Source of the DNA: Histomonas meleagridis
Lineage: Eukaryota; Parabasalia; Tritrichomonadida; Dientamoebidae
Length of the DNA stretch: 64,000 nucleotides
NCBI GenBank assembly: GCA_020186115.1
Contig: WSYJ01000149.1
Coordinates: 620,001-684,000, forward strand
Direction: 5' to 3'
The notes under the pieces are model-generated. The model searched no databases. It saw only the letters and a list, made by a program, of their open reading frames with translations, and was not told the origin of the DNA. This document shows, piece by piece, positions 1-64,000 of this stretch (position 1 is the stretch's first letter; each line of letters starts with the position of its first letter). A program made the translations under genes and the position numbers.

Positions 1-101
1 TTAAATCTTTGTGTATAGTTAAAAATTTTTGATTCTTATTATATGAAATTTTTAGAAAATCAAAGTTTTAAAATAATTGAAAAATTAGCTCTACTAAAAA
101 G

Positions 102-1442
102 ATGTATAATCGAAGAGACAACGGAATGATGTATATGACTGAAGCTAACAGGCTTTTACAAAGCGCAATAGCATTTGATCGCTCAGGAAATTATACCCAA
201 GCTAAGCAATATTATAATAGTGCTAAAGTAAAATTCAAATTGGCTTCAGATCAACCAACATTAAACCCAAATGTTAAAGATTGCTGTATTCAACGTATGA
301 AACAATGTGAAGAGCGTGCAAGTGCACTTGATAATATTCAAGTTACTCCAACTATTGAATGTTCAAGTGGCTCCACATTAAATTCAAGGCCAAGTAGCAG
401 AGGTAAATATGGTAATGGTGGTAGTTCCTCAAATGGTGGGACTAATAGTAATAAAAAAGATGATGAAAGTGGAGAATTCAAAGATCGTATATCTAGTGCT
501 ATTCTTGTTGAAAAACCTAATATTAAATGGGATGATGTAGCAGGTTTAGCCGAAGCTAAAAGAAACCTTGTCCAAGCAGTCATACTGCCATTAAAACTTC
601 CACAGTTCTTTACTGGGCAACGTGCTCCATGGCGTGGTATTCTTCTTTATGGTCCTCCAGGGACTGGTAAATCATTTATAGCAAAAGCAACAGCAACAGA
701 AGCCAATAATTCAACTTTTTTAACTGTTTCCACATCTGATCTTGTATCTAAATGGGTTGGTGAATCGGAAAAACTTATTCGAGCATTATTCGATACCGCA
801 CGCGAGAAGAAACCTGCAATCGTATTTATTGATGAAATTGATTCACTTCTTTCAGAACGAACAGAGAATGATTCTGAAGGAGCGCGTAGGATTAAAACGG
901 AATTTCTTATTCAAATGGATGGAGTAGGTAAGTCTATGGATGGAATTCTTATTCTTGCCGCTACAAATATTCCATGGGGAATTGATGCAGCAGTAAGAAG
1001 GCGATTTGAGAAAAAGATTTATATTCCACTCCCAGATTATGAAGCACGACTTGCACTTGTTCGTCTTAAAACAAAAGATACTCCATCTGAACTTACAGAT
1101 GAAGATATACAAGAAGTTGCAAGGATGACTGAAGGTTATTCAGGTGCAGACATGAATATTCTTGCACGTGATGCAGCAATGGCGCCTGTAAACCGTATAC
1201 AACAAGCAGAAAACTTTGTTGAATATCAAGGACAACTTTATCCTTGTAATCCAGGTACACCGAATTCGATTCATATCACTGTACTTGAAATGACAAATGA
1301 GCAACTTTCAATGATTAAGCCACCTGCATTAACAATTGATGATTTTCGTGGAAGTATTCAGAAAGTGCGCCCATCAGTCTCACCAAAAGATCTTATTAGA
1401 TTTGAAGAATGGACAAAAGAATTTGGACAAGAAGGTAATTAA
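102..1442 (+). CDS. VPS4: VPS4-like ESCRT-disassembly AAA ATPase
   Basis: A 446-aa protein with the full VPS4 layout. An N-terminal MIT-type helical region (about residues 10-75) would bind ESCRT-III tails. A Ser/Gly/Asn-rich linker (about 88-120) follows, then one AAA domain with Walker A GPPGTGKS at 184-191, Walker B IVFIDEID at about 240-247 and an Arg-rich ARR/RRF segment near 298-302. The C-terminus has the VPS4 helix, ending FEEWTKEFGQEGN. In the family this ATPase pulls apart ESCRT-III polymers in endosomal sorting, membrane scission and cytokinesis; length is normal (human VPS4 is about 440 aa). The ATG at 102 fits a complete MIT domain. It is tail-to-tail with the kinase gene that follows. 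Katanin and spastin are relatives, but the MIT domain and C-terminal helix favour VPS4. Confidence 0.93.
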   Translation: MYNRRDNGMMYMTEANRLLQSAIAFDRSGNYTQAKQYYNSAKVKFKLASDQPTLNPNVKDCCIQRMKQCEERASALDNIQVTPTIECSSGSTLNSRPSSRGKYGNGGSSSNGGTNSNKKDDESGEFKDRISSAILVEKPNIKWDDVAGLAEAKRNLVQAVILPLKLPQFFTGQRAPWRGILLYGPPGTGKSFIAKATATEANNSTFLTVSTSDLVSKWVGESEKLIRALFDTAREKKPAIVFIDEIDSLLSERTENDSEGARRIKTEFLIQMDGVGKSMDGILILAATNIPWGIDAAVRRRFEKKIYIPLPDYEARLALVRLKTKDTPSELTDEDIQEVARMTEGYSGADMNILARDAAMAPVNRIQQAENFVEYQGQLYPCNPGTPNSIHITVLEMTNEQLSMIKPPALTIDDFRGSIQKVRPSVSPKDLIRFEEWTKEFGQEGN

Positions 1443-1506
1443 AATATAAGCATATAAAAACATTTTTATATTTCATACAAATAAAAAGATATATTACATT
1501 TACACA

Positions 1507-2523
1507 TTACGCATTATTAGATAAGTTTTTTCTGTGACTAAATTTGATATTTGTTGCTTTGTTTGCAATCTGTTTGATGACAGCATCGAAAATTATATGT
1601 TCGGAACTAAATTCGCGAATTTGAGGTTTTTTCCAAGAAATTTCTCCTTCTTCTGAATAGAAGAATCTATCAACCCTTCGAAGTGAAAGATCTTGTGATA
1701 TTCTTATTGGTATTTCTCTAAGTTCTTTCCCTTGGAACCAACTCATTTGGAGTGCTTCTGGTATCGTCAGCCTTTTTGAAAGGTTTACAGTCATCAGCCC
1801 TTTGATGAGCTGTCTGCATTCTTTACTTAAGTATGTAGGAATTTCATATTGGCCTCTTCGTATTTGACCTATCACCTGTGAAATAATTCTGCTTTTCCAA
1901 GGCATTTTTCCGGTCAACATTGCAAACATAATGACTCCACAACTCCATATATCACTTTTACACCCATTGTACCGAAAACCACTAAGACACTCTGGTGATG
2001 CATAAAATGGTGAGCCAACAGGTGTGGATGTAAAACCGTTTTTATCTACAAAATTTGATAGTCCAAAATCTGAGATTCTGATATCATTGTTTTCGTCTAT
2101 TAAAATGTTTTCTGGTTTGAGGTCTCGATGACAAATTCCTTGTGAATGAATAAATTGAAGAGTGCTTAATAATTGGTAAGAAAAAATTCTTGCTTCATCT
2201 TCTTTTAATCGTTTTTTCTTTACTACGTAGCTTAATAGATTGCCTTTAGAACAGTATTCCATGATTATAAAATATGAGTTTGAATCAGCTAACACATCCA
2301 AAATTTTAACAATACCTGGATGATGTATTTGCTGGTTTGTGCGTATTTCGAGTTGAAAACGTTTGTAATGGTTCGGATTTTTAATAGAACTTTTTTGAAT
2401 TATTTTACAACTATATGTTTTATTATTAATTTCATTGACAGCAAGCCTAACAATGGAAAAAGACCCTCTTCCAATAACTTCAGAAAGAATATACGGTCCA
2501 ATTCTTGTTTGGTTTGAAATCAT
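1507..2523 (-). CDS. Ser/Thr protein kinase, CAMK/SNF1-like
   Basis: A 338-aa protein that is almost entirely kinase domain. The Gly-rich loop GRGSFS is at residues 18-23 and the ATP-anchoring Lys at 40 (SCKII). The catalytic loop HRDLKPEN is at 132-139 and DFG at 152-154. The usual APE is SPE (176-178), preceded by GSPFYASPE. All catalytic residues are present, so it should be active. The activation segment and the segment around SDIWSCGVIMFAMLTGKMPW resemble CAMK/AMPK-type kinases, a large group in trichomonads. The C-terminal 70 residues carry no domain I recognise. The true ATG is at 2523, with CCACTTTT directly upstream. Substrates cannot be told from sequence. Confidence 0.9.
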   Translation of the reverse strand: MISNQTRIGPYILSEVIGRGSFSIVRLAVNEINNKTYSCKIIQKSSIKNPNHYKRFQLEIRTNQQIHHPGIVKILDVLADSNSYFIIMEYCSKGNLLSYVVKKKRLKEDEARIFSYQLLSTLQFIHSQGICHRDLKPENILIDENNDIRISDFGLSNFVDKNGFTSTPVGSPFYASPECLSGFRYNGCKSDIWSCGVIMFAMLTGKMPWKSRIISQVIGQIRRGQYEIPTYLSKECRQLIKGLMTVNLSKRLTIPEALQMSWFQGKELREIPIRISQDLSLRRVDRFFYSEEGEISWKKPQIREFSSEHIIFDAVIKQIANKATNIKFSHRKNLSNNA

Positions 2524-2672
2524 AAAAGTGGTGTTAACGCTCTAACGTATTTTATTTTTTCGGACAGAAATTTCAATTACTCAAGTGTTATATCTTAAGA
2601 TACAATTGTTAAATTCTATGTAAAAATCTCAAAATAAGTAAATAGGAAATTTCCATGAAAATCATTATTTAT

Positions 2673-3290
2673 TCAATTGTAGCCGTAAATGTTTTGGGAA
2701 TAAGTATTGATGCGTTTTCTTAAGGCAAGAACAATGTCATCTTTTTGCTGTATTTCAACAAGCAATGGATAAAGTTCATCCATTAATACATGGTCATTAT
2801 CTCCTCCATCCCATGAAGTTATTCCAATACAATTCATTGGCTGTAAAAGAGCAGATCCAATGGAAGAATCAACCATTACAACTCTTTCCAATGGCATACC
2901 TATTCTTCTTAGATCTTTTATTGTATATCCCCATTTGAACATACAATTATCCCTACAAAAGCAATTTTTTTCTGAAACAAATGGTGCGATTTTGTGGATA
3001 ATCTTCATTGCAACATCTCTTTCTTGGGAAGTAAAAAAATAAATTGTATAATACATCGAAATGCTTTCCAGAAATGTTGCCATTTTTGGTCTTTCTTCTA
3101 TGAAAACCTTTCTTTTGCTTGTAATATAGAAATCTGTTTTACTTGTATGAATTTGCGTTTGCCTCACCATTACATGGTCAAGGGCCAAAACAAGGGCAGG
3201 CTTTTGATATGAATTCGTAAGTTGCTGAATCCAAAAAGCAATGATATCTTCTTCTGTCTTGTCCAAATTCGTTTTGTGCAGAGTTCTCAA
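2673..3290 (-). CDS. FCP1/SCP-like (NIF-type HAD) domain protein lacking the nucleophile Asp; 5' end unresolved
   Basis: About 205 residues align by eye with the FCP1/SCP phosphatase fold. I see the RP...FLE segment, YFFTSQERDVAMKIIHKI, a KDLRRIG segment, VVMVDSS and SSW/TSW-GGDNDH. The motif that should read DLDET is ALDHV at residues 36-40, so the first Asp, the catalytic nucleophile of this family, is Ala. This suggests a pseudophosphatase or scaffold. No ATG lies before this motif: the open frame begins at 3302 after a stop, its first Met codon (3170) falls after the motif, and 3290 is TTG. A separate 44-codon frame starting at ATG 3427 ends just before it in another phase, so a frameshift or lost start is possible. 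It may be a pseudogene. Confidence 0.6.
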   Translation of the reverse strand: MRTLHKTNLDKTEEDIIAFWIQQLTNSYQKPALVLALDHVMVRQTQIHTSKTDFYITSKRKVFIEERPKMATFLESISMYYTIYFFTSQERDVAMKIIHKIAPFVSEKNCFCRDNCMFKWGYTIKDLRRIGMPLERVVMVDSSIGSALLQPMNCIGITSWDGGDNDHVLMDELYPLLVEIQQKDDIVLALRKRINTYSQNIYGYN

Positions 3291-3305
3291 TCTTAAGCGG
3301 TTTTA

Positions 3306-3624
3306 AAAAGGGTTATAATAAGTTTTTCTGAACAATAAAATCTTCTATTGAAAATACTGAACGTCAATTTTTTATTTCTGGACCCAAAACCGGTTGTGAA
3401 AATTTTGACCGTAAAATCTAACGTCATTGTCAATATTGAATTTTAAACATTTTGCAAAACTTTTCAAATTATTTTAAATTAAGTCTTTATGATAAGTTTT
3501 TTAAAACTGTCCTTGGCACATATCCATTGCCACTCATATTTTACATTTGTTTCAAAAAATAATTGAAATTCTAAGCATATATTAAAAAAGATTTTTTCTT
3601 TATCATTGCTAAATTTAATACTAT
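3306..3624. other. intergenic, no gene seen
   Basis: AT-rich DNA upstream of the FCP1-like frame. It holds a short 44-codon frame on the minus strand from ATG 3427, which could be a displaced 5' end of that gene. Nothing else stands out. Confidence 0.4.
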
Positions 3625-4305
3625 TTACCAAATAAATTTGTTGAAATCAAATTCATTAAATGAAGAAATCTGATAACTTGGATTGATGCCTTTTTCTTTA
3701 AATTCACGTTCTGCATCTTCAAATGGTGGATGTATGAAGCAAGTTGCCATTCCAGCAGTGTTAGCAGCCTTTATTCCATGGAAAGAGTCTTCAAATACGA
3801 GAACATTTTCTGGTTGATAATTGCCTAATCTTTTACTTGCAACTTGAAATATTTCGGGCGATGGTTTTGCAGCAGTTACATCATTTCCACAAATTGTTAC
3901 ATCAAATAATGAGTATAAATCTTTGTAATTGGATGTTTTGGTTTCATGGAGTGATCTTTCAGAACTTGTAGCAACTGCAAGAGGAATGTGTTTTTCGTGG
4001 ATTGCTCTGATAATTTTGTCAACTCCTGGTACAAGTTTTGAAGTTGGGAATAGTTCCTGAAGAATTTTAAATCTTTTTTCACATAATTCTTCTGGAGTCA
4101 TATCGAGATGAAAATGTTCAATAAATATTTTGCTAGCTTCCATATCTGACCTTCCGTTCACTCGATCAATCAAACTTTGTTCAAATGGAGGTGGAACAAT
4201 TCGAGCCAAAGCTTCGTAGTAAAGAGGAAGGGTATCAAGAATAACGCCATCGTTATCAAAAATTACTGCTTTGATTTGGTTTGGCCAAGCAACGCTTTCT
4301 CCCAT
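3625..4305 (-). CDS. HAD-superfamily hydrolase, beta-phosphoglucomutase-like
   Basis: A 226-aa protein of HAD subfamily IA. Motif I FDNDGVILDT is at residues 16-25 with the nucleophile at Asp17 and its partner at Asp19. Motif II is ATSS near 115, motif III Lys lies in AAKPSPEIF, and motif IV is VFEDSFHGIKAA with the Mg-binding acidic residue. The helical cap between motifs I and II is the size found in beta-phosphoglucomutase, sugar-phosphate phosphatases and riboflavin-biosynthesis phosphatases. The likely role is dephosphorylation or phosphoryl transfer on a small sugar phosphate in the cytosol; the substrate cannot be set. All catalytic residues are intact. Trichomonads carry many bacterial-like HAD enzymes, so lateral origin is possible but not shown. 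Confidence 0.88.
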   Translation of the reverse strand: MGESVAWPNQIKAVIFDNDGVILDTLPLYYEALARIVPPPFEQSLIDRVNGRSDMEASKIFIEHFHLDMTPEELCEKRFKILQELFPTSKLVPGVDKIIRAIHEKHIPLAVATSSERSLHETKTSNYKDLYSLFDVTICGNDVTAAKPSPEIFQVASKRLGNYQPENVLVFEDSFHGIKAANTAGMATCFIHPPFEDAEREFKEKGINPSYQISSFNEFDFNKFIW

Positions 4306-4561
4306 TGTAAATAGTCACTTTTCATTTTCATATTTTTCTTCTGCTTTGCAGTAACACATCTTTCTTTAAATGCCTTGACTAAATTAACAATATATACAAA
4401 ATTGTCGAACTTATTTTCTACAAAACAAGTTTAAATTATCGGCTGATTGAATTATCTTTTGTGAATAGATTCTGTAAATTTAGATGGAGATTTACATATG
4501 TACTTTGTTTTTTTGTTACACAACATGCTGTATAAATTAGGTATCAAAAGTTTTAATTTAT

Positions 4562-5257
4562 TTATAATTTTCGTTGTGCTTTGATGATTTCTGTTTGGAT
4601 GAACATGTTTGATGATCTTTCTTTACCAATCGTCGTCGTTGGGCCATGACCAGGAAGCACAAGAGTATCATCTGGAAGAGCCATTAAATGTTCCATTATG
4701 CCTTTCATTAAACTTTTGAAATTAGATTTTGGGAAGTCAGTTCTTCCAATTGATGATTGGAAAAGAGTATCACCAACAAAAACCATTTTTTCCTTGGAAG
4801 AGTATAACCCTGTTCCTCCAGGAGTATGTCCTGGAAGGTCTAAAACCTTTAATGATTCATCACCAAATTTTAATTCTTGACCATGCTTAATAAAGTTCAA
4901 ATTTTTTATGAAATCCTTAAGATCCACTTCAAATCCCATATTTTCAGACAGGTTTAATCTTGGATTTGTTAAAAATTCCAAATCATTTTTTGAAATATAA
5001 ACCTTTGTTTCAGGGAACTCTTCTAATATACTTCTAACTCCTCCAATATGATCAAAATGACCATGCGTCAAATATATATTTGGTGGTTCTACTTTAGATT
5101 TTTCCTTAATCCAATTATTTACGTCATCAGATATAGCTCCAGGGTCAATAACCAAACATTTACCATTGAAATCCAACAAATAGCAGTTTGTTTCTAAAGG
5201 ACCCAAAACGCCAGATTTTAAATTAAATTTTCTTCTCAACAAACCACAACTCAGCAT
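4562..5257 (-). CDS. Metallo-beta-lactamase-fold hydrolase, glyoxalase II-like
   Basis: A 231-aa protein from the ATG at 5257; an upstream TTG is not a plausible eukaryotic start. The metal-binding motif THGHFDHIGG is at about residues 64-73. The second-site histidine is in LPGHTPGGTG, the bridging Asp in GDTLFQSSIGRTDF, and the last His in LPGHGPTT. This small single-domain form, which lacks the long C-terminal domain of true glyoxalase II, is common in bacteria and anaerobic protists and hydrolyses thioesters or related esters. A CACTTTTTT element lies 31 nt upstream of the ATG in the sense direction. An out-of-frame ATG lies between that element and the chosen start, so start choice is not certain. 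Confidence 0.88.
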   Translation of the reverse strand: MLSCGLLRRKFNLKSGVLGPLETNCYLLDFNGKCLVIDPGAISDDVNNWIKEKSKVEPPNIYLTHGHFDHIGGVRSILEEFPETKVYISKNDLEFLTNPRLNLSENMGFEVDLKDFIKNLNFIKHGQELKFGDESLKVLDLPGHTPGGTGLYSSKEKMVFVGDTLFQSSIGRTDFPKSNFKSLMKGIMEHLMALPDDTLVLPGHGPTTTIGKERSSNMFIQTEIIKAQRKL

Positions 5258-5288
5258 CTTCTGTAACTTGGAAACCAAATAACCATTA

Positions 5289-5296
5289 AAAAAGTG
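5289..5296 (-). promoter_or_regulatory. CACTTTTT element upstream of the MBL-fold gene
   Basis: Read in the gene's direction this is TTCACTTTTTTAATGG, 31 nt before the ATG. TCACT matches the trichomonad initiator consensus TCAYW, so transcription could start here. The same octamer recurs before many other genes in the window. Confidence 0.4.
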
Positions 5297-5649
5297 AAAA
5301 TAAAGCGATAGACAAATTCAATAATCAGAAAAACATTATCGTCATTTTGAAATTCGTATCGTTTCATCTAGGGATCTTTTCTTCCCTAAAAACTTTTTTG
5401 CTGACCACATTGTTGTATCTTTGTGCACATACCATTTTCATAGTATATACAATTTTTTAAGCTTGCATTAGAAATCCCGATTTTAAAATTTTTTAACGAA
5501 GAGATCATCAAATCTTTTCAGCAATTTTCTTTCTTATTGAAGTGTTATTTTAATAATCTCTTTTTTCGCCATGAAACGCGTAAAGTATTTTTAATTTAAC
5601 ACAAATTTTTTAAAAAAGAAAAAAAATTCGAATTTTTTATTTCGCAAAT
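5297..5649. other. intergenic, no gene seen
   Basis: AT-rich DNA between the start of the MBL-fold gene and the stop of the ankyrin gene. No coding signal on either strand. Confidence 0.4.
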
Positions 5650-8600
5650 TTATTCTGGTTCTCTTACTGGGAAAACTCTGTTCAACATTTGTTTTTGTTT
5701 AAACATCTCCAACATTTCCTTTGATGCAAGATGTGTTGGTAGTTTACCTTCTCTATTATACCATTTATTTGGGTCAGCGCCATATTGCAACAAAACTTTC
5801 ACTATTTCTTCGTCACCGTTTTTCACTGCCAACGACAGCGGCGTATTTCTTTCGTTATCATTATTCGGTGCGTTTCCCAACGCTCCGTTCTTCACCAACA
5901 ATTCCACAGCTTCTTTTGATCTTTGACTTACAGCTATGTATAAACATGACTGATGATTTTCATCTTGTAAATCGAGATCACATCTTGGGTCTTCTACCAA
6001 ATGTTTTAATATTGAAATTGCGTTTGATTTTACGCATCTACTTAACGGCGTTTGTCCGATTGCATTTCTTACATTTAAGTTTAAGTTTGGTAAAGATAAC
6101 AACGCCTTAAATAAGTCTGGATCATAAGTTTCATTATTTCCACTATCAAAGAAATAATGTAATGGATGAGGTAATTTATCAGTATAACGATTTGGATTAA
6201 AGTCTGGACAACGTTTTGCTAATAGATATAATTGATCTTCAAGTTTGTACTTGATTAAGATATGTGTAAGATATTCTTCATCAGACGTTGGATAGTTTAA
6301 GTATGACGAATCACAAAATGTTAAAAGTTTTTCGAAGATGTCATAATACCCACATTTAATAGAGAAGATTAATGCCGATTGATGTAAGTCCTTTAACGTT
6401 TGATTAATGGAAGAGCCATTACTCGCTAAGAAGTTTGTCTTCTCTGGAAGTCCAATTTCGATTGATTTAGTTAAACATGTTTCACTTTGTTTATCACCTA
6501 AATCTACATCAATATCATTTTCGATTAAAGTTTGTGTGATCGATGTGGATGGATTACGTAATGAATAAAATAATGCTGTTCGTCCATCGCCATCTCTTTT
6601 GTTTATATCTTTTTTGTTTATGATCATCTTAAGGAACTCTAAGTTATCAGTGAATAATGATATAAAATGTAATAATGGCGATGAACGTTTTTTATATGTA
6701 TTTAATAATGAACCAAAATGTTTTAATTGGAATTGTAATAATTCGGCAGAATTAATCTCAAATGAGAAATTAAAATCACTGATCTTAAGATAATTAAATA
6801 ACTTGAATTGATACGCACGATTTGTTGAACATGCAAGTTCAATTAATGTGGATTTAATATATATTAATAATAATTCTTGATAATCATCATACGATGGAAC
6901 ATTAATATATTCAGAGATTTTGACCTTAGAATATGAACAATTTAAATATTTAATATGTTCATCTTCTTTAGGAAACTTTAATTCAACAATTGGGTTTTCA
7001 TGTGAGACCATAGTTTTAACCTTTCGATTATTTGCATAAATTTTATCGAATTTCTCGATAATACGTTTTATAGGTTCACAAATTTTCCAATTTTCAGGTC
7101 CCGCTTCAATATTCGCATTAAAGTTATATTCATTACCTATACAAGGAAATGATATAATGATCTTTAAGTTAGGTATTGGTGGTTCGATAATTGATGACTC
7201 CAAATTGTTTTGACAGATATTTAACATTAACCAAAAGTCATGTAATGATTCGAAAGTATTAAAGTCAATTGTTAATGTTCCTTTCGGTGTAAATAAGACA
7301 CCTATAGGTTTATCGAATTCGAATTGTACAAACTTTACACATTGTATTGGAGCACCATAAAATAATGGATTTATAATACCACAATTAAAACTATACGTTA
7401 ATGGTAATACTTCATGCGCTGAATCTTCTTTACGTGGCGCAAAGTTCATTAAGTTAACAAAGCCACGTGTTAATATTAAAAAGTATTTTCCTGTTTGTAA
7501 TGAGATAAAATCACTATATACAATGTAGCCATAATAATTAATGTTTTGCATCGGCATCAACTTAGAAAAAACAACTTCTGATGAATGAACACGTTCAATG
7601 ACATCGCTCGGAAATGTGGTCCATCGTGAGATATGTATCGCAATTAGCAATTCAGTATTCGAATCTTCCTTAATATAATTGGGATGCGCATTTTCTTTGG
7701 TGGCAATGTTCTTGAGGTCAGACCATTTCAATCCGCTGATCTTACTGTTGAAATATGGTGATAAGTAATCAATTATTATTGATGGAAGAATTTGGGAAAG
7801 TGCATCTTTAAGAATCTCCTTTTGATTCTCTGAAAGGGGAATAGAAGTTTTGCGTATAAATCCTTGGAGATTTTTGATGGTAATTGGAATAAATTCTGAC
7901 GGTTTGGAATATTTAAGAATACTTAAAAGGTCATGACAAAATGCTTCTACGCTAGCTACATATTGGTCACGAGCTGGTAATGTTGGCTTTTGTAATTCAG
8001 GAGTGACAAATACATCATATGATAATTCATGTGGACTAAAAACACCATCTGATGTAAATAAATGTTCCATAAGGTCAGCAACTTTGGTGTTAGGGAAGAG
8101 AAAATGCTCTTCGTCATTGACAATTTGTTTAAGAAGAATTAATTCTGGTGGAACATTTAATGTTTTAGCAAACTGTGTAAGTGATTTTTCAAATGTTTGA
8201 TCTCCGACTGCATTTATAATGAATTCTTTTAAGTTGGTTCCATCATAATCGATATTAGATATTGGAATTTTGATAACAAAAGTTTCATATTTTTTCTCTG
8301 AATGAGCAAAATTGATCATAATACTTTTGCTGTATTTGGAACTCGGATCTATTAAACTAAGTACAGCTTTATTATCCATTGTTTCATCTAATTCTGGTGT
8401 GGGGTTTTCTGGTTGAGGTTGTTGGATTGGTTTTCCTTCTGGTGGATTAGGCTCTGTTGGAACAGAAGTCGGATCTTGAGGAGGAGCTTCAAAATGTGGT
8501 CTCATTTCAAGTTCATATTTTAATTGAGGAAAAATTGATAGTGGTTCTACATTTGGTGGGAGACAGAAGCTGAATGTTGGGCTATGGAAAATAACTGAAT

Positions 8601-8763
8601 TTATTTCTTGATTGTCAATAAATAATGGTTTTTTCTTAAATGTTTCTAAAATTTTGGTTGCTGTGTACTTTTGATATGGCTGCCATTTAGTCTTTGTGTA
8701 CTCGCTTTGACTTTCGCGGGTAACGTAAAAAAAGTTGGCTTTGATCACGATATTTTCTTCCAT
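5650..8763 (-). CDS. Large protein with C-terminal ankyrin repeats
   Basis: A 1037-aa protein starting at ATG 8763. The first 680 or so residues belong to no family I recognise; they include a Pro/Glu-rich linker at about 92-128 and globular stretches rich in aromatic and hydrophobic residues. From about residue 690 to 1020 there are ankyrin repeats, seen in phrases such as DGRTALFYSLRNP, IGQTPLSRC, NHQSCLYIAVSQRSKEAVELLVKNGA and NTPLSLAVKNGDEEIVKVLLQYGADPN. Ankyrin stacks bind proteins, so it is probably an adaptor. The ankyrin region is one continuous frame, unlike the interrupted arrays at 15-17 kb and 22-25 kb. CACTTTTT lies 45 nt upstream, in reverse orientation to the gene. Confidence 0.85.
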   Translation of the reverse strand: MEENIVIKANFFYVTRESQSEYTKTKWQPYQKYTATKILETFKKKPLFIDNQEINSVIFHSPTFSFCLPPNVEPLSIFPQLKYELEMRPHFEAPPQDPTSVPTEPNPPEGKPIQQPQPENPTPELDETMDNKAVLSLIDPSSKYSKSIMINFAHSEKKYETFVIKIPISNIDYDGTNLKEFIINAVGDQTFEKSLTQFAKTLNVPPELILLKQIVNDEEHFLFPNTKVADLMEHLFTSDGVFSPHELSYDVFVTPELQKPTLPARDQYVASVEAFCHDLLSILKYSKPSEFIPITIKNLQGFIRKTSIPLSENQKEILKDALSQILPSIIIDYLSPYFNSKISGLKWSDLKNIATKENAHPNYIKEDSNTELLIAIHISRWTTFPSDVIERVHSSEVVFSKLMPMQNINYYGYIVYSDFISLQTGKYFLILTRGFVNLMNFAPRKEDSAHEVLPLTYSFNCGIINPLFYGAPIQCVKFVQFEFDKPIGVLFTPKGTLTIDFNTFESLHDFWLMLNICQNNLESSIIEPPIPNLKIIISFPCIGNEYNFNANIEAGPENWKICEPIKRIIEKFDKIYANNRKVKTMVSHENPIVELKFPKEDEHIKYLNCSYSKVKISEYINVPSYDDYQELLLIYIKSTLIELACSTNRAYQFKLFNYLKISDFNFSFEINSAELLQFQLKHFGSLLNTYKKRSSPLLHFISLFTDNLEFLKMIINKKDINKRDGDGRTALFYSLRNPSTSITQTLIENDIDVDLGDKQSETCLTKSIEIGLPEKTNFLASNGSSINQTLKDLHQSALIFSIKCGYYDIFEKLLTFCDSSYLNYPTSDEEYLTHILIKYKLEDQLYLLAKRCPDFNPNRYTDKLPHPLHYFFDSGNNETYDPDLFKALLSLPNLNLNVRNAIGQTPLSRCVKSNAISILKHLVEDPRCDLDLQDENHQSCLYIAVSQRSKEAVELLVKNGALGNAPNNDNERNTPLSLAVKNGDEEIVKVLLQYGADPNKWYNREGKLPTHLASKEMLEMFKQKQMLNRVFPVREPE

Positions 8764-8808
8764 TTTTTAACAATTATTTGACATGTGAATTGAAATTGTG
8801 ATATATGC

Positions 8809-8816
8809 CACTTTTT
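8809..8816 (+). promoter_or_regulatory. CACTTTTT element upstream of the ankyrin gene
   Basis: In the gene's sense strand it reads CAATGAAAAAGTGGCAT, 45 nt before the ATG at 8763. Nearly the same arrangement, ATGAAAAAGTG, precedes the HECT and SAM-domain genes. Confidence 0.35.
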
Positions 8817-9084
8817 CATTGATATTGATTTTATTAAATATTCGATATTACTCACATAATGACAAAACTAAAGTTATTAGTATAACAGCATTATTAAAAA
8901 ATCAAACTTAATTAAATTATACTATAGTTTAGTGGCACTAATCCCATAGAATTTTCCTTCTTCAGCCTAAAATTCAAATCGACAAGTAATAATTTTTGTC
9001 TTGCTCCAACTCGAGAAATCTTTGGTGGTCTCATTTTCAAAAGTTATTAAATTTTTCAACAGATCTTTGCCGAGCGAATATAAA

Positions 9085-9330
9085 GACGACTTGAAAAGCA
9101 ACGTAAACAGATTCTTCTGAAGAAGTTAATAGCCCTCATGACCATATCCCAGCAACGTGTTAACACAGATCTATATTATTGCTTAACACAGTCGGATCAA
9201 ATTAGCAAATTTTGGACTTGCAGATCTCATCTCAAAAGCAGCATTAACACATCAAAGATCCACATTTGGAAATTCTATTGATGAATCAGTTCAAAAAAAC
9301 TCTCTGAACTTTTATAAACATAGAATTTGA
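9085..9330 (+). pseudogene. Possible degraded protein-kinase fragment
   Basis: Within the 750-bp gap between two minus-strand genes the plus strand holds coding-like text in two frames. The first frame gives about 65 stop-free codons ending near 9283, including LTQSDQI. The second contains IKLANFGLADLIS, close to the kinase subdomain VII pattern (hydrophobic-K-hydrophobic-A-D-F-G-L-A) with Asn for the metal-binding Asp, and stops at 9328-9330. A one-base shift would join them. No other kinase motif or start codon is visible, so this is a weak call on a fossil fragment. Confidence 0.25.
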
Positions 9331-9511
9331 ATTTTGTTTTCGTAAATTTGCAAAAGTATGAAAAAATTTTATCGCAAATACTTCATTACATAATTAATAA
9401 TTACGTAATTATTCAGTGAAATTATTACTTTGAAATGAAACAAAAAGTATAAGTTCGAAATATTTTTTATAAATATTAAACAATAGAATAAAAATTCTTT
9501 TCTACTCAACG

Positions 9512-12500
9512 TCAACTATTACTTTCGACATTAATATTTTGTGTTTTCATCAAATTCCCAAAATAAGTCACAGCCCATTCCACAGCTGATGTTCCATATT
9601 TTGCTACTGCCAAAAACTCCAAAATCTTTTCGTTACTTGTTGTTATATCGCTTTGTTTATATCTTTGAATTTTCCTACAAATTCCGAACAATTTATATAA
9701 CTTTTCTTGGTTTGTCATTGCCAAAACCAAAGCAGCGAACACGAATACTCCGTGACCATATTTAGCGAATCCATTAATTTCATTTGAGTCTCTATTTGCT
9801 TCCATCAAACAATATACGAATTCTATTATCGACCAAATCGAAGCGAATCCTTTCATATCGTTACCATTTTCTTCGAACAATTCTTTTTCGTATGAATAAC
9901 CTAACATTAATAGATCAGATACCATTCTTAAGAATATATAATCATAACTTTCATCGAATTTCGGTCGACTTAATAATATTTTCATTGCGTTTTGTTGTTC
10001 AGTATCGAAAAGTTTTTCGATTTCATTAAATTGTCGACCATTTTCATCGACGTTTGTTAAATAATTAGTTAATTGTTGAGTTTCATATATGTCCATTGCT
10101 AAAGCTTGATCAATCATTAACGATATTGCAAATATATTACCAATTCTTTGCATTGAACTTAGTAACTTAATGAAATCTAAATCATTAAATAAGAATTTAT
10201 ATGCATTTTCATATCGTGAAAAAGCTGATTGCGTATGAGTACCAAATGGAGGATCTTTAATTCTTGTAAGTTTCGATTTAATAATTTCATATTTAGTTAC
10301 AAAATTATTAAATAATTTTGGTATTTGTTGTTTAATCATTTGATCTAATAACATAATTTCACCACTTGATATATCTTTAATAAATGTATTAAAATGATTC
10401 ACAGATATAAATGTAATTGTTGGTTCTAATGCTTCTTTTAATATTTTACCTAAACCTAATTTACCTAATAAATCAGCGGAAAGTTGTTGTTTCTTAGGTG
10501 GTATTAATCTCATTGGATTTATTAATAATATAAACTTAGGAATAACATTATGTAACATATGTTGAACAACATCTTTAAAATATTGTGATATAAATATTCG
10601 GATACTTTCATCTTTAGATGCACGAATTATATCATTGATTGGCATTAATGGTAATCCTTGTTCTGTCATCATATTATGTGTTTGTCGTATAATATTAATC
10701 ATATGTTTAATAACTAATGATGATGATAAACCTAAAGTTTTACCAATACCAAATAAACGATCAACAAAATTATTTAATTCTTGATCAACTCTTGAAGAGA
10801 TTAATGTTTCTAAAGCAACTTGTTTAGATAATAAATTATATTGATTTTGTTGTAATAATGTTCGTAATCGATAAGCTTGTGATTTAGGCCAATGTCTTAA
10901 ATGATTTTTCTTTAAATGTTCTTTCATTGAATCAGGTATTTGATGTAATGTTGCAAAAGTTTTAAATGCATTAAATGTAAATTCCCCAATTAATACTGAT
11001 AATGTATCCAAACAAACATTAGCTTCTGCACATATTTCATTAAATATTAATTGTGAATTTAATTTATGGATAGCAATATATGCTGCATCATCATAAATAG
11101 ATAATGGATAAAAGATAATATCAGTGATATCTGGTTGATCATAATTATCTAATGCAAATTCACATAATATAAATGGTAATGATGCACGGACTGGAAATTG
11201 TACCTCTTGATTAAGATCTAATTGTACTTCTTTAAAGTAAAATGAACTTTGATTTGATGCAACAATTAACGTTTGATCTAAATCTAATAAATCAATCCAA
11301 TTCTCACTTATCTCTAAGAAATCTTCAATTGTCTTCGCACATTCATCAATCCATGCATGATTATTTCTTTTATTTTTCGCGTTTTGTGATGATGATGACG
11401 AAGATGATGATGATGATGATGATGAAGGATATAATATCGAATTTAATAAATGTTGTAATTGGATTCGTACAAATTCAATTAATTGTGGTGATGGTGCTGC
11501 CGTTCGAACATGTATTTCATGTTTCTTAGTTTCGTTTTTCTTAAATAACATTTCTTCATTTTGTTGCCAATCACCAGCGAATGTTCGAATTTGTGTTATT
11601 ATTTTACATAAGAATTGTTTATTCTTTTTAATTCTATTTGTGACTTTTTCAAGTGAATTCTTAATGAATTCTTGAAATGTTAATTGTAATGATGAACAAA
11701 GTTTTTGATATATCGATGGAATATTATAACGAATGTAATCATGAAGCTCTCGACATAACGCAAGTAATTGTAAAATTGCTTTAAGTTCTAATTGTGTAAA
11801 TCCTGTTCGTACTGATCGTTCATATGGTTTCATTGTTTTAGGTTCAAGTGGAGGATTTTGTATTCTTGATGAATATTGTTCACGAATAATATTTGTTGTC
11901 GATGAAATAAGTTTAATTGCTTCAGCTGTAATCGATACTATTGTTTCATGTGAACGATTTTGGACTTTTTGTCGTATTTCTGTTTGTAAACGTGATAAAA
12001 CATCTAAAAATTTCTTACGTAAATCATCATGTAATTGATTAAGATCAACAACATAAATTTGATTATTATTAATGGAGCCAAACATATAATTCATTATATT
12101 ATATGAAAATTCATGTACTAAAGGAACACATGGCGTACGTTGGAAAAAGCTTTTTATTAACCCTAAATCTGCAGAAGGTATAATTGATGGGAAAATTCGC
12201 TTAAAAAAGGCAAGTGAAACTAAATGTGAATAACGTGTTTCGAAAAAAAGTGGCGTTTTTTGAAGTGATGTTTTCAAGTGGTTATAAACAATCGAAAGAA
12301 TTGATGTTAACTTATCTTGTGGAATCGTTTTCATTTTACTTGATAGTTCGTCAATAATTGGTGAAAGTTGTTTAAGCCATAACTTGATGGAAAGATCAAC
12401 AACATTATTTACATGAAGATGATCAGAATATTGTTTATCAAGTTCTTCAAAATCAAAAAGGATTTGCTTTTTAGCACCGCGAAGTGTGTCGAAACAAAAC

Positions 12501-13009
12501 AATTTGTAAATAAGAAGAAATATATTATCAAGAAGTTCAACGGACCAAACTGAAGTGGTAGTAAAAATTGTGTGAATTTCATTGATGGAGCGTTTAACAG
12601 AATCAATAGAATTGGACAAAAATTGAAGAAGAGGTTTAAGATATTCATGTGAGATTTGACAAAATTTCTTGGGTTCACTTATTTTATGCGTTTGAAGATA
12701 GGACTTAAGAGGCCCCATAATTGACCTTCGTGAATAATATTGAGATATACAATAATCAATTTTTTCTTGATGTTTTTTAAGATTAATTATAAAACGGATA
12801 TCATGAGTTGCTGACATATCCGTGTTAAGATAAAGTTCATGATCTAAACAGTTTTCTGTTGGCTTTCTAAGGAAAGTTGCATTTGGTGCTGAATTCGGAG
12901 TAGTACTAACTAATTCCATATATTGAAGATCATCAAAATCTCTATTTTCAGGCATCATTGGAATCAAAGGATTAGCCACTGAGTGTACACTCCTTGGAGA
13001 TCTTGTCAT
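9512..13009 (-). CDS. CYFIP/Sra-1-like subunit of the SCAR/WAVE actin-regulatory complex
   Basis: A 1165-aa, helix-rich protein from ATG 13009. The end is the most telling part: KYGHGVFVFAALVLAMTNQE followed by KLYKLFGICRKIQRY matches the CYFIP pattern (YG-G-hydrophobic, then LL-QQ-RF, then a helical cysteine-containing segment). Internal stretches such as ELHDYIRYNIPSIYQKL and EANVCLDTLSVLIGEFTF also resemble the cytoplasmic-FMR1-interacting family, whose members are about 1250 aa. In the family this subunit relays Rac signals to WAVE and Arp2/3, which would suit an amoeboid trichomonad. A Ser run of about 14 residues sits near residue 535. The upstream 125 bp is shared with a divergent small gene. 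The assignment rests on pattern matching by eye. Confidence 0.6.
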   Translation of the reverse strand: MTRSPRSVHSVANPLIPMMPENRDFDDLQYMELVSTTPNSAPNATFLRKPTENCLDHELYLNTDMSATHDIRFIINLKKHQEKIDYCISQYYSRRSIMGPLKSYLQTHKISEPKKFCQISHEYLKPLLQFLSNSIDSVKRSINEIHTIFTTTSVWSVELLDNIFLLIYKLFCFDTLRGAKKQILFDFEELDKQYSDHLHVNNVVDLSIKLWLKQLSPIIDELSSKMKTIPQDKLTSILSIVYNHLKTSLQKTPLFFETRYSHLVSLAFFKRIFPSIIPSADLGLIKSFFQRTPCVPLVHEFSYNIMNYMFGSINNNQIYVVDLNQLHDDLRKKFLDVLSRLQTEIRQKVQNRSHETIVSITAEAIKLISSTTNIIREQYSSRIQNPPLEPKTMKPYERSVRTGFTQLELKAILQLLALCRELHDYIRYNIPSIYQKLCSSLQLTFQEFIKNSLEKVTNRIKKNKQFLCKIITQIRTFAGDWQQNEEMLFKKNETKKHEIHVRTAAPSPQLIEFVRIQLQHLLNSILYPSSSSSSSSSSSSSQNAKNKRNNHAWIDECAKTIEDFLEISENWIDLLDLDQTLIVASNQSSFYFKEVQLDLNQEVQFPVRASLPFILCEFALDNYDQPDITDIIFYPLSIYDDAAYIAIHKLNSQLIFNEICAEANVCLDTLSVLIGEFTFNAFKTFATLHQIPDSMKEHLKKNHLRHWPKSQAYRLRTLLQQNQYNLLSKQVALETLISSRVDQELNNFVDRLFGIGKTLGLSSSLVIKHMINIIRQTHNMMTEQGLPLMPINDIIRASKDESIRIFISQYFKDVVQHMLHNVIPKFILLINPMRLIPPKKQQLSADLLGKLGLGKILKEALEPTITFISVNHFNTFIKDISSGEIMLLDQMIKQQIPKLFNNFVTKYEIIKSKLTRIKDPPFGTHTQSAFSRYENAYKFLFNDLDFIKLLSSMQRIGNIFAISLMIDQALAMDIYETQQLTNYLTNVDENGRQFNEIEKLFDTEQQNAMKILLSRPKFDESYDYIFLRMVSDLLMLGYSYEKELFEENGNDMKGFASIWSIIEFVYCLMEANRDSNEINGFAKYGHGVFVFAALVLAMTNQEKLYKLFGICRKIQRYKQSDITTSNEKILEFLAVAKYGTSAVEWAVTYFGNLMKTQNINVESNS
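11391..11425 (-). repeat. Trinucleotide repeat encoding a poly-Ser run
   Basis: On the plus strand this is a GAT/GAC-type run (gatgatgatgac... then gatgatgat...), read as about 14 consecutive Ser codons in the CYFIP-like protein. It lies in a low-complexity linker and is likely to vary in length. Confidence 0.7.
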
Positions 13010-13134
13010 CGATGAATTGATTATCGTTCAATTAAAAAGTAGTTATTTTTGTGAGATGAGACACGTTATGTCTAACGTTTTAAGTAAACAATTTTAACGT
13101 ATAAAAAAATGTACGTTAAATTTTTATTTTTTTT

Positions 13135-13620
13135 ATGTCTGTTTCAAATCAACCTCTTTTAGCGAACTATTCTTCAAATAGAAGAAGACTATCAATAGCT
13201 TCAAATCAAAGGTATACACCAAGATCTTCAATAGCAAGTAATGATGTTGAATTTTTGGAAATTCAAGAACGAGTTAAAAATGATATTGAACTTACAAAAG
13301 AAACATCAATGAGATTAGAACGGGCATTAAAAGATCAGAATATAGCAGAAAATGAAGAACTTAAAACAGAAAACGAAAAAAAGAAACAATTTCTAAATGA
13401 TTTGAAAGAACAAATTCTGGAAGTTCAAGACAGATTTATATGGGAACTTTCATTTGCGGTTAAACAATACCTTGTTCAGCAAAAAGGATGCACCTCAATG
13501 GAAGGAATATCAATTTCACAAATTCCAGTACAACAAATTCTTGAGGATGCTGATGCAGAGGATCCACAGTCACACGAATGGGTCGATTGGATTGAAAATA
13601 AGTTTAATGAATATGCATAA
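13135..13620 (+). CDS. Small coiled-coil protein of unknown function
   Basis: A 161-aa protein from ATG 13135. Residues 1-35 are Ser/Arg-rich and look disordered, with SIASN appearing twice (RRLSIASNQ and RSSIASND). Residues 38-105 form a likely coiled coil rich in Glu, Lys and Leu, and the C-terminal 50 residues end in an acidic, Trp-containing segment (HEWVDWIENKFNEYA). I recognise no family. The gene is divergent from the CYFIP-like gene with 125 bp between the start codons, so they may share a promoter. It may be a cytoskeletal or adaptor protein; that is only a guess from composition. Confidence 0.75.
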   Translation: MSVSNQPLLANYSSNRRRLSIASNQRYTPRSSIASNDVEFLEIQERVKNDIELTKETSMRLERALKDQNIAENEELKTENEKKKQFLNDLKEQILEVQDRFIWELSFAVKQYLVQQKGCTSMEGISISQIPVQQILEDADAEDPQSHEWVDWIENKFNEYA

Positions 13621-13951
13621 TTTTTGGTAAAACATGTTATCATTTGAGTACTCATTTTTTTTCTTATTTCTTTGAAAGCTTTCCAAGATTTGTTTAGGTT
13701 ACCGATCAAAAATATTCAAAAAGCCTTAATTTTAATTTTTTCGAGTGTGTAAGTCTTGCTCTCAGTTATTAAGTCGTACCGATTTTCACTTGCAAATCAA
13801 ACAAAAAAGAGGTATGATTCAAAAAATGAAAACTTGCAAGTTAAGATTCAACCACTTGCTAAAATTGCATAATCGTCGATTGAATCGCATTTGATCGTTT
13901 GGTCCAATTCCTTTTGTGCGGTTAACGGTTATGGTCCACCTTTCTTGGTAA
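13621..13951. other. intergenic region upstream of eS10
   Basis: No gene seen. It should hold the eS10 promoter. The last 80 bp, up to the ATG, are less AT-rich than usual intergenic DNA here, and no CACTTTTT octamer is present. Confidence 0.4.
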
Positions 13952-14392
13952 ATGTTCATTCCAGCCGACATCCGCAGGAAGATCCTCCGCTACTTCTTTG
14001 AAAATGGTGTTATTGTTGTTTCAGCAAACAATGCTGGAATTCATGAAGAACTTGAAGTTCTTAACATCTATGTTTTCCAACTTGGCCGTTCATTTGTTAA
14101 CAAGGGATTCGCTAAAAAGCAATACGCATGGACCCACGCTTACTATACATTAAATGACAAAGGTATTGAATATCTCCGTAAATATTTCGGTCTCCCACCA
14201 CAAGCAGCCCCATTAACACTTGCTCCACGTAAGGCTGACTTCCTTAGAGCTGAACGCCCAGCAGCACGTGGTGGCCGTGGACCACGCGGTAATTTCAGCC
14301 GTCCAGGACGTGGCAATTTCCGTAACCGTAGATCAGAAGATAAGAAGGAAGAAACAGCTGAAGCACCAGCTGAAGCCGCTCCAACAGAGTAA
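13952..14392 (+). CDS. RPS10: 40S ribosomal protein S10 (eS10)
   Basis: A 146-aa protein of the eS10 family, a small-subunit protein near the mRNA entry and beak region. The N-terminal winged-helix domain is clear: MFIPADIRRKILRYFFENGV, then SFVNKGFAKKQYAWTHAYYT and NDKGIEYLRKYFGLPP, the counterpart of FAWRHFYWYLTNEGIQYLR in animals. A basic Gly/Arg-rich tail (RGGRGPRGNFSRPGRGNFRNR) follows and ends in an Ala/Glu-rich segment. Length fits the family (about 130-165 aa). Codons are visibly richer in C-ending and CGC/CGT forms than those of the neighbours, as expected for a highly expressed gene. Confidence 0.95.
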   Translation: MFIPADIRRKILRYFFENGVIVVSANNAGIHEELEVLNIYVFQLGRSFVNKGFAKKQYAWTHAYYTLNDKGIEYLRKYFGLPPQAAPLTLAPRKADFLRAERPAARGGRGPRGNFSRPGRGNFRNRRSEDKKEETAEAPAEAAPTE

Positions 14393-14769
14393 AACAAGTT
14401 AAATTCCTATTTTATATGACTTTAACCATTTGATCATTTTTTGAGTATAATAATAATCTCATCTCATAAAATGAATTAAAATGAAAAAGATGTGTTAAAA
14501 TTGTTTACCCACTAAATAGTTCATTGATTTTTTATATCCTCATTCATCTCATCTTTTACTGTTTTAAATATTTTGAATAAATTTCATATTTTATTTAGAA
14601 ACATAAAATAAATTTAATATCTTGAATATTGAAATCGATTCGGCCTTTCATAATAAATAATTGTTTTATATCTTCATAAAATGATGTTCGAAACGCTTTT
14701 AATACAGTAAACTCCAAAATAAACAAATATTCAATAATTCAACCAAATATTTTGAACATTAATGTTAAA
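14393..14769. other. intergenic, no gene seen
   Basis: AT-rich DNA between eS10 and the decayed ankyrin modules. No coding or repeat signal recognised. Confidence 0.4.
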
Positions 14770-15447
14770 ATTAATTTAAAAATCCTTATGTTCAAGAAGT
14801 AATTTAATAATTTCAGCAAAATTCTTTTTGTTGCCCAATATAGTGCAGAATTAAATACTAAAAAAAATTTCCAAATATTATTTTGAAACCTTAAATTATT
14901 TATATGAATTTTAAATTAAACAAATAAATATCCTTTGAATTGACATCAATTCCTTCATGTTGAAGAAGTGGTTGCATAAGTTTATATTTTCCTCTTTTAG
15001 CTGCATATGATAATGCTATATATATTCATAGACAACAAATATTATGATTGATTTAATCGATAATGCATTTAACCATCGTTGCATTCTAAATATTTTTTAG
15101 GAAATAAAAATTTTCTAAAATGAATTTTTTTTATTAACATTAAGTCATCAAATATTAGAATCATATGAATCAGCGTCTAATATTTTTCTTTCTCATTTAT
15201 TAATGGTTACTGAATTGCTTTCATATTTATTCCTTTAAATTCAGTCCATTCTTTTCTTTGATTATAGAAACTATTTCATCATTACAATTCCTGGAAGCAT
15301 AATTTAATCAATAAATTATTAAAATAAATATCAAATAAAACAAATAAATTCTTTTAGCATTATCAATTCCTTCTTGTTCAAAAAGTAATTTAATTATTTC
15401 TAAATAACCATTTTAAACTTACAAGAGTTGTTGTTAATAATTTATAT
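14770..15447 (-). pseudogene. Decayed ankyrin modules downstream of DUF3447 locus A
   Basis: Beyond the natural stop of locus A the minus strand still carries module remnants with the same spacer text. One near 15340-15405 keeps only the second half (NGYLEIIKLLFEQEGID). One near 14930-15015 reads IALSYAAKRGKYKLMQPLLQ. One near 14775-14850 begins NSALYWATK and then needs a frameshift to resume EIIKLLLEH. Between 15020 and 15340 nothing clear remains. These lesions contrast with the clean modules inside the locus and suggest the array once extended further. Confidence 0.6.
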
Positions 15448-17282
15448 TTATTTAGACATTTTTTTATTAAGTAATTCTAATATTTCTGGTTTATTAGATG
15501 CTAAATTAAGTGCTGTTTTAAATATTTTAAATAACTTCCAACCATTATTTTGAAACATCAAATTATTTATAAAAATATTAAATAAAACGAACAAATATTT
15601 ATAGTCTTAATATCAATTCCTTCTTGTTCGAGAAGTAATTTAACTATTTCCGTATTACCATTAGAAGATGCCAATATAAGAGCCGTATTAAATAATTCGA
15701 ATAACTTCCAAATATTATTTTGAAATCCAAAATTATTAAAATGAAATATAAATAAAAGAAGAAAATATCTTTAGTATTAATATCAATTCCTTCTTGTTGA
15801 AGAAGTAATTTAACTATTTCTGTATGTTCATTTTCAGATGCCCAAATAAGTGCTGTTCTAAATAATTTAAATTATTTCCAAATTATATTTAATAATATTA
15901 AATTATAAATATAAATTTTTTATAAGGCATTTAAATATCTTTTATACTAATATTAATATCTTTTTGTTGAAGAAGTATTTTAACTATTTCTGTATGACCA
16001 TTTTGTGATGCTTTTATTAGTGCTGTCCTAAATAATTAAAATAATTTCTAAATATTATTTTGACATATAAAATTATTAAAATAAATATTAAATTAATAAA
16101 ATAAATATATAATAAAATAAATAAATATCTTTTGCGTTAATATCAATGTCTTTTTGTTCAAGAAGTATTTTAATTACTTCTAAATGACCATATTCAGATG
16201 CTTTTATAAATGCTGTATTAAATAATTTAGATTATTCCCAAATGTTATTTTGAAATATAAAATTACTTAAACAAATATTAAATACAACAAGTAAACATCT
16301 TGTGCATTAATGTTAATATTTCTTTTTTGTAATAAAAACAATTTAACTATTTCTATATGACCTTTTTCAGATGCTTTTAAAAAAGATGTATTAAATATTT
16401 TATGTAATTTCCAAATATTATTTAGAAATATAATATTATTTATAAAAATATTAAATAAAACAAAAAAATATCTTTAGCATTAATATCAATTCCTTCTTGT
16501 TCAAGAAGTAATTTAACTATTTCTGTATGACCATTAGAAGATGCCAATATAAGTGCCGTATTAAATATTGTATATAATTACCAAATATATTTAAATAAAA
16601 ATTAAATAAAGTAATTATTTATCTTTAGCATTAATATTCATTCTTTTTTGTAATAAAAGTAATTTAACAATTTCTATATGACCTTTCTCAGATGCTTTTA
16701 TAAGTGCTATATCAAACAAAATCGATAATTTCCAAATATAATTTTGAAATACCAAATAATAAAAATAAATATTAATTAAAACATATAAATATCTTTCACA
16801 TTAGTATCAATTCCTTCTTGTTCAAGAAGTAATTTAACTATTTCATTATTTCCATTCCTTGATGCAAACGTAAGTACTGTTCTAAAATATCCAAACAATT
16901 TCCAAATATTATTTTGAAATATCAAATTATTAAAATGAATTTTAAACAAAACACATTAATATCTTTAGCATTAACATCAATTCCTTCTTGTTCAAGAAGT
17001 AATTTAACCAATTCCGTATTATCATTTTTGGATGCCAATATAAGTGCCGTATTAAATAGTTCAAACAATTTCCAAATATTATTTTGAAATATCAAATTAT
17101 TAAATTAAATTTTAAACAAAATAAATAAATATCTTTAGCATTAACATCAATTCCTTCTTGTTCAAGAAGTAATTTAATTATTTCCGCATGATCATTTTTG
17201 GATGCCAATATAAGTGCTGTATCAAATAAATTAAATAATTTCCATAAAAAAAAGTCAAACAGATTAACAATCAAATAAACAT
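15448..17282 (-). repeat. Array A: 11 ankyrin modules separated by interrupted AT-rich spacers
   Basis: Read on the minus strand from 17250, eleven modules follow at a period of about 155-185 bp. Each is near NTALILASKNGHTEIVKLLL then EQEGIDINAKD, and none has a stop or frameshift. They start near 17250, 17060, 16890, 16725, 16565, 16395, 16225, 16040, 15865, 15690 and 15520. The last is short and ends with its own stop at 15448-15450 (EILELLNKKMSK). Spacers of about 60-90 bp begin after KDI with ATATTT-like text and end with a conserved AATATTTGGAAATTATTT stretch. Nine of the ten spacers stop in the KDI frame; the other (module 9 to 10) only changes frame. The modules probably continue the 17283-18482 protein if the spacers are removed. 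Confidence 0.8.
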
Positions 17283-18482
17283 TCAATTAATTATAGAAAC
17301 ACTTTTGCCGTGAATATTTATAATATTTTCTTTAATCAAATAGTCAAACAGTTCTTTATTTTCAAAAATTATTGAAGTTTCAAAAAAATTTATAGAAATC
17401 AGATTTTTTTCATGAAAATATTGAGCCAAAAATGTATTTCCTGTTTCTATAGATTTAATGATCAAAACTTTATTAACTTTCATCCATTCTCTTTCAAGAA
17501 ATGATAAAATTTCATAATTATAATATGAAACACATATATTTCCTAACTCTCCTAAATTGTTGATTTTTTCTATTTTATTTTCATAAAGATAATAAAAGAT
17601 TTCATTTCTATGAAATTCAATTGCTGCTTTATATGCATCTTTAAATGATGAATGATGTTGTTCACATAAATGAATGATTTCTTCATTTCCACCTGCAACT
17701 GCATATTTACCTGTATTTTCTACTTTTGCACCATTCATGAGTAAATATTTAAAACATTGAACTGATGAAAAAAATGCTGCATAATCAATTAATGTAACAT
17801 TATTTTGATTAATAAATGAATATCTTTCATAAAGTGATGGTTCAATTGTTTGATTAAAATCAAAATTTGTTTGTGATGATATTTCTTGAAGTTTTTCGAA
17901 TTCATCATTTCGGATTATTTTCGCAATTTTATTGGGATTAACTCCTTCTTTAACATATTTCTTATGAAGTTCCCAATCATTCTTTTTTAATTCTTTAATG
18001 TTTTCATTAAAATTTTGATAAGGTTTAATATCTTCAATTTTTTTATATTCTTCTTCTGAAAGATAATGTGCGAAATATAGATTTCTTTTATTTCCTAAAA
18101 TTTTGGGTTGAATAATTTCCTGTTCAATCATTTTTCCATAAAGATAGTTTGACTCTTGTGTATAATATGTATGATTTAAATATGATATGAAAACATTTAT
18201 TACGTTATTATGTAAATTATTATAAATTTCATTTTCTTTTAATTCAAGCGCTCTTAAATATTCCAAACATATTTGATAATGACCTTGTGAAACAAAATAT
18301 GAAAATAAAGTTGAGCAAATAATGAAATTAAATGAATATGAATATTTTTCATTAAAATATTTTAAGATTAATTCAACTGAAGCAATAATATTATCATTAT
18401 TTAAGTCAAAAATAATGTGCTCTATGGTGTTCAATATTTGAAGATTTTTGCTGAATTTCGTTTGACTTCCCAAGTTCCCCAT
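17283..18482 (-). CDS. DUF3447-type ankyrin protein, N-terminal part (locus A)
   Basis: A 399-codon frame from ATG 18482. After a helical N-terminal region of about 185 residues (EHIIFDLNNDNI, YSYSFNFIICSTLFSYF) comes the trichomonad DUF3447 region: WELHKKYVKEGVNP, DFNQTIEPSLYERYSF, VTLIDYAAFFSSVQCFKYLL and GKYAVAGGNEEIIHLCEQ. It ends in ankyrin-like segments (NKELFDYLIKEN). The frame closes exactly where the first spacer of the downstream array begins: its last residues INIHGKSV line up with DVNAKDI of the modules. The real product may therefore be longer. Family role is unknown beyond ankyrin-type binding. It is a close paralogue of the gene at 24822-26015. Confidence 0.85.
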   Translation of the reverse strand: MGNLGSQTKFSKNLQILNTIEHIIFDLNNDNIIASVELILKYFNEKYSYSFNFIICSTLFSYFVSQGHYQICLEYLRALELKENEIYNNLHNNVINVFISYLNHTYYTQESNYLYGKMIEQEIIQPKILGNKRNLYFAHYLSEEEYKKIEDIKPYQNFNENIKELKKNDWELHKKYVKEGVNPNKIAKIIRNDEFEKLQEISSQTNFDFNQTIEPSLYERYSFINQNNVTLIDYAAFFSSVQCFKYLLMNGAKVENTGKYAVAGGNEEIIHLCEQHHSSFKDAYKAAIEFHRNEIFYYLYENKIEKINNLGELGNICVSYYNYEILSFLEREWMKVNKVLIIKSIETGNTFLAQYFHEKNLISINFFETSIIFENKELFDYLIKENIINIHGKSVSIIN

Positions 18483-18575
18483 TATTTTATAAAATAAACT
18501 GTAAAATTAACAAAAAGTACAAAACTTCTTTATAAATATATAATACAAACTATACGTTGTTTTAAGAAACGTCAA

Positions 18576-18650
18576 AGCACCGTGGAACAATTGGTTTAGT
18601 TCGTGAGGCTCATAACCTCAAGGTTGGAAGTTCGAGTCTTCCCGGTGCTC
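18576..18650 (+). tRNA. tRNA-Met (anticodon CAU)
   Basis: Folds as a full cloverleaf. The acceptor stem is AGCACCG (18576-18582) with CGGTGCT (18643-18649), a perfect 7-bp match. The D stem is GAAC/GTTC, the anticodon stem TGAGG/CCTCA around loop CTCATAA with anticodon CAU, and the T stem GGAAG/CTTCC around TTCGAGT. A T-rich run follows at once, fitting Pol III termination, and AGTTCGAGTCT is a B box. The A1-U72 closing pair is initiator-like, whereas the TTCGA T-loop and CTCATAA loop are elongator-like, so the subtype is left open. No CCA is encoded. Confidence 0.93.
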
Positions 18651-18691
18651 TTTTTTTATTTTTTATCTAAAGTTTACCATCGCAAACTAAA

Positions 18692-20419
18692 ATGAATCCA
18701 GAAAAAACAATTAAACAAAAAAGATCACCTTTACGACCAAGTGAAAAGAACATATTTACATCACCAATAATAGCTAATTTTACGAATGGAAAATTATTGA
18801 AATCTCCCACACCAATTTTTAAAATTACACCAACCCAACAAATGCTTGATGCTCGGAAAATTCCGCAAAAACTTATCGGGAAGCCTCGTATAATAGGAAA
18901 TTCCGAACAAGTTGAAATACTTTTCAATCATATTAAAAATGTAGGAAAGTTATTGTTTACTCCACAATTTTTTTCATCTTTGTTTCCTAAATCACTTTCT
19001 CAACTATACAATTATCTTATTACTACGTATAATAATAGAAAATCAAGGATTCCACAATCTCGATTAGATAATCAAAGAGTGACAAATCCACCAAATTTCT
19101 TTGCAAACACTCAAGCAAGCTTGAATTTGTCGCATCCTTTCCAACAAATCAAACGAATGATGAGAATACGAAAATCACAAATTTTGGCAATAACAGATTT
19201 TTTACTTTTATACTTTGGGTTCATTATAATTGTTGGAGATGATGATAATAAAGTACACTCGTTAACGTTATTAAAAACGTTACTTAATCTTGGGATTCCA
19301 TCACGACCAGATGAGTTTAGTATTCTTTTTGCCATAACTATTAAGCAAGGAAATACGAATGAAATAATACATAATTTATCAGTTGATATCCTTAAACTTT
19401 TATCAGAACTTGATCAAAATATTTTTGAACGTGTTCAAACAGGCTCAATGCATCATGATGATGGAATTAAATCTCTCTGCATTGATGTTCTTTCCAAGTT
19501 AAATCCTGAAATGATTCAACAAGAACCACCAAACGAAGAAGAAACTTCTGACGGTGCAATAAATTTTTTAATCCGATCTGAAGAAATGTTTGAAAATGGT
19601 GAACCACCATCAAATGTACTTGAATTTATATATAATGTTATTCATATCATGCAAATTTATCCAAATGTTTCGACAATATTTGAAAAAGGATCAAAGTGTT
19701 TAATGATTGTTCTTTCATTATGTGAAGAATTTCCGATTGATATGATAAGTGAAATATTAAATATTTGTTTTTCTATTTTAAGTGGGGATCAATTACTTGA
19801 AGGAGAGAATTCATTTAATGCTGCCGAGTCAATACAACTTTTAACTAATTATATATTTGATTTAATTCCATCGGACATATTAATTAAATCAATTGCTTTA
19901 GTAATAAGTATTTCTACAGATTCAAGATTAAATTTAATATTAAATAAACTTCAAGAGTATGTAAATCATTCAGAAACAGATATAAGTCAACAACAATTGG
20001 ATGAAATTAATGCATCTCTTGATAGATATCATCCTGATTTCGTTAATAAGCCAAGTTTTCTTTTGGGTTCTGACATAAAAGATGAAACAATTTTGTTAAA
20101 AGATATTTCAAATGAAGAATTAGAAGATTCTATTAATAGATTAAAAAATGGAAATACAGTCTTCATTGAGATGGAAACAATTGTTAAAAAATATGACCCA
20201 ATAATCATACTAAAGTTCCCGTTGTATTTAAGGGGATTCTTGATAAGAGCTTTCGTAATGTATGGTATCGATATACCATTTCAAATAAGTAATGATGAAC
20301 ACGAAATGATACAAAAAATGAAAAATTATTGCATCGAAATGAATGAAGTTGACCTGGAAGATAATGGGAAGTTTGGATTGAATACCCTTTCACAAAGTTT
20401 AATTGCTTTAAAAAAATGA
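18692..20419 (+). CDS. Unknown helical protein, 575 aa
   Basis: Starts at ATG 18692, about 40 bp after the tRNA. The first 60 residues are Lys/Pro/Ser-rich and look disordered (KQKRSPLRPSEKN). The rest is mainly helical with many Leu/Ile-rich segments (LSVDILKLLSELDQNIFERV; VLEFIYNVIHIMQIYP; IALVISISTDSRLNLILNKL), which could form armadillo- or HEAT-like repeats. No family motif is recognised and no membrane or signal segment is convincing. It is convergent with the NTF2-domain gene; a short hairpin sits between the two 3' ends. Function unknown. Confidence 0.8.
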   Translation: MNPEKTIKQKRSPLRPSEKNIFTSPIIANFTNGKLLKSPTPIFKITPTQQMLDARKIPQKLIGKPRIIGNSEQVEILFNHIKNVGKLLFTPQFFSSLFPKSLSQLYNYLITTYNNRKSRIPQSRLDNQRVTNPPNFFANTQASLNLSHPFQQIKRMMRIRKSQILAITDFLLLYFGFIIIVGDDDNKVHSLTLLKTLLNLGIPSRPDEFSILFAITIKQGNTNEIIHNLSVDILKLLSELDQNIFERVQTGSMHHDDGIKSLCIDVLSKLNPEMIQQEPPNEEETSDGAINFLIRSEEMFENGEPPSNVLEFIYNVIHIMQIYPNVSTIFEKGSKCLMIVLSLCEEFPIDMISEILNICFSILSGDQLLEGENSFNAAESIQLLTNYIFDLIPSDILIKSIALVISISTDSRLNLILNKLQEYVNHSETDISQQQLDEINASLDRYHPDFVNKPSFLLGSDIKDETILLKDISNEELEDSINRLKNGNTVFIEMETIVKKYDPIIILKFPLYLRGFLIRAFVMYGIDIPFQISNDEHEMIQKMKNYCIEMNEVDLEDNGKFGLNTLSQSLIALKK

Positions 20420-20579
20420 AATTGTTTTTGTAAAATTTAGAATTTTTTAATATTTTTTTCCCATTTTTATGTTCTAAGTTTAAGCATCCCAAACACTTCA
20501 GTTTTTGAATATAAATCCGATGATTTTTCATTCATTCGATTCTATCGTTGGAAAAAAATATTTTTTCTAAATTAAGGTT

Positions 20580-20600
20580 TTTTTGCACACAGTGCAAAAA
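20580..20600. repeat. Perfect 9-bp inverted repeat between convergent genes
   Basis: TTTTTGCAC, a 3-nt ACA loop, then GTGCAAAAA. It lies between the stops of the unknown gene (20419) and the NTF2-domain gene (20685). It could shape 3' ends of both transcripts or be chance in AT-rich DNA. Confidence 0.45.
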
Positions 20601-20684
20601 TAATAAAAACCAATACAAAATACACACTCGGTTTGCTGACATTCCATTTATAAAAGAAATATTAAATTTTGGGCGACATACTAT

Positions 20685-21209
20685 TTAATCAGATTTATAA
20701 ACGAACTTATTGTTGTTTTTCTTTCGTTTATATTGCCTTTTAGGTTGTGGAATTTCAGTGAGTTGAAGAGCTTCTTCTTCTTCATTGCTTAAGTCATACT
20801 TGAATGAATCAGAAATTACACAAGTTCTTGATGAATCGTCTCCTTCAACAGTTTCAATGAAAAATGTTTGGACAAATTTATGTGTTATTTCACTTTCAAT
20901 TTTTCCAAAAACATTCAAAATAAAGCCACTTCCAACATTTAAGATGTTATAATCCATCACACTGATTTTGCTCCCTCTAGCTATGTGAGGAGTCAAATCC
21001 TTTTTGGCATCTATAAAAGGAATACCATTTGGTGATTCCATAGATTGACGCCATATTATAGCTTTTTCCTGATTGTAAAACTTTGGTAAATCATTTGGTG
21101 CATACGCAAGCTTATTGTAATATGCAGAAATGAATTCCATTGCAATTTCGTTGTTGTTACTCATGCCAGCTAAAGTGGCCACACGTAGCACTTTTTTAAA
21201 CAATGCCAT
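20685..21209 (-). CDS. NTF2-domain protein, G3BP-like N-terminal fold
   Basis: A 174-aa protein from ATG 21209. Residues about 18-140 match the NTF2 domain: AMEFISAYYNKLAYAPNDLPKFY corresponds to the helix that opens NTF2/G3BP, ILNVFGKIESEITHKFVQTF to the central strands, and ISDSFKYD to the end strand (NDIFRYQ in G3BP). The G3BP-style length of the first loop favours that branch over nuclear transport factor 2 itself, but there is no RRM or RGG region. A short basic tail (PKRQYKRKKNNNKF) may bind RNA or serve as a nuclear signal. An octamer CACTTTTT lies 20 nt upstream in sense, next to ATAACGAT. Confidence 0.78.
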   Translation of the reverse strand: MALFKKVLRVATLAGMSNNNEIAMEFISAYYNKLAYAPNDLPKFYNQEKAIIWRQSMESPNGIPFIDAKKDLTPHIARGSKISVMDYNILNVGSGFILNVFGKIESEITHKFVQTFFIETVEGDDSSRTCVISDSFKYDLSNEEEEALQLTEIPQPKRQYKRKKNNNKFVYKSD

Positions 21210-21228
21210 TTTTTGAATATATAACGAT

Positions 21229-21236
21229 AAAAAGTG
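21229..21236 (-). promoter_or_regulatory. CACTTTTT element upstream of the NTF2-domain gene
   Basis: In sense it reads GACACTTTTTATCGTTAT, 20 nt before the ATG at 21209. The position fits a core promoter or initiator element. Confidence 0.4.
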
Positions 21237-21907
21237 TCACCATCCAACAAATCTTGCGAAAAATAATGTTTTTTAAAATTAGTCACACCCTCAATAAGGT
21301 TTTCATATAACTCAATATGTCAACATATAGAGGATAAAGTGTCGATGATAACTGATTTCTGCATGTGGAGTTCTCTGAATTCGTTTTTATTCGATTAGAG
21401 CAATATCTAATCAAGTATAAGCACTTGGATCATCCCCAATTTTTTACTTTCTATAAATCATTTTAAAGAATAAAACTCAAAAGAAATCAATTTGATTAAC
21501 TCCTTCACCAAAATTTATTATTATTACTCAATCAGTAAAAGGTATTTCTTGTGATTAAGAGAGATGCTCAATAATCATATATTAGTTTAAATAGTATTCC
21601 AAATCCAATTCAAATTGAAAGGAAAAAATTGTTTACATGCAGGAACTGTGATTTTTTTTTCTTTTTTACTTCGTAAAGTATATTAACATAAAACGGGGAA
21701 ATGAAGGAGATAAAATTCGTCAAACAAAGTGTTGTTTCAAGTCACATTTTCAACATTCTTGTGGTTTAGTTCATCGTTTCTCATGAGAACACTTCTGAAA
21801 AAGCTCCCTTCTTTCAAAATTTGAACTTCTTGATTGAATTGAACATTCTCAAATTTGTCAAAATGACAACAATTTTCATAGTCATAATATTATCACACCC
21901 TTAAACA
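21237..21907. other. intergenic, no gene seen
   Basis: About 670 bp of AT-rich DNA between the NTF2-domain gene start and the broken small gene. I find no frame, tRNA or repeat worth naming. Confidence 0.4.
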
Positions 21908-22296
21908 ATGATTTTTTGCTTCGCGTGGTGCCTCTTAAGAAACCCTAACATCAAACTTAAACACGATAAATTTGATTCTACTGATACTTTTTTATTATCA
22001 AAACCTGTTGTATCCGTTGATTCGTCCAAACAAGTATACCCCAAGATTATACATCATTTTTAAAAGACACTTATTCAGAAGCATCATTGGAAGAAAATGA
22101 TGATGTTCTTAGCAATGATTATGGAGGAAGTAACCCCCGAGCTCGGTTATTCTCAGCAGTTCGCATTACCAAAGGAATTAAATCAACCAGAAAATATTTT
22201 TCCCGTAATGATATTGAAGAAAATGATTCAAATTCATTAGCCGGTAGTAAATGGATAGAAACTTTTAAATTTCACAATAAAAGGAAAAATATTTGA
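21908..22296 (+). pseudogene. Small broken gene (one frameshift) of unknown function
   Basis: ATG 21908 opens 51 codons that stop at 22061-22063. Before that stop, in a different frame, coding text resumes (SFLKDTYSEASLEENDD) and runs to 22296, with low-complexity acidic and basic stretches and RARLFSAVRITKG. The second frame has no ATG of its own near its start. A single-base change near 22045 would make one frame of about 125 residues. It may be a young pseudogene, a sequencing error or a short intron; the family is not recognised. Confidence 0.45.
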
Positions 22297-22476
22297 ATGA
22301 CAAGAAGTAATTTTATTACTGATGTTTGAATAAAAATCAATTTTTCATTAATTTTTGCAAATATTTTTTTAGCCGTTGGTAATCTTAAAAAACAAAATGC
22401 TCACTACAAAAATCGGAGAATAATTATTTCAACAGTTTGTGTTTAATTTGGTTATATTTAGTTTGGTAAAATCAAT

Positions 22477-24821
22477 TTATTGGTTTTCAAGTAATTGAGC
22501 GATATCTGTGTGCCCATTTTTAGTTGCCAAGAGAAGTGCTGTATTAAATAATTTAAATAATTTCCAAGTATTATTTTGAAATATCAAATTATTAATAAAA
22601 ATATAATATGAATTAAACAAATACCTTTAACAGTGATATCAATTCCTTTTTTTTCAAGAAGTAATTTCACTATTTCAATATAACCATTTTTAGAAGCCAT
22701 CATAATTGCTGTCCAAAATATTTCAAATAATTTCCAAATATTATTTTGGAATAAGAAATTATTAAAATAAGTTTTAAATAAAATAAATTAATGTTTTTAA
22801 TATTAACATCGATTCCATTTTGTTTGAGAAGCAATTTAACAATTTCTGTATTACCATTTTGAGATGCATATAAAAGTGCTGTATTAAATAACTTATATAA
22901 TTTCTAAATATAAAAAACGAAGTTCAACTATCAACAGAACAAATGCGTATTTTGAATGTTAGTATTAATTCCTTCTTTTTTAAGAAGCATTTGAATTATT
23001 TCTAAGTAATCATTTTGTGCTGCAGAAATAAGTGCTGAATTAAATGATCAGAATTATTTTTAAAAACTATATTGAAATACCATATTATAAAATTAATCAT
23101 TTAATAAAATAATTGTATATCACAAGCATTAATATCAATTTCTTCTTGCTCAAGAAGTAATTGAACTGTTTCTTTGTGACCATTTTTAGTTGCTAAAAGA
23201 AGTGCTGTATTAAATATTATAAATAATTTCCAAATATTAATATGAAATTCCAATATATAAAAATAAATCCTAAATAAAATGAATAAATATCTTTCGCATT
23301 AATATCAATTCCCTTTTGTTCAAGAAGTAACTGAACAGTTTCTAAATTACCATTTTCTGATGCATACATAAGTGCTGTTTCAAATAATCCAAATAATTTC
23401 CAAATATTATTTTGAAATATGAAATTATCAAAACATATATCAAATAAAATAATTGAATATCTTTTGCATTAATATCAATTCCCTTTTGTTCAAGAAAGAA
23501 TTGAACAGTTTCTAAATTACCACTTTCAGATGCAAACATAAATGCTGTACGAAATAATCCAAATAATTTCCAAATATTATTTTGATATATCATATTATCA
23601 AAACAAATTACAAATAAAATAATTGAATATCTTTTGCATTAATATCAATTCCCTTTTGTTCAATAAGTAATTTAACTATATCTTTATAACCACCTATAAT
23701 AGCAAACATAAGCGCTGTTCTAAATAATATAAATAATTTCCAAATTTTATTTCAAAACATCATATTATTAAAACAAATTTTAAATCAAACAAACAAATAT
23801 CTTTAGCATTAACATCAAGATCTTTTCTATCAAGAAGTAATTTAACTACTTTATAATGGCCATTTTTAACAGCTAAACTAAGTGCTGTTTTAAAAAAATT
23901 TAATAATTTCCAATTTTTTTTATTGAACATCAAATAATTTAAATAATTTATACGTAAAGTAAATAAATATTTTTAATATTTACATCACATTTTTTTTGTT
24001 CAAGAAGTAATTGAACCACTCTCGAATTCCCTTTTTCAGCAGCCAGCATAAGTGCTGACATAAATAAATCAAATAGTCATCAAATATTATTTCAAAATGT
24101 GAAATTATTACAATAAATTCTGAATAAAATTTATAAACAGCAACAGCATTAAGATCAATATTTTCTTGTTCAAGAAGTAATTTAACTACATGAACATTAC
24201 CTTCTTTAGTAACAGCTGCTTTTATAAGTGCTGTTTCAAATGATATGAATAATTTGCAAATATTATTTTGAAACATAATATTATTAAAATATATTTTAAA
24301 TGAAATAATTAAATATCTTTATAGTTGATATCAATCTCATCGTGAAAATTATCAAGAAGATATTTAACTAAATCAGCATTACCTATTTGAGCTGCACATA
24401 AAAATATTGTTTTAAATATTTAAAATAATTCCCAAATCGCACTTTGAAACGAATAATTTAATAAACAAATTACAAATAATTAATATAAATAGGTAATATT
24501 ATAAAGAAATTTCTCTTGTTTTAACATCGATATACTTCTTTTCAAAAATTAACTTCACTACATCTAATCTACCACATTGAACTGCTTCGAATAGTGCTTC
24601 AACAAATATTAAGTTCAAATTTTAACTTTTTAATAAATATATCAAAACTTTTAAACAAATTTTTTTATGAGCTATGTGGAGTCCAATATGTTCAAGAATT
24701 ACTTTTACTAAATCAATGTAGCCCTTACCAGCTGCTTTACATAGTGCAGATTCAAATATTTTGAATAAATTCCAAATAAAATATGCAATTATAATATATA
24801 AATAAAAATAAATAAAAATTA
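22477..24821 (-). repeat. Array B: 14 ankyrin modules separated by interrupted AT-rich spacers
   Basis: The same architecture as array A. Minus-strand modules start near 24755, 24605, 24415, 24245, 24065, 23900, 23725, 23550, 23380, 23205, 23040, 22890, 22715 and 22540. All are free of stops and frameshifts although they have diverged strongly; compare module 1 (ESALCKAAGKGYIDLVKVIL), module 3 (KTIFLCAAQIGNADLVKYLL) and module 9 (ETALMYASENGNLETVQLLL). The last reads HTDIAQLLENQ and ends at its own stop, 22477-22479. The spacers I followed stop or shift frame. The array continues the protein at 24822-26015 if the spacers are removed. Confidence 0.8.
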
Positions 24822-26015
24822 TTAACATTTTTCATACTTAAACTTAATATATCTATTGCTTTTAAGGTAATTTAAAACTTCATCATTTCCCGAAAATGTC
24901 AAAATCTCATAAACATATATTTTAGTAGGCTTTTTTTGAAGTAAATATTTTAAAAGAAATAAATTACCAGTTTGAATTGCCTTAATCATAAATGACTTAT
25001 CAATTTCCATTCCTTTACTTTCTAAAAATGAGAAAATTTCAAAGTTGTTGTTTGTAATACATTTTTTCCCTAACGAAACTAAAAATTTAATTTCAATTAA
25101 TTTGTTTTCATAAAGATAATTAAATACATCATTCCGATGAAGCATAATTAACGCTTTACATGCATCTCCAAATTTTAAATGATTTTGTTCACATAAATGA
25201 ATTACCTCTAAGTTACCACCTGCAGCTGCATATTTCCCTGTATTTGTTGTTTTGCACTCATTTAATAGAAAATATCTAAAACATTTAACTGCTCCAAAAA
25301 ATGCTGCATAATCAATTAATGTTATATTTTTATTATTAATAAATGAACATCTTTCATAAAGTGATGGTTCAATTGTTTGATTAAAATCAAAATTTTCTCT
25401 TGATGATATTTCTTGAAGTCTTTCGATTTCATCATTTCGGATTATTTTCGCAAGTTCACCTGGATTAATTCCTTCTTTAATTAATTTTTTATGAAGTTCC
25501 CAATCATTATTTGATAGTTCATCATAATGTTCTGATATGAAATCACTAAAATCTGTTTTATATAAATCATTTTCATCGTTTATATACACAAAATATGGTA
25601 ATTTTTTGTACCTGAGTTTGTCTGTACAAATCATTTCGTTTTCAACCATTTTTTCAAGAATATAACTTGATTCTTGAGTTTCTTTATAAATAAGAAGATG
25701 ATCTATAAAAATATCTATAATAGATTTACATGTATTGCCCATAATTTCTCTTTCTTTTGTTTGAACTATTTTTAAAAAATCAAAACATAATTTATAATTA
25801 TCTTTTGATACAAAATATGAATACAAGAATCTGCAAATAGCTAAATTAAATGAATAAGAATATTCTTTGGAAAAAATATTCATAATCAAACCGACAGATT
25901 CATTAATATTTTCTTCATTTAAATCAAAAATAATTTGTTCAATAGACTGTAATGTTTCCATGTTTTCGTTATTATTGCCTTTTATTTTTCTTTTGCTTCT
26001 AAAAGGTAAATTCAT
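24822..26015 (-). CDS. DUF3447-type ankyrin protein, N-terminal part (locus B)
   Basis: A 397-codon frame from ATG 26015, a clear paralogue of the gene at 17283-18482. Shared landmarks are EQIIFDLNEENINES, EYSYSFNLAICRFLYSYF, WELHKKLIKEGINPGELAKI, DFNQTIEPSLYERCSFI, NITLIDYAAFFGAVKCFRYF and GKYAAAGGNLEVIHLCEQ. The first 20 residues are basic (RSKRKIKGNN). The frame ends at YIKFKYEKC, the point equivalent to DVNAKDI of the modules, so it closes at the first spacer just as in locus A. A CACTTTTT octamer lies 57 nt upstream in sense (GTCACTTTTTATTTATT). The two loci face the same way, 4 kb apart, and look like a segmental duplication that has since diverged. Confidence 0.85.
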   Translation of the reverse strand: MNLPFRSKRKIKGNNNENMETLQSIEQIIFDLNEENINESVGLIMNIFSKEYSYSFNLAICRFLYSYFVSKDNYKLCFDFLKIVQTKEREIMGNTCKSIIDIFIDHLLIYKETQESSYILEKMVENEMICTDKLRYKKLPYFVYINDENDLYKTDFSDFISEHYDELSNNDWELHKKLIKEGINPGELAKIIRNDEIERLQEISSRENFDFNQTIEPSLYERCSFINNKNITLIDYAAFFGAVKCFRYFLLNECKTTNTGKYAAAGGNLEVIHLCEQNHLKFGDACKALIMLHRNDVFNYLYENKLIEIKFLVSLGKKCITNNNFEIFSFLESKGMEIDKSFMIKAIQTGNLFLLKYLLQKKPTKIYVYEILTFSGNDEVLNYLKSNRYIKFKYEKC

Positions 26016-26071
26016 TTGATATCAATGAATATTATGTATAACAAGTAAACTAAACAAAAATTCTAATAAAT

Positions 26072-26079
26072 AAAAAGTG
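26072..26079 (-). promoter_or_regulatory. CACTTTTT element upstream of DUF3447 locus B
   Basis: In sense CGTCACTTTTTATT, 57 nt before the ATG at 26015; TCACT fits the trichomonad initiator consensus. Confidence 0.4.
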
Positions 26080-26572
26080 ACGAGATTTACTTCGAACACA
26101 CATTTGACTTATCGGGGTGTCACAACGATTTTGCAAAATCTCACCTAATATTTTTTATATTGAAGTATTGACACTTTTATCAACGAGTGGTTTATGTTAA
26201 TTCTGTGCTAATTAGCATACAAAAAGTGAGAAACGAATCGCAAACGGTTGCCTTGATTGAAAAAGTTTGACATAACCGGCAAACAGAAACAACTCAAGTT
26301 ACTTAATTCGAGTCGACTGTAAATCCAAGCTTTTTGCCAACGAAAAATATGTTCAAACATACTTAAAGTTAATATTTTAAAGTCAAAATATCATACTAAT
26401 CTGACTAATTTAAATTTGATAATTTCAATAATATAAACTATATTAATCTCAATAAATTTATCAACACGAAAAATTTAAATCAATTTTAGATGAAAAAAAT
26501 GTGATAATCCAAATTTATCTAAAAAAAAAAATATGAATTTTTCATTCTTGAAATTAAAAATTTAATATAAGG
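26080..26572. other. intergenic, no gene seen
   Basis: Between the locus B start and the stop of the BspA-like gene. A second AAAAAGTG copy lies near 26222. No coding signal. Confidence 0.4.
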
Positions 26573-28939
26573 TCAAATCCATTGATCATGATCATTAATC
26601 ACATGTTGATTTAGATTTTGATCAGCAATTTCAAATTCGCTGGAAGAAGAACTCTTATTGCTTATGTTAGATCTTATAACTAATTTATTTTTACTGCGTT
26701 TTATCACAAAAATAATAATTCCAATAATCAAAAGAACCACAGCAATTGCACCACAAATTAATCCTATCAAAGCTTCATTACTTAATTTGTTGCTTTTGTC
26801 TTCTAAATCACTGCTTACAATAATAGAATAAAAATTCGAATAAAAAATATAATAAGTCGAATATTTTATCACTTCATAATCATAAAAAATATGCTTTGTG
26901 AAAATATAAGTAACTGAAGAACCATTAATTATAAGAAAAACAGTGTTTGATAAAAAGGAATTTTTAATGGTTATTGTTTGAGTAATTATTAAGGAATGAG
27001 TAAAAGTTACAAAGTTTGTCAATCTCGAATCTGGTGGAAGTGAACCTGTGAATGTATTTGATTCAGTATATGTATTTGATTTGGTAAATGTATTTGATTG
27101 AGTAAATGTATTTGATTGAGTATATGTATTTGATTGAGTATATGTATTTGATTGAGCAAATGTATTTGATTCAGTGTATGTATTTGATTTGGTAAATGTA
27201 TTTGATTCAGTATATGTATTTGAGTTGGTAAATGTATTTGATTCAGTATATGTATTTGATTTGGTAAATGTATTTGATTGAGTATATGTATTTGATTTGG
27301 TAAATGAATTTGATTCAGTAAAAAGGAGTGTCGGAAATGTAATCTCTGGACATTCTTCAATTGTTGTACCTTTTGAAACATTTAAAGTGCCAAATTTTTC
27401 ACCTTTATATTGAGATGATGTCATAACACATGTTGCAGGAACATAGTGAAAATTTTCAAATAACATTTCTGGCTCATTTTCACCTAAGTAATAAATACAT
27501 TGAAGTTTAATACATGAATCAAAGGCACTAGATTTAATTGTGGTTATAGATTCTGGAATTATAATACTTTGCAATTCACGACAACCAAAAAATGAAAGTA
27601 AGCCAATTGAAATCACAGAATTTGGAATTTTAACATTTCTTAAAGAATAACAAGATAGAAATGTAAAATCTTTGATTGTATTTACTGAATTTGATATATC
27701 AACCCTTGATAATCTAGTACAATATTCAAATGCATATTCTCCAATCGAATTAACATTATTTGGAATTGTGATACTTTTTAAATTAGAGCATGCAAATGAA
27801 TAGCATTTAAATTTTGTAACTGACTTCGGAATTTCAAATATTTCATTTTCGTTTCCTGCAGGATAACAAATGATTGAAGTAAATTGTTTATTATAAAGGA
27901 CGTAATCGTTGTTATAATTAGAATAATATAAATTTTCATCAGAAACTTTAATAAATTGAAGTTTTGTACAACTTTCAAAAACATTTTCTCCAATATATTC
28001 AATTGAATTTGGAAGTGTTAAATTTAATAATGAAGAACAATAGCTAAATACCTCGTCTTCAATTGAAGATACCGAATTTGGAATCGTAACACTTACTATC
28101 GAAGTACTGGCAAATAAACCATTCTTAAGAGTTTTTATAGAATTCGGAATATCAATATGTTTTATAGGAGATATATAAGATAAACCATATCTTTCTATTG
28201 TTGTTACAGAATTTGGAATTATTATTGATACTAATAATTTACAATGGCGAAATGCATATTCTTCAATCGAAGTAACAGATGATGAAATTATAAGATTTTC
28301 TAAACGACAATATTGGAATGAATATGATCCAATAATATTTACTGTATTTGGATTTTCATAAAATTTATTTTCGTTTCCTGCTGGATAACATACAATTCTT
28401 GTGAGATCCTTGGTATAAAGTATTCCATCCCCTTCGAAATTAGAATAATATACATTTTCAGAAGACACTTCAATGGACTGAAGGCTTGTGCAATCATAAA
28501 AAGCATTTGAACCAATCGAATTAACCGAATTTGGAATAATAATATTGCATAAAGAAGTACATGACATAAATGCATTCTTCCCTATTGTATTTAAATTTCC
28601 CCCTATTGAAATTGTTCGTAATTTAGAACATAAACGAAATGCATAGTCACCAATTGAGCAAACTAAATCACCAATTTCAACCGAAATTAATTGTTCGCAT
28701 TGAAAAAATGCTGAGCGAGGTATCTCAGTTATTTCTCCTTCAATTATAACATTTATTGCATAGTTTATGTTTTCATCTTCAAAATCACTACTATCAATTA
28801 TCGTAAGTGTTTTTGTATCAGAATCATATGATTGAAGAGAATGAAAGAAAAATAAGATAATAAAAATATAAGCATAAGATATTCCTGCTTTGGTTCTTTC
28901 TCTATTATTAGAAAATATCTTAAGTAAAAATTTTATCAT
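26573..28939 (-). CDS. BspA-like leucine-rich-repeat surface protein
   Basis: A 788-aa protein if begun at ATG 28939, which is followed by a basic stretch and a hydrophobic signal segment (AYIFIILFFFHSLQS). The frame is open 160 codons further upstream, but that part is low-complexity AT-rich text and is probably not translated. LRR_5 (BspA/TpLRR) repeats fill about residues 60-510, with recurring phrases SIGDYAFRLCSKLRTISI, IIPNSVNSIGSNAFYDC and IPNSVISIGLLSFFGC. A Ser/Thr-rich six-residue repeat stalk follows, then a transmembrane helix (LIGLICGAIAVVLLIIGIII) and a short basic/acidic cytosolic tail ending in DHDQWI. In trichomonads this family is displayed on the cell surface and is linked with adhesion. 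Confidence 0.88.
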   Translation of the reverse strand: MIKFLLKIFSNNRERTKAGISYAYIFIILFFFHSLQSYDSDTKTLTIIDSSDFEDENINYAINVIIEGEITEIPRSAFFQCEQLISVEIGDLVCSIGDYAFRLCSKLRTISIGGNLNTIGKNAFMSCTSLCNIIIPNSVNSIGSNAFYDCTSLQSIEVSSENVYYSNFEGDGILYTKDLTRIVCYPAGNENKFYENPNTVNIIGSYSFQYCRLENLIISSSVTSIEEYAFRHCKLLVSIIIPNSVTTIERYGLSYISPIKHIDIPNSIKTLKNGLFASTSIVSVTIPNSVSSIEDEVFSYCSSLLNLTLPNSIEYIGENVFESCTKLQFIKVSDENLYYSNYNNDYVLYNKQFTSIICYPAGNENEIFEIPKSVTKFKCYSFACSNLKSITIPNNVNSIGEYAFEYCTRLSRVDISNSVNTIKDFTFLSCYSLRNVKIPNSVISIGLLSFFGCRELQSIIIPESITTIKSSAFDSCIKLQCIYYLGENEPEMLFENFHYVPATCVMTSSQYKGEKFGTLNVSKGTTIEECPEITFPTLLFTESNSFTKSNTYTQSNTFTKSNTYTESNTFTNSNTYTESNTFTKSNTYTESNTFAQSNTYTQSNTYTQSNTFTQSNTFTKSNTYTESNTFTGSLPPDSRLTNFVTFTHSLIITQTITIKNSFLSNTVFLIINGSSVTYIFTKHIFYDYEVIKYSTYYIFYSNFYSIIVSSDLEDKSNKLSNEALIGLICGAIAVVLLIIGIIIFVIKRSKNKLVIRSNISNKSSSSSEFEIADQNLNQHVINDHDQWI
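27046..27318 (-). repeat. 18-bp tandem repeat coding SNTxT-x units
   Basis: About fifteen units of 18 bp alternate between SNTFTK/Q/N/G and SNTYTE/Q, forming a Ser/Thr-rich stalk between the LRR domain and the membrane helix. Such text is a likely O-glycosylation region. Near-identity between units indicates recent slippage or recombination. Confidence 0.85.
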
Positions 28940-29934
28940 TATATTAAGTACAACTAATAAATATAAAAAACATTTAAAATTAGTTTTTAAATCTAAAAAA
29001 TGAGAACATGAAATTTTTTGATAATAAAATGGATAAAAATATTTGTTTTTAATATTTTTTGAATATCTATTGACCTCTATATAACAAGCATAATTCGGAA
29101 TTAATGATGTTTTTGAACATAATGATTTATATGTATTTTTGCATACACCAGAAGAAACACATAATGTTTTTTGATTATAGAAATGGATCATTGATGAACA
29201 ACATTTTTGGTTGAATGTTTTGATTACATTTTTCAATTGATAGTGATCATGAATATAATGATTAATTTTTTTGATATTTATACAAAATTTATCACTATAA
29301 AGTGCGTAATAGTGTTGTATTTTATCAGGAAGGAATATATACCTGTACATGATAAAGTATAAAATTACACGTACAATTATCGATGTTTGTTCAAGCTGAC
29401 ACATTCTGATTTTCATCATTAAATTGTGGGCAAGTTTTGAGGATCTATGATAAATAATTGAGTTGTGTTTTGAAAATTTCTGTTAAATTATATCAAAATC
29501 CTCGTTTTTGCTGACTTTCTTGACAGAAAAAAATTTTTTTTTGTCGATAAAGAAAAATCATCTTGATATTAGTGCTTTCAAAACTAATTATATTTAAAAT
29601 ATCGTTAGGATAAAATGATATCATAATACAGGTATTTTTTTTTCTGCCTGTGTCAAAATGAATTGTGCAAATCAATATGATTATCAAAAAATGATTGGTA
29701 ATTAATAATTTGATATATATCAGGAAAAAATGAATTCTTTATTTCAAAAATCATATTTTCTACTTCCATTTCATAGAACAAAAGCAGCAATTGAAACAAA
29801 TTTTGCACACCAACAAATTGAAATTTGACATTCAATTGAATCCAAAACGATATATTCATTCAATTTTTTGAATCACAACACTTCACATAACCGCCTGTGA
29901 TAAAGTTTTACATTTGTATATCTATTAACGTTTA
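28940..29934. other. intergenic, no credible gene
   Basis: About 1 kb of very AT-rich DNA between the BspA-like start and the HECT stop. Frames of 60-160 codons exist (an upstream extension of the BspA frame to 29419; a 68-codon frame near 29650-29860), but their text is low-complexity and matches no family. Confidence 0.4.
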
Positions 29935-32900
29935 TTATGATAATTGGAAGGAGTTTAACCCCTCGTGTATTGCCAGCATAATCTTTTCCTTCATTATTTC
30001 CTTGGTTGTATATGACGGGACTTTAAAGTAATTTGTACATGTCATCACAGATGGTAATTGCGCATTTGGATCGATTTTTTCATCATCAAATGACCTCTTC
30101 GCAATGGTTAACTTCGGTTCAAGTGCTGCAAGCCCTCCAATTGGTAATTGTGAATATCCCGTAATAAATTGAATAAGCAAACGTTGTTCTTCTTCTGTCA
30201 TTTCAACCATTATTTCGAACAACATTCTAATCTGTGGTGAGTTCTTTTGATATCCATGAAGAACATCAACATTCTGTTCTAAATCTTCATATGTGAATTT
30301 GGAATTATCGCCTCTTAATATTTTACATATTTCATTTTCATCAAAGATCTTCAAATATTCGAATGGGAATATTTCCGAAAATCCTTCTAAAAATGCATCT
30401 CGAAGATCATTTAATTTGTCACCGCAAGTATAATCCCTAATCAGTGAAACAAACTCGTTAAGGTTACTTTCTTCGACAATTATGTCTTCACCTCCTTCTA
30501 TTAATGGAAATTCTAATCCTGGATAAATAAATGTTAAACCGACTAAACCCTCAGGACGAGATAAAGACTGAGCCAGCATAGGGTCAACATCTTCTACATT
30601 TACATTCTCGCCTCTAATAAATTTAAACAAGCAAGGATTAATGTTGATGTCAATTAAGTACTCTGTTTGAATTGATTTTGCCAAAAAAGTGCCAAAGATT
30701 TTAGCGGCTTTTATCGGCATGAGCGGTGAAAAGAACATTCCGCTCTTGCACGATGCCATTCCCGGCTCATTCGTGTCACTTCTGAATAACCTTCGTTCTG
30801 TCTTACAAAGCTCATGTGAAAACAAAGTGAAAAATTCACGTGTAGGACCTAACCCAATTCCTGGCTCATCATTAAAAATTACTTCAAGTTTAGATAAATT
30901 TTGACTAAATCTTTCGAAGAGCCTACACCCGTCTGTAAATAATGAGTCTCGACTTACATGTATCTTTAATTGTTCTGTTGAAGGTAAATTAAATAGTTTA
31001 TGATCGATATTGAATTCTTTAAGTAACTTTTTGAATGCATTTTTCGGTTCTAAAGTCAATAATTTGAATGCAAAAAGTCGGATTTTGAATGGGAATAAAT
31101 ATGGATTTGAATAGATTATATCCAAACCTAACGATTTGTTCAGAAATATTTCAAAAGGATTAAATAACAAATCATGAACTTTACGCGAAAAGTGGATATT
31201 TTCTGGAAGTCGAATTTTTTGAGAAAGTTTTTGTAATAGGTTTAATATGTTTTGTAATTGTGATGGATACAAAACACTTTGTTGAATCATTGTTTGTGGT
31301 GGTCTAAAATTTTCATCTTCTTCTTTTAGTACTATCAAATATTGGGTGAATCCAACCTCGTTCTCAATTTCTTTGAATGTTCCAATTCTGAGCAAAGGTG
31401 AATTCACTGTGTAAAATAAACCGTTTTGTTCTTTTACGTAAATTTTTTGATAATTCTCATTAAATGCTCGATCCAATATTGATAATTGTGTTACTGTTAG
31501 GTTTCGGTAATCTTCCATTGTTATAAAATGTTGCATTTGTATATTATTTTGAATTGCATTAAGTAAATTTTCAACTCCTTCATCATTAACTTTTAAATTA
31601 TATAACCCTTCAATGGTAGAAATTGATTGACACAACTTTACTGATCTTTGGATTGTATCACCATTTGGGATTTTAAATGTAACAAATGTGTTGCGCGTAA
31701 ACTTGTCAACAAAGTTATCAATGTCTGCATTTCTTTTTGAAGGTATCGGCACGAACGATAAGAAATCGTTAAGAAATTGAGCCAAAATTTGAATCTGTTC
31801 ATCGTTCAAGTGTTCAAAATCGAAGTTTTCATTGAAAATTTCAGTGCAGTTATTGTAAAGTTTGAATTTTGAAATTTCTCCTTTTTTTATAGCTTCTATA
31901 ATTTCATCTGTACCCATATTTGCGAAATCATTTGTTGATTTACTTGAGTATGACTTTTCAGTATTTTTTAATTTGTTAAAATTTTTTGTGTACCAAGATT
32001 TATCTCTTGAATTGCATTCTGTATTCCTTAAGTCATCCAAAATTAATGACTCATAAACTAATGGATCTTTATCATAATGTAATAATATCATTAAAACAAA
32101 ATGACTTTCACGTTCACAGAACCCTTTTAACGCGGAAATTATTTCGTCTGTTAATTCGAATTTTTTTACCTTTAAAGTCGAAGCAATGCACATTAACAAA
32201 TACCGAGGACACAATGGGTTTTCTAATAAAACTTTGATTAATATTGGCTGAATAGTATTCGCAAATGTGGTTGAGTTCTTTGGTCGTTTATGTCTTGGAA
32301 AATCATATGATGAAACATTGGTTATTAATGGTAACATGTTGAGTGCAAACTTTAAGACTCGTTCTTGTGCTTCGAATGTTTTCGATTCGTTAAATAATGA
32401 TTCGAAGTCAACATTGGATGATATGATTTTTTCAGAAAATTGTTCTTTTGTGGATAAATTAATTAACGTGGTTAAGAATTTGGTGCTTTTACATAAACTG
32501 CTAATGACTTTTTCATCAATCGATCCTGGAGAGACATGAGAGCCAATGTTGTTAATTACCTTAATGGCACTATCCTTCATGGCGGTGTTGTTGGTCGTTT
32601 CAGATATCGTGATTAATGGCTCAATATACTTGGAAAATTCATCAGAAACAAAAGTATTTGTAATTCGTAATGACGCTTCAATGGCTTTACGTTGTGTGGG
32701 CAATGAAAAAGCACCGATGTTGTCAAGTAATGGGCCAATTCCAATTTGCATACCTACTTCGGGCGCTCGAAATTTGGAAATAATATCAAGCGCTAAAATG
32801 CAATTTTCGGCAGTTTCATGCCATTGGATATCGGTAAGCTTATCTTTAAGAACTTGGAGAACATTGGCTTGCATAAGATTTGCTGTAGAACGATGATGTG

Positions 32901-33153
32901 CTTCCAAAACAGCATATATACAAGAAGAAGCTAAATTCCCAATAACCTCATTATCTGTGGTAGAAAGGATACGAACAATTTCGGCACAGATGATTTCAAT
33001 TGGAAATGATGAAAGAAGTTCTCTATCACCATAAGTTAAAGTTGTTGAAAGAGTTGTTAAACCTTCTATTTGACTGCTCTCATTTCCTCTTATTTGTTGG
33101 ATAATGTTATTGTATGCTTCAATAGAATAGTTTCTGAAATCACCAAAATCCAT
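29935..33153 (-). CDS. UFD4: HECT-type E3 ubiquitin ligase, UFD4/TRIP12-like
   Basis: A 1072-aa protein from ATG 33153 (an upstream GTG is rejected). The N-terminal 150 residues match the armadillo segment of TRIP12/UFD4: QIEGLTTLSTTLTYGDRELL, ASSCIYAVLEAHHRSTANL and AENCILALDIISKF. The C-terminal 330 residues are a HECT domain: LEVIFNDEPGIGLGPTREFF, SCKSGMFFSPLM, LLIQFITGYSQLPIGGLAAL, and the catalytic loop LPSVMTCTNYFKVPSY with the active Cys at about residue 1039. It ends in EGLNSFQLS, like TRIP12. The family attaches ubiquitin to ubiquitin-fusion and other substrates. It is shorter than human TRIP12 (about 2000 aa), with the middle reduced. An AAAAAGTG element lies 23 nt upstream of the ATG. 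Confidence 0.92.
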   Translation of the reverse strand: MDFGDFRNYSIEAYNNIIQQIRGNESSQIEGLTTLSTTLTYGDRELLSSFPIEIICAEIVRILSTTDNEVIGNLASSCIYAVLEAHHRSTANLMQANVLQVLKDKLTDIQWHETAENCILALDIISKFRAPEVGMQIGIGPLLDNIGAFSLPTQRKAIEASLRITNTFVSDEFSKYIEPLITISETTNNTAMKDSAIKVINNIGSHVSPGSIDEKVISSLCKSTKFLTTLINLSTKEQFSEKIISSNVDFESLFNESKTFEAQERVLKFALNMLPLITNVSSYDFPRHKRPKNSTTFANTIQPILIKVLLENPLCPRYLLMCIASTLKVKKFELTDEIISALKGFCERESHFVLMILLHYDKDPLVYESLILDDLRNTECNSRDKSWYTKNFNKLKNTEKSYSSKSTNDFANMGTDEIIEAIKKGEISKFKLYNNCTEIFNENFDFEHLNDEQIQILAQFLNDFLSFVPIPSKRNADIDNFVDKFTRNTFVTFKIPNGDTIQRSVKLCQSISTIEGLYNLKVNDEGVENLLNAIQNNIQMQHFITMEDYRNLTVTQLSILDRAFNENYQKIYVKEQNGLFYTVNSPLLRIGTFKEIENEVGFTQYLIVLKEEDENFRPPQTMIQQSVLYPSQLQNILNLLQKLSQKIRLPENIHFSRKVHDLLFNPFEIFLNKSLGLDIIYSNPYLFPFKIRLFAFKLLTLEPKNAFKKLLKEFNIDHKLFNLPSTEQLKIHVSRDSLFTDGCRLFERFSQNLSKLEVIFNDEPGIGLGPTREFFTLFSHELCKTERRLFRSDTNEPGMASCKSGMFFSPLMPIKAAKIFGTFLAKSIQTEYLIDININPCLFKFIRGENVNVEDVDPMLAQSLSRPEGLVGLTFIYPGLEFPLIEGGEDIIVEESNLNEFVSLIRDYTCGDKLNDLRDAFLEGFSEIFPFEYLKIFDENEICKILRGDNSKFTYEDLEQNVDVLHGYQKNSPQIRMLFEIMVEMTEEEQRLLIQFITGYSQLPIGGLAALEPKLTIAKRSFDDEKIDPNAQLPSVMTCTNYFKVPSYTTKEIMKEKIMLAIHEGLNSFQLS

Positions 33154-33176
33154 ACACAAGTTTGGAGAGAATTTCA

Positions 33177-33184
33177 CACTTTTT
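33177..33184 (+). promoter_or_regulatory. CACTTTTT element upstream of the HECT gene
   Basis: In the gene's sense strand CTATGAAAAAGTGTGAAAT, 23 nt before the ATG; the same ATGAAAAAGTG core precedes the ankyrin and SAM-domain genes. Confidence 0.35.
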
Positions 33185-33346
33185 CATAGGTTTACTTAAA
33201 ATTTTTATAGTTCAAAATGGTCAAACACCTCTGAAAGAAAACAGAATGAATGAGCATGACACATTGTTGTAAAAAAACATTTTAACAAAAAAGTTGTAAT
33301 TTTTTTTATGAATTCGAAAAATTATCTGCAAAAATTGTTCTGTTAT

Positions 33347-36300
33347 TCATTTACCATTCAAATAGATTGGTTTGTTTCCAAATGTAAAACTTGAAGATGT
33401 TGCATCCTTCTTCTCATTTGTTTCTATTGGTTTGTTCCCAAATGTGAAACTTGAAGTTGTTGTATCCTTCTTTTCATTTGTTTCTATTGGCTTGTTTCCA
33501 AATGTAAATCCAGTGGATGTTGTATCCTTCTTTTCATTTGTTTCTATTGGCTTGTTTCCAAATGTAAATCCAGTGGATGTTGTATCCTTCTTTTCATTTG
33601 TTTCTATTGGCTTGTTTCCAAATGTAAATCCAGTGGATGTTGTATCCTTCTTTTCATTTGTTTCTATTGGTTTGTTCCCAAATGTAAATCCAGTGGATGT
33701 TGTATCCTTCTTTTCATTTGTTTCTATTGGCTTGTTTCCAAATGTAAATCCAGTGGATGTTGTATCCTTCTTTTCATTTGTTTCTATTGGCTTGTTTCCA
33801 AATGTAAATCCAGTGGATGTTGTATCCTTCTTTTCATTTGTTTCTATTGGCTTGTTTCCAAATGTAAATCCAGTGGATGTTGTATCCTTCTTTTCATTTG
33901 TTTCTATTGGTTTGTTCCCAAATGTGAAACTTGAAGTTGTTGTGTCTTTCTTTTCATTTGTTTCTATTGGCTTGTTTCCAAATGTAAATCCAGTGGATGT
34001 TGTATCCTTCTTCTCATTTGTTTCTATTGGCTTGTTTCCAAATGTAAATCCAGTGGATGTTGTATCCTTCTTTTCATTTGTTTCTATTGGCTTGTTTCCA
34101 AATGTAAATCCTGAAAATGTCGCATCCTTCTTTTCATTTGTTTCTATTGGCTTGTTTCCAAATGTAAATCCTGAAAATGTCGCATCCTTCTTTTCATTTG
34201 TTTCTATTGGCTTGTTTCCAAATGTAAATCCAGTGGATGTTGTATCCTTCTTTTCATTTGTTTCTATTGGCTTGTTTCCAAATGTAAATCCAGTGGATGT
34301 TGTATCCTTCTTTTCATTTGTTTCTATTGGTTTGTTCCCAAATGTGAAACTTGAAGTTGTTGTGTCTTTCTTTTCATTTGTTTCTATTGGTTTGTTTCCA
34401 AATGTGAAGCTTGAAGTTGTTGTGTCTTTCTTTTCATTTGTTTCTATTGGCTTGTTTCCAAATGTGAAACTTGAAGTTGTTGTGTCTTTCTTTTCATTTG
34501 TTTCTATTGGCTTGTTTCCAAATGTGAAACTTGAAGTTGTTGTGTCTTTCTTTTCATTTGTTTCTATTGGCTTGTTTCCAAATGTAAATCCAGTGGATGT
34601 TGTATCCTTCTTTTCATTTGTTTCTATTGGCTTGTTTCCAAATGTAAATCCTGAAAATGTCGCATCCTTCTTTTCATTTGTTTCTATTGGCTTGTTTCCA
34701 AATGTAAATCCAGTGGATGTTGTATCCTTCTTTTCATTTGTTTCTATTGGTTTGTTCCCAAATGTGAAACTTGAAGTTGTTGTGTCTTTCTTTTCATTTG
34801 TTTCTATTGGTTTGTTTCCAAATGTGAAGCTTGAAGTTGTTGTGTCTTTCTTTTCATTTGTTTCTATTGGCTTGTTTCCAAATGTGAAACTTGAAGTTGT
34901 TGTATCCTTCTTTTCATTTGTTTCTATTGGCTTGTTTCCAAATGTAAATCCAGTGGATGTTGTATCCTTCTTTTCATTTGTTTCTATTGGCTTGTTTCCA
35001 AATGTAAATCCAGTGGATGTTGTATCCTTCTTTTCATTTGTTTCTATTGGTTTGTTCCCAAATGTGAAACTTGAAGTTGTTGTGTCTTTCTTTTCATTTG
35101 TTTCTATTGGCTTGTTTCCAAATGTGAAACTTGAAGTTGTTGTGTCTTTCTTTTCATTTGTTTCTATTGGTTTGTTCCCAAATGTGAAACTTGAAGTTGT
35201 TGTGTCTTTCTTTTCATTTGTTTCTATTGGCTTGTTTCCAAATGTAAATCCAGTGGATGTTGTATCCTTCTTCTCATTTGTTTCTATTGGCTTGTTTCCA
35301 AATGTAAATCCAGTGGATGTTGTATCCTTCTTTTCATTTGTTTCTATTGGTTTGTTCCCAAATGTGAAACTTGAAGTTGTTGTGTCTTTCTTTTCATTTG
35401 TTTCTATTGGCTTGTTTCCAAATGTAAATCCAGTGGATGTTGTATCCTTCTTCTCATTTGTTTCTATTGGCTTGTTTCCAAATGTAAATCCAGTGGATGT
35501 TGTATCCTTCTTTTCATTTGTTTCTATTGGCTTGTTTCCAAATGTAAATCCTGAAAATGTCGCATCCTTCTTCTCATTTGTTTCTATTGGCTTGTTTCCA
35601 AATGTAAATCCAGTGGATGTTGCATCCTTCTTCTCATTTGTTTCTATTGGTTTGTTTCCAAATGTGAAACTTGAAGTTGTTGTGTCTTTCTTTTCATTTG
35701 TTTCTATTGGTTTGTTTCCAAATGTAAATCCAGTGGATGTTGCGTCTTTCTTCTCATTTGTTACAGGTTTTGTTTCTGCTGTTTGATTTAAAAATGTAAA
35801 CCCTGAAAATGTTGTGTCTTTCTTTTCATTTGTTTCTATTGGTGTGTTTCCAAATGTAAATCCTGAAAACGATGCATCTTTCTTTTCGCTTGTTTCTGCT
35901 TTAACTTCTGTTGTTTTATTTAGAAATACAAGACCTGGTGCTGCTGATGCTTCTTTCTTTTCAGTAGCTGAAGAAGTTGTTTGACTACCAAATTTAAATT
36001 CTGATACTGGTGCTGCTGATGTTGCTGATGCTTCTTTCTTTTCACTTGAAGATATTGTTTGGCCTCCGAATTTAAATTCTGATACTGGTGCTGCTGATGT
36101 TTCTTTCTTTTCTGTTGCTGAAGAAATTGTTTGACTACCAAATTTAAATTCTGATACTGGTGCTGCTGATGTTGCTGATGCTTCTTTCTTTTCACTTGAA
36201 GATATTGTTTGGCCTCCGAATTTAAATTCTGATACTGGTGCTGCTGATGTTGCTGATGCTTCTTTCTTTTCACTTGAAGATATTGTTTGGCCTCCGAATT

Positions 36301-36805
36301 TAAATTCTGATACTGGTGCTGCTGATGTTTCTTTCTTTTCTGTTGCTGAAGAAATTGTTTGACTACCAAATTTAAATTCTGAAACTGGTGCTGCTGATGC
36401 TTCTTTCTTTTCTGTTGCTGAAGAAATTGTTTGGCCTCCAAATTTAAATTCTGAAACTGGTGCTGCTGATGTTTCTTTCTTTTCACTTGAAAAAATTGTT
36501 TGGCCTCCAAATTTAAATTCTGATACTGGTGCTGATGATGTTTCTTTCTTTTCACTTGAAGAAATTGTCTGATTAATGAATTTGAAACCTGATGTTTCTG
36601 TTTTTTCTTTTGTTGTTGGCACCGAATTGATTTCTGTATCTTTAACTTCGGATTTATTTTTATTTGTGAAATTCTTTTTAAAATCGTGTGGTAGAATTTC
36701 TGGTTCATTAATTCCTTCCAAATCATCTGTACCTGACTTTAAAGGAAGCTGTTTAAACCCCCAATCAATTTTTTCTTTATTTGTAAGAAGAGGAATTTTT
36801 CTCAT
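33347..36805 (-). CDS. FG-repeat protein, probable nucleoporin
   Basis: A 1152-aa protein from ATG 36805 (an upstream TTG is rejected). After about 75 residues of unique text (RKIPLLTNKEKIDWGFKQLP) come about ten imperfect repeats built on FKFGGQTISS and EKKEASAAP. About 40 near-identical 20-residue repeats follow, built on FTFGNKPIETNEKKDTTSTG. Phe-Gly pairs separated by charged, Ser/Thr-rich spacers are the hallmark of FG nucleoporins that form the pore's permeability barrier. The Lys/Asp/Glu-rich spacers resemble FxFG-type proteins such as Nup2/Nup50/Nsp1, but no structured anchor domain is present, so the exact Nup cannot be named. It is divergent from the gene at 36897 with 91 bp between. 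The repeat number is probably polymorphic. Confidence 0.8.
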   Translation of the reverse strand: MRKIPLLTNKEKIDWGFKQLPLKSGTDDLEGINEPEILPHDFKKNFTNKNKSEVKDTEINSVPTTKEKTETSGFKFINQTISSSEKKETSSAPVSEFKFGGQTIFSSEKKETSAAPVSEFKFGGQTISSATEKKEASAAPVSEFKFGSQTISSATEKKETSAAPVSEFKFGGQTISSSEKKEASATSAAPVSEFKFGGQTISSSEKKEASATSAAPVSEFKFGSQTISSATEKKETSAAPVSEFKFGGQTISSSEKKEASATSAAPVSEFKFGSQTTSSATEKKEASAAPGLVFLNKTTEVKAETSEKKDASFSGFTFGNTPIETNEKKDTTFSGFTFLNQTAETKPVTNEKKDATSTGFTFGNKPIETNEKKDTTTSSFTFGNKPIETNEKKDATSTGFTFGNKPIETNEKKDATFSGFTFGNKPIETNEKKDTTSTGFTFGNKPIETNEKKDTTSTGFTFGNKPIETNEKKDTTTSSFTFGNKPIETNEKKDTTSTGFTFGNKPIETNEKKDTTSTGFTFGNKPIETNEKKDTTTSSFTFGNKPIETNEKKDTTTSSFTFGNKPIETNEKKDTTTSSFTFGNKPIETNEKKDTTSTGFTFGNKPIETNEKKDTTSTGFTFGNKPIETNEKKDTTTSSFTFGNKPIETNEKKDTTTSSFTFGNKPIETNEKKDTTTSSFTFGNKPIETNEKKDTTSTGFTFGNKPIETNEKKDATFSGFTFGNKPIETNEKKDTTSTGFTFGNKPIETNEKKDTTTSSFTFGNKPIETNEKKDTTTSSFTFGNKPIETNEKKDTTTSSFTFGNKPIETNEKKDTTTSSFTFGNKPIETNEKKDTTSTGFTFGNKPIETNEKKDTTSTGFTFGNKPIETNEKKDATFSGFTFGNKPIETNEKKDATFSGFTFGNKPIETNEKKDTTSTGFTFGNKPIETNEKKDTTSTGFTFGNKPIETNEKKDTTTSSFTFGNKPIETNEKKDTTSTGFTFGNKPIETNEKKDTTSTGFTFGNKPIETNEKKDTTSTGFTFGNKPIETNEKKDTTSTGFTFGNKPIETNEKKDTTSTGFTFGNKPIETNEKKDTTSTGFTFGNKPIETNEKKDTTSTGFTFGNKPIETNEKKDTTTSSFTFGNKPIETNEKKDATSSSFTFGNKPIYLNGK
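33361..35760 (-). repeat. 60-bp tandem repeat, 40 units, no indels
   Basis: Forty consecutive units of exactly 60 bp, all in phase. Three main variants alternate: plus-strand aatccagtggatgttgta (TTSTG), aaacttgaagttgttgtg (TTTSS) and aatcctgaaaatgtcgca (ATFSG). Blocks of the same variant order recur, which points to multi-unit duplication. Because the period is a multiple of 3 and stop-free on the other strand too, a long antisense frame is open here. Confidence 0.95.
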
Positions 36806-36896
36806 TGCACTCGACCACAAAAATCAGTTAAATCTTAAAAGAAACCGTTTAAAATTTTGAGAACGTTAAATAAAATTCCCAACAAAAGATCCTACG

Positions 36897-38072
36897 ATGG
36901 AATCCAAGCAAATAAATTCCCCAAGGATCGACAAAGTATCTAAAGATATTACAAATTTGGACAAAGAGATTCAGAACATATCACAAGAATTAGATAATAA
37001 TCTAGATCAATTAGAAACTGTATCAAATAAAAATCCAACAAAAGAGAAACGTCAACCACCAAAAAATAAAATTAGTAAAAAAGCAAGTAAACATATTAAT
37101 GCTGACGATAATTCATTATCTAATAATAGTTCTACAGAAAGTGATGGCTTAAACAATCTAATAAATAAGCCACCTCAGAACAAAATTAAAATTTTAAACT
37201 ACAAGCCACTTTCACAAAGAATTCAAGAAACACAAAGTAAACGAAATGATTTCATTCAGAAGTCTAAAGAAGAACAAGAGGAAAAATTCAAGAAAGAATG
37301 TACATTTAAGCCAGTTATTGTATCACAGTATCAAACTCCAACCAAATCAATTCCACAAAGGGAGACAAAGCAAGCTCATTCAGCGCAACCACAAAAACAA
37401 AAAAAATACATAAACAAAGTTTCAGAGAAGATTATTTCCCATTCCACTAAAAAGCATAGTTTATATTCAACAGAAGTATATCAGCCACCGATAATCGAAA
37501 GGAAGAAATCACATAGATATTCCGAAGAAGAACTTACGAAAACATTTCGAAGATTATCAACTCCAAAGAAACAAATTTCAGATGATAATGACGAAGATGA
37601 ACTTAAACCAAAGAAATATGCTGATTATTCTGTGATAAATAGACTTGCAGATGAATCTGTCGAATTAATGAAAAAAAGAAAAGAAAATCAAATCGATGAA
37701 ACACCAAAGAAAAAAAATAAACAGAAAAAATACGATAATAATAGAGATCGATCATGTGAGCTATTTAAACAATCTGTTCAGCTTATGAAAAATCGATATG
37801 AGGCAAGTCAATTACATAAGCAGTTCATAGAAATGCAAGAAATGGAGGAATGTAGTTTCCATCCAAAGATTTCGCATTCAAAAGTGACACATTCCCAAAC
37901 GAAAAGTGACGTGGACGATACGTATCGTAACATTGTCAAAACCGCTATACAGAAACGGTTTTCTCCAAATCAAAACAATAAAGAAATTATAATTAAAGAA
38001 AGAAGAAAAGAATCATTAAATACACCAGAAATTGATCAAATATTGTTTGAAGCTGAATCAATGATGGATTAA
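36897..38072 (+). CDS. Highly charged protein of unknown function
   Basis: A 391-aa protein from ATG 36897. It is rich in Lys, Glu, Ser and Gln, mostly disordered or coiled. Two short related motifs stand out: KKECTFKPVI at about residue 137 and MEECSFHPKI at about residue 323. C-T/S-F-x-P motifs of this kind recur in protist cytoskeletal and axonemal proteins, where the sense is usually unknown. Other recurrent text is RSCELFKQSVQLMKNRYE and ADESVELMKKRKE, an apparent internal repeat. It shares a short promoter region with the FG protein. Function is not known; a cytoskeletal role is a guess. Confidence 0.75.
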   Translation: MESKQINSPRIDKVSKDITNLDKEIQNISQELDNNLDQLETVSNKNPTKEKRQPPKNKISKKASKHINADDNSLSNNSSTESDGLNNLINKPPQNKIKILNYKPLSQRIQETQSKRNDFIQKSKEEQEEKFKKECTFKPVIVSQYQTPTKSIPQRETKQAHSAQPQKQKKYINKVSEKIISHSTKKHSLYSTEVYQPPIIERKKSHRYSEEELTKTFRRLSTPKKQISDDNDEDELKPKKYADYSVINRLADESVELMKKRKENQIDETPKKKNKQKKYDNNRDRSCELFKQSVQLMKNRYEASQLHKQFIEMQEMEECSFHPKISHSKVTHSQTKSDVDDTYRNIVKTAIQKRFSPNQNNKEIIIKERRKESLNTPEIDQILFEAESMMD

Positions 38073-38119
38073 TGATGTTAATTAACAATGAATAATAAAT
38101 AATATTTTTTACGGATATA

Positions 38120-38854
38120 TTAACGACCTCTTCTTGTTGCGTTTTTTCGACTATTCATTCTCTCGCAACCTGTTACATGATGCTTAAGAGCATCTTCACT
38201 CATTTTACGACCACAATGTGGACATGCAACCAATCCTGGTGGTTCTTCGATTGGTGGTAATTCTGGTGGTGGCCCAACATTTCTTCCTTCTTCAACTGCT
38301 TTTTGGTATGCTGCGTACTTACGAGCAGCTCTAATGCTTTCAACCATTTTGTCATGATCTTTTTGCCATTTTGGTACATCATCTGTAGATTTTTGGCTTG
38401 AAGCTGTTTGCACACGTTTTGTTGATGATCGTGATGAAACTGATTTTGTTCTATCAAATGATTGTTCTTGTTGACTTGAACGACTTCGAGGTGTTGATTG
38501 TTCTAGCTGAGCGGAACGAGCTTTTGTGGTGGATTGCTCTTGGCTTGAGCGATTTCTTGGTGTAGTTTGCTCTAATGGAGTGGGGCGACTTCTTGCTGGA
38601 GATTGTTCAATTTGGGAGAATTTTGGTTTCTGTGTTGATTGATTTGTTAAATTTTGTATATACTGTAGTAGAAGTAGACGTTTTCCAATTGATAAAATAC
38701 CCATGTCTTTCAAATGTTCTTCTTTTATCATCGGTAAAAGATCTCCTGTTATATCATTATCAAGAAATATGTCGGATGCATAATCATACCCGTTTGATGA
38801 TAGATTGTTTGAAACATCATGTGCATCCCATGACATGAAGTTTTTATCCATCAT
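38120..38854 (-). CDS. SAM domain plus C2HC zinc-finger protein
   Basis: A 244-aa protein from ATG 38854. Residues about 6-72 form a SAM domain (WDAHDVSNNLSSNGYD, ITGDLLPMIKEEHLKDMGI, IGKRLLLLQYIQNL), a helical protein-protein interaction fold. The middle (about 75-150) is a Ser/Gln/Arg-rich linker with repeats of LEQSTPRSRSSQQEQS type. The C-terminus holds a zinc finger CPHCGRKMSEDALKHHVTGC (Cys-Cys-His-Cys), like ZC2HC1/ZNF474-type proteins of ciliated eukaryotes. Likely an adaptor, perhaps cytoskeletal. AAAAAGTG lies 74 nt upstream in sense. Confidence 0.82.
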   Translation of the reverse strand: MMDKNFMSWDAHDVSNNLSSNGYDYASDIFLDNDITGDLLPMIKEEHLKDMGILSIGKRLLLLQYIQNLTNQSTQKPKFSQIEQSPARSRPTPLEQTTPRNRSSQEQSTTKARSAQLEQSTPRSRSSQQEQSFDRTKSVSSRSSTKRVQTASSQKSTDDVPKWQKDHDKMVESIRAARKYAAYQKAVEEGRNVGPPPELPPIEEPPGLVACPHCGRKMSEDALKHHVTGCERMNSRKNATRRGR

Positions 38855-38928
38855 TTTATGTCAAAAAAAAATTCATAGAATTTTAATGACATAAATATGT
38901 TTTCAATCAAAATAATGAGTATGAAATT

Positions 38929-38936
38929 CACTTTTT
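38929..38936 (+). promoter_or_regulatory. CACTTTTT element upstream of the SAM-domain gene
   Basis: Sense strand CAATGAAAAAGTGAATTTC, 74 nt before the ATG at 38854. Confidence 0.3.
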
Positions 38937-39255
38937 CATTGTTAGTTCGTTATTATTAAACGATAGATAATTCTGTTAATTTTGATCAATATGCCTTCAA
39001 ATATTTTTTTGGAGGTAACAATAAATGTGATCATAATGTTTCCTTTTTCTTATCTGATTATAAGTAGGTTCCACTGTGTATGTTAAAAACTGCATATATT
39101 TTATTTGAACATAAAAAATGTGATTTGATAATTTGATGATCAAATTAATACATTCAGCAAAATGTCTTCGTGCAACTGAATTATTGCTGGGTTATGACTC
39201 TTAGTTCGAATAATGAAATAATATAATTTTATTTTCTTGTTAAAAAATATCACCA

Positions 39256-39263
39256 AAAAAGTG
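39256..39263 (+). promoter_or_regulatory. AAAAAGTG element upstream of PLRG1
   Basis: CCAAAAAAGTGACAATTTG, 14 nt before the ATG at 39278. This places it where a core promoter element would lie in trichomonads, whose 5' UTRs are very short. Confidence 0.4.
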
Positions 39264-39277
39264 ACAATTTGACCACA

Positions 39278-40471
39278 ATGGATTGGGAACAACTTATATT
39301 AAAAAATAAAGCCAAGACAAATTTATTATTTGAAGCATCTGAATTTCAACTTCCAAAGACAGATACACGTGAAATTCGTCTTGGTAAAGATTCTTTTCAT
39401 TCTAATCGTGTTTCAAATTTCCTTCCGTCTGTTTCAAAACCACAAAAAGTTGAAACTATTCAACCTACTCAAGTTATTGATCTTCGTCCTGAGCGTGGTA
39501 AAGAGCATGGTGAAACCTTTCTACCAGCTGCTAAACCTCATCGTCAATGGTATAATTATACAACACTTACTGGTCATAATGCCTGGGTCAAAGCTGTTAC
39601 TGTTGATCCTTCCAATGAATTCTTTATTACAGGTTCCATTGATCGTATGCTTAAAATCTGGGATCTTGCCAAAGCAGAACTTCGTATGACACTTACAGGC
39701 CATATTGGTGCCATTCAAGACCTTGAAATCTCCAACCGCTCTCCATATCTTTTTAGTTGTTGCGACGCCAAATGTGTTTATTGCTGGGATCTTAATCAAA
39801 ATTCCATTGTCCGTGACTTCCATGGGCATCTTTCTGGCGTTTACTGTCTTTCCCTCCATCCAACCATTGATATCTTTGCCACTGGTTCGCGTGATGCGAC
39901 ATGTCGCATCTGGGACATTCGAACGCGGGACTCAGTTTTTGTTCTCGAGGGCCATGACCTTACTGTCTTTGACGTCAAGATGCAAGACTTTCAACCCAAT
40001 GTTCTTACGAGTTCCGCCGATGCAACCATTCGCGCGTGGGACCTTCGCAACGGCAGTAAATGTCTTTACACACTCACGCGCCATAAAAAGACCGTTCGTG
40101 CACTTGCGTTACATCCTAAAGAGTGGAGTTTTGCATCCGCAAGTCAGGACGCCATCTTCCATTGGAATGGCGAAGAATCGAAACTATTTAAAGAGTTCAA
40201 GTACCATAAAAGCATCAAAAACGCGCTCGCAATTAACCAAGATGACGTGTTCGTAAGCGCTGGCGATGACGGTACTATAAAGTTTTGGGATTGGGGAAGC
40301 GGACAATGTTTCCAAGAAGTCACTTCGATTCCACATCCGGGATCACTCGATTGCGAAAATGGTATTTTCGACTGCGCGTTCGATATGACTGGTACAAGAT
40401 TAATTACATGCGAGGCAGATAAAACAATTAAGTTGTGGAGGGAATTCGATGAAAATGGTAACCCTTACTGA
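39278..40471 (+). CDS. PLRG1: PLRG1/Prp46 WD40 protein of the Prp19 spliceosome complex
   Basis: A 397-aa protein from ATG 39278 (TTG at 39269 rejected). About 100 N-terminal residues precede seven WD40 repeats. It matches PLRG1/PRL1/Prp46 closely: [113 protein letters not shown] and [11 protein letters not shown]. In other eukaryotes it is a core Prp19-associated subunit needed to activate the spliceosome, so this organism splices some transcripts. The second half of the gene is clearly richer in GC than the first. Length is shorter than human PLRG1 (514 aa) because the N-terminal part is reduced. Confidence 0.95.
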
Positions 40472-40666
40472 GTAACGTGAAAGTAAAATGTAATTAATGT
40501 AAAATTTATTAAAGTTTGTAAGAGCCGATTTTGTTATAAAATGTTTCGAAAGTGAATCAAAAGAAAAAAAAATACACAGAATGAATTATATAAGATTATC
40601 AAATTAAAATCGGATAAACTTACTTTGTTGCTGTGATCTTTTGAATTTGCTGGAAAGAAAAAAAAA

Positions 40667-40697
<31 letters not shown>

Positions 40698-41229
40698 CAA
40701 ACTCAAAAGTTAAAACAGAAAATGATTAAACTTAGTATATACATCTTTTTAAAATCAATAAACAGAAAATATGATGAATCAAATTAAAATATTATAAGGT
40801 ATACATCAAATTTTAATATTACTGTATATAAAATCAAATCAGAAACAATATAAACAAAAAATTAAATATTAATATCGCACAGTATGAGATAAAAGAAAAT
40901 AATACAGAATGAAACTACTCAGAATCAATTAAATAGAAAAAATATATGAATCATTGTGGAATTAATAATTAAATGTTTTTCGATAAAAGGATTCATATAT
41001 ATTTTCATCTGAATAGTATTTTCTTATCATTGATCATCAACATCATTACCAAAAAGTTGAGTGAATTCTTGATCAATTTATTCATCTTTGCTTGGAATTC
41101 CAATATATTTTTTATGTGAATTAAATTAAAAACATCACACTGAATGAAATAATACATAAAATGTTGTGCATAACGAATTAACATTTAAACAAAAACTTAT
41201 ACATTTTTATGGTTATTATTTTCATTTAC
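40472..41229. other. AT-rich intergenic region
   Basis: About 750 bp with no gene recognised. It contains a TA dinucleotide run at 40673-40697. Confidence 0.4.
40673..40697. repeat. (TA)n microsatellite
   Basis: About 12 perfect TA dinucleotides downstream of PLRG1; likely length-variable. Confidence 0.8.
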
Positions 41230-41795
41230 TTAAATTTCGGCAGCATCCGAATCAATAGAATACGTTTCCATTACGTTACTTACTGTACTAGAACTAGTGG
41301 ATGCGACTGAGTATGTAAATGTTGTACTTCCAATTACGATAAGCTAATGCATCATGAACTTGGACAACTGGATGGTTGTCCATAGCTAAAGCCCATTTTA
41401 AATGCTGAATTTGTAACAGGCGCATATGCTATGTATGCATTATCAGTTGATGAGCCGCATAAGACTAACCACGAGTTATTCAGATTATTATCTGATCGTG
41501 GATAAATCAATCTTAGGAATTGTTGCTCCAATCGAATCTCGCAATTTCAACCATTTCATCTACAATCGCTCGCATTTCTGAAACTACATCATATGTTTTG
41601 GCTTCGCGCTATAACTCTCGGAGCTTGGCTTTCTTTGGAAAGCAAAAACATTGTCATACCCATTTGTGCTAACAAGACTTTTTTGTTCTCCACTGTGGGA
41701 TTACTGTGGTACCACAGTTGTAGTTACATCGAGTTCAGGTCGTTCACCTTCTCCATGGAGGCATATTGCGTTAAGGAAACCTTTTGTGTTATTAA
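41230..41795 (-). pseudogene. Decayed gene of unknown family
   Basis: The minus strand carries coding-like, GC-richer text in several frames broken by stops and shifts. In order they are: QYASMEKVNDLNSM then a stop; NPTVENKKVLLAQMGMTMFL continuing to APRVIARSQ; another frame YDVVSEMRAIVDEMVEIA; then NNSWLVLCGSSTDNAYIAYA with KMGFSYGQPSSCPSS; and finally STVSNVMETYSIDSDAAEI, ending at a stop at 41230-41232. At least four lesions separate them. The pieces lie in one order and orientation, so this was probably one gene. I do not recognise the family. Confidence 0.5.
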
Positions 41796-41928
41796 ATAAT
41801 TTTTAATTTTTTCTTCGTTATTTAAGAGATGTGTTAAAGTGTTTTTTATGCAGAATTTAGCAAAAGCGATTTTTGATTTTTGAAAATTTCGATTTTTTCC
41901 CAGGAAATTGGGGTGCCCCTATTCCTGA

Positions 41929-41936
41929 CACTTTTT
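41929..41936 (+). promoter_or_regulatory. CACTTTTT element directly before the Nup58-like gene
   Basis: GACACTTTTTGAAATG: the element ends three bases before the ATG at 41940, the closest spacing seen in the window. It supports 41940 over the upstream TTG and suggests an almost leaderless mRNA. Confidence 0.45.
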
Positions 41937-41939
41937 GAA

Positions 41940-42875
41940 ATGTCCTTTGGTGGATTTACATTTAATTGGGGATCTTTTAATCAGCAACCAAAAGAAGAAA
42001 AACCACCATTCCAGATGTCAGAACATATGCTCCTAACAGAATTACCAAATGATTTAAAGAAAGATTTTCTTGATGTATACAAAACAATTCAAGCACATAA
42101 AGAACCAGCTGCAAAGTCAACTACATATTCATCAAAAAATATTGAAAGTTTAGTAGAAAGCATTAAAAAAGAAACAGTGAATGAACTTCTTACAAAATTA
42201 ACATCAGTTGCAAACAACATTGACCACGGAAAAGCAGAATTAGAAGAACTCCAAAGTGAGTTAAACATAGCAAAATCAGACCTTACAAATTCTTCACATA
42301 TTGGAGATCCTCCAACTCCTTTCATTAGGAGATATGTTGCAAAAATCAACAAGATGGCCATTGATCTAGAGAACATGTTAGCTTCTGCTGGAAGATATCT
42401 TCAGCCACAACAAAAGATAACCACAAATTCATCGCAGGTCATGGTCGATCTTTTATCACAAGAACACGAAGCAATTGTTAGATGCTCAGCACGTGTTTCC
42501 CAAGTACAAGCAAAACTTACGTCGGTAAGATCAGAACTTGAATCTAAATTAAACGTATCACATTCTCAATTAGATTTCAGTGATTATCAGTTTGAAAGTT
42601 CTTACCAACAAAACATTCAAGTAAAGTATAAACAGTTTCTTAATGATAGGAAGCGAAAAGTTACAAAGCGGAACGAAGAATCAGATTTGCTTGGAAATTC
42701 TACTAAACCTGTTCAAACGCAGGGCACAGGTTTTGGATTTGGATTTGGATTTGGTTCTGGTGGTTTTGGTACTGGTAGTACTGGTTTTGGTAGTACTGGT
42801 TCTGGTACTGGTAGTACTGGTTTTGGTTCTGGTTTTGGTGGTACTGGTAGCAATACTTCTACCACAAAAAGATAA
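41940..42875 (+). CDS. FG nucleoporin, Nup58/Nup62-complex-like
   Basis: A 311-aa protein from ATG 41940. It opens MSFGGFTFNWGSF. The middle has long coiled coils (about residues 25-235) with LPNDLKKDFLDVYKTIQAHK, reminiscent of the LPxxLKxxF entry and coiled-coil trimerisation region of Nup58/Nup45. A short FG region (GFGFGFGFGSGGFGTGS and onward) makes up the last 50 residues. In the family, Nup62-Nup58-Nup54 line the central channel of the nuclear pore. The FG block at the C-terminus, rather than mainly N-terminal, is somewhat unusual, and Nup62 or Nup54 are alternatives. The FG tail is coded by a GT-rich low-complexity tract (42728-42855). Confidence 0.68.
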   Translation: MSFGGFTFNWGSFNQQPKEEKPPFQMSEHMLLTELPNDLKKDFLDVYKTIQAHKEPAAKSTTYSSKNIESLVESIKKETVNELLTKLTSVANNIDHGKAELEELQSELNIAKSDLTNSSHIGDPPTPFIRRYVAKINKMAIDLENMLASAGRYLQPQQKITTNSSQVMVDLLSQEHEAIVRCSARVSQVQAKLTSVRSELESKLNVSHSQLDFSDYQFESSYQQNIQVKYKQFLNDRKRKVTKRNEESDLLGNSTKPVQTQGTGFGFGFGFGSGGFGTGSTGFGSTGSGTGSTGFGSGFGGTGSNTSTTKR

Positions 42876-43626
42876 TGATTTTCATATTATATAAAATTTT
42901 TACAATAATAAATCAGTATAAATTAATGTTTCTAATTTTTTAATAGCAAAATTTTTGAGGGGTTTCATACGTACCCAACTGAACAAATCAATAAAATGAT
43001 TACAACCATTGTTAAACTTTAACAGTGAAATGGAACTTGGTATTTGTTTACTTTAGTCTATGTATGCATATACAATATGGATTATATACATAATATAGTT
43101 TGGATAAAAATATTCAAACTAAATAATAATGTATATACAATATATATTATATATAAAGTCGCCTTGAAAAAATGTCTACTTTCAAACAACTATGAAAAAT
43201 TAATTTTAAAATTCTAAATATTTTTACAGCATTTTATTAGCAATTTTTTCATAATGAAATGATTCATGATGTATACCTCTTCTTTCTATAGAAAGACAGC
43301 GCTAACATTTTCTCTTAGTTTTCAACAAATTCAAAAATAAATAATTTTTAAATATATCATTAATAATGCATAATTATAGAATAGATAAATTAATATTAAT
43401 TTTATTTTAAATTCTAATTTTAAATAAATTTACTTTTAAGATATCATGCATGATTATATATTCATTCCATGTAAAAAATTTAAATAAAAATATCTTATAT
43501 GCACTCAATAATAATCTTCAAATATATTTTATTCATTGTTCAAAACATTCCAAAAATTTTGCTGATGTCAAATTTAAAACAAAGAAATTTCATGTGAAAA
43601 CAAACAAAGATAGTCAATTTTTCAAA
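42876..43626. other. intergenic, no gene seen
   Basis: AT-rich DNA upstream of the RPT5-like locus. The RPT5 frame is open for about 59 codons upstream of ATG 43627, but that text is not RPT5-like. Confidence 0.4.
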
Positions 43627-44553
43627 ATGGATGATTTCACAAACTGGATCATAGATGATCAAATAAAAAAAATGGAACAAAAATCAGCGAAAGAAATTGA
43701 ACAACAAAACATGATACTCGAAAACAAAATCAATGCATATCGTAACATGGTACGTCAATACCAAAATCAAAAGACTCATATGGAAGAAGATATTCGTTCC
43801 AATAATGAAAAGATACGTCTTAACCGTACACTTCCATTTCTTGTTGCTCATGTTGTTGAAGTACTTTCACTTGATTCTGATGAATCTTCTGATAGTGTTT
43901 ATCGTGGACTTGACTCCAAGTCCGCCGTTGTCAAAACCACTACTCGTGAGACAGTTTTTCTCCCTGTTCCTGGATTAGTTGATGCATCAGATCTTCAGCC
44001 ATCTGATATGGTTGGACTTTCCAAAGATTCATATCTCATATTTGAGAAGCTTCCCCAACATTTTGATTCACGAGTGAAAGCCATGGAAGTTGATTCCAAG
44101 CCGACTGAAACGTATGATCAAGTTGGTGGATTAGAAAAACAAATCCAAGAACTTAAAGAAGCAGTAGTTTTACCTCTTATATCTCCCTCCAAAGAGCGTA
44201 TTAAGAAGCTTGGAATCCAACCACCGAAAGGACGGCCCGACACACTTGACCCCGCACTGATGAGGTCCGGGAGATTGGACAGGAAAATAGAGCTGCCGCT
44301 ACCGAATGAAGACGCGCGGGTGCAAATATTGGAAATCCATTAGCGCAAAATGAAGACGGGCAACGACGTTAACTTTAGGGAGTTGGCGAGATCGACAGAA
44401 GACTTTAATGGAGCAATGCTAAAGGCTGTGTGCGTCGAGGCGGGAATGGTGGCATTAAGAAGAAACGCAGACGAAATCGTACATAATGATTACGTAGAAG
44501 GAATAGCACAGGTGCAGGCAAAGAAAAAGGCTGTGTTGGATTACTTCGCATAG
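43627..44553 (+). pseudogene. RPT5: 26S proteasome ATPase RPT5 (PSMC3) copy with the ATPase core deleted
   Basis: From ATG 43627 the frame follows RPT5: coiled coil, LPFLVAHVVEVLSLD, TTTRETVFLPVPGLVDASDL, SRVKAMEVDSKPTETYDQVG and GIQPPKG. At about 44229 it jumps directly to RPDTLDPALMRSGRLDRKIE. Roughly 125 residues are missing in frame, including Walker A, Walker B and sensor segments. A TAG at 44341-44343 replaces the residue expected between EIH and RKM. Beyond it the frame resumes ([20 protein letters not shown]) and ends in the HbYX-like tail DYFA at 44553. The sequence 3' of the jump is much richer in GC than the 5' part. It cannot be a working ATPase as it stands; an assembly deletion or chimera is possible. 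Confidence 0.85.
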
Positions 44554-44689
44554 TTTAGAGATATATTTATAAATGTTTGAAATGTTTGATATGTAATGGT
44601 GGAATAGGGAATTGAATCATTAATATAATTTTCGTTTCGAGAAAGATATTATTTGGGTTACCTGCACTCAATGCTGAGCTTATATTTGT

Positions 44690-44930
44690 ATTATTATATT
44701 ATTATATTATTATATTATTATATTATTATATTATTATATTATTATATTATTATATTATTATATTATTATATTATTATATTATTATATTATTATATTATTA
44801 TATTATTATATTATTATATTATTATATTATTATATTATTATATTATTATATTATTATATTATTATATTATTATATTATTATATTATTATATTATTATATT
44901 ATTATATTATTATATTATTATATTATTATA
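44690..44930. repeat. 8-bp satellite (TTATTATA)n
   Basis: About 30 perfect copies of an 8-bp unit, TTATTATA, with no interruption. The period keeps all frames open in a monotone Tyr/Ile/Leu text, which is not a gene. It separates the RPT5 pseudogene from the TBP promoter. Confidence 0.95.
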
Positions 44931-45011
44931 ATTTTCCCCCACAGTTTTATCCGTGATAGATAAAAACTCCTATTCAGAAATTTAGGTATTTAATCTACTT
45001 GTTGTAAAACT

Positions 45012-45063
45012 CACTTTTTGATATACCATACACAATAAATTCTATGAATTCTATCAAAAAGTG
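45012..45063. promoter_or_regulatory. Inverted CACTTTTTGATA pair upstream of TBP
   Basis: CACTTTTTGATA at 45012-45023 and its exact reverse complement TATCAAAAAGTG at 45052-45063, 28 bp apart. The pair ends 112 bp before the TBP ATG. It contains the octamer found before many genes here, in both orientations, and looks like a dimeric factor site. Confidence 0.5.
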
Positions 45064-45175
45064 GGAAGTGTGAAGTCATGCTTTTTTCTGTTTGGATCAA
45101 AGAGTATTAAACGGTTTCTTGGTCAGGGAATTTTTTTTACTAAACATTTCATCCAAGATTAACTATTATTAACCC

Positions 45176-46018
45176 ATGGAATCTTATGAATTCATTGGTG
45201 TTAATGATGATGGTGATTTAAATCTTCAAGACCTTAAGACATTAGAGGGATATAGTGCACTTGCTGATGACAATTTGGCTGAAGATGCAGACGATTTTCT
45301 TGAACATATTGATTCAATGAAACCAAACATTGTCAATTTAGTTGCTTCTGTTAAGATGTGTAATAGCTTTGATCTATTAAAAATATCAGAACATATAAAA
45401 AATGCAGAATTTAATCCACGACGTTTCCAAGCAGTTATATTACGTATTACAACACCTAAAGCTACAGCTATGGTGTTTCAAGTAGGTAAAGTTAACATAG
45501 TTGGAACAAGAGAAAAAGAAGTTGCATACCAAGCAGCCAAAAAATTTTGTCGAATTCTTCGAAAAGTTGGTTACAATTGTCGCATTGAGGAATTTAATGT
45601 TACGAATCTTGTTGCCACAATTGCTTGTAACTTTCGTATTCGTTTACAAGAAATTGCAAATCATCCGGGTCATCGTCAACTTGCCAGATATAATCCAGAA
45701 ACGTTTCCAGGCATAATATATCGCATCCCTGATCCAAAGGTAACACTTCTTATCTTCGAATCAGGTAAAATAATAATGACTGGTGCAAAATCATATGAAG
45801 ATCTCCAAAGAGCATCAAATTGGATTCAGCCAATTTTGACGTTGTTCAAGAAAACACAAGTTGTACCGCCACCAGCACCAGCTCCTCCTCTTCCTCCACC
45901 TGTAGCAGAGATTAAACCACCAGAACCTGTTCCAGAGAAAAATGAAGAAGAAGATTTGTTCCACAAAAAGAAAAGGAGGAAGCCAAGTAATCCATTTGTT
46001 AAGCCTCCGCGAAGTTGA
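45176..46018 (+). CDS. TBP: TATA-binding protein (TBP)
   Basis: A 280-aa protein from ATG 45176. An acidic N-terminal 50 residues (GVNDDGDLNLQDLK, LAEDADDFLEHID) precedes the two-lobed TBP saddle at about residues 52-228. The four DNA-kinking Phe positions are all kept: RRFQAVILR and TAMVFQVGK in lobe 1, ETFPGIIYR and TLLIFESGK in lobe 2. The TGAK of lobe 2 is present; lobe 1 has VGTREK. A Pro-rich then Lys/Arg-rich C-terminal tail of about 50 residues (PPPAPAPPLPPP; HKKKRRKP) is extra, since TBP normally ends at the saddle. TBP nucleates pre-initiation complexes for all polymerases. This could be one of several TBP-family paralogues. Confidence 0.93.
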   Translation: MESYEFIGVNDDGDLNLQDLKTLEGYSALADDNLAEDADDFLEHIDSMKPNIVNLVASVKMCNSFDLLKISEHIKNAEFNPRRFQAVILRITTPKATAMVFQVGKVNIVGTREKEVAYQAAKKFCRILRKVGYNCRIEEFNVTNLVATIACNFRIRLQEIANHPGHRQLARYNPETFPGIIYRIPDPKVTLLIFESGKIIMTGAKSYEDLQRASNWIQPILTLFKKTQVVPPPAPAPPLPPPVAEIKPPEPVPEKNEEEDLFHKKKRRKPSNPFVKPPRS

Positions 46019-46027
46019 GTATAAAAA

Positions 46028-46205
46028 TATAGATAAGAATTGGTTTTAATGTCAAAGACATTTTTTGTGTTATATATAATGTTTATTTTGATAATTTTGG
46101 CTTTAAAAATAATTCTTGGAAATCATTTAAAATATTTAAAACAGCGCTTGAATCTGCAACTATGTTCTGTAGGACAGAGATTGCTGTTAAAAACAATTGT
46201 TTCCG
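46028..46205 (+). pseudogene. Relic ankyrin module with spacer
   Basis: Directly after TBP the plus strand reads GFNVKDI, then spacer-like text with AATAATTCTTGGAAATCATT, then KTALESATMF and a decaying second half. This is the module-spacer-module junction of the DUF3447 arrays, here isolated and in the opposite orientation to loci A and B. It has no start and no intact neighbour. Confidence 0.5.
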
Positions 46206-47563
46206 AAATAAAAAGAAATTGCTATCAATGTTAAAAACATTTTTGAAATAATACAAATCTATACATTAATAAACAATTGTAAATTATACTTTGTGACGAC
46301 TTTTATCGGCTAGCCGATGCCCATTTATGAAACTATCTAATAACGACTCACTGCGAACCAAATGTTTTTAATAAAAATTTTTTCAATTTTTTCGTTACTG
46401 GGGAGGAATCTGTTTTCATTGAAATAAGATGACAGAAATAATTTCATTGAAACAAAACGGTTTTAATAATTTTTAAATTCAAATATCTTTATTTATTATC
46501 ATTAAATCAAATATTTTTTTAAATTATGATATAAATTTTAGTTATTAAGTGTTTTTAAATCATTCATTATTTTCAAGATAATCTATTTTTCGAGATACGT
46601 GAAATCGCATTCAATTTTTGACGGTTTTGAAATTTCATATATATTATATATATAAAATAAGATCTATAATATTATAATAGATTCTGAAATATTTCATTAA
46701 TATTGTATTTAGAATTAATTTTTTTCCTCTTCTTTTTTTTTTTTTGAATTATTTCTTAAAATTTATAATACGTAGTACACTTATTTCTTTGTGATAAAAA
46801 TGCATAATAAATTAAATTATTTAATGTATACATTATAACAAGATTAAATGAATATGGTAAATTAAAATCAAATATTTTTGTTGTATGTTTAGCTAACAAA
46901 TTTATATTTTCTTCTGTTAGATTCATTATGATTTATTCAAGCTCAGATGATAATTCTAGTTCTATGTTTTGGGGATATATTTTTTTCTTTTTTACTTGAA
47001 TTTGTTTTGCGTTTTCGCATGTTCTCCCAAATACTATATGCCATGGTTTAAGTCAATAGTTTATTGAAAAAGTGCGTTAAGTATCCATTTATAAAAAGGA
47101 TACTCGAATCAAAGCAAAATACGTAAGTCTATTTGTTCTGGTTTATATGTTGGCATTTCTTCTCCTGTCTTTGTTCATAAAATCTTTTTTAGCAAGTATA
47201 GTAAAATAAGGTCTTATCAAATCCTAAGGAAAAACCAAATACACTATATAATACAAATTATTTTTCAATATTACAATTTGATCTTCGCCATATCAAGCAA
47301 ATACACACTCAACTCTATACCAACCAATTACAATTTCAATGAAATTAATAATACTTTTCTCAGACACAATATATGTTGGTCTCACTTTTTTTACTCCAGA
47401 AAATTGAAGCTTGTGTTTTAAATCATGTTACTTTCGGATTCTGATTCAATTGGCATTTTTTGATCAGTGTTGTTATCAATTTTAACGATGTTTGTTCGAT
47501 TTTGAATTTTCACATCACATAACTGATTTTAGCTTTGGTCGTTAAATTTGGTAAAAATTCCAT
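46206..47563. other. AT-rich intergenic region with a DUF3447 relic
   Basis: Apart from the relic at 46775-46965 I see no gene. A short run of T and several A/T homopolymers are present, with an AAAAAGTG copy near 47070. Confidence 0.4.
46775..46965 (-). pseudogene. Relic of a DUF3447 gene N-terminus
   Basis: The minus strand reads SSELE, a stop, then IIMNLTEENINLLAKHTTK and PYSFNLVIMYTLNNLIYYAF. This corresponds to IEQIIFDLNEENINES and YSYSFNLAICRFLYSYF near the start of locus B. A stop lies inside it and the rest of the gene is absent, so this is a degraded copy. Confidence 0.5.
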
Positions 47564-48451
47564 ATGGCGCAAGTCAGAAGGGCACCAAAGAAATCAGGAC
47601 TTTTCCAAATGGATCACAGTCTTGGTCAAAATTTATTAAAAAGCAAAGTTGTCGTAAAAAATATAGTTGATTTCGGAGAAACACATCCAGGAGATGTTAT
47701 TCTTGAAATCGGTCCAGGTAATGGTAACATGACACAAGAAATGCTTTCTCGTGGATGCAATGTTATTGCTGTTGAAAAGGATCCACGTATGGTTGTAGAA
47801 TTACAAAAAAGATTTCAAAGACAACTTCAAACACAACTTAGAATTGTTCATGCAGATGTTTTAACAGTAGATCTTCCTCAATTTGATTTATGTATATCAA
47901 ACATACCTTATAATATTTCATCAGCAATTGTTTTTAAACTTCTTTCACGGCCTACATTCCGAAGGGCTGTTCTTATGGTTCAGAAAGAGTTTGCAGAGCG
48001 TATTGTTGCACGTCCAGGATCTGGTGGTTGGGGACGTCTTGCGATAAATACACAGTTATTTGCAAATGTCAAATTAGTAATGTCAGTCAACAGAAAGAAC
48101 TTTGTACCTGCTCCAAAAGTCGACAGTGCTGTTATTACTATCCAACCAAGACAGAATCAACCAAACATCGATTTTAATGAATGGGATGGATTAATTAAAA
48201 TTTGTTTTAACCGTCCAAACAGAACACTCCAAGCGACCTTCAAGAAGAAGAAGATACTTAACTTACTTAACGAGAATCGAAATCAGTTTTTGATTGCGCA
48301 CAATTTGACAACTGACGTTCCGATTGATGTGTTTGTTCAAAAGTGTCTAGAAGATCTTTTAATTATGGACTCGCGCCCAATGCAGTTAGATATTGAGGAT
48401 TTCATGTCATTATTACAAAAGTTTAACGAAGGCGGACTTCATTTTCAATAA
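47564..48451 (+). CDS. DIM1: DIM1 18S rRNA N6,N6-dimethyladenosine transferase
   Basis: A 295-aa protein of the KsgA/Dim1 family, starting at ATG 47564. Landmarks are HSLGQNLLKSKVVVKNIV, the SAM-binding loop EIGPGNGN at 48-55, the acidic VEKDPRM that binds the ribose, DLPQFDLCISNIPYNIS with the catalytic NIPY at 113-116, and MVQKEFAERIVARPGSGGWG. The C-terminal domain contains RNRTLQATFKKKK-type text of eukaryotic Dim1 (here RPNRTLQATFKKKKIL). It dimethylates two adjacent adenines at the 3' end of 18S rRNA and assists 40S maturation in the nucleolus. Length is slightly under human DIMT1 (313 aa). Confidence 0.95.
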   Translation: MAQVRRAPKKSGLFQMDHSLGQNLLKSKVVVKNIVDFGETHPGDVILEIGPGNGNMTQEMLSRGCNVIAVEKDPRMVVELQKRFQRQLQTQLRIVHADVLTVDLPQFDLCISNIPYNISSAIVFKLLSRPTFRRAVLMVQKEFAERIVARPGSGGWGRLAINTQLFANVKLVMSVNRKNFVPAPKVDSAVITIQPRQNQPNIDFNEWDGLIKICFNRPNRTLQATFKKKKILNLLNENRNQFLIAHNLTTDVPIDVFVQKCLEDLLIMDSRPMQLDIEDFMSLLQKFNEGGLHFQ

Positions 48452-49168
48452 ATATTTTATCAAATTTTTCAAGTTAATGGAAACAATTTTTTTTTCTCGT
48501 TTATATATTTTGTAAAGAGCTTTACTAAAAGTATTACTTTAAAAAAAATACCCAATTTTTTTTTTAATCTACAAAAAAGAACGAGATAGAAATTTGGTTA
48601 ATGCCATAGGTATCTTGGTGCAATTTAGCTATTTCTTTGAAACATGCAATAATTTTAGATGCTAAAGTAAGTGCTGTCCATTAAAATATTTTAATTTCCA
48701 AATCATATTTTGAAATTCTAAGATTTGTGATTGATCCAACATTTATTGAGAAATTTTGTGCCTTTGAACCTGATGCATACATAAACTAAAGTAAACCAGA
48801 TACTATTATACCAAGCTCCTTCTAAAGTTAAATGATTTATTACCAAAAACTGAACTGGGGAGTAGGAAATTTCTCAAAAAATATCTCTTATTGCTATAAA
48901 AAGAAATAAATTAAAAAATAATTCAAATTAACTCTTTTTGAACCAATACACACGAGATCAAAATGAAACTATTAAACAACTTTTATGTAAATATACATTG
49001 ATAACCTTCAACTTAACTCATTTTTATTATAATATATTTCTTTATAAATTCAACAAAATCAAATAAATTCATTGACAACATATTAAATTCTGTTTCAAAT
49101 ATAATTTTGTGTTCTTTCATTAGGAACAATGAGCAGGAACATCCACACATAAACACTTCCTTCATCCA
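48452..49168. other. intergenic region with one ankyrin relic
   Basis: No gene recognised between DIM1 and the stop of the GCK kinase, except the relic module near 48610-48735. Confidence 0.4.
48610..48735 (-). pseudogene. Isolated relic ankyrin module
   Basis: The minus strand reads TALTLASKIIACFKEIAKL with spacer-like text (AAAATATGATTTGGAAATT) upstream, as in the DUF3447 arrays. The second half of the module is decayed. There is no start codon or neighbouring module. Confidence 0.5.
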
Positions 49169-50299
49169 TTATTCCAATAATGCCTTCACGAAGTCCTCCG
49201 CAAATCCAGGACAACGTGAATCGCACAACACAAACAATCCGCCCAATTTAGTCAGCGGCTCATTAACTTGTGCGAATCTTTGATCTCTTGAAGTACTTAA
49301 TATAGCTGACTCAAGTGCTTCAAGATATTTATTTGTATTACTTTGATTCGTTTTCGGCTTAGATTCCACATGGACTGTATCAAATACCCAGAAATCATTT
49401 TGATCTTCTTCCTCTTCTTCTTCTTCGTACTCTTCTTCTTCATTGTTTACTTGTGAAGAATATGGTTTCACTTGTTCAATGTACTCGACGATAAGATCTT
49501 TACGCTTGGCACTTTTTATAAAGGGGTGCCCCAAAAGTGTGCTGGCACTTGGACGAAGTTTAGGGTCTTTCGTGAGGCATTTGGAGACAAAGTCTTTGAA
49601 CTGGGGCGAGAAATCACCTTCAAGTGTGGGTGGGGCATTCTGTGGAATAAGCATAAGAACACGTTGTGGATGCATATCAGCATATGGTGGAAGGCCTGTG
49701 GCCATCTCAATGGCAGTAATGCCAAGTGACCATATGTCACATTTTTCATCATGCCCACTTTCCATTATAACTTCTGGTGCCATCCAAAATGGTGTACCAA
49801 CAAATGTAAATGCTTTGTTACGTGCTTCAAGTGATGAAGCTACACCAAAATCAGCTAGCTTGACATCGCCTTTGTTATTAAGAAGAATATTGGCTGCTTT
49901 AATGTCTCTATGAATTTTTCTACGGCGATGAAGAAAATCAAGAGCATGTAGAACTTGAGAAAGAACAATGGCAATTTGAGGTTCAGGCATGACTTTGATT
50001 TGAATGAGTTCACGAACAGAACCACCACCCATCATTTCCATCACAATCCATAATTTAGTGCCAACAAGTGTACAACCATAATAATGAACGACATACTCTG
50101 ATTCACATGAACGAAGCATGTCGATTTCCCTTTGTATTTCAATTAAATCGTCATCACTTTCTTCAAGATCAATTTCTTTGATTGCTACAATTTCATTTGT
50201 TTTCTTACAAATTGCTTTAAAAACAACACCAAAATTACCGCGTCCAATGACGCCTTGACGAATGTAGTCGCTTGCAGAAATCCCACTTCCTGAAGACAT
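49169..50299 (-). CDS. STE20-family (GCK/MST-like) protein kinase
   Basis: A 376-aa protein from ATG 50299. The kinase domain comes first: GRGNFG at 19-24, Lys41 in VAIKEID, HRDIKAANILL starting at 130, DFG at 150-152, and the STE20 signature GTPFWMAPEVI at 168-178. After residue 275 there is an acidic linker (EEEEYEEEEEEEDQND) and a short C-terminal helical region. The arrangement is that of GCK-III kinases (MST3/MST4/STK25, Sid1/SOK), which act with MOB or striatin partners in polarity and cytokinesis. All catalytic residues are present. It is divergent from the helicase gene, with 391 bp between starts. Confidence 0.9.
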   Translation of the reverse strand: MSSGSGISASDYIRQGVIGRGNFGVVFKAICKKTNEIVAIKEIDLEESDDDLIEIQREIDMLRSCESEYVVHYYGCTLVGTKLWIVMEMMGGGSVRELIQIKVMPEPQIAIVLSQVLHALDFLHRRRKIHRDIKAANILLNNKGDVKLADFGVASSLEARNKAFTFVGTPFWMAPEVIMESGHDEKCDIWSLGITAIEMATGLPPYADMHPQRVLMLIPQNAPPTLEGDFSPQFKDFVSKCLTKDPKLRPSASTLLGHPFIKSAKRKDLIVEYIEQVKPYSSQVNNEEEEYEEEEEEEDQNDFWVFDTVHVESKPKTNQSNTNKYLEALESAILSTSRDQRFAQVNEPLTKLGGLFVLCDSRCPGFAEDFVKALLE

Positions 50300-50690
50300 T
50301 GTATGAATTCCTGGCGGCTATAAACGGTTGATAGTCTTTTCTTCAAAAAAGCGAAAAGGAAAATTCTTTAATTTAATAAAATAAATATTATTTTACACGA
50401 AGTACCCAATACATAAACAAAGTAGTTAAATTATTCTGTCGATATAATGAAAAAGAAGATAAGAATAAAGATTTTAACCAAAAACTTTTGTAGTCAAAAA
50501 TTAAAATGCAAAACGATCATTTTTAGTTCAAATCCAATATTTGAAGAATCTCCGATCAAAATGCAATTAAAAAGTGTTTTTCGTTTTTTCTATCATATTT
50601 TGACAAGTTTTGTTTGGGAATTGCGTATAAAACCGTCGCCGATAATAAAATCAGAATGAGGGGTGTAAGTTGTGGCATACTTTCAAAAAA
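50300..50690. other. shared upstream region of GCK kinase and helicase
   Basis: Divergent promoter region of about 390 bp. It contains AAAAAGTG at 50569-50576, 114 nt before the helicase ATG. No gene recognised. Confidence 0.4.
50569..50576 (+). promoter_or_regulatory. AAAAAGTG element upstream of the DEAH-RBR gene
   Basis: TTAAAAAGTGTTTTTCG, 114 nt before ATG 50691. The distance is larger than for other genes, so support is weaker. Confidence 0.25.
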
Positions 50691-53600
50691 ATGACTAACT
50701 ACGCAGGTTACTCCACCTCTGATCAAATAAATGGGTTCCCCACAAATTTTAACCAAGGACCAGACCAGCTTATTATTTATCCACCAAATATTAATCCAAT
50801 AAATTACAATCAGCCATATACAAACCAGCCTTTTAATAGCCCAAATAACATAAACCCCATTATTACAATTACTTATAATCAAGGGATTCAACCATCGTTA
50901 ACATTTGACAAATTACCATATTTTCTACGCTTTTCAAAAAATCAAACACTCATATCAGATAAATTTTCTAAGCATAGCTGGCCAAATAAGAAGGAAGTCA
51001 TAGTTGATTTTTATCCAAGAGCCAAAGTTCCAGTAACATATATTGAATCAACTGATAAAGAACTTTTTTACTATCTTCAAATACACTATCAAACCCCACC
51101 TCTATTAATTGAACTCCAACAAATCGATCACAATCAAATTTCTTTATTTTTAATATGTTCCAAAAAAGGTATTTTATGTATTCATTATGTAGATAATGTT
51201 CCTAATCCAACTATTTATAGTTTCCTTATGTCAACGCAATTTTATATCAAAGATCAAAAAGACATTGAAATATTACAAATGTATTACTCAAGTAATTTTT
51301 CATATATCAACTTGAGCCAAATATTAAATTTAAAAAATCTCTCGAAAAACACATTTTCATTGTCAAGAAGATTTTTAGGTGAGCCTAATATTAATTCAAA
51401 GAATTTTAATCCAAAAATTCGAAACAATCAATCTATTTCATGTAGTCAAATTCTTTATTATTCGTATAAAGCTGTATCTGATTTTATGCTTATACCAATT
51501 ATTATGTCAGCGCCCATTGTAATTAAGAAGAGTTTTTCTACCAATCAAAAATTTGAAGAACTTACTGAAATTCCATATAAATTTATTAATTCAAGTTCGG
51601 ATCTAACAAAGATTACATATATACCTAATATGAATAATGATGAAAGTCTAATTAAATCGAAATTTGCTTCATTATATGATGGTTATTCATATGTCATAGG
51701 AAATCTTAAGAATTTTTATGGATATGGTACATCTAATGGTATATTAATTACACAACATCCAATTAGAAACATTAATAGTGTTACAACAAAACTTTCGAAT
51801 GCTATTTATAAACAACATGAAAATGAAATTAAAGTTCAAAGAATGAATGAAATTACACAAAACAATGATATATATAAAACCATTTTTATATTAGCAATTA
51901 AAATCGTAATTAATCTTAAATATATTAAAAGAGAAAGTGATCCTATTAAAGAAATTGTAGAAGCACCAAAATGGACAAAATTTGAAACAGTTAAATTTGA
52001 TTTACCTGATGGAGTTAAACGTGCCCAATTAGTAATCTCTAAATTTACGATTATTTCATTACCTATTCCCACTAGTTTATATCAATATTTTGCTAAAGAT
52101 GTATTTGAAGAAATTCTTCAATTACAAGAATCAGGTTTTATTATAGAACAAGTAAAAAATATTAACATTGAACAAATATATTCGAGAATGATTATAGGCA
52201 TAACAGAAGTTATGGATAATATCGAAGAAATAATTTCATCATTTCCTAAAATTAAATATGAAGAATTAGTTGAATTATTATTATCTATTAAAGTACAAGC
52301 ACAAGATGAAGAAATTATTAACAAAGTTATATTATCATTAAATTTCGATTCATTTACAGAGAAAGAAATTCGATCATTATTAAATGCATTTAATCATATT
52401 TTTAACTTAAGAAATAAAAACATTAATCAAATCCTTAGAATTATAGGAAGATATAATTTAGATAAATCTCAATGGGAACAAGCAAACTCATTAATTAATC
52501 AACTTTTTACATGTATAGTACCACCATCAAATATAAAACCAAAATTAATAAATTTCTTATCACAATTTGATATCAGTGAACAATCATTACAACAATTTCT
52601 TATAAATATTAAAGAAATAATTGAAAAAATGGATGTTAACGATAAAGATAAACAAAGTAAAATATTACAATATATCAAAGAAATATCGACATATTTCAAA
52701 ACTAATAAGAAATTACCAGGTCAAATATTATTAATTCAACAATCATTTTGTAACTTACTACATTATTATGAAAAAGAAGAAAATACAAATGAACAAAATG
52801 ATTTATATCTTGAAAATACATTAAAAACATTTAAAGCTGTTTCTATATATTTTAAATTCTTAAGTAATAAATCTACGATTAAACAAATTGCAGATTTATT
52901 CTTTGATTTAAGTTTCAAGCCATCTGATGAAAATTCATTATTTACAAGGATTTATCCAGTATATTTAATACATTATGAATTATTAAAAAAACATGATTCT
53001 GTTATTATGTTAAAAAGTTCTACAGGTAGTGGTAAAACTCGATGTTCACCATTTATATTTGCACTTAAAATATTAATGGAAAATTTCAAACATCCATATT
53101 TTATAATGACACAACCAAGTGCAAATATAATTACAGATAAAATTAATGATTTTAAAGATATTATGCAAGATACAGTCATTTTAACTAATGATATTAAAAC
53201 AATGATTAATTATTATAAGATTTCAAGAAATGAAATTAATAAACCTATCATTGGTTTATTTTCACCTCATAACTTAATAAGATTAATAACAGAAACAGAG
53301 AAAGAAGGTATTGATATTATATCTAAAACTCGATTTTGTCTTGATGAAATTCATAAAAGAACAGTAGAAACTGATGTATTAATTTCTTTATTATCAAGAA
53401 AAATCAATTTCAAAAACACATTTCCTTTACATATATTAATGATGTCTGCTACACCTGATTATTCAATAAATAAATGTTTTAAAGATGTTAAGACTATAAC
53501 AATTGAAGATTCACAACTTTTCCCTGTAGAAAATATTAAAATAGAAATCCAAGATAAAAATAAAGTAACAAAAGTAGCAGCAACAGAAACTATAAACATT

Positions 53601-56600
53601 ATTAAAAGAATGGCTAATAATGAATTAGAAATTGGTCATATTATTATATTTTCATCAGGTAATTCACGAATTAATGAAATTAATCATGATATTTTAGGTC
53701 TGATTAAAACTTTAAATAATGAAAAACGTAATATACAAGTTATTAATAATATATCATTTAATAACATCGAATTATTTAATAAGAACATTAATAAAATTAT
53801 TAATAATGATAAAGAAACATTATTTATATTACCTATCAAATTTACAGGTTATGTAACACAAAATCAAAAAGATATAGCTAAGAGACCGATAAAAGATCAT
53901 GATAATATTATCAAAATCATTTTAGCTACAAATGCTATAGAATCATCAGTAACAATTGATCAATTAAAAGTAGTAATTGATACAAGTTTATATAAACAAT
54001 CTATATATGATCCAACATGTGGATTAACAATAATAAATGAAGAATTAATATCAACACAAAATCAAACACAACGTAAAGGTCGTGTAGGTAGAGTATGTCC
54101 AGGAATATCAATACAAATAGTTATCAAAGATATGCCAATGAAAGATTCATTATTACCTGATTTATTAACTACTGATATTAGTTCTAATATATTATCATTA
54201 CGAAAAATGGATATTAAACTTGAAAAACTTACAAATTTACCGGATAAAATTGAGCCTAAATTACTTGAACAATTTATGAATGAATTATATAAATTTAATG
54301 CTATTAATCCAGAAACAGGTGAAATTACAAAATATGGATCAAAGATTTCAATGTTTCAAACAATTCCACCATTTTTAGCTAATTCTATTATTAATGCATC
54401 TAAGAATGTAGATAAAGATACTTCATTAGTTGAATTATTAGGTTCATTAATAGTATTAATATTTTCTACTAATAATTTAATAACTGATGTATATGCAAAA
54501 GTATTACAACATAATTTTTGTAATGATTCTGATATTATAACAATTCTTAAAACATTTTTGGATTTAACAAAAATAGATATTAGAAAATGGAAATGTTTAA
54601 CAAATGATTATGGCTTAAATTATAATTTAGCATATCAAATTTATTCAACAATATTAACAATATCAAGGAATTTAAATATTCATCAAAAAGATATATTTAA
54701 ACAATTAAATAAATTAATTAAGAGAATTGATTTAATGAAATTTATACAAAATATTATTGATTCTACAATATCTTCTAAAGAAGAATGGTCATTATGTCGA
54801 AAAGTTATGTTTGAAACAATAGAAAATGTTGAAAAAGATCCATTAATAGTTTATAAAGGTAATGAAAACTTAACATTTAATAATAATAATAATCAAAAAG
54901 AATCAAAAGTTATAGTTAAAATGAGGCCAGGATCTATAGGTTATACATCACCAAGTTGTGTTTATATATTAAATATTGTACATAATAAATCTACAGAAAC
55001 TAATGTTGGTACATATATTCATCGTGATTTTAATCATGAACGAAACTTGTCAATACAAAACAATTATATATTATATAAACCGATATCATTAACAACAGAT
55101 TATGTATTTAAAGCACAAGAAGAATTTTCATCTATTTTACTTGAAGAATATTTAAAGCCTAATGAAAATGAATTTTGTAAATTTAATACAAAGAAATTAA
55201 ATGATAATGATAATGAAAAAACATTATTTTGTATCTCAATACATAAAAATCAAAGTGTAATAACTTATTCACCTAAAAATACAAATGCCGAAAATATATT
55301 TAATGAAGCTATTAAAAATGTTTCATTACTTTTACCTTATACACCTTCATCTATATTAATTCCTCACTTTAATCTTCAATGTTGTATATCTCTTAAAGTT
55401 ATTGGCTCAGAAAAACAAGATTCGAATATAATTTTCTTTAATGAAAAAGTATTATATCCATATCAAATTAATAAGGATACATTAAATTATTTATTAACTT
55501 ATATTAGTCGACTTAATGATGTTACTAATAAATTAACTATAGCTATGACTGGTGAAATGTTATCATTATCATTAGATAATAATCAATATTCTTATGATAA
55601 CATTAAAAAGCCGATAATTAATCGTAATTTAAATTATGTTTTTGATATAAATAATTTTTCACATTTAATAATTTTATCTGATAAAAAAATTCCAAATCAA
55701 AAAGAAATGATTTGGTTCAAAAATAATAATCAACAAAATAATTTTAATATGAATAATTTTGCTAATACTATATGTCCTAATTTATTTACATTTAAGAATT
55801 ATGGAAAACGAATATTCTTTTGTAATAATAATAATATAAAAAATAAAATACAAAAATTATTTAATGATTTAATATTAAACAATATTAAAAATAATCATTT
55901 AGAAAAAGAAATTCCAATAAAAACATTAACAATAAATCCTACTGGAAATGTTTTTAATAGAATTGATGATAAAATTAAAGATAAATATAATCTAATAAAA
56001 TTAAATGATAATAATGAAATTACACTTGATATAATAAATGATAATAATAATAATATAGATAAAACTAATAAATTCATCCAATCATTTATAAGTTCAATTA
56101 CATCAATTATTAAATATGATAATACAAATATTATTCAAATGCCAATTTATGAAGTAGAATTTAAACATTCAAAGAATTCGAATTATACAAAAGAACAATT
56201 TATCCAAAAAGTACAAAATGTAATACAAAACTTTGGATTTATAATATATAAAGTTAATGAATATATTGAAGTTAATAATAATAACTTAAAAGGTATCATT
56301 AAAGCTTATATGTATACAATCGAATTTATTACACCTTTAGCTTCAATGTTCATTGATGAAATCTTAGGTAAAGATATTAATGTATTATATATTCCAACGA
56401 ATATAATTGATCCGACATTATTAACTAAGAAGAAATGTATTAATATCTTTAATGAATATCTTAAACAGCATCAAATCGAATTGAATTATAATAACAATGT
56501 TTGGTATGGAAAAATCGATCAAATTAATAAAGTTAATGAATTATTACTTAAAGAACCACCAACATTTCCATATAAACATATTACTATACCTGGTGGAATT

Positions 56601-57584
56601 AATATTCAAATCTTAACTAATGCAATTCAAAACAAGGATTATCCGAGTGAAAAGAAATGGTTAATTAATCCATCGAAACGAATTATTATAGTACCGAATT
56701 CTATTGATGATAATATTGTGATAACATTTATTAATCAATTTAATATAAATAATGATCAAAATAATTCACAAGAAATTTTAGGTAATTATGTAAATTGTTG
56801 TGAAGAAGAATTAATATTATCGAAGAAACTTATTAGTATTTATTATCAAAATCGTACAACGCAAAACTTAAATTATTGTTGTGTTTGTATTAAAAGTTTA
56901 TTAATTGCAGCATTAGGTAAAATGTATGATGAAAATTCTGAAACTGTTCGTATAGATAAAATATATGAAAACAATGACTTAATTCGACCAATAGAAATCT
57001 TTGAGACGAATATTAATCAATTAGGAAAATGGCCGATAATACCATTTGGACAATTAATATGGGCGTTTATTCATGAAAAAGAATTAACAAATGTAACCAA
57101 AGCTTATGTAACATCTATAGCTGTTAAAGCATTAAAAGCATCACCGAAAATTACATATTGTCCAAATCATATGTCAATATTATATAGAACTCCACAGTCA
57201 CATACATTACTGAGATGTAATGTAAATGGATGTAATTTCATTCTTTGTAATGAATGTAATCAATGGCATGAAATAGGTAAATGTAATAATAAAGTCCACG
57301 TGCCAAAAGGTTTTAGAATTTGCCCGAATTGCCATAAAATAATCGAAAAGACTCAGTTCTGTAATCACATCGAATGCACATGCGGAAAACACTTCTGTTA
57401 CTATTGCGGCGCAGGCCCTTTCGAAGTGGAAGACGACTGTTACAGACATCTGATGAAAGAGCACGGTAACTTCAGTGACCACCCGCCCGACTACATAAAG
57501 TATTGCATGAGAAAAGAAGTGAACCAGCAGGAGCTCGAGAACTTTTACCAAAAATATCCCCAATTCAGAGATTTGACACTATAA
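50691..57584 (+). CDS. Giant DEAH-box RNA helicase fused to an RBR ubiquitin-ligase module
   Basis: A 2297-aa protein from ATG 50691 (TTG at 50670 rejected). The first 750 residues are unassigned and Asn/Ile-rich. Helicase motifs follow: Walker A STGSGKT near 778, DEIH near 885, SAT near 919, ATNAIESSVTID near 1085 and QRKGRVGR near 1127. Helicase-associated helices come next, then more than 600 residues without recognised domains. The last 140 residues are a RING/IBR type module: CPNHMSILYRT, CNVNGCNFILCNECNQWHEIGKC, then the Rcat-like CPNCHKIIEKTQFCNHIEC with the expected catalytic Cys in QFCNH, and CGKHFCYYCG. Plants have a similar DEAH-RBR pairing (DEAH11/12). The final 280 bp are markedly richer in GC than the rest. 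Confidence 0.9.
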   Translation: MTNYAGYSTSDQINGFPTNFNQGPDQLIIYPPNINPINYNQPYTNQPFNSPNNINPIITITYNQGIQPSLTFDKLPYFLRFSKNQTLISDKFSKHSWPNKKEVIVDFYPRAKVPVTYIESTDKELFYYLQIHYQTPPLLIELQQIDHNQISLFLICSKKGILCIHYVDNVPNPTIYSFLMSTQFYIKDQKDIEILQMYYSSNFSYINLSQILNLKNLSKNTFSLSRRFLGEPNINSKNFNPKIRNNQSISCSQILYYSYKAVSDFMLIPIIMSAPIVIKKSFSTNQKFEELTEIPYKFINSSSDLTKITYIPNMNNDESLIKSKFASLYDGYSYVIGNLKNFYGYGTSNGILITQHPIRNINSVTTKLSNAIYKQHENEIKVQRMNEITQNNDIYKTIFILAIKIVINLKYIKRESDPIKEIVEAPKWTKFETVKFDLPDGVKRAQLVISKFTIISLPIPTSLYQYFAKDVFEEILQLQESGFIIEQVKNINIEQIYSRMIIGITEVMDNIEEIISSFPKIKYEELVELLLSIKVQAQDEEIINKVILSLNFDSFTEKEIRSLLNAFNHIFNLRNKNINQILRIIGRYNLDKSQWEQANSLINQLFTCIVPPSNIKPKLINFLSQFDISEQSLQQFLINIKEIIEKMDVNDKDKQSKILQYIKEISTYFKTNKKLPGQILLIQQSFCNLLHYYEKEENTNEQNDLYLENTLKTFKAVSIYFKFLSNKSTIKQIADLFFDLSFKPSDENSLFTRIYPVYLIHYELLKKHDSVIMLKSSTGSGKTRCSPFIFALKILMENFKHPYFIMTQPSANIITDKINDFKDIMQDTVILTNDIKTMINYYKISRNEINKPIIGLFSPHNLIRLITETEKEGIDIISKTRFCLDEIHKRTVETDVLISLLSRKINFKNTFPLHILMMSATPDYSINKCFKDVKTITIEDSQLFPVENIKIEIQDKNKVTKVAATETINIIKRMANNELEIGHIIIFSSGNSRINEINHDILGLIKTLNNEKRNIQVINNISFNNIELFNKNINKIINNDKETLFILPIKFTGYVTQNQKDIAKRPIKDHDNIIKIILATNAIESSVTIDQLKVVIDTSLYKQSIYDPTCGLTIINEELISTQNQTQRKGRVGRVCPGISIQIVIKDMPMKDSLLPDLLTTDISSNILSLRKMDIKLEKLTNLPDKIEPKLLEQFMNELYKFNAINPETGEITKYGSKISMFQTIPPFLANSIINASKNVDKDTSLVELLGSLIVLIFSTNNLITDVYAKVLQHNFCNDSDIITILKTFLDLTKIDIRKWKCLTNDYGLNYNLAYQIYSTILTISRNLNIHQKDIFKQLNKLIKRIDLMKFIQNIIDSTISSKEEWSLCRKVMFETIENVEKDPLIVYKGNENLTFNNNNNQKESKVIVKMRPGSIGYTSPSCVYILNIVHNKSTETNVGTYIHRDFNHERNLSIQNNYILYKPISLTTDYVFKAQEEFSSILLEEYLKPNENEFCKFNTKKLNDNDNEKTLFCISIHKNQSVITYSPKNTNAENIFNEAIKNVSLLLPYTPSSILIPHFNLQCCISLKVIGSEKQDSNIIFFNEKVLYPYQINKDTLNYLLTYISRLNDVTNKLTIAMTGEMLSLSLDNNQYSYDNIKKPIINRNLNYVFDINNFSHLIILSDKKIPNQKEMIWFKNNNQQNNFNMNNFANTICPNLFTFKNYGKRIFFCNNNNIKNKIQKLFNDLILNNIKNNHLEKEIPIKTLTINPTGNVFNRIDDKIKDKYNLIKLNDNNEITLDIINDNNNNIDKTNKFIQSFISSITSIIKYDNTNIIQMPIYEVEFKHSKNSNYTKEQFIQKVQNVIQNFGFIIYKVNEYIEVNNNNLKGIIKAYMYTIEFITPLASMFIDEILGKDINVLYIPTNIIDPTLLTKKKCINIFNEYLKQHQIELNYNNNVWYGKIDQINKVNELLLKEPPTFPYKHITIPGGINIQILTNAIQNKDYPSEKKWLINPSKRIIIVPNSIDDNIVITFINQFNINNDQNNSQEILGNYVNCCEEELILSKKLISIYYQNRTTQNLNYCCVCIKSLLIAALGKMYDENSETVRIDKIYENNDLIRPIEIFETNINQLGKWPIIPFGQLIWAFIHEKELTNVTKAYVTSIAVKALKASPKITYCPNHMSILYRTPQSHTLLRCNVNGCNFILCNECNQWHEIGKCNNKVHVPKGFRICPNCHKIIEKTQFCNHIECTCGKHFCYYCGAGPFEVEDDCYRHLMKEHGNFSDHPPDYIKYCMRKEVNQQELENFYQKYPQFRDLTL

Positions 57585-58127
57585 ATAAATAAAAATTTTA
57601 ACGTAAATTTTCGTTTAATGGCGTTTAAACAAAAAATGCATTGGAAATCAATATGATTTTTAAGGGGTTTGAAATGATTGCAATACATCGAACAGCTCAA
57701 ACTTTTTTGTAATCCATCAATAATTTTCAAAAAGATAATGATTTCATGTGTGAAAATAATAAATGTGTTGACTTAATATTTTATTAATTTTAGGTTTTAA
57801 AATATTTCTGATTTTGGTTTTTTCGAGGAGTTGTGCGTTTTTTGAATATGAATCCGATGGATTCTTTGGATGCTATCATTGGGAAATCTTTCTACAATCA
57901 CTTTAATTCTCTTTATGAAATCTTGTGTGATGATATGAAATTAAAAAAATCAGAAATACAATACTTTTATTTTCACCTTATATACTTTAAAATATATTAT
58001 GTATTTAAAAAAAAAAAAAGCAAAAAAGAATATATTGTGTAATGTGTTTCAGCAAAAATTTTATATCTGGTCGAATTTTTGAAATTTTTATGATGAAAAC
58101 GATTAAATCGCTCACAAATCACAGAAA
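57585..58127. other. intergenic; one weak short frame
   Basis: A 65-codon frame begins at ATG 57848 (MNPMDSLDAIIGKSFYNHF) and ends in low-complexity Lys text at 58042. It has no family match and no octamer; I do not call it a gene. Confidence 0.35.
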
Positions 58128-59108
58128 ATGGATTTCGCATCCATTGCTCTTCTATTAATTTCATCATCCACTATCCTTTACGGATGTACGGCATCAGCAG
58201 GATTGCTGTTCGAACCACAGCATCAACAAAGTAGACCTGATTACATTAGGCCAACTCCAGATGAACAATCAGAAATTACACCAAAATTTCTTGTTTTAAT
58301 GCTTGTTTTAAGTTCTGGAGTTCTTTTAATTATATTTTTCTTTGCTGAATCATTTTTACAATTTTTGAAAATAATCATTCTTTTCCCATGTTTTGTTTCT
58401 TCTCTTTTTACTTCATGGGACTGGTTTTGGATGATATTTAGACATAGGTTGATAAATCTAATTGTCACAATAATCTTTTCAATAATTATTCCATTAATTT
58501 GGTTTATTACAGAACATTGGCTTATAACCAACCTTATAACATTTTGCATATGTGTTACAGGCATTACATTTCTTAAGATTAATTCACTAAAAATATGTGT
58601 AATTGTATCCATATGTTTTGTTATATATGACGTTTGGTGGGTTTTCTTATCACCATTAGTGTTTGGGAAGAGCGTTATGGTTGTTGCCGCAACTAGTGCC
58701 TCAGCACATATACCTGCAACTTTTTCTATTCCAAATGGCAACCATAATTCATTAATTGGAGCAGGTGACATTGTTATTCCTGGTCTTGTTTTAGACTTTT
58801 TCATGCGATATGACCTGAAAAGAGGTACTCGATATTTCGAAATATCATTTTTAGGATATTTTTTAGGAGTGATTATTTCATGGATTATGGTACATGTAAT
58901 GAATCATGGACAGCCAGCGTTGCTATGGATATTTCCTTCGGTGTTAATTCTGACCCTTTCGGCCGCTGCGTGCAATAACGAATTGAGCGAAATGTGGAAA
59001 AGTGGCATCAAAGGGAAAACAGAAGAAGGAGCAGAAGAAAGGGATGGAAGCGACGAAGTTAATGAGCAGCTACTTAATGAAAATAATGAGCTTCAGGTAA
59101 TATTGTAA
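58128..59108 (+). CDS. SPP: Signal peptide peptidase (presenilin-fold aspartyl protease)
   Basis: A 326-aa multi-pass membrane protein from ATG 58128 with about nine hydrophobic segments. The catalytic pair is present: YD at 167-168 (FVIYDVWWVFLSP) and GAGD at 211-214 (LIGAGDIVIPGLVLDF). The third signature PAL is at 263-265 (GQPALLW). These motifs and the order of segments match signal peptide peptidase and its SPPL relatives in the ER membrane, which cut type II membrane segments such as spent signal peptides. The canonical GLGD is GAGD here, a mild change. The C-terminal 50 residues are hydrophilic and acidic, without a clear KKxx signal. The last 200 bp are richer in GC. Confidence 0.93.
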   Translation: MDFASIALLLISSSTILYGCTASAGLLFEPQHQQSRPDYIRPTPDEQSEITPKFLVLMLVLSSGVLLIIFFFAESFLQFLKIIILFPCFVSSLFTSWDWFWMIFRHRLINLIVTIIFSIIIPLIWFITEHWLITNLITFCICVTGITFLKINSLKICVIVSICFVIYDVWWVFLSPLVFGKSVMVVAATSASAHIPATFSIPNGNHNSLIGAGDIVIPGLVLDFFMRYDLKRGTRYFEISFLGYFLGVIISWIMVHVMNHGQPALLWIFPSVLILTLSAAACNNELSEMWKSGIKGKTEEGAEERDGSDEVNEQLLNENNELQVIL

Positions 59109-59256
59109 ATAAATATTTGTTTTTAGATATTTTAATTCATTTCAAAATTTATGATTCATAAAAAATCAATATTTAGTTTACTTAAATGAATTCGGAATGA
59201 TTACACTTTGCAATATAATAAAATTGAGCCAAGAATGTTGATAATATTTAATTAAA

Positions 59257-60015
59257 TTATTTATTAAATTGATATTTATCTATTGCCCTTTTTAATTTAT
59301 ATAAATACACTTGCTTCTGTTCGATTTTATCTTGAACTCTTGTTTTAAATTTCGAATTTATTTTTGATTTCTGTAAATTCCATATTTCTTCAAGTAGTTT
59401 GCAGTATAAAAACTTTGAGTTTAGTAATATAATAACAATTTCTTGCTTTTTATGAAAATTTTGATGTGAAAGAGGAGATGGAAGATTGTGAATCTTTTGG
59501 ATAACAGTATGTACTGAAGCTGTTATCGAATAGGTTTTATCTGAGACTGATGTAAAAAAATTAGTTCTGTTAGAAATATTTTGGAGGCTTACATTTAACT
59601 CAAAGTTAGGTGGAAATAAAAGCAATGATAGAAGATTCTCAAATTCTAAGAGAAGTTTTTCATTATGTTTACGTTCTTCAGTTTCTTCTATTTTTTTGTG
59701 TGATGGCTTTTGAGAAATAGAAATGATTTCTGATTGAACTTGATGAATTTGTAACTTCAAAATTTGATTTTCTTTTCGAATTTGTCTGAGTTCAATTAAA
59801 TTTTGTGACGAACATTCGAGCATTTTTTGTGCTTTGATTGCTTCATTTAGTGATATTTGATGACTTTCACTTTTTTCAATTTGATAATTGATTAATTTTT
59901 CCTTTGTTACAATTACTTCATTTCGTTTTTTCTTAATTTCATTTTCGAGCCCTTTGATTCGATTTTGTAATTCTTCAATAGCTTTTGCTGCTTTATTTTC
60001 TTCTGATTTTTCCAT
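59257..60015 (-). CDS. Coiled-coil protein of unknown function
   Basis: A 252-aa protein from ATG 60015. Residues 1-130 form a strong coiled coil (KAIEELQNRIKGLENEIKKK; LIELRQIRKENQILKLQIHQ). A more globular stretch with LLSLLLFPPNFELNVSL and SPLSHQNFHKKQE follows, then a basic C-terminus. No family recognised. The gene is divergent from the GH99-like gene with 83 bp between start codons, so the two probably share a promoter. A structural or centrosomal role is possible but not supported by a motif. Confidence 0.75.
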   Translation of the reverse strand: MEKSEENKAAKAIEELQNRIKGLENEIKKKRNEVIVTKEKLINYQIEKSESHQISLNEAIKAQKMLECSSQNLIELRQIRKENQILKLQIHQVQSEIISISQKPSHKKIEETEERKHNEKLLLEFENLLSLLLFPPNFELNVSLQNISNRTNFFTSVSDKTYSITASVHTVIQKIHNLPSPLSHQNFHKKQEIVIILLNSKFLYCKLLEEIWNLQKSKINSKFKTRVQDKIEQKQVYLYKLKRAIDKYQFNK

Positions 60016-60098
60016 TTTAGCAATTATAAACGTGCATAATTCAATTCCAAATTGTCATCAAAATTTGAAGGTAAAGTAACCTGCCAATAAACGTCTTT

Positions 60099-61217
60099 AT
60101 GAATGCAAAGGAAAAAACTGTTCTTTTCTTCATTATTAATACATTATCTCTAATTATATTATTTATTTCACGACACAATCCCTCAAGAATTGAAAAAGAC
60201 ACAAAATATAAAAAATATTCAAAAAAAGTTTTTGCATTATACTTTGGATGTTGGGGCACAATAGAAAATGATAAAGCTTTAGTATCTTGGTCTTATCAAA
60301 TTCGCTCTTCTTCACCAGAAAGAATTGTTCCACCAGATATACCATCAACTTTATATCCTAAATTAGGAATATATTCGTCACATAATGAATCTATCCTAAG
60401 ACATCACTGTTCTATCCTATCATCAATTGGAATTGATGCTATATTTTTATATTATTTTGGAACCAACCATTCTGATTTCTTTAATGATGGTTTTGAAAAG
60501 TTTTCAATTCAAACACTTGATCTTTTACTAAAAATTGTTCCTGATTATAACATTAAAGTAGGAATTTTTATACCTTTTTACAATTCACAAAATTATTATT
60601 CTTTAGAATCAGATATCAATTATTTTTATCAAAACTATAAAGAGAATCCATCCGTATTCTCTATTGATAACAAACCTGTTATATTATTTTCAGAGTCAAA
60701 TTTCATCAATTCATTTCCAACTTTGATATCTAAATTTCCAAATCTTTTCTTTATAAATACAATCACTTATTCAAGTGATGTTGGCGCGTCAATGGAAGAG
60801 GGATATGATGGTATTTTCACACTAGATGCTTCAGAAGGTCATATTTATGCATCCACAATTTCGAATTGGAAATTGATTAGTTCTATTTCAGCCGAAAGAA
60901 ACATGTTCTTTATTCCCACAGTATCACCTGGTTTCAACGATACACAAACAAGGAGATGGAGTTCTCCAATTTTGCAACGTAGTCGTGAAAATGGCGAATA
61001 TTACAATCGAATGTGGAAAGCTGCAATTGAAGCAAATCCACCCGCTGTGTTAATAAACTCTTTTAATAATTGGCTTCAAGGAACAATGATTGAACCAGCA
61101 ATCGAACATGGTAAATTCAAATATAATAAAGATATTTGGAGCGAATATGGCGATCCAATGAAATATATAAATTTAACAAAGCATTGGATATCAAAGTTCA
61201 AAAAACTTTCGATATGA
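60099..61217 (+). CDS. GH99-like (endo-alpha-1,2-mannosidase fold) protein lacking both catalytic Glu
   Basis: A 372-aa protein from ATG 60099. A short cytosolic start and one N-terminal hydrophobic anchor (TVLFFIINTLSLIILFI) give a type II topology, as in Golgi MANEA. The lumenal part follows GH99: ALYFGCWG, PPDIPSTLYPKLGIYSSHN, IGIDAIFLYYFG, YNIKVGIFIPFY, GYDGIFTLDASEGHIYAS and FFIPTVSPGFNDTQTRRW. The family's catalytic motif NEWHEGTQIE is NNWLQGTMIE here: the two active glutamates are replaced by Asn324 and Gln327. The protein is therefore probably inactive as a GH99 hydrolase, perhaps a lectin-like relative, or uses other residues. In the family the role is trimming of glucosylated mannose from N-glycans. 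Confidence 0.8.
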   Translation: MNAKEKTVLFFIINTLSLIILFISRHNPSRIEKDTKYKKYSKKVFALYFGCWGTIENDKALVSWSYQIRSSSPERIVPPDIPSTLYPKLGIYSSHNESILRHHCSILSSIGIDAIFLYYFGTNHSDFFNDGFEKFSIQTLDLLLKIVPDYNIKVGIFIPFYNSQNYYSLESDINYFYQNYKENPSVFSIDNKPVILFSESNFINSFPTLISKFPNLFFINTITYSSDVGASMEEGYDGIFTLDASEGHIYASTISNWKLISSISAERNMFFIPTVSPGFNDTQTRRWSSPILQRSRENGEYYNRMWKAAIEANPPAVLINSFNNWLQGTMIEPAIEHGKFKYNKDIWSEYGDPMKYINLTKHWISKFKKLSI

Positions 61218-61396
61218 AAATTCACAAATCATTTATTGTTATTTATAAAATATTTTTACTTAATTTTTCTATCTCGTTCATTTTGTATCATGAAGATCCA
61301 ATTTAATTCTGAAACTTTTGTTTCCATTTGGAAATGAAAACGCAAATTTATTAAAAGTAAAATGTTCTACAGTAAGTATTTATTGATAATTTAAGA

Positions 61397-64000
61397 TCAT
61401 TTTTTAGCATTTCGAGTCAATGTTTGGTTCTTAGTCCATAATTCCCCGATCAATCTCAATGCAGACTGATGTTTCTCTCTAAGTTCCGCCTGATTTCTTT
61501 CTGATTCGTCAAATTTCTGATTCATTTCTTTTAATTTTTCTCGTAATTCTTTATTTCTTTTATCCGAAAGATTTAATTTCTCTTTTAATTGCGACATATT
61601 AACAATTACTTTGTTCACGTTTTGTTTTAGTTCGCGTGAAACTTCTTTGTTTTTGTTGTATTTACTTTTTATTTCGTTCATTTCTTGTTTGGTTGATGAA
61701 AATTCCGATAAAATCGAATTAATTTGCGTCGATATCAGTTCGACAAGTTCGGCATCATTTAAAGAATTGATGTTGTTAATCGAACCTTTGATTTTTGCTA
61801 TTTGTTGCTCGAGAATAATTAAATTCGATTTTATTCCGTTATCAGTTTTGATTGATTTCATTTGTATTTCTGATTTGTTGTTGTCTTTGTTAGAATTCGC
61901 TTCAACTGATAAAATATTTAATGTTTTTGCTTTTAGTTTTTGGCACTTCTGTTCCAATTTGTTAATTTGATTATCTTTTTCTTTAATTATTTTGTCGAAA
62001 TCGTTGTCTTTATTTGAATTTACTTGAAGATTTAATATTTCTGTTTTTAGTTTTTGATTCTTTTGCTTTGTTTTATTTAAAAGTTCTTTCTGTATTTCTA
62101 TTTCTTTATTTTGTTGCTTTATTTGTGCTTCAAGTTTTGATATTTTTTCATTTTTATTATCATTTGAAACTTTATTTTGTAAATTTTTAATTTCTTCTTT
62201 TTGTTCATTAATTTTTAACTCGAGTTTTTTAATTAAATCTTTTGATGAATTTATTTGATTATTTAAATCTTCTTTTTTATTATCATTTTGTTGTAACTCA
62301 TGAATTAAGTTTTTACTTTTTTGTAATTCATTGTTTGAATTATCGATCATTTTAGTCAACTTTTCGATATTATTTTGTTGATTTTCAGATATTTCTTGTA
62401 ATTTAATAATTTGTTCATTTTTTTCCTTTATAATTTTCTCTTTTTCTTCATCGAAATTCTTTATTTCGGAATTCAATTTCTTGTTTTGATCAATTAAATC
62501 TTTGATTTCTTTTTGTGTTTTATTAACTTCGAAATTTAATGTTTCATTTTCTTTAATATAATTTTTATTTTGTAATTGATATTCTATTAATTGTTCTTTT
62601 AACTTATTTAATGTTTCATTTTCATTAAAAGTATTTTCATTTGATGAAATATTTTTAATATTACATTTAAGTTTTTGAATTTTTTCCTTTTTTGATTTTA
62701 ATTTATTTATAAGTTTTTCATTTTCATCCATAGCATTAACAAGTTCATTTTCTGTTTCTGTATTCATTTGTTGAATTCGAGTTAATTCATTTGTGAAATT
62801 TTCAGAATCGAATTCTTTTGACTTTTTAATTTCATTTAATTCTTGTTTTAATTTATTTATTTCATTATTTAAATCTAATTCTTTTTCTTGATTTCTAATT
62901 TTAATTTCATTTAATTCCTTTTCGATTAATTCATTTGTCGAATTATTTTTGTTTTTATTTGAAAGTTCATTTTGTAAATTTTCAATAACTTTTTTGTTGT
63001 TTTGTATTTGTAATAATAAATCTGAAACTTTTTCATTATCATTTGATTGATTACTGTTATTTAATTTTTGTTCAAGTTCAATTTTATCTTTTAATAATTT
63101 TTCTATTTCTTTTTTAGAGTTTTGTAATTCTTGATCAACTTGTTCTAAATCTTTAATATGCTTTTTAGCTTTATCAATTTGTTGTCTTAAGTCATCATTT
63201 TCTTTAACTAATTGATTAGTTACATTTGATGAAAGTAATTTATCTTTTAATTGTTGATTTTCTTCTTTTAAGTTTTTTATTTGATTTAATAAATTTTCTT
63301 TTGTTTCATTAAATTGTTTTAATAAATCATTATATTTAACTTGTAAATCATCATCATCATTGCCTAATAATATATTATTAGTATTATAAAGTTTTGATTT
63401 TAATTTTTCGATTTCTTGATTTAAAAGTTCTTTTTCTTCATTCGTTTGAGCTATAGTTTGTTGTTGATCATTTAAACATTTTTCATATGTCGGTATAACA
63501 GTTTGAATTTCTTCAATTTGTTGTTCAAGTGATTCAATTGTCACTTTATTTTCTTCGATTTTCTTATTAAGTTCAATATTTTGTTTTGTTAATTCGTCAT
63601 TTTTTTCAGTTAAGTTTAATATTTGTGCTTGAAAAGTTGAATCGTTTTGTATTTCGGATTTAATATCTAAAAGATTTTCTCTGTTTTTACGGACAACTCG
63701 AACAACATCTTGAACAAAATCATACCAAATTGATTGTTCTTCTAAAGAATCGACATAATTATTTATCGATGTAATCAAAACTGATATTCCTATACGTGCT
63801 TTAATTAATTCGATTAATTGTATAAATACTTCATCATTAGTCTTAAATAATAATGATTCAAGTAATATTAAACTTGTAATACTCTTTAGCAAAGGTTCTT
63901 TAGTTTCATCAATACATAAAGATATTAAAAATATAATCGTTGATTGTTTATCTTTCCTTTGTAATGATGAAATCGTTGATATGAACAATTTTGTAGCTGT
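61397..64000 (-). CDS. Long coiled-coil protein, 5' end beyond the window
   Basis: At least 867 residues, open to the right edge; 63988 is TTG, so the start is outside the window. The first 115 residues seen are helical and hydrophobic (LLKSITSLILLESLLFK; SIWYDFVQDVVRVVRKN), possibly an armadillo-like or dimerisation part. From about residue 120 to the end there is a nearly unbroken coiled coil of Asn/Lys/Glu/Gln/Leu heptads, as in Golgi tethers, centrosomal or tropomyosin-like proteins. The p115/USO1 layout (globular head, long coil) is an alternative, but the head is too short here to judge. The codons near the C-terminus are less AT-rich than those of the coil. Confidence 0.8.
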   Translation of the reverse strand, partial: TATKLFISTISSLQRKDKQSTIIFLISLCIDETKEPLLKSITSLILLESLLFKTNDEVFIQLIELIKARIGISVLITSINNYVDSLEEQSIWYDFVQDVVRVVRKNRENLLDIKSEIQNDSTFQAQILNLTEKNDELTKQNIELNKKIEENKVTIESLEQQIEEIQTVIPTYEKCLNDQQQTIAQTNEEKELLNQEIEKLKSKLYNTNNILLGNDDDDLQVKYNDLLKQFNETKENLLNQIKNLKEENQQLKDKLLSSNVTNQLVKENDDLRQQIDKAKKHIKDLEQVDQELQNSKKEIEKLLKDKIELEQKLNNSNQSNDNEKVSDLLLQIQNNKKVIENLQNELSNKNKNNSTNELIEKELNEIKIRNQEKELDLNNEINKLKQELNEIKKSKEFDSENFTNELTRIQQMNTETENELVNAMDENEKLINKLKSKKEKIQKLKCNIKNISSNENTFNENETLNKLKEQLIEYQLQNKNYIKENETLNFEVNKTQKEIKDLIDQNKKLNSEIKNFDEEKEKIIKEKNEQIIKLQEISENQQNNIEKLTKMIDNSNNELQKSKNLIHELQQNDNKKEDLNNQINSSKDLIKKLELKINEQKEEIKNLQNKVSNDNKNEKISKLEAQIKQQNKEIEIQKELLNKTKQKNQKLKTEILNLQVNSNKDNDFDKIIKEKDNQINKLEQKCQKLKAKTLNILSVEANSNKDNNKSEIQMKSIKTDNGIKSNLIILEQQIAKIKGSINNINSLNDAELVELISTQINSILSEFSSTKQEMNEIKSKYNKNKEVSRELKQNVNKVIVNMSQLKEKLNLSDKRNKELREKLKEMNQKFDESERNQAELREKHQSALRLIGELWTKNQTLTRNAKK

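Follow-up and report, generated by a model that had tools for sequence, protein, structure and literature searches.

The lineage of the parabasalid poultry parasite Histomonas meleagridis is regarded as nearly intron-free. Introner elements resemble introns and populate a single genome in many near-identical copies, as do the elements considered here; unlike introners, these were seen at the repeat junctions of one family and were multiplied with the repeat module as a unit. The H. meleagridis genome report gives 573 annotated introns genome-wide, with at most one per gene (PMC8529796). In Trichomonas vaginalis, a member of the same phylum, two studies describe 63 active introns with GT/AG ends, in which the branch site and the 3' motif are fused (PMC12316389, PMC6679479); like the elements here they are short and non-coding and have 3' signals at fixed spacing, whereas here the fused motif is missing and each gene carries several to a dozen elements. 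The noncanonical introns of diplonemids and euglenids (PMC12621601) also lack GT-AG ends and lie in nuclear protein genes of protists with a spliceosome, but in contrast to them the elements here are near-copies, belong to one gene family and occupy one place per repeat. Trichomonad DUF3447/ankyrin proteins have the same PF11929 exon and the same type of repeats as the genes analyzed here. No description of the pattern reported below was found in the open-access literature searched on Histomonas, trichomonad ankyrins and introns, or parabasalid and non-canonical introns.

Architecture of locus A and the genome-wide family

The window (the whole 64,000-nucleotide stretch of H. meleagridis DNA analyzed) contains, on its minus strand, locus A, a DUF3447 frame (17283-18482) followed by eleven intact ankyrin modules of the EIVKLLLEQEGIDINAKD type (Table 1). 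The exon 1 frame matched PF11929 with 38.8 bits (cut-off 26.9, E 9.4e-10), and the match above cut-off was confined to this exon, the end of which was set by eye against the modules; its open frame continues for 4 more codons before the stop at 17283-17285. The eleven clean modules and the interrupted spacers of the preliminary description were both recovered: all ten full modules are open, the terminal one is short and has its own stop at 15448-15450, nine of the ten spacers between the modules are interrupted by a stop when read in the preceding module's frame, and the tenth, after module 9, is stop-free but shifts the frame through its 170-nt spacing. An additional spacer of like kind separates the DUF3447 frame from module 1, which brings the number of spacers to 11. 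Module and spacer together make up a tandem unit of ~170 bp, locus A being one array of period 170 with spacer cores of 52-91 nt, typically 71. Relic modules are present beyond the terminal stop, below 15448 to ~14757.

Table 1. Features of loci A and B in the window, with the position of T1 for each module of locus A.
Feature	Positions	Strand	T1	Remarks
Exon 1 (inferred)	17298..18482	-		DUF3447 frame with ATG; ORF, PF11929; ends at equivalent of module codon 31
Spacer 1	17227..17297	-		Exon 1 to module 1; holds stop of DUF3447 frame
Module 1	17128..17226	-	17220	TALILASKNDHAEIIKLLLEQEGIDVNAKDI, plus two preceding codons (F, x5)
Spacer 2	17057..17127	-		In-frame stop
Module 2	16958..17056	-	17050	
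Spacer 3	16887..16957	-		In-frame stop
Module 3	16788..16886	-	16880	
Spacer 4	16717..16787	-		In-frame stop
Module 4	16618..16716	-	16710	
Spacer 5	16566..16617	-		Short type, unit 151 (1 mod 3), in-frame stop
Module 5	16467..16565	-	16559	
Spacer 6	16396..16466	-		In-frame stop
Module 6	16294..16395	-	16389	One codon longer, frame kept
Spacer 7	16223..16293	-		In-frame stop
Module 7	16124..16222	-	16216	
Spacer 8	16033..16123	-		Long type, unit 190 (1 mod 3), in-frame stop
Module 8	15934..16032	-	16026	
Spacer 9	15863..15933	-		In-frame stop
Module 9	15764..15862	-	15856	
Spacer 10	15693..15763	-		Without in-frame stop, changes frame
Module 10	15594..15692	-	15686	
Spacer 11	15523..15593	-		In-frame stop
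Module 11	15448..15522	-	15516	Terminal; TALNLASNKPEILELLNKKMSK and own stop codon
Locus B exon 1	24822..26015	-		Second DUF3447 frame, same architecture as locus A
Locus B array	22477..24750	-		13 open modules and short terminal module with own stop, like spacers between

In the H. meleagridis assembly as a whole, a 27-base spacer word has 2,705 copies and exon 1 (DUF3447) has 107 matches, 94 of which are stop-free. The units are similar across the genome, divergence within regions being about the same as between regions, and spacer divergence is overall close to synonymous divergence; these divergences, as well as the rates and pN/pS values below, are based on 105 of 249 units (units with gaps were dropped). 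Arrays with fewer than four modules were dropped.

Selection on modules and their link to the first exon

In 173 full modules from 27 sampled arrays, 5 one-step stops were found vs. 48.9 (sd 6.3) in the neutral expectation, a tenfold depletion, whereas spacer stops in the same 27 arrays were slightly and equally depleted in the three frames (57 vs. 77.6, 57 vs. 73.8, and 49 vs. 62.5 expected); within the window, none of the 21 modules tested had a stop. As far as sequence can tell, the modules are under selection against stops and none of the three spacer frames is maintained as protein, and such a combination, without frame-specific selection in the separating DNA, is the one that marks coding exons. 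The earlier argument that only the spacers carry lesions turned out to be weak. Stops inside spacers carry little weight because shuffled spacers of the same composition have an in-frame stop in 94% of cases, and since the spacers are homologous, with a stop at the identical codon in 74 of 140 80-nt spacers, their lesions are largely one inherited stop and not nine independent events.

The onset of stop tolerance is sharp at the module edge. Units with 80-nt spacers had 2 stops in total over codons 1-31 (codons 30 and 31 having no one-step route to a stop), and the 140 such units had 8, 6, 7, and 7 stops at codons 32, 33, 35, and 36, which places the start of tolerance by codon 32; constraint is seen at codon 31 (site heterozygosity.03/.06/.11). 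At the other edge, the codon preceding T1 was a stop in 0/200 cases vs. 13.0 expected from its own site frequencies, with 7/200 at codon -3 and 13/200 at codon -4. These counts bear on the reading of the arrays as a truncated gene followed by a dead satellite of modules and spacers, which for the family as a whole we find hardly credible: the single period-170 array with its homogenised units, the relic modules below 15448 and a pN/pS of 1.00 would suit it, but stops are depleted in the modules and not in the spacers of the same units, and the hypervariable codons 5 and 8 have 0 stops vs. 29.3 and 34.6 expected from site frequencies.

A synonymous excess in the modules, which had been anticipated, did not appear, pN/pS being 1.00 over all 31 codons among units of this genome. 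Protein-level selection shows up in stops and in the comparison of codon classes but not in the overall mean. The surface codons are the most variable of the module; six variable codons gave a ratio of 2.56 against overall pS, a flattering value as the codons were chosen after the data had been seen, and of 1.48 (1.19-1.93) when set against the synonymous sites of the same six codons. Codons 8, 9, and 28, which match design positions of ankyrin binders, gave a ratio of 1.66 (1.30-2.30) to their own synonymous sites. A comparison on diverged units was excluded, its units being chosen for their low synonymous identity.

Broken modules were rarer behind an intact first exon (1/110 modules in 13 arrays) than behind a broken one (7/56 in 12 arrays, p = 0.002), and so were arrays with a broken module (1/13 vs. 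6/12, p = 0.03); when two edge arrays were counted as not intact, the latter class rose to 7/66 modules (p = 0.005) and 6/14 arrays (p = 0.08). This comparison covered 25 arrays at one threshold; modules without a full start were dropped and arrays were cut at distances outside 120-200, and the two edge arrays were also left out of the main count. Module integrity, as judged from these arrays, depends on the DUF3447 exon in cis. The same dependence, together with the tenfold depletion of module stops, speaks against the modules being a silent library for gene conversion into expressed genes, with the spacers as homology blocks; we regard this as unlikely even though units are alike genome-wide and surface codons vary most. 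Spacer-less junctions of the common type were not found in the word searches given below, the only ones seen being diverged and adjoining a first exon (L053-L056).

Among these, the natural junction of L053 reads ...NTKN-V-L-F-E-SPLMKA, as predicted; the junction of the protein P0004 reads N-V-M-F-E-SAL (a protein search with one P0004 region returned two proteins, one of them P0004 itself). Trichomonad ankyrin repeats can also be contiguous, for instance in L056 and in T. foetus P0024, whereas here, in the 13 arrays with an intact first exon, 113 of the 120 spacers interrupt the frame. A genome word search allowing up to 3 mismatches, in which common words may be skipped, found 0 common-type spacer-less junctions, and AAAGAT-N3-24-ACAGCACTT gave 21 matches vs. 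27 for its control under the same limitation. In ENA proteins of other organism(s), the first exon ceases to be in frame at an equivalent position, and P0008 can be aligned across its own spacer with many spacers of this genome. Stop depletion, cis dependence and the spacer-less paralogue together suggest that the first exon and the modules form one gene, the spacers of which would need to be removed.

Spacer signals and the proposed route of removal

The spacer sample (n = 200, after dropping unit distances outside 120-200 and spacers adjoining partial modules) had lengths of 44-100 nt, distributed 157/30/13 by length modulo 3. The most common length was 80 nt (141/200), which is out of frame, and 14/200 spacers were both open and in frame. 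Because such a minority exists, translation of the spacer is a live rival for the open ones, in the form of a linker of ~21 residues wherever the spacer is of the 63-nt in-frame type, the 80-nt type being a derived defect or recoded. Relatives do have in-frame open linkers (...NNVYFNNLIFQNNIWNFFKLF-TAL...) across up to three modules, and 196 matches to P0042 were found in this genome; among those listed, 34 span both linkers and 16 of them are stop-free, some extending out of a frame of DUF3447 size, with open frames of 512-611. The remaining 18 contain stops although the matches were ranked by score, 63-nt spacers have stops in 8/20 cases vs. 6/173 modules (p = 6e-6), which is the neutral number (8 vs. 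8.3), 14/120 spacers of intact genes have a stop in place of the conserved block's TGG, and the dominant 80-nt type does not keep the frame, so that we consider a linker improbable as a general explanation. A further candidate, translation of spacers in the downstream module's frame, had an open consensus and module-like codon-phase variation in its favour and was rejected on stop counts.

Stops were present in the upstream frame in 139/200 spacers and in the frame of the downstream module in 75/200. This difference would fit recoding, in which the ribosome skips the spacer on an unspliced mRNA or shifts at a slippery site; an 80-nt spacer calls for a -1 shift, and the consensus contains a T TTA AAA heptamer that is readable in frame. 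Ribosome bypassing is exemplified by phage T4 gene 60 and the byp elements of Magnusiomyces mitochondria. The heptamer, however, is not conserved (its positions 108 and 110 belong to the more variable ones of the unit, with a consensus of 63% and 56%), spacer lengths spread over all three residues modulo 3, the downstream frame gains new stops like the other frames, and no hairpin is supported; a -1 frameshift with slippery heptamer and hairpin, which had fitted the consensus, was rejected on the variable heptamer, the lengths and the missing fold, and recoding in general appears a little less probable still than a linker. Even further down we place elimination of the spacers from DNA in part of the cells, or production of modules from separate short transcripts, both very unlikely: common-type spacer-less copies were not found in the word search, and only 14/200 spacers provide an ATG in the next module's frame, a count that also disfavours the earlier alternative of separately used modules.

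The spacers do contain a constrained 3' block, TTTCAAAATAATATTTGG, in which TTTGG mostly begins 26 nt before the next module. The substitution rate relative to synonymous sites was 0.50 (0.44-0.62) in this block and 1.15 (1.04-1.37) in the 5' part, which drifts and can lose 17 bases. Spacer conservation as a functional proof was set aside at first, overall divergence being equal to synonymous divergence and the 3' block alone lying below it. Canonical intron signals were searched in the 200 spacers: GT near the 5' edge together with AG within 12 nt before the x5 codon occurred in only 8, and CTAAC or CTAAT, as a branch motif of the ACTAAC kind, in just 6. In the 43 Mb, the exact canonical trichomonad intron motif ACTAACACACAG was found in 3 copies vs. 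2 for the control, and a looser pattern in 12 matches vs. 171. A Prp8 domain and a U2 snRNA were found in the genome, the latter retaining GTAGTA, presumably its branch-binding stretch. Diplonemid and euglenid introns tend to pair their ends (PMC12621601), whereas here the consensus fold over 126 distinct 92-nt sequences was empty and folding energies (60 of the 126) were close to mononucleotide shuffles (mean z 0.14), in a test of whole 92-nt sequences; the bare consensus folds at -8.7 kcal/mol, not better than shuffles.

The gene of about 12 exons proposed in the preliminary description is therefore sustained in part: stop depletion, the module edge, the cis link and the spacer-less paralogue argue for it, while GT-AG ends, a branch motif and a supported fold are all missing. 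Locus A is probably one gene of 12 coding segments, in which the DUF3447 exon is followed by 11 segments of one ankyrin repeat each and the true stop lies in the final one, and its non-coding spacers would be removed before translation, most likely cut from the pre-mRNA as short introns without GT-AG. That the spacers leave at the RNA stage is inferred from the sequence pattern, and so are the precise cut points and the machinery. The cut would fall after codon 30 or 31 of a module, and the downstream segment would begin no more than ~3 bases ahead of the F-x5 codons that precede the next TAL; the predicted junction joins the module end ...AAAGATATT to TTTNNNACAGCA of the following module. The 3' block is the probable recognition signal, and a spliceosome exists, though its usual signals are absent from the spacers.

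Implications for Histomonas and its ankyrin repertoire

That these elements constitute a new class of nuclear introns, with several thousand AT-rich copies of 50-90 nt lacking GT-AG, a branch motif and paired ends, is a tentative proposal that we rate just short of even. The 3' block, at its fixed distance, would serve for the recognition of such elements, which would be cut out of the messages of a recognition-protein family undergoing diversification. If they are spliced, one Histomonas gene family would have more introns than the 573 annotated genome-wide in the genome report (PMC8529796), and these introns would break the rules used by gene finders and aligners, so that a large family would be annotated as truncated proteins. 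If they are not spliced, some other skipping process would be required, which would be stranger still. Spliced, they would also offer a dense natural collection for asking what splicing needs beyond GT-AG. The encoded protein would form a long ankyrin solenoid with a binding surface that varies between genes, implying a large repertoire of ankyrin proteins that may serve in recognition.

Architecture and abundance of the arrays

Locus A begins on the minus strand with a DUF3447-matching frame of 399 codons (exon 1), behind which lie 11 ankyrin modules, ten of full length and a short last one. All 11 modules are free of stops, nine of the ten spacers (the DNA between modules) contain a stop that ends the preceding module's frame, and the remaining one changes frame. 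The preliminary description of modules and spacers was correct in detail, including the short last module with its own stop. The relics past this stop resemble the decayed remains of a longer or earlier array. The coordinates of these and other features of the window are collected in the table.

Features of the window
Feature	Position	Strand
Locus A: exon 1, modules and spacers	15448–18482	-
Own stop of the short terminal module 11 of locus A	15448–15450	-
Relic ankyrin modules past the last stop of locus A, some of them carrying stops or changing frame	14757–15447	-
Locus B, built as locus A, with a terminal module after 13 full ones	22477–26015	
Solitary spacer + module unit, decayed-looking, distant from the DUF3447 frames of the window	46064–46232	+
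Protein with ~40 tandem 20-residue FTFGNKPIETNEKKDTT-type repeats, which we take to resemble an FG nucleoporin	33347–36805	-
Frame jumping from PPKG to RPDTLDPALMRSGR, middle part apparently missing; presumably similar to a proteasome AAA ATPase	43450–44343 and 44689–44930	
TATTATTA tract, 30 copies, downstream of the preceding frame (the two ranges above cover frame and tract)		

A module and a spacer form a tandem unit of ~170 bp. Twenty stretches of 10 kb and the window were sampled, which gave 27 arrays with at least four modules, 236 modules, and 200 complete spacers that were cut out. Measured between codon 31 and the following T (codon 1 being the T of TAL, T1), spacers were 80 nt long in 141/200 cases, 63 nt in 20/200, and 44–100 nt in the others; the remainder of the length modulo 3 was 2 in 157, 0 in 30, and 1 in 13. 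A 27-base spacer word occurs 2,705 times in the assembly (43.28 Mb, 121 contigs) with at most one mismatch (reversed control: 0), and since 119/200 sampled spacers carry it at that mismatch level, the genome total should be near 4,500, a rough figure, as the sample itself was picked by this word. The DUF3447 frame has at least 107 matches in the genome, 94 of those listed being stop-free (2,286 first-look candidates, 104 scored).

Constraint on modules, spacers, and their junctions

Stops were counted only among single-base departures from the commonest codon, with expectations taken from the spacer's own mutation spectrum. Modules of the sampled arrays held 5 stops vs. 48.9 expected, whereas spacers held 57 vs. 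77.6 when read in frame with the preceding module, 57 vs. 73.8 in frame with the following one, and 49 vs. 62.5 in the third frame, a small deficit that is about equal across all three. The sequences show that selection against stops acts on the modules and, in the spacers, in no frame. Ordinary dN/dS evidence for the modules is mixed: pN/pS was 1.00 (0.88–1.25) for all 31 codons, 0.72 (0.62–0.90) for the 25 steadier codons, and 1.48 (1.19–1.93) for six codons picked afterwards as variable, the latter two sets against their own synonymous sites.

Stop tolerance sets in abruptly at the module edge: in units with 80-nt spacers, codons 1–31 together carried 2 stops, followed by 8/140 at codon 32 and 6, 0, 7, and 7 at the next four. 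At codons 30 and 31 a stop is unreachable in one step, and codon 29 is the last informative module codon. The 5' cut is predicted after codon 30 or 31, because codon 31 is generally under strong constraint (low variation) but variable in the 63-nt spacer type. At the other edge, the codon directly before T1 varies as much as the module surface codons do and had stops in 0/200 cases vs. 13.0 predicted from its base frequencies, codon −2 is mostly TTT and uninformative on stops, and codons −3 and −4 held 7 and 13 stops (n = 200). The stop and variation pattern at both edges would define the coding piece as (F)-x-TAL...KD-I, with ~71 nt between pieces in the usual unit.

The spacer-less paralogue L053 of the same genome reads ...NTKN-V-L-F-E-SPLMKA..., and its relative P0004, an ENA metagenome protein, has N-V-M-F-E-SAL at the junction. 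The pattern V/I, L/M-F-x, T/S-A/P-L is the one that joining codon 31 to the spacer end would produce; G is the usual ankyrin residue where this junction carries F. Three further loci without the usual spacers have four linker residues (L056, with ordinary contiguous repeats of the family), five (L055), or seven (L054, the last six resembling the spacer end). The L codon of the junction tolerates stops in arrays, and the joined form is predicted with or without it.

Dependence on exon 1 and proposed removal of the spacers

In the 13 arrays behind an intact DUF3447 exon, 113/120 spacers interrupt the frame. Only 1/110 internal modules was flagged as broken in these arrays vs. 7/56 in 12 arrays with a broken or missing exon 1 (p = 0.002), or 1/13 vs. 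6/12 when counted by array (p = 0.03); with two stretch-end arrays added to those not intact, the latter values became 7/66 modules (p = 0.005) and 6/14 arrays (p = 0.08). In this small sample, modules thus tended to degrade where the exon 1 of their array was no longer functional, which a single gene would lead one to expect and silent donor cassettes would not. Start codons of their own are rare for modules, an ATG in frame with the next module being present in 14/200 spacers. The preliminary proposal of a single gene of about 12 one-module exons is therefore favoured by the stop depletion of modules and by this cis dependence, but the overall synonymous excess is missing across the 31 codons.

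Spacer divergence as a whole equals that of synonymous sites, which makes concerted evolution the main reason why spacers look alike throughout the genome. Relative to synonymous sites, the 5' part changes 1.15x as fast and tolerates losses of 17 bases or gains of 20; the 3' block (columns 132–158) changes 0.50x as fast (0.44–0.62; 40 resamplings of regions). TTTGG was found in 166/200 spacers, and in 136 it begins 26 nt upstream of the following module. GT-AG ends were as a rule absent from the 200 sampled spacers, in which no typical branch-like motif was found either, and no RNA fold of spacers was supported. In our judgement the best reading would be removal of the spacers at the RNA level with the 3' block recognised. 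Translational bypassing, frameshifting, donor cassettes, and dead arrays all did less well in one or more of the sequence tests.

By their lack of GT-AG ends and of a branch-like motif, the spacers differ from Trichomonas vaginalis introns (PMC12316389), and by the lack of pairing from the diplonemid noncanonical introns (PMC12621601). Histomonas meleagridis is a parabasalid poultry parasite with a GC content of 28.7% and 573 published introns, at most one per gene (PMC8529796). Its genome encodes a Prp8 domain and U2 snRNA (two genes), GTAGTA being kept in U2, yet ACTAACACACAG, a 3' splice motif of the T. vaginalis type, has no more than 3 copies in 43 Mb (2 for the control), which would mean that either the canonical intron consensus differs from the T. 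vaginalis type or such introns are very rare.

Relatives in other organisms and the variable surface

Best matches in the Histomonas genome reach only 71% identity for P0004, ~55% for P0008, and 72% for P0042 (all ENA metagenome proteins), so at least these originate in other organism(s). Fourteen of the 17 ENA proteins that reach the exon 1 end (P0002–P0015, P0017, P0018, and P0021; 39–55% identity to locus A) terminate at or shortly past the codon-31 point, where contig ends and stops are not always distinguishable by protein sequence alone. In P0008 and P0013 the sequence continues out of frame across a spacer of usual length, and in P0004 the same happens only after one further in-frame module. 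The alignment of P0008 with many Histomonas loci extends across its spacer, often with one stop.

Translation of some in-frame spacers as linkers is an unlikely but live alternative, which gained a little weight from the P0042 matches. P0057 is in frame throughout spacer 1. ENA ORFs make up 23/25 hits in one related-protein set, many of them with in-frame linkers of the 63-nt type, and 16 of the 34 listed Histomonas matches to P0042 spanning both linkers are stop-free; however, the other 18 in this ranked, capped list carry a stop, open linkers are favoured by ORF calling and ranking, and stops in 8/20 63-nt spacers of the unranked sample are a neutral number. Arrays whose spacers form in-frame linkers of the VYFNNLIFQNNIWNFFKLF type occur in the ENA proteins P0042–P0064 of other organism(s) and in part among the Histomonas matches to P0042. 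Some DUF3447-sized frames among them continue into at least one module (open frames 512–611).

The most variable module codons are 5 and 8, then 28, 9, 12, 11, and 4. Ankyrin repeats bind their targets with the turn and first helix, where all of these codons except 28 presumably sit. Codons 5 and 8 had no stops vs. 29.3 and 34.6 predicted from base frequencies. Judging by its sequences, the DUF3447/ankyrin family resembles a diversified repertoire of recognition proteins.
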